Made by a program: the position numbers and the translations under genes
The notes under the pieces: model-generated
Seen by the model: only the letters and a program-made list of their open reading frames with translations
Told to the model about the DNA's origin: nothing
Database searches by the model: none
NCBI GenBank assembly: GCA_026985515.1
Contig: JALSQH010000176.1
Location: forward strand, 1-9,752
Origin: a bacterium
GTDB taxonomy: Bacteria > JALSQH01
Direction of reading: 5' to 3'
DNA length: 9,752 bases
Part shown: in pieces, positions 1 through 9,752 of the stretch
How positions within the stretch are numbered: position 1 is the stretch's first letter
How the letters are laid out: the number at the start of each line of letters is the position of its first letter

Positions 1-2
1 AA

Positions 3-383
3 CTCGCTGACAGGGTGATGCAGAAGGTTGGGTGGCGTTTTGAGGTTTTTATTCAGATGTCAAAAAAATATATGGAAGAGGTTTTCAATCCCAATGTTCC
101 AGATGCTGAAGGTGTTAAGTATTTTTCCTGGTCAGCAAAGGCTTCCCTTTTTGGGAAAAACAGAGTTGCTCCTTTTATGCTACCTCTTTATCTCATAATT
201 TACTTCACTGAGGGAGCAAATGACGGAATGGTCTCTGTGGAATCAGCAAAGTGGGGAAAATGGCTCGGTGTTTTAGATGGAGATCACTATGGTGTTATTG
301 GACAACCCCTGGGATTGACCAGTTTTGATTACCTCGGATTCTTTCTGTCTGAGGCGAGGAGACTGGAGAGGGAGGGATTGTAA
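3..383 (+). CDS. Triacylglycerol lipase-like alpha/beta hydrolase, C-terminal part (5' end outside window)
   Basis: The reading frame is open from the window edge (L-A-D-R-V-M...), so the first methionine at base 18 is probably internal and the N-terminus lies upstream. The visible ~126 residues carry the C-terminal half of a bacterial lipase core. The motif GANDGMVSVESAKWG supplies the catalytic Asp (codon 222-224), and about 20 residues later GDHYGVIGQ supplies the catalytic His (codon 285-287). The block NDGxVSxxSAxWG followed by DHxxxxGQ is typical of secreted triacylglycerol lipases and related esterases, which hydrolyse acyl-glycerol esters. The nucleophile Ser and any signal peptide lie outside the window. 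The gene ends 66 nt before the TatT-like gene, and a promoter sits between them, so it is probably a separate transcription unit with read-through possible. The family call is fairly secure; substrate and export are not. Confidence 0.75.
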   Translation, partial: LADRVMQKVGWRFEVFIQMSKKYMEEVFNPNVPDAEGVKYFSWSAKASLFGKNRVAPFMLPLYLIIYFTEGANDGMVSVESAKWGKWLGVLDGDHYGVIGQPLGLTSFDYLGFFLSEARRLEREGL

Positions 384-398
384 GGTTGTCTTCCTCTA

Positions 399-427
399 TT
401 GACATAAATGCTTTTCTTTATTATGCT
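399..427 (+). promoter_or_regulatory. Sigma70-type promoter for the tatT-dctP-AOR operon
   Basis: A perfect -35 box TTGACA (399-404) is followed by a 17-nt spacer and a -10-like TATGCT (422-427, 4 of 6 consensus bases). Initiation about 7 nt downstream would give a leader of roughly 15 nt containing the CGGAGG ribosome binding site of the next gene (438-443). The short leader leaves little room for leader-based regulation. Read by eye, not experimentally supported. Confidence 0.7.
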
Positions 428-449
428 TAAAGAAAAACGGAGGATTGCA

Positions 450-1301
450 ATGAGAAAGGTGGCCTTTTTGCTTTTGTCAATTTTACTGGCCTTACCAGTT
501 ATGGCTGACAATTATTCAACGCCGGCTACCGGTATAGTTAAGGGTTCGTATGAAGATCTTATCAACAGGGCCAACAGTTTCTGGAAGAATCGCTATAACA
601 GGGATTCGCTTCTAAAGTCCCTTGAGCTCTATAAAAAGGCGTATGAAAAGCGTCCGGATAAAGCCTATTTCCCCGCAGTCCGTCTATCCCGGGGATACTA
701 CTTTCTTGCAGAAGCCTTTGACAGGGGAAATAAGGAAAAGATGCTGAAGGATTATGAAATGGGCAAGGATTGGGGAATAAAGGCTCTTCAGACGAACGAC
801 ATGGTGAAAAAAGCAGGAGATAAGTGGTACAAGGTGGTTAATAAGCTCGGAAAGGAATACATTGAAGCGATGTACTGGACGGCAGTAAACCTTGGAAAAT
901 GGTCCAAGCTTTATGGAATCATGAAATCAATCTTTAACCTTTCAAAAGTCAAAAGCCTGATCAGGCGTGTGGGAGAACTTGATCCAACCTTCTTTTATGG
1001 AGCACCAGATCGCTACTGGGGAGCTTACTATGCCGCCATTCCCGGCTTGATGGGAGGAAGTCTTAAGAAATCAAAGGAGCATTTTGAAAAATCACTGAAG
1101 ATAGCGCCCTATTACCTTGAGACAAAAGTTCTCTACGCTGAATTTTATGCGGTTAAAAAAGGGGATAAAAAGCTTTTTAAGAAATTGCTTAATGAGGTAT
1201 TGAAGGCGGATGTTAATGTTTATCCAGATGTAATTCCTGAGCAGAAGGTTTCTCAGGACAAGGCAAGGGAGTTATTGAAGAAGATTGACGAATTGTTTTA
1301 A
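450..1301 (+). CDS. tatT: TRAP transporter-associated TatT-like periplasmic protein
   Basis: This is a 283-residue exported helical-repeat protein of the TatT family (T component of TRAP transporters, described from Treponema pallidum), which partners the DctP-type binding protein encoded next. The start at 450 is preceded by CGGAGG (438-443) at good spacing; an upstream in-frame start at 408 lies inside the promoter and is unlikely. Residues 1-20 form a signal peptide (MRKVAFLLLSILLALPVMA) with a type I cleavage site rather than a lipobox. TPR-like segments include LLKSLELYKKAYEKRPDKAY. From about residue 180 comes the family hallmark: YGAPDRYWGAYYA, then PGLMGGSLKKSKEHFEKSL and LETKVLYAEFYA. 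In the family, a trimeric TatT with hydrophobic pores docks the binding protein. Here it is 9 nt upstream of dctP, but no permease gene follows. The family call is strong; the ligand is unknown. Confidence 0.85.
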   Translation: MRKVAFLLLSILLALPVMADNYSTPATGIVKGSYEDLINRANSFWKNRYNRDSLLKSLELYKKAYEKRPDKAYFPAVRLSRGYYFLAEAFDRGNKEKMLKDYEMGKDWGIKALQTNDMVKKAGDKWYKVVNKLGKEYIEAMYWTAVNLGKWSKLYGIMKSIFNLSKVKSLIRRVGELDPTFFYGAPDRYWGAYYAAIPGLMGGSLKKSKEHFEKSLKIAPYYLETKVLYAEFYAVKKGDKKLFKKLLNEVLKADVNVYPDVIPEQKVSQDKARELLKKIDELF

Positions 1302-1310
1302 GGGGGGATC

Positions 1311-2312
1311 ATGAAGAAAATAATTATTGCGGTGGTGGGAGTAATTTTTATTTCGTTGCCCCTCTATGGGGGAAAGATAATTATGAAATTCGCCAACATT
1401 GCACCTGAAGATTCTCCATGGCATGAAGCCCTGAAGCAGTTTAAAAGCGAAGTTTACAGAGATTCTGGGGGACAACTTATTGTGAAGCTCTACATGGGTG
1501 GTCGGCTTGGGGATGAAAACACGATGGTGGAGAAAACAGTTTATGGAGCAATAGAGTGTTCCGGAATAAGTACAGGTGCAGTGGCAACCATTATTCCATC
1601 CATCCAGGTTTTTGAACTTCCCTTTGTGTGGAACAGTTATGATGAATATGATTATGTGACAGCCCACTATCTCCAGCCCTATTTTGCAAAGAAGTTGAGA
1701 GCGAAGGGACTTTTCCTTTTGGGATTTGTGGAGCATGGATGGAGAAATTTTCATTCGCGGACAAAACCAATCAGATGGCCAGATGATTTAAAAGGGATGA
1801 GGGTTCGTTCCCAGCAGAGTAAACTTCATGTAGAATTCTGGAAAACTCTTGGAGCCATACCCATTCCCATACCAATACCAAAGGTGCTTGATGCCTTTAA
1901 AAACGGAATTATTGAAGGTGGATCAAATACCCTTATTCTTACAGCTGCGCTGGGCTGGTATCAGTACCTCAAGTATATAACCCTTTCAAGGCATGTTTTC
2001 CAGCCTGTGGCAGTATTTTGCAACCTGAGGTGGTGGAATTCTCTGCCTGAAAAGTTGAGAAAGGTGATTTTAAAGAATTATCAGCCTCTTCCACCGAGAA
2101 TCCACGAAAAGCTAAAAGTTTCAACAAAGGAGTTGATTAAGGGTTTTAAAAGTTCCGGAATCCAGATTATTGAACTGACTCCACAGCAGAAAGAAGCGTT
2201 TAAGGAAAAATTCAAAAATTTTCCACGCAAGATGGAGCCCCTGATAGGCAGGGATGCACTCAATCTTCTTCTCAGGGGGAAACAGGATTACAGAAAGCAT
2301 AAATCGAAATAG
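1311..2312 (+). CDS. dctP: TRAP transporter solute-binding protein, DctP/TatP family
   Basis: This 333-residue periplasmic substrate-binding protein belongs to the tripartite ATP-independent transporters, which usually capture organic acids. AGGGGGG (1301-1307) precedes the ATG. Residues 1-20 are a signal peptide (MKKIIIAVVGVIFISLPLYG). The mature start (IIMKFANIAPEDSPWHEAL) and YMGGRLGDENTMVEKTVYGAIE match the DctP fold. DLKGMRVR, around residues 159-166, holds the conserved Arg that normally salt-bridges the ligand carboxylate. GAIPIPIPIPKVLDAFKNGIIEGG aligns with the family pattern GANPVPxPxxEVYxALxxGVVDG. The segment after it reads SNT where many members have an acidic or Asn ligand contact, so specificity may differ from C4-dicarboxylates. 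Pairing with TatT fits the TatP subgroup, proposed to bind hydrophobic ligands. Its stop codon TAG overlaps the AGGAGG that serves the AOR gene, indicating translational linkage. Confidence 0.9.
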   Translation: MKKIIIAVVGVIFISLPLYGGKIIMKFANIAPEDSPWHEALKQFKSEVYRDSGGQLIVKLYMGGRLGDENTMVEKTVYGAIECSGISTGAVATIIPSIQVFELPFVWNSYDEYDYVTAHYLQPYFAKKLRAKGLFLLGFVEHGWRNFHSRTKPIRWPDDLKGMRVRSQQSKLHVEFWKTLGAIPIPIPIPKVLDAFKNGIIEGGSNTLILTAALGWYQYLKYITLSRHVFQPVAVFCNLRWWNSLPEKLRKVILKNYQPLPPRIHEKLKVSTKELIKGFKSSGIQIIELTPQQKEAFKEKFKNFPRKMEPLIGRDALNLLLRGKQDYRKHKSK

Positions 2313-2320
2313 GAGGTAAT

Positions 2321-4327
2321 ATGGCTGGCGGATACATGGGTAAGATTCTGTGGGTTGATCTCAGTGAAGGGAAATGGTGGGAGGAAGAGCTTCCTGAAGA
2401 AATTTACAGAAATTTCCTGGGAGGATATGGCCTTGGTGCCAGAATCATTTACGAAAGACAACCGGCGGGAGTTGAGCCCCTTTCACCTGAGGCAATTTTT
2501 GGGGTTACTGCAGGGGTGCTTACTGGAACAGGTGCTCTTTTCATGGGAAGATACACCGCTGTGGGAAAGTCGCCTCTTACTGGGGGATGGGGTGATTCAA
2601 ACTCAGGTGGTTACTTTGCTCCAGCTATAAAACAGGCAGGTTACGATGCCATTTTCTTCAGAGGAAAAGCTGAAAAACCTGTGTATCTTGCAATTATCGG
2701 AGATAAAATTGAGTTGAGAGACGCTTCTCATCTCTGGGGTGTGGATGCGGTGGAAGCGGAGAAGAGGCTGAAAGAAGAGGTGGGGCAGAAAAGAGCTCAG
2801 GTAGCTGTAATAGGACAGGCGGCGGAAAATCTCTCCCTCATTTCAGGGATCATCACGGACAGAGGCAGAATTGCTGCGAGGTCTGGTCTTGGTGCAGTGA
2901 TGGGTTCAAAAAATCTCAAAGCCATTGTTCTTGCAGGTAGGGCAAGAATAAATGTTGCTGATCGGAAGAGGATGACCGAGATAACGAGAACATACATGAA
3001 GAAATTTGAGGGGAAAATGCTCCTCGAGGCGCTTCTGAAGGGTCCAGGTTTGAGATTTCTTGCTCGACTTCTCTCCAGAAAGTTGCCCTTCGGTATCAGG
3101 CAGGAAGGGTGGCAGTGGAAGGCAATTCTCAAAAGATATGGAACATCAGGTATTTCTGCTCTCAGTGCCCTCAATGGAGACATGCCCATCAAGAACTGGG
3201 CTGGAGCTGGTATTGTTGACTTTCCCATAAGTAAAGCAAAAAAGGTCAGTGATGACGCGGTAATTGCCTTTGAGAAGGAAAAGTACAACTGCTACAGCTG
3301 TCCCCTTGGATGTGGGGGAATATTTGAGCTGAATAGAGAGAAATATGGATTTGAAGAATCCCACAAACCCGAGTATGAAACCCTTGGAGTTTTTGGAGGA
3401 CTCATTCTCAACGATGATATTGACATAATAATCAAAATGAATGAGATGGCTAACAGAGCAGGAATTGACACAATTTCAGCTGGAGAAACAATTGCCTTTG
3501 CCTTTGAAGCTTATGAAAGGGGCTATCTGACAAATTCTGACACTGATGGTCTGGAGCTGGTATGGGGTAACGGAGAGGCTGCCTATAAGTTGCTTGAGAA
3601 GATGATAAAGAGGGAGGGAATAGGAGATATACTGGCAGATGGTATAAAGAAGGCAATTGAAAAACTTGGAAAGAAAGAGATGGCAGAGTTTGGAATGCAT
3701 GCAGGGGGACAGGAACTTCCCATGCACGATCCAAGGTATGACCCTGGTTATGGAATAGGATATGAGGGTGAACCCACCCCAGGCAGACACACCATTGCTT
3801 CTTACACATATCAGGAGTTAATGGCAATTTATAAAAAATACAAAGATGTGCCAAAGGAACCACCTCTCTACAACATAAAGAACAAGTACTCAACTGAAAA
3901 TAAGGGAAGGGGCCAGATGTACGCAAGTCTCTGGCAGGAGCTGAATAATGGATGTGGAGGTTGTCTTTTCGGATTGCAAACTGGTATAGATCTCCCACTT
4001 GTTGAGTGGTTGAATGCTGCGACTGGCTGGAACCTCTCTGAGGAGGAGTATCTGAAAATAGCGAAAAGAATGAAAACACTCAGACAGGCTTTTAACGCCA
4101 GAGAGGGGATTGTACCCGGAAGGGACTTCAGAATGCCTGGAAGAGCCACCGGTCATCCACCATTGAAATATGGACCTGTTGCAGGTGTTACACTTGATAT
4201 GAAAAAATTGGTTGGAGATTTCTGGAAGGAGCTTGGATGGAATCCGGAAACTGGAATTCCAGAAAAGAAAACCCTTGAAGAGCTTGGTCTGGATTTTGTT
4301 CTGAAAGATCTTTATCCGGAGGGATAA
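2321..4327 (+). CDS. aor: Aldehyde:ferredoxin oxidoreductase (tungsten/molybdenum-bis-pterin AOR family)
   Basis: This 668-residue cytoplasmic enzyme is expected to oxidise aldehydes to carboxylic acids (or act in reverse) using ferredoxin and a tungstopterin plus a [4Fe-4S] cluster. AGGAGG (2311-2316) precedes the ATG. The N-terminal domain begins MGKILWVDLSEGKWWEEELP and includes FLGGYGLGARIIYE, TGTGALFMGRYTAVGKSPLTGGWGDSNSGG and GQAAENLS, typical pterin-contact segments of the family. Cluster cysteines are C324, C327 and C331 (NCYSCPLGC), with C545 or C548 (NGCGGCLFG) as the distant fourth ligand. KPEYETLG (about residue 350) and DPRYDPGYGIGY are further family landmarks. The protein is longer than the classical ~605-residue hyperthermophile enzymes; the extra length seems to lie around residues 210-275. 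A MoaD-like gene directly downstream is a usual AOR companion. The exact substrate class cannot be told from sequence. Confidence 0.93.
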   Translation: MAGGYMGKILWVDLSEGKWWEEELPEEIYRNFLGGYGLGARIIYERQPAGVEPLSPEAIFGVTAGVLTGTGALFMGRYTAVGKSPLTGGWGDSNSGGYFAPAIKQAGYDAIFFRGKAEKPVYLAIIGDKIELRDASHLWGVDAVEAEKRLKEEVGQKRAQVAVIGQAAENLSLISGIITDRGRIAARSGLGAVMGSKNLKAIVLAGRARINVADRKRMTEITRTYMKKFEGKMLLEALLKGPGLRFLARLLSRKLPFGIRQEGWQWKAILKRYGTSGISALSALNGDMPIKNWAGAGIVDFPISKAKKVSDDAVIAFEKEKYNCYSCPLGCGGIFELNREKYGFEESHKPEYETLGVFGGLILNDDIDIIIKMNEMANRAGIDTISAGETIAFAFEAYERGYLTNSDTDGLELVWGNGEAAYKLLEKMIKREGIGDILADGIKKAIEKLGKKEMAEFGMHAGGQELPMHDPRYDPGYGIGYEGEPTPGRHTIASYTYQELMAIYKKYKDVPKEPPLYNIKNKYSTENKGRGQMYASLWQELNNGCGGCLFGLQTGIDLPLVEWLNAATGWNLSEEEYLKIAKRMKTLRQAFNAREGIVPGRDFRMPGRATGHPPLKYGPVAGVTLDMKKLVGDFWKELGWNPETGIPEKKTLEELGLDFVLKDLYPEG

Positions 4328-4364
4328 ATTGAGAGGAGGAAGTTTACTCTCAGTTTTGATCTCA

Positions 4365-4667
4365 ATGAGTTCAATGAGATGCAGGGGGCCCGTGAAGGTA
4401 AAAGTCACGGCGGGGATCTTTGTTGATGGGAAAAATGTTACTGAAGAGATGGAAATAGGGTTAGAGAAAAGGGCAAGCATAAGAGATCTCTTCAGGTGTC
4501 TTGACAGGCAGGAAAAGTTCCCGCCGGGCACTTTCAAAAAATTAATGAAAGATCCGGGTATTACGCTTCTTCTCAATGGTAAGCGGTTGAGTGTACCTGA
4601 AGACCTTGATACTGAACTTAAGGATGGCGACGAAGTTACAATAATATCAAGTGTGGCAGGAGGTTAA
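4365..4667 (+). CDS. MoaD/ThiS-like ubiquitin-fold sulfur carrier
   Basis: This is a small beta-grasp protein, 100 residues from this start. It opens with a strand KVKVTAGIFVDG, continues through LLLNGKRLSVPEDLDTELKDGDEVTIISSVAGG and ends in the exposed Gly-Gly that MoaD/ThiS proteins use as an acyl-adenylate/thiocarboxylate. Next to an AOR gene it most likely supplies sulfur for the dithiolene of the tungsto/molybdopterin cofactor. The start is uncertain. ATG 4365 has no good ribosome binding site. TTG 4329 has GGAGGG (4318-4323) at 5-nt spacing and would couple to the AOR stop. GTG 4392 has AGGGGG (4383-4388) very close and gives the most typical family length (about 91 residues). The C-terminal part is secure. 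The last codons GCA-GGA-GGT also form the ribosome binding site of the next gene. Confidence 0.8.
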   Translation: MSSMRCRGPVKVKVTAGIFVDGKNVTEEMEIGLEKRASIRDLFRCLDRQEKFPPGTFKKLMKDPGITLLLNGKRLSVPEDLDTELKDGDEVTIISSVAGG

Positions 4668-4668
4668 G

Positions 4669-5505
4669 ATGGGAATAAAAGAACATTATGAGGATACTTT
4701 TACCGGGGTGGGAGGTGTAAAACTTTACTGCCAGAGATACATTGTGGATGAACCAAAGGCAACGGTGGTTGTGGTTCACGGGCTTGGAGAACATTCGGGC
4801 AGGTATGGCAATGTTATAAACGCACTGGTTCCCGAGGGATACAACATTTTCCTCTACGACCTCAGGGGTCACGGAAAATCTGAAGGTCAGAGAGGACATG
4901 TTTACAATTTTGATCATTATATTGAAGATACCAGGATATTTGTGGAAAATGCCCGTGATAGAACAGGTCTGCTCACAATTTTACTTGGCCACAGCATGGG
5001 TGGCCTTATTGTTCTTCTCTTCGGAGAAAAGTATCAGGACCTTATAAAACTGCTCGTGGCATCTGGACCTGCGGTTAAAATAGCTGTGGAAGTACCAAAA
5101 TGGAAAGAAGCGATTGGAAAATTTGTTTCCAATATCTTTCCAACTTTATCCATGACAAATGAGATTGATCCCTCCCTCCTCAGCCATGATCCGGTGGTTG
5201 TAAAGGAGTATGAAAATGATCCTCTGGTCATAAGAAAAGTTTCAGCAAGATGGTTCACAGAATTTCTTCGTGCACAGAAGGAAGTCCTTGAGAATGCTCA
5301 TAAGTTGAAACTTCCCCTTCTCCTCCAGCAGGGGGGTGATGATCAGATTGTGAGCCCGGATGGTGCAAAGGAGTTCTATGAGAGAGCTGGATCAGAGGAT
5401 AAGGAACTGAAGATCTATCCAGGTCTCTATCACGAAATTTACAATGAAACCGAAAAGGAAAAAGTACTGAGTGATCTTACGGAGTGGTTGAAGAAAAGAA
5501 TATAA
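4669..5505 (+). CDS. Alpha/beta hydrolase, monoacylglycerol lipase / lysophospholipase type
   Basis: This 278-residue protein is likely a cytoplasmic serine hydrolase acting on monoacylglycerols, lysophospholipids or similar esters. The start at 4669 has AGGAGG (4658-4663) at 5-nt spacing and lies 1 nt after the preceding stop. The oxyanion-hole segment is VVHGLGEHSGRYGNV, followed by LYDLRGHGKSEGQRGHV, a signature of the Hydrolase_4/MGL group. The catalytic triad is visible: S109 in GHSMGG, D225 in GGDDQIVSP and H255 in LYHEIYNE. No signal peptide or membrane segment is evident. As the last gene of the tatT-dctP-AOR-moaD run, and with a lipase upstream of that run, it suggests the module deals with ester-derived compounds. 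The true substrate is unknown; thioesterase or carboxylesterase activity is also possible. Confidence 0.9.
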   Translation: MGIKEHYEDTFTGVGGVKLYCQRYIVDEPKATVVVVHGLGEHSGRYGNVINALVPEGYNIFLYDLRGHGKSEGQRGHVYNFDHYIEDTRIFVENARDRTGLLTILLGHSMGGLIVLLFGEKYQDLIKLLVASGPAVKIAVEVPKWKEAIGKFVSNIFPTLSMTNEIDPSLLSHDPVVVKEYENDPLVIRKVSARWFTEFLRAQKEVLENAHKLKLPLLLQQGGDDQIVSPDGAKEFYERAGSEDKELKIYPGLYHEIYNETEKEKVLSDLTEWLKKRI

Positions 5506-5509
5506 AAAA

Positions 5510-5585
5510 TGGTGGAGCTGAGCGGACTCGAACCGCCGACCTCCTGAATGCCATTCAGGCGCTCTCCCAACTGAGCTACAGCCCC
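5510..5585 (-). tRNA. tRNA-Ala (anticodon GGC)
   Basis: The reverse complement begins GGGGCTGTAGCTCAG and folds into a full 76-nt cloverleaf. The acceptor arm GGGGCTG pairs with CAGCTCC (one G-T wobble), followed by discriminator A and an encoded CCA. The D-arm has the usual GCTCAGTTGGGAGAGC. The anticodon stem CCTGA/TCAGG encloses loop ATGGCAT, giving GGC (Ala, codon GCC and wobble GCT). The T-arm contains GGTTCGAGTCC. Directly after CCA the transcript runs into six U residues, which may help end transcription. It converges with the hydrolase gene, whose stop codon is 5 nt away. Confidence 0.97.
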
Positions 5586-5592
5586 ACGACAA

Positions 5593-5625
5593 ATTTTATT
5601 TTACCACTTTGAAGCAGGAATGCAA
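5593..5625 (-). promoter_or_regulatory. Probable promoter of tRNA-Ala
   Basis: Reading the - strand upstream of the tRNA, a weak -35-like TTGCAT (5625-5620) is followed after 16 nt by a good -10 box TAAAAT (5603-5598), which is repeated in tandem at 5598-5593. Initiation would fall a few bases before the mature tRNA 5' end at 5585. The -35 region overlaps the start codon region of the + strand lipoprotein gene. Moderate support only. Confidence 0.45.
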
Positions 5626-7188
5626 GTGATAAAAAGCAGAGGTCTTATTTTTTTGTTTTCTATTTGTTTTCTGATTTTTTCCGCGGTATCCTGCAAGAGG
5701 AAGGAAACCGGCGGCAGGGTCAATGCAAATCTGGAAAAAGTGGTTACTCTTAATTTTTCTCCATCCAGAACAGAGGAAAGGCTGAAGAGTTTTGGCGGGA
5801 TTCATCCTCTTGATCTCTCTGTCCTCTCCATGAATTACTTCAGGAGAGGAGAAATTGGTCGAGGAATAAAGTTGCTTGAAACTCTTTTTTCTCAGTATCC
5901 CATATATCATACCGGAGGTGGACTCGTTTTTGGATACAGCAGAAAATGGAAAATTGGAAGGGGGGTACACAGAAAGAAAAGGAAGTTCTGGTGGTCTTGT
6001 ATGGCTCAATCTGCTGTGGCTATGGCTTTATACAGGGCTTATCTCGTTTCGGGAGAGAAAAAATATATCAACAGCATTGAAGAAGTGTTAAAACCGGTTG
6101 TTACTCTCACTGATAATGGAGGTGGAGCTGTAAGAGTTGGTAATGGAAGGTGGTATCTTGAGTATGTTTTTCGCGGTGCCAGCGAGAAAAATGTAGAATT
6201 TGTTCTGAATGGGTTTCTTTACTCCCTCCTGGTTATCGGGTATCTGAGTAAAGAATTGCACTGGAGCTGGTTAAAAAAGGCTTTTGAGGATGGCGTTACA
6301 GCATACTTGAATTTAAGAGAAAAATTTTTCTACACAACAAATGGTGCAGAGTGGACACTTTACAGTTTACTTCCCTCCATTGACCCACCCCATTACCACA
6401 TTTTCGTTATTGAACTTCTTGATTCCCTCTGGCAGATTTCAAAAATAGATATCTTTAAAAGGGATGCTGTAAAGTGGACAAAAATTCTTTTTAAGAATTA
6501 CCCCTTTCTTGAAAAAAGTAATGAGCTCTACTGGTCTTCGGTGGGCCCCCCCTACTGGTGGTGGGTGGATATAAGATATGGGATTCTGTTCAAATATTCC
6601 GGCAAAAAGATTTTTGTAAAAGGGTGGAAAGATGGAATCAGGAATCTTTCCTCTCTCATTTTTGCAATGGGCAGGAAGAGGAGTAGTTTAATTACTCTTT
6701 CAATCCTGGCAGAAGATAATGTACCCGTTATCACTTTTACACAGGATTTAAAAGAATTCACTGAAAAAGAGGTACAGTATAAACCTCTATTGATCAGGTT
6801 TAAGAGAAAATATAAAGATGGGGTAAGGGTAGTGTTTAACCATGCTGATTCCCCTGTTAATATTCTTGTGATCGGCAGGGTGACGGGTTTAAAAGAAAAT
6901 TCGCAGATTAGGTGTTCACGATTATTTCTGGAATTTGATAATGGAATTGTTGTGAAGAAGTATAACCCTCCTTTGCCTTCCAGATTTATTCTTCCAGTTT
7001 CCTTTTTATCTTTTTACCCTGAGAAAAAAGGACCATGGAAGTTGAAGGCTCTAAGGCTCTTCCCATGCTATAGAAATGGGTATTCAATTGACGTTGAGGG
7101 AGTATATTTGTTCAACAATGTTCTGGCTCTTGAAGAAGTAGCAAGAAAATTTTCCCCATACAGGGTAGTTCTCGTTCCCCATGGATAA
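5626..7188 (+). CDS. Lipoprotein with D-glucuronyl C5-epimerase-like domain
   Basis: A 520-residue exported lipoprotein. GTG 5626 is preferred because AGGA (5616-5619) then sits 6 nt upstream; ATG 5620 would abut it. Residues 1-22 are a signal peptide ending FSAVSC, with lipid-anchored C23. From about residue 100 to 300 the sequence follows the C-terminal catalytic domain of heparosan D-glucuronyl C5-epimerases (Glce/PF06662). FWWSCMAQSAVAMALYRAYL corresponds to the WYSAMAQGQAISTLVRAYL pattern. GGGAVRVGNGRWYLEY (from 165) and FVLNGFLYSLL (from 192) match the (W)YEEYP...FVLNGFMYSL block. SLLPSIDPPHYHIFVIELL matches the xYHxxHIxQL segment. These hold most of the family's active-site Tyr/Glu region. 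Residues from about 300 to the end, rich in beta-strand patterns, are unrecognised. It probably acts on, or binds, a uronic-acid polysaccharide at the cell surface. Epimerase activity is inferred, not proven. Confidence 0.75.
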   Translation: MIKSRGLIFLFSICFLIFSAVSCKRKETGGRVNANLEKVVTLNFSPSRTEERLKSFGGIHPLDLSVLSMNYFRRGEIGRGIKLLETLFSQYPIYHTGGGLVFGYSRKWKIGRGVHRKKRKFWWSCMAQSAVAMALYRAYLVSGEKKYINSIEEVLKPVVTLTDNGGGAVRVGNGRWYLEYVFRGASEKNVEFVLNGFLYSLLVIGYLSKELHWSWLKKAFEDGVTAYLNLREKFFYTTNGAEWTLYSLLPSIDPPHYHIFVIELLDSLWQISKIDIFKRDAVKWTKILFKNYPFLEKSNELYWSSVGPPYWWWVDIRYGILFKYSGKKIFVKGWKDGIRNLSSLIFAMGRKRSSLITLSILAEDNVPVITFTQDLKEFTEKEVQYKPLLIRFKRKYKDGVRVVFNHADSPVNILVIGRVTGLKENSQIRCSRLFLEFDNGIVVKKYNPPLPSRFILPVSFLSFYPEKKGPWKLKALRLFPCYRNGYSIDVEGVYLFNNVLALEEVARKFSPYRVVLVPHG

Positions 7189-7191
7189 AAG

Positions 7192-7220
7192 TTGACCCAT
7201 TGGGTAAATGGGTGTAAAAT
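7192..7220 (+). promoter_or_regulatory. Strong sigma70-type promoter of the CarD-family gene
   Basis: The -35 box TTGACC (7192-7197, 5 of 6) and -10 box TAAAAT (7215-7220, 5 of 6) are separated by exactly 17 nt. The expected transcript start is near 7227, giving a leader of about 57 nt with AGGAGG (7273-7278) 5 nt before the ATG. The upstream lipoprotein gene ends at 7188, only 3 nt before the -35 box. The spacer holds most of an inverted repeat, annotated separately. Confidence 0.75.
7196..7212. repeat. Inverted repeat in the spacer of the CarD-gene promoter (possible operator)
   Basis: CCCATT (7196-7201) and AATGGG (7207-7212) are perfect inverted arms around a 5-nt centre. The element starts in the last two bases of the -35 box and ends just before the -10 box, where a bound repressor would block RNA polymerase or a MerR-type factor could act. 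It has no following T-run, so it is not a typical intrinsic terminator for the preceding gene. A second small inverted repeat, TTTCC/GGAAA (7236-7250), lies in the leader. Operator function is conjecture. Confidence 0.4.
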
Positions 7221-7283
7221 GTATACAAAATACAATTTCCAGTTGGGAAAGCAGTTGATTTAAAAGGAAAAGAGGAGGATATT

Positions 7284-7760
7284 ATGGCGGGAAAATTTAA
7301 AGTGGGGGAACTTATTGTTTATCCCACAAAGGGGGTGGGGAAAATTGTTGGGATAGAGCGACTTGGGGAAGAGGATTTTTACATAATTGAACTGCTGGAA
7401 AAGGACATTCAGATAAAGATACCTGTGGAGAGAGCAGGTGCTATGGGAGTCAGGAGACCTGTCTCTCCCGAGAAGGTAAAGAAGGTTCTTTCAATGCTTA
7501 AAAATTACAGGGTGAGTAAAGTGAGAAATAACTGGAATAAGAGGCAGAAAATTTACAGAGAAAAGCTCAGAACAGGCAAGATAGAAGATACTGCTGAGGT
7601 GTTCGCTGAACTTTATTATTCCAGTCAGCGTAAACAACTTTCCTTTGGTGAAAAAAAACTTATGGAACAGGTTCGCTCCATTCTTCTTCAGGAACTCGCA
7701 GTTTCTTCCGGTTCCAGCGTTGAGAATATTGAGGAAGAGTTTGAAAAAATTATTTCATAA
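7284..7760 (+). CDS. CarD/CdnL-family RNA polymerase-binding transcription regulator
   Basis: A 158-residue global regulator of the CarD/CdnL family, which binds the RNA polymerase beta subunit and stabilises the open complex at promoters such as those of rRNA. The N-terminal RNAP-interaction domain (residues about 1-65) reads FKVGELIVYPTKGVGKIVGIE, then FYIIELLEKDIQIKIPVERAGAMGVR and RPVSPEKVKKVL. The helical DNA-binding domain follows, with WNKRQKIYREKLRTGKIEDTAEVFAELYY and LSFGEKKLMEQVRSILLQELA. W84 corresponds to the conserved Trp that wedges into the upstream edge of the transcription bubble. Length and both domains are typical and complete. It has its own strong promoter and is a single-gene unit. 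It ends 1 nt from the stop of purH on the opposite strand. Confidence 0.93.
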   Translation: MAGKFKVGELIVYPTKGVGKIVGIERLGEEDFYIIELLEKDIQIKIPVERAGAMGVRRPVSPEKVKKVLSMLKNYRVSKVRNNWNKRQKIYREKLRTGKIEDTAEVFAELYYSSQRKQLSFGEKKLMEQVRSILLQELAVSSGSSVENIEEEFEKIIS

Positions 7761-7761
7761 A

Positions 7762-9312
7762 TCAGTGTTTGAAGTGTCTGATTCCTGTAAATATCATTGC
7801 GATTCCGAACTGATCAGCTGCCTTTATCACTTCTTCATCTCTTATTGATCCACCGGGTTCTATTATGGCTGTAATTCCTGCTCTGTGAGCCTCTTCTATA
7901 CTGTCTGGAAATGGGAAAAAAGCATCGGAAGCAAGAACAGCTCCTTTTGCCTTATCTCCCGCTTTTTCTATGGCTATTTTCACTGAATCAACCCTGCTCA
8001 TCTGACCCGCTCCCACTCCAAGAACCTGATCTTTTCTGGCAACAACAATTGCATTTGATTTGACATGTTTGACAACTTTCCAGGCAAATCTGAGTGCTTC
8101 CATTTCCTCTGGTGTGGGAGATCTCTTTGTTACAACTTTAAGTTTATCCTCTTCCAGATCAAGGCTATCCCACTCCTGGATTAAAATCCCTCCAACCACT
8201 CTTTTAATATCGTATCCCCCGGATTTTTCAATTAGTGGTACTTCGAGAACACGGAGATTTTTCTTCCTTGAAAGGATCTCCAGAGCTTCAGGGGTGTACC
8301 CGGGTGCTATGATAACTTCTAAGAACATTTTTGAAAGCTCTTCTGCAGTATCAGGTTCAACAGGTGTGTTAAATGCCACTATTCCACCAAAAATTGATAC
8401 AGGATCTCCCTCTTTTGCTTTTAAGAAGGCTTCAAGCTGACTCTTCTCACTCAGACCCACTCCACATGGGTTGGTGTGTTTTATCCCTGCCGCTGCATAT
8501 CCTTCCCTGAATTCAGATATCAACCTGAAAGCGGCCTCTGCGTCAACGATGTTGTTGAAAGATAGCTCTTTTCCCTGGTACTGTTTTGCCCTCGCGAGGG
8601 AAAAGGATGGAGGATTTTTCTCCATATAGAATGCTGCTTTCTGATGAGGGTTTTCTCCATATCTCAGTGACTGCTTCATATGAAACTGGAAATTCACCAC
8701 CTCAGGCCATTCCTTTTGTCTGTTTTCGTGATCCCTGGAGGAAAGAAACTGAGATATAATTCCATCATAACGGGCAGTGTGAGAAAAAACTTTTACGGCA
8801 AGATTATACCTTGTCTCAAGGGATGTATCTCCTTTTTCCCTTAACTCCCTCAGGACCGGTTCATAATCAGAAGGGTCAACAATCACTGTCACAAATCTGT
8901 AATTCTTGGCAGCAGCCCTGAGAAGTGTTGGTCCACCTATATCTATCTGTTCTATGGCTGTTTCAAGGGAGATATCGGGTCTGGCAATTGTTTCCTCAAA
9001 GGGGTAGAGATTGACCACCACCATGTCCAGAAGTTCAATTCCATGGGTTGCAATTGTTTCGATATGTTCCTTTCTGTCTCTCAGGGCAAGTATTCCTGCA
9101 TGGATCTTTGGGTGGAGGGTTTTCACCCTGCCATCCAGCATTTCCGGAAAGCCAGTGTATGCAGATATTTCTATCACTTCAATGCCATTTTTCTGGAGTG
9201 TTTTTGCTGTGCCTCCCGTTGAGATAATATCGTAACCGAGCTCCACCAGAGCTTTTGCAAAGTCAACAATCCCTGTTTTGTTTGATACGCTTATAAGAGC
9301 TTTTTTCTTCAT
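7762..9312 (-). CDS. purH: Bifunctional AICAR transformylase / IMP cyclohydrolase PurH
   Basis: This 516-residue enzyme catalyses the last two steps of de novo purine synthesis: formylation of AICAR by 10-formyl-THF, then ring closure to IMP. The N-terminal cyclohydrolase domain (MGS-like fold) shows [39 protein letters not shown] and [16 protein letters not shown]. The transformylase domain has [33 protein letters not shown] and [10 protein letters not shown] with the catalytic pair K278-H279. It continues with [37 protein letters not shown] and the characteristic end [17 protein letters not shown] 9312 is chosen because AAGGAG (9325-9320) lies 7 nt upstream; the GTG directly before it (9315) is an alternative. 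The gene is full length and intact, monocistronic as seen here, and transcribed away from a divergent lipoprotein gene. Confidence 0.98.
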
Positions 9313-9338
9313 CACAATTCTCCTTCTGATTTGCTATG

Positions 9339-9366
9339 ATTTTACCAGCTGGGGGATAAATTTCAA
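9339..9366 (-). promoter_or_regulatory. Probable purH promoter
   Basis: On the - strand, TTGAAA (9366-9361, 4 of 6 for -35) is followed after 16 nt by TAAAAT (9344-9339, 5 of 6 for -10). The transcript would start about 20 nt before the purH start codon and include its AAGGAG. The spacer contains an 8-bp palindrome CCAGCTGG (9345-9352), which might be an operator; it does not resemble the enterobacterial PurR box. Confidence 0.55.
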
Positions 9367-9380
9367 GAGCTTCTCTCTTG
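9364..9380. repeat. Inverted repeat between divergent promoters
   Basis: CAAGAG (9364-9369) and CTCTTG (9375-9380) are perfect inverted arms around 5 nt. The left arm overlaps the purH -35 box and the right arm overlaps the -35 box of the divergent lipoprotein gene. The position would suit a shared regulator, although part of the symmetry (CAA/TTG) follows simply from two divergent -35 boxes. Confidence 0.35.
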
Positions 9381-9406
9381 TCTCTACCTTCTTTTTCCAC
9401 TATACT
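9378..9406 (+). promoter_or_regulatory. Promoter of the divergent lipoprotein gene, predicted leaderless transcript
   Basis: TTGTCT (9378-9383, 4 of 6) and TATACT (9401-9406, 5 of 6) are spaced by 17 nt. The ATG of the gene is at 9415, only 8 nt after the -10 box, so the normal start point (6-8 nt downstream) falls on or within 2 nt of the ATG. No purine-rich ribosome binding site lies between. The pattern indicates leaderless or nearly leaderless translation. Confidence 0.6.
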
Positions 9407-9414
9407 TATTTTTG

Positions 9415-9752
9415 ATGAAGATATCAAAACTGGTTCTACTCTTTACAGTTGTTTTTCTTATCATGACCAGTTGTGGAAGAGAGGAAAAGGCTGGTAATCC
9501 CGTCCTTTATCCTGAGTCAGAGGTTGTCTCAGAGATTGAACCAGTACCCAGATTAAAAATTCTGAAGGATGAAAAAGGAAGATTGACCCTGTTCTATCAG
9601 TCAAAGGGTTTGTATAAAGCAGTTTTTGATAAGAAATGGAGTTACCTTTCAGTCACGGATGTGGTGGGAGATATCAGGGATGGGTGGAGCACGGTCCTGT
9701 GTGGTGGAAGGATCAGGTTGATTGCAGAGAGTGTTGATGATCATCTGTATCT
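9415..9752 (+). CDS. Lipoprotein of unknown function, N-terminal part (3' end outside window)
   Basis: The frame runs open from ATG 9415 through the window end, giving 112 complete codons. Residues 1-19 form a signal peptide (MKISKLVLLFTVVFLIMTS) with a lipobox ending in C20, followed by the charged sequence GREEKAG. The mature part reads PVLYPESEVVSEIEPVPRLKILKDEK, then alternating hydrophobic stretches such as LTLFYQSKGLYKAVFDKKWSYLSVTDVVGD, which suggest beta structure. I recognise no family. It shares only the lipoprotein architecture with the epimerase-like protein upstream. It is probably anchored in a membrane and periplasmic or surface-exposed. Its promoter and missing ribosome binding site point to leaderless expression. 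An in-frame alternative start is not needed, since the signal peptide fits this ATG exactly. Confidence 0.75.
   Translation, partial: MKISKLVLLFTVVFLIMTSCGREEKAGNPVLYPESEVVSEIEPVPRLKILKDEKGRLTLFYQSKGLYKAVFDKKWSYLSVTDVVGDIRDGWSTVLCGGRIRLIAESVDDHLY

Follow-up and report, generated by a model that had tools for sequence, protein, structure and literature searches.

Gene order and conservation of the operon

The DNA analysed here (the window) is a stretch of 9,752 nt that constitutes an entire contig, with the flank of the operon readable only from base 1 onward. It belongs to a MAG (97.6% complete, 268 contigs, 2.36 Mb) of a poorly known bacterial lineage. Five genes lie on the forward strand in the order TatT (450-1301), TatP (1311-2312), AOR (2321-4327), a MoaD-like sulfur carrier (4392-4667), and a monoacylglycerol-lipase-type hydrolase (4669-5505), separated by 9, 8, 1 to 64, and 1 nt, respectively; the third gap depends on which of three in-frame starts is assigned to the carrier (TTG 4329, ATG 4365, or GTG 4392) and is 37 nt with ATG 4365. 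All five genes were found where an earlier note on this DNA had placed them, with the gaps that it had given (1, 8, 9, and about 37 nt). A scan detected a forward-strand promoter-like site, TTGACA-N17-TATGCT (399-427), at the head of the operon, although by count such a site is ordinary. The downstream end is marked by a tRNA-Ala(GGC) gene on the reverse strand (5510-5585; ARAGORN and Rfam). Rfam revealed no Mo/W cofactor riboswitch upstream; its matches comprised only the tRNA and one sub-threshold match.

Just upstream, positions 3-383 of the forward strand hold the 3' part of a gene for a lipase-like alpha/beta hydrolase; its 5' end lies off the contig. This fragment had no Pfam match even at E 10. 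It showed a weak PDB resemblance to lactonizing lipase near the catalytic D/H region, and aligned with secreted lipases across the ND-G...DH region at E values of 0.28-0.88. The sister genome described below has an ortholog at the corresponding position (81% identity over 54 aa). Hence, of the second lipase-like gene proposed by the earlier note, a conserved fragment ending at 383 was recovered, and its identity as a lipase is tentative.

The complete conserved operon has been seen in two MAGs only, both from one family, the second (the sister genome; 80% complete, about 260 contigs) representing another genus. Gene order, promoter spacing, and the upstream lipase-like ortholog are the same in the sister genome, where TTGACA-N17-TATCCT, followed by GGAGG, stands at the equivalent place. 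When the operon genes of the two genomes were compared, synonymous sites were saturated and dN was low (0.09-0.35); the promoter spacing was kept despite this saturation. This combination of shared order and spacing, saturated synonymous sites, and low dN means that selection maintains all five genes. Misassembly was rejected because the identical gene order is repeated in the second MAG at 56-87% protein identity (loci L036 and L045).

A TatT-TatP pair in genomes without DctM

The first gene encodes a periplasmic TPR-type T component (PF16811, 1.5e-38) with a Sec-type signal peptide. Its AlphaFold model, built as a single chain (pLDDT 94.1), matched 8g52, a 'bacterial TPAT family transporter' and the closest solved TatT (Z 34.5, 32% identity, phmmer 1.5e-39), as well as the TatT Tp0956 (3u64; Z 26.0) and the sterol transporter BstC (7t1s; Z 21.1). 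The second gene, starting 9 nt behind tatT, encodes the sole DctP of the window's genome, a TatP/DctP-type solute-binding protein with a Sec-type signal peptide, as judged from its domain (PF03480, 4e-62), an arginine census, a tree, and structure. Its model, likewise a single chain, matched DctP 7bbr at Z 38.9, and TatP(T) 4di3 was absent among the best 50 structure matches, an absence that carries no weight on its own. Neither signal peptide contains a lipobox.

In TPAT systems, a TatT trimer with a hydrophobic pore binds three TatP, and loss of the DctP ligand arginine from TatP is usual, not universal (PMC5812351). The window's TatP retains this residue: Arg166 corresponds in position to SiaP Arg147, the arginine with which ordinary DctP proteins bind carboxylates. 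Among TatP proteins from TatT loci, arginine was found only in the window, the sister genome, and one Dadabacteria MAG (census rows G001 and G049 being the exceptions besides the window), and all others carried W, F, Y, H, or C. The hydrophobic ligand envisaged by the earlier note therefore needed correction, since that idea was drawn from canonical TatP lacking the arginine kept here. In the window's TatP, Arg166 might just as well hold a small hydrophilic carboxylate, the way this residue does in ordinary DctP proteins.

The earlier note had also described the pair as lacking a visible permease. This held true, and extends to whole genomes: neither the window's operon nor the sister locus contains a permease gene, and DctM was not found when the window's genome (97.6% complete) and the sister genome (80% complete) were searched, whereas the same search was positive in G049 and G002. 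As that note had assumed, DctQM is the usual companion of TatT-TatP pairs, with DctM nearby in 45 of the 54 pairs examined; six other uncut pairs had no DctM nearby, and in each of these genomes DctM was located elsewhere. A TRAP transporter consists of a binding protein plus DctQM. Because DctM was found in neither genome, the pair is not classed as a transporter.

The pair resembles the TPAT of Treponema pallidum (Tp0956-Tp0957 plus a QM gene) in the TatT fold, the tatT-tatP order, and the export of both proteins. It differs from that system in four respects: the window's genome has no TatQM (as judged by the DctM search), the arginine replaced in TatP(T) homologues is still present in TatP, neither protein has a lipobox in its signal peptide, and the downstream genes encode metabolic enzymes. 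Of the features of a TPAT, the TatT component and the adjacent DctP-type protein are thus present, and DctQM (by the DctM search) and the usual arginine loss are not. A TatT-like fold outside TRAP systems is also seen in BstC, a sterol carrier of the methanotroph sterol system that is no part of a TRAP system (PMC10942540); its partner BstB, however, is of the phosphonate-binding type, whereas the partner here is of the DctP type. TAXI-GltS (PMC12344293) likewise employs a TRAP-type binding protein without a TRAP permease, but encodes another permease adjacently, which the window's operon does not.

The AOR, its carrier, and the hydrolase

The third gene encodes a single-subunit, tungsten-type AOR-family aldehyde oxidoreductase of 668 aa without a signal peptide. 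It contains AFOR_N (1.4e-75) and AFOR_C (9e-99) and matched 1aor at 5e-102; benzoyl-CoA reductase (BamB) was rejected as an identity, with a far lower score (9e-68). The four cluster cysteines (C324, C327, C331, and C548) and the catalytic E353 and H490 (E313 and H448 in P. furiosus) are invariant in 13 aligned relatives, so that the sequence features of the AOR family are all present. From its sequence, the protein is a predicted tungsten, ferredoxin-coupled aldehyde enzyme. The MoaD/ThiS-like carrier (PF02597, 7e-7; frame open from TTG 4329) combines a ThiS domain with a terminal GG (SSVAGG); the sister genome and eight others each have a MoaD-like gene behind an AOR of this subfamily. The last gene encodes a serine hydrolase without a signal peptide, and hence cytoplasmic (Hydrolase_4, 3e-85; M. 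tuberculosis monoglyceride lipase 6eic, 4e-47), with the nucleophile motif GHSMGG, GLYHE, and the Asp and His of monoacylglycerol lipases; its substrate class is predicted. Orthologs (41-44%) lie behind AOR-MoaD in three other genomes.

The adjacency of AOR and a MoaD-like carrier has already been published, the two forming a pair that has long been recognized and may be mobile (PMC1779556); it is shared with aorABCDE of Aromatoleum (PMC6365974). The window's AOR differs from these in being single-subunit, without AorA or AorC, in belonging to the 668-aa subfamily, and in being followed by a monoacylglycerol-lipase-type hydrolase. The AOR-MoaD-hydrolase trio occurs without TatT-TatP in three genomes of another phylum (G041, G186, and G246). 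The proposal that AOR and its carrier replace the permease was accordingly abandoned, given that AOR-MoaD, with or without the hydrolase, also travels without TatT-TatP. In G036 (L085), of a phylum different from those of the host and the trio, a TatT-like gene stands upstream of an AOR gene belonging to this subfamily. Adjacency of the kind suggested by the earlier note therefore reaches beyond this strain, to a second genus, the TatT-like-AOR arrangement, and the trio. As a general rule, AOR near TatT was refuted, as no other TatT locus in the census has AOR adjacent; in L061, an AOR of another subfamily (28%) lies 245 nt behind a complete TPAT.

Other neighbors of the AOR subfamily are an AMP-binding ligase (L086), acyl-CoA dehydrogenase (L095 and L096), and monoacylglycerol-lipase-type hydrolases (L081, L082, and L097); moreover, an AMP-binding ligase follows TatP in G151 and G253. 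The window's genome gave 11 AMP-binding and 17 acyl-CoA dehydrogenase matches. These neighbors and matches support the link to acyl metabolism in the acyl-processing module that had been proposed.

Proposed function and alternatives

We favor, at a probability of roughly 40%, the reading that the operon is a module for scavenging and oxidizing hydrophobic acyl or aryl compounds, with TatT-TatP carrying hydrophobic carboxylates in the periplasm. The match of TatT to BstC, which works outside TRAP, argues for this reading, as do the conservation of the operon in two genera, the lack of DctM in both, the retained Arg166, the acyl-metabolism neighbors and matches, and the oxidative preference of AOR-family enzymes. 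Counting against it are the independent occurrence of the trio, the lack of an adjacent AOR at the other census TatT loci, the alternative ligand class open to Arg166, and the restriction of the full operon to two MAGs. The exported TatT and TatP would act jointly as a carrier pair, TatT taking the lipophilic ligand into its TPR pore and TatP gripping the carboxylate via Arg166. Since no TRAP permease is recognisable in the genome, we infer that the acid may cross the inner membrane unaided, by flip-flop of the protonated form followed by trapping as acyl-CoA, or, alternatively, via a non-TRAP permease. On the cytoplasmic side, the hydrolase would free acyl or alkyl moieties from esters, and the tungsten AOR, with its tungstopterin supplied with dithiolene sulfur by the dedicated MoaD-like carrier, would convert aldehydes to acids and pass the electrons to ferredoxin. 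AMP-forming ligases could then activate the acids for beta-oxidation. The periplasmic pair would thereby be functionally coupled to AOR.

Two alternatives concern the permease. That TatP passes the ligand on to a non-TRAP permease from elsewhere in the genome, in the manner of TAXI-GltS, is unlikely in our estimation: such permeases do occur with TRAP-type binding proteins (PMC12344293), and a DctP-type TatP with an intact arginine and a normal fold would be expected to have a permease partner, but the operons of both genomes lack any permease gene. It is scarcely credible that a DctQM permease exists but escaped both assemblies. The two genomes are fragmented MAGs and the sister is 80% complete; however, the window's genome is 97.6% complete, the pair's downstream flank is present in both, and the chance of missing DctQM twice, estimated from completeness, is roughly 0.5% if the losses are independent.

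Other alternatives concern the operon as a whole. It may join two independent modules under one promoter, given that the AOR-MoaD-hydrolase trio occurs without TatT-TatP in another phylum; TatT-TatP would then serve envelope lipid traffic or maintenance, much as the sterol carrier BstC does, and the trio a separate detoxification or catabolic cassette acting on different molecules. AOR-MoaD is known as a sporadic, possibly mobile cluster (PMC1779556) and solitary TatT, without nearby TatP or DctM, is frequent, yet two genera share order and spacing even though their synonymous sites are saturated, and a TatT-like gene also precedes the same AOR subfamily in G036, such that we regard this possibility as somewhat unlikely. 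Reversal of AOR, whereby acids delivered by TatT-TatP would be reduced with ferredoxin to aldehydes destined for wax esters or ether lipids, suits a carboxylate-binding TatP, and AOR-type enzymes are capable of acid reduction at low potential (PMC6365974). However, these enzymes mainly oxidize aldehydes, acid reduction proceeding at <0.3% of that rate (PMC6365974), and the neighboring genes in relatives belong to catabolism (acyl-CoA dehydrogenase, ligase, lipase); this reversal is highly doubtful. A sensor unit signalling through a receptor, with no carrier role, is brought to mind by G058, in which adjoining genes encode a TatP-type protein, a Reg_prop histidine kinase, and TatT, but is very improbable for the window and the sister locus, where no kinase or receptor gene is present.

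A broader extension of the scavenging and oxidation reading, which we consider rather unlikely, is that the permease has been permanently shed, leaving a permease-independent periplasmic carrier of fatty or aryl acids tied by its operon to AOR, with the arginine-retaining TatP linking DctP to the arginine-less, lipid-type TatP. The arginine split (three loci with arginine, nearly all others aromatic) offers a simple marker for two likely chemical classes of TatT-paired binding proteins. By linking the pair to named enzymes (AOR and a monoacylglycerol-lipase type), the operon yields a short list of candidate ligands for TatT-TatP systems; in genomes without a recognisable TRAP permease, the periplasmic pair is open to study separately from transport. 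Taken together, these data suggest that binding pairs of the TatT-TatP type can serve the metabolism of fatty compounds without their usual transporter.

Conservation of the operon

The window comprises an entire contig of 9752 bases from a genome of 2.36 Mb that is 97.6% complete. A promoter-like site (TTGACA-17-TATGCT, from position 399) precedes tatT (450-1301), and is followed further by tatP/dctP (1311-2312), an aldehyde:ferredoxin oxidoreductase (AOR) gene (2321-4327), a moaD/thiS-like gene (frame open from 4329, likely start at 4365 or 4392, end at 4667), and a monoacylglycerol-lipase-type hydrolase gene (4669-5505). Upstream, a lipase-like C-terminus, a weak assignment, ends at 383; a tRNA-Ala gene on the opposite strand closes the operon after the hydrolase. 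When sequences were read by eye, TatT and TatP were found to start with signal peptides of the Sec type that lack a lipobox, and no signal peptide was seen in the AOR, MoaD-like, or hydrolase proteins. Downstream of the tRNA, positions 5620-7188 encode a lipoprotein (lipobox-like SAVSC) with a D-glucuronyl C5-epimerase C-terminal domain (PF06662, 1e-29), and a putative lipoprotein start opens a gene (9412-9752) that runs off the contig end.

Taxon distances among the compared genomes were read from kinship labels only; by the kinship table, G001 (80% complete) is the only other compared genome of the family and of the phylum. On G001 contig JALTID010000243.1 the gene order was identical, the lipase-like gene end included, and protein identities to the window were 77% (TatT), 69% (TatP), 87% (AOR), 56% (MoaD), and 79% (hydrolase). 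Because this order, the promoter hexamers with their 17-nt spacing, and a low dN (0.09-0.35) at saturated or nearly saturated synonymous sites were all preserved, there is strong evidence that the five genes form one selected operon, and equally strong evidence against a misassembly. The adjacency of AOR to TatT-TatP, reported in the earlier note, is thus not confined to one strain; the two MAGs known to carry the complete operon belong to a single family.

Absence of a recognizable TRAP permease

TatT was present in 66 of 290 genomes searched, and its surroundings were fetched from these genomes. DctM lay close by in 45 of 54 adjacent TatT-TatP pairs, which bears out the earlier view that a permease is their normal companion. 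The nine pairs without DctM were those of the window, G001, locus L155 (cut by a contig end), G006 and G154 (same genus), G132, G151, G040, and G149; permease-less pairs are a recurring minority. Genome-wide searches revealed a single DctP in the window's genome and no DctM either there (97.6% complete) or in G001 (80% complete); the same search did detect DctM next to the TatT-TatP pairs of G049 and G002. Since DctM was found elsewhere in the genome in six of six of the remaining cases (G006, G154, G132, G151, G040, and G149), complete lack of the permease seems, among those examined, limited to the window's family.

Some census TatT genes had no TatP nearby, and BstC, a related sterol carrier, functions outside TRAP systems (PMC10942540). 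Two more TatT-like genes of the window's own genome (L040:1934-2773, G000:C103; L041:6727-7500, G000:C219) have no adjoining TatP or permease. At two G038 loci (L165:4762-8660 and L181:7044-11278), DctQM separates TatT from TatP, and the ligand-arginine position is occupied by His or Cys. In G058 (L144:583-5851), a TatP-type gene, a Reg_prop histidine kinase, and TatT adjoin one another, so that the pair may act in sensing there.

The ligand arginine of TatP

The predicted models of TatT and TatP had pLDDT values of 94 and 93, respectively. In structure searches, TatT matched 8g52 (PDB title 'bacterial TPAT family transporter'; Z 34.5, rmsd 2.3, 256 aligned), Tp0956 (Z 26.0), and the sterol transporter 7t1s (Z 21.1); the best matches of TatP were ordinary DctP proteins. 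Window Arg166, placed via the GLKLRV motif, is what we take to be the position of the SiaP ligand arginine, Arg147. Arginine occurred here in the window, G001, and G049, and likewise in the set's ordinary DctP proteins (14 rows, of which 12 differ); every other TatP row from TatT loci carried W, F, Y, H, or C. In the tree, whose root was placed only for drawing, the window, G001, and G049 proteins formed one group (100/95), which sided with Arg-bearing DctP against 63 others (100/98). Whereas TatP(T) homologues mostly lack the ligand arginine (PMC5812351), the window TatP keeps it; because of this and of its grouping with Arg-bearing DctP proteins, it probably binds a carboxylate.

AOR neighbors and a proposed acyl module

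The window enzyme belongs to the AOR family (1aor, 5e-102, versus BamB, 9e-68), and no AorA/AorC partner genes accompany it. Across 13 aligned AOR sequences, neither the cluster cysteines nor the two catalytic residues varied. Its subfamily was found in 11 of 241 genomes of mixed kinship. Outside the window's family, eight genomes carry a MoaD-like gene behind the AOR; a 2006 study described MoaD-AOR adjacency and explained it by tungsten cofactor supply (PMC1779556). AOR followed by both MoaD and hydrolase occurred in three genomes of a single other phylum (G041, G186, and G246). In G036, MoaD lies behind the AOR and a TatT-like gene in front; the product of the latter, 28% identical to window TatT, clusters with it in a weakly supported clade and gave no match to the PF16811 model. 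Other subfamily neighbors were an AMP-binding ligase (G087), an acyl-CoA dehydrogenase in front (G244 and G245), and MoeA (G015). In the G015 AOR (L079:8470-8679), an in-frame TAG falls exactly on the first Glu codon of the active-site motif, turning HKPEYE into HKP*YE, a sign of a pseudogene, an assembly error, or recoding. In a deltaproteobacterial MAG (L061:3630-9972), TatT-TatP-DctQM is complete and is followed after 245 nt by an AOR that belongs to another subfamily.

Acyl metabolism is the common thread among neighbor genes, and the window's genome is rich in acyl enzymes, with 11 AMP-binding and 17 acyl-CoA dehydrogenase matches (one gene matched twice within the latter count). In G151 and G253, too, an AMP-binding ligase follows TatP. 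Such a TatP-ligase arrangement, at L157:4207-6978 and L182:3767-6879, hints that canonical TatT-TatP pairs also have carboxylate ligands.

Given these neighbors, the acyl-rich genome, and the TatP-ligase adjacency, we interpret the operon as a module that handles acids and aldehydes of hydrophobic character. The enzyme roles are proposed from family knowledge, and the coupling of TatT-TatP to the enzymes from operon conservation only. In the periplasm, TatT-TatP would capture a hydrophobic compound, which would then cross the membrane; the hydrolase would cleave esters and AOR would oxidize aldehydes, and the resulting acids would be activated and enter beta-oxidation.
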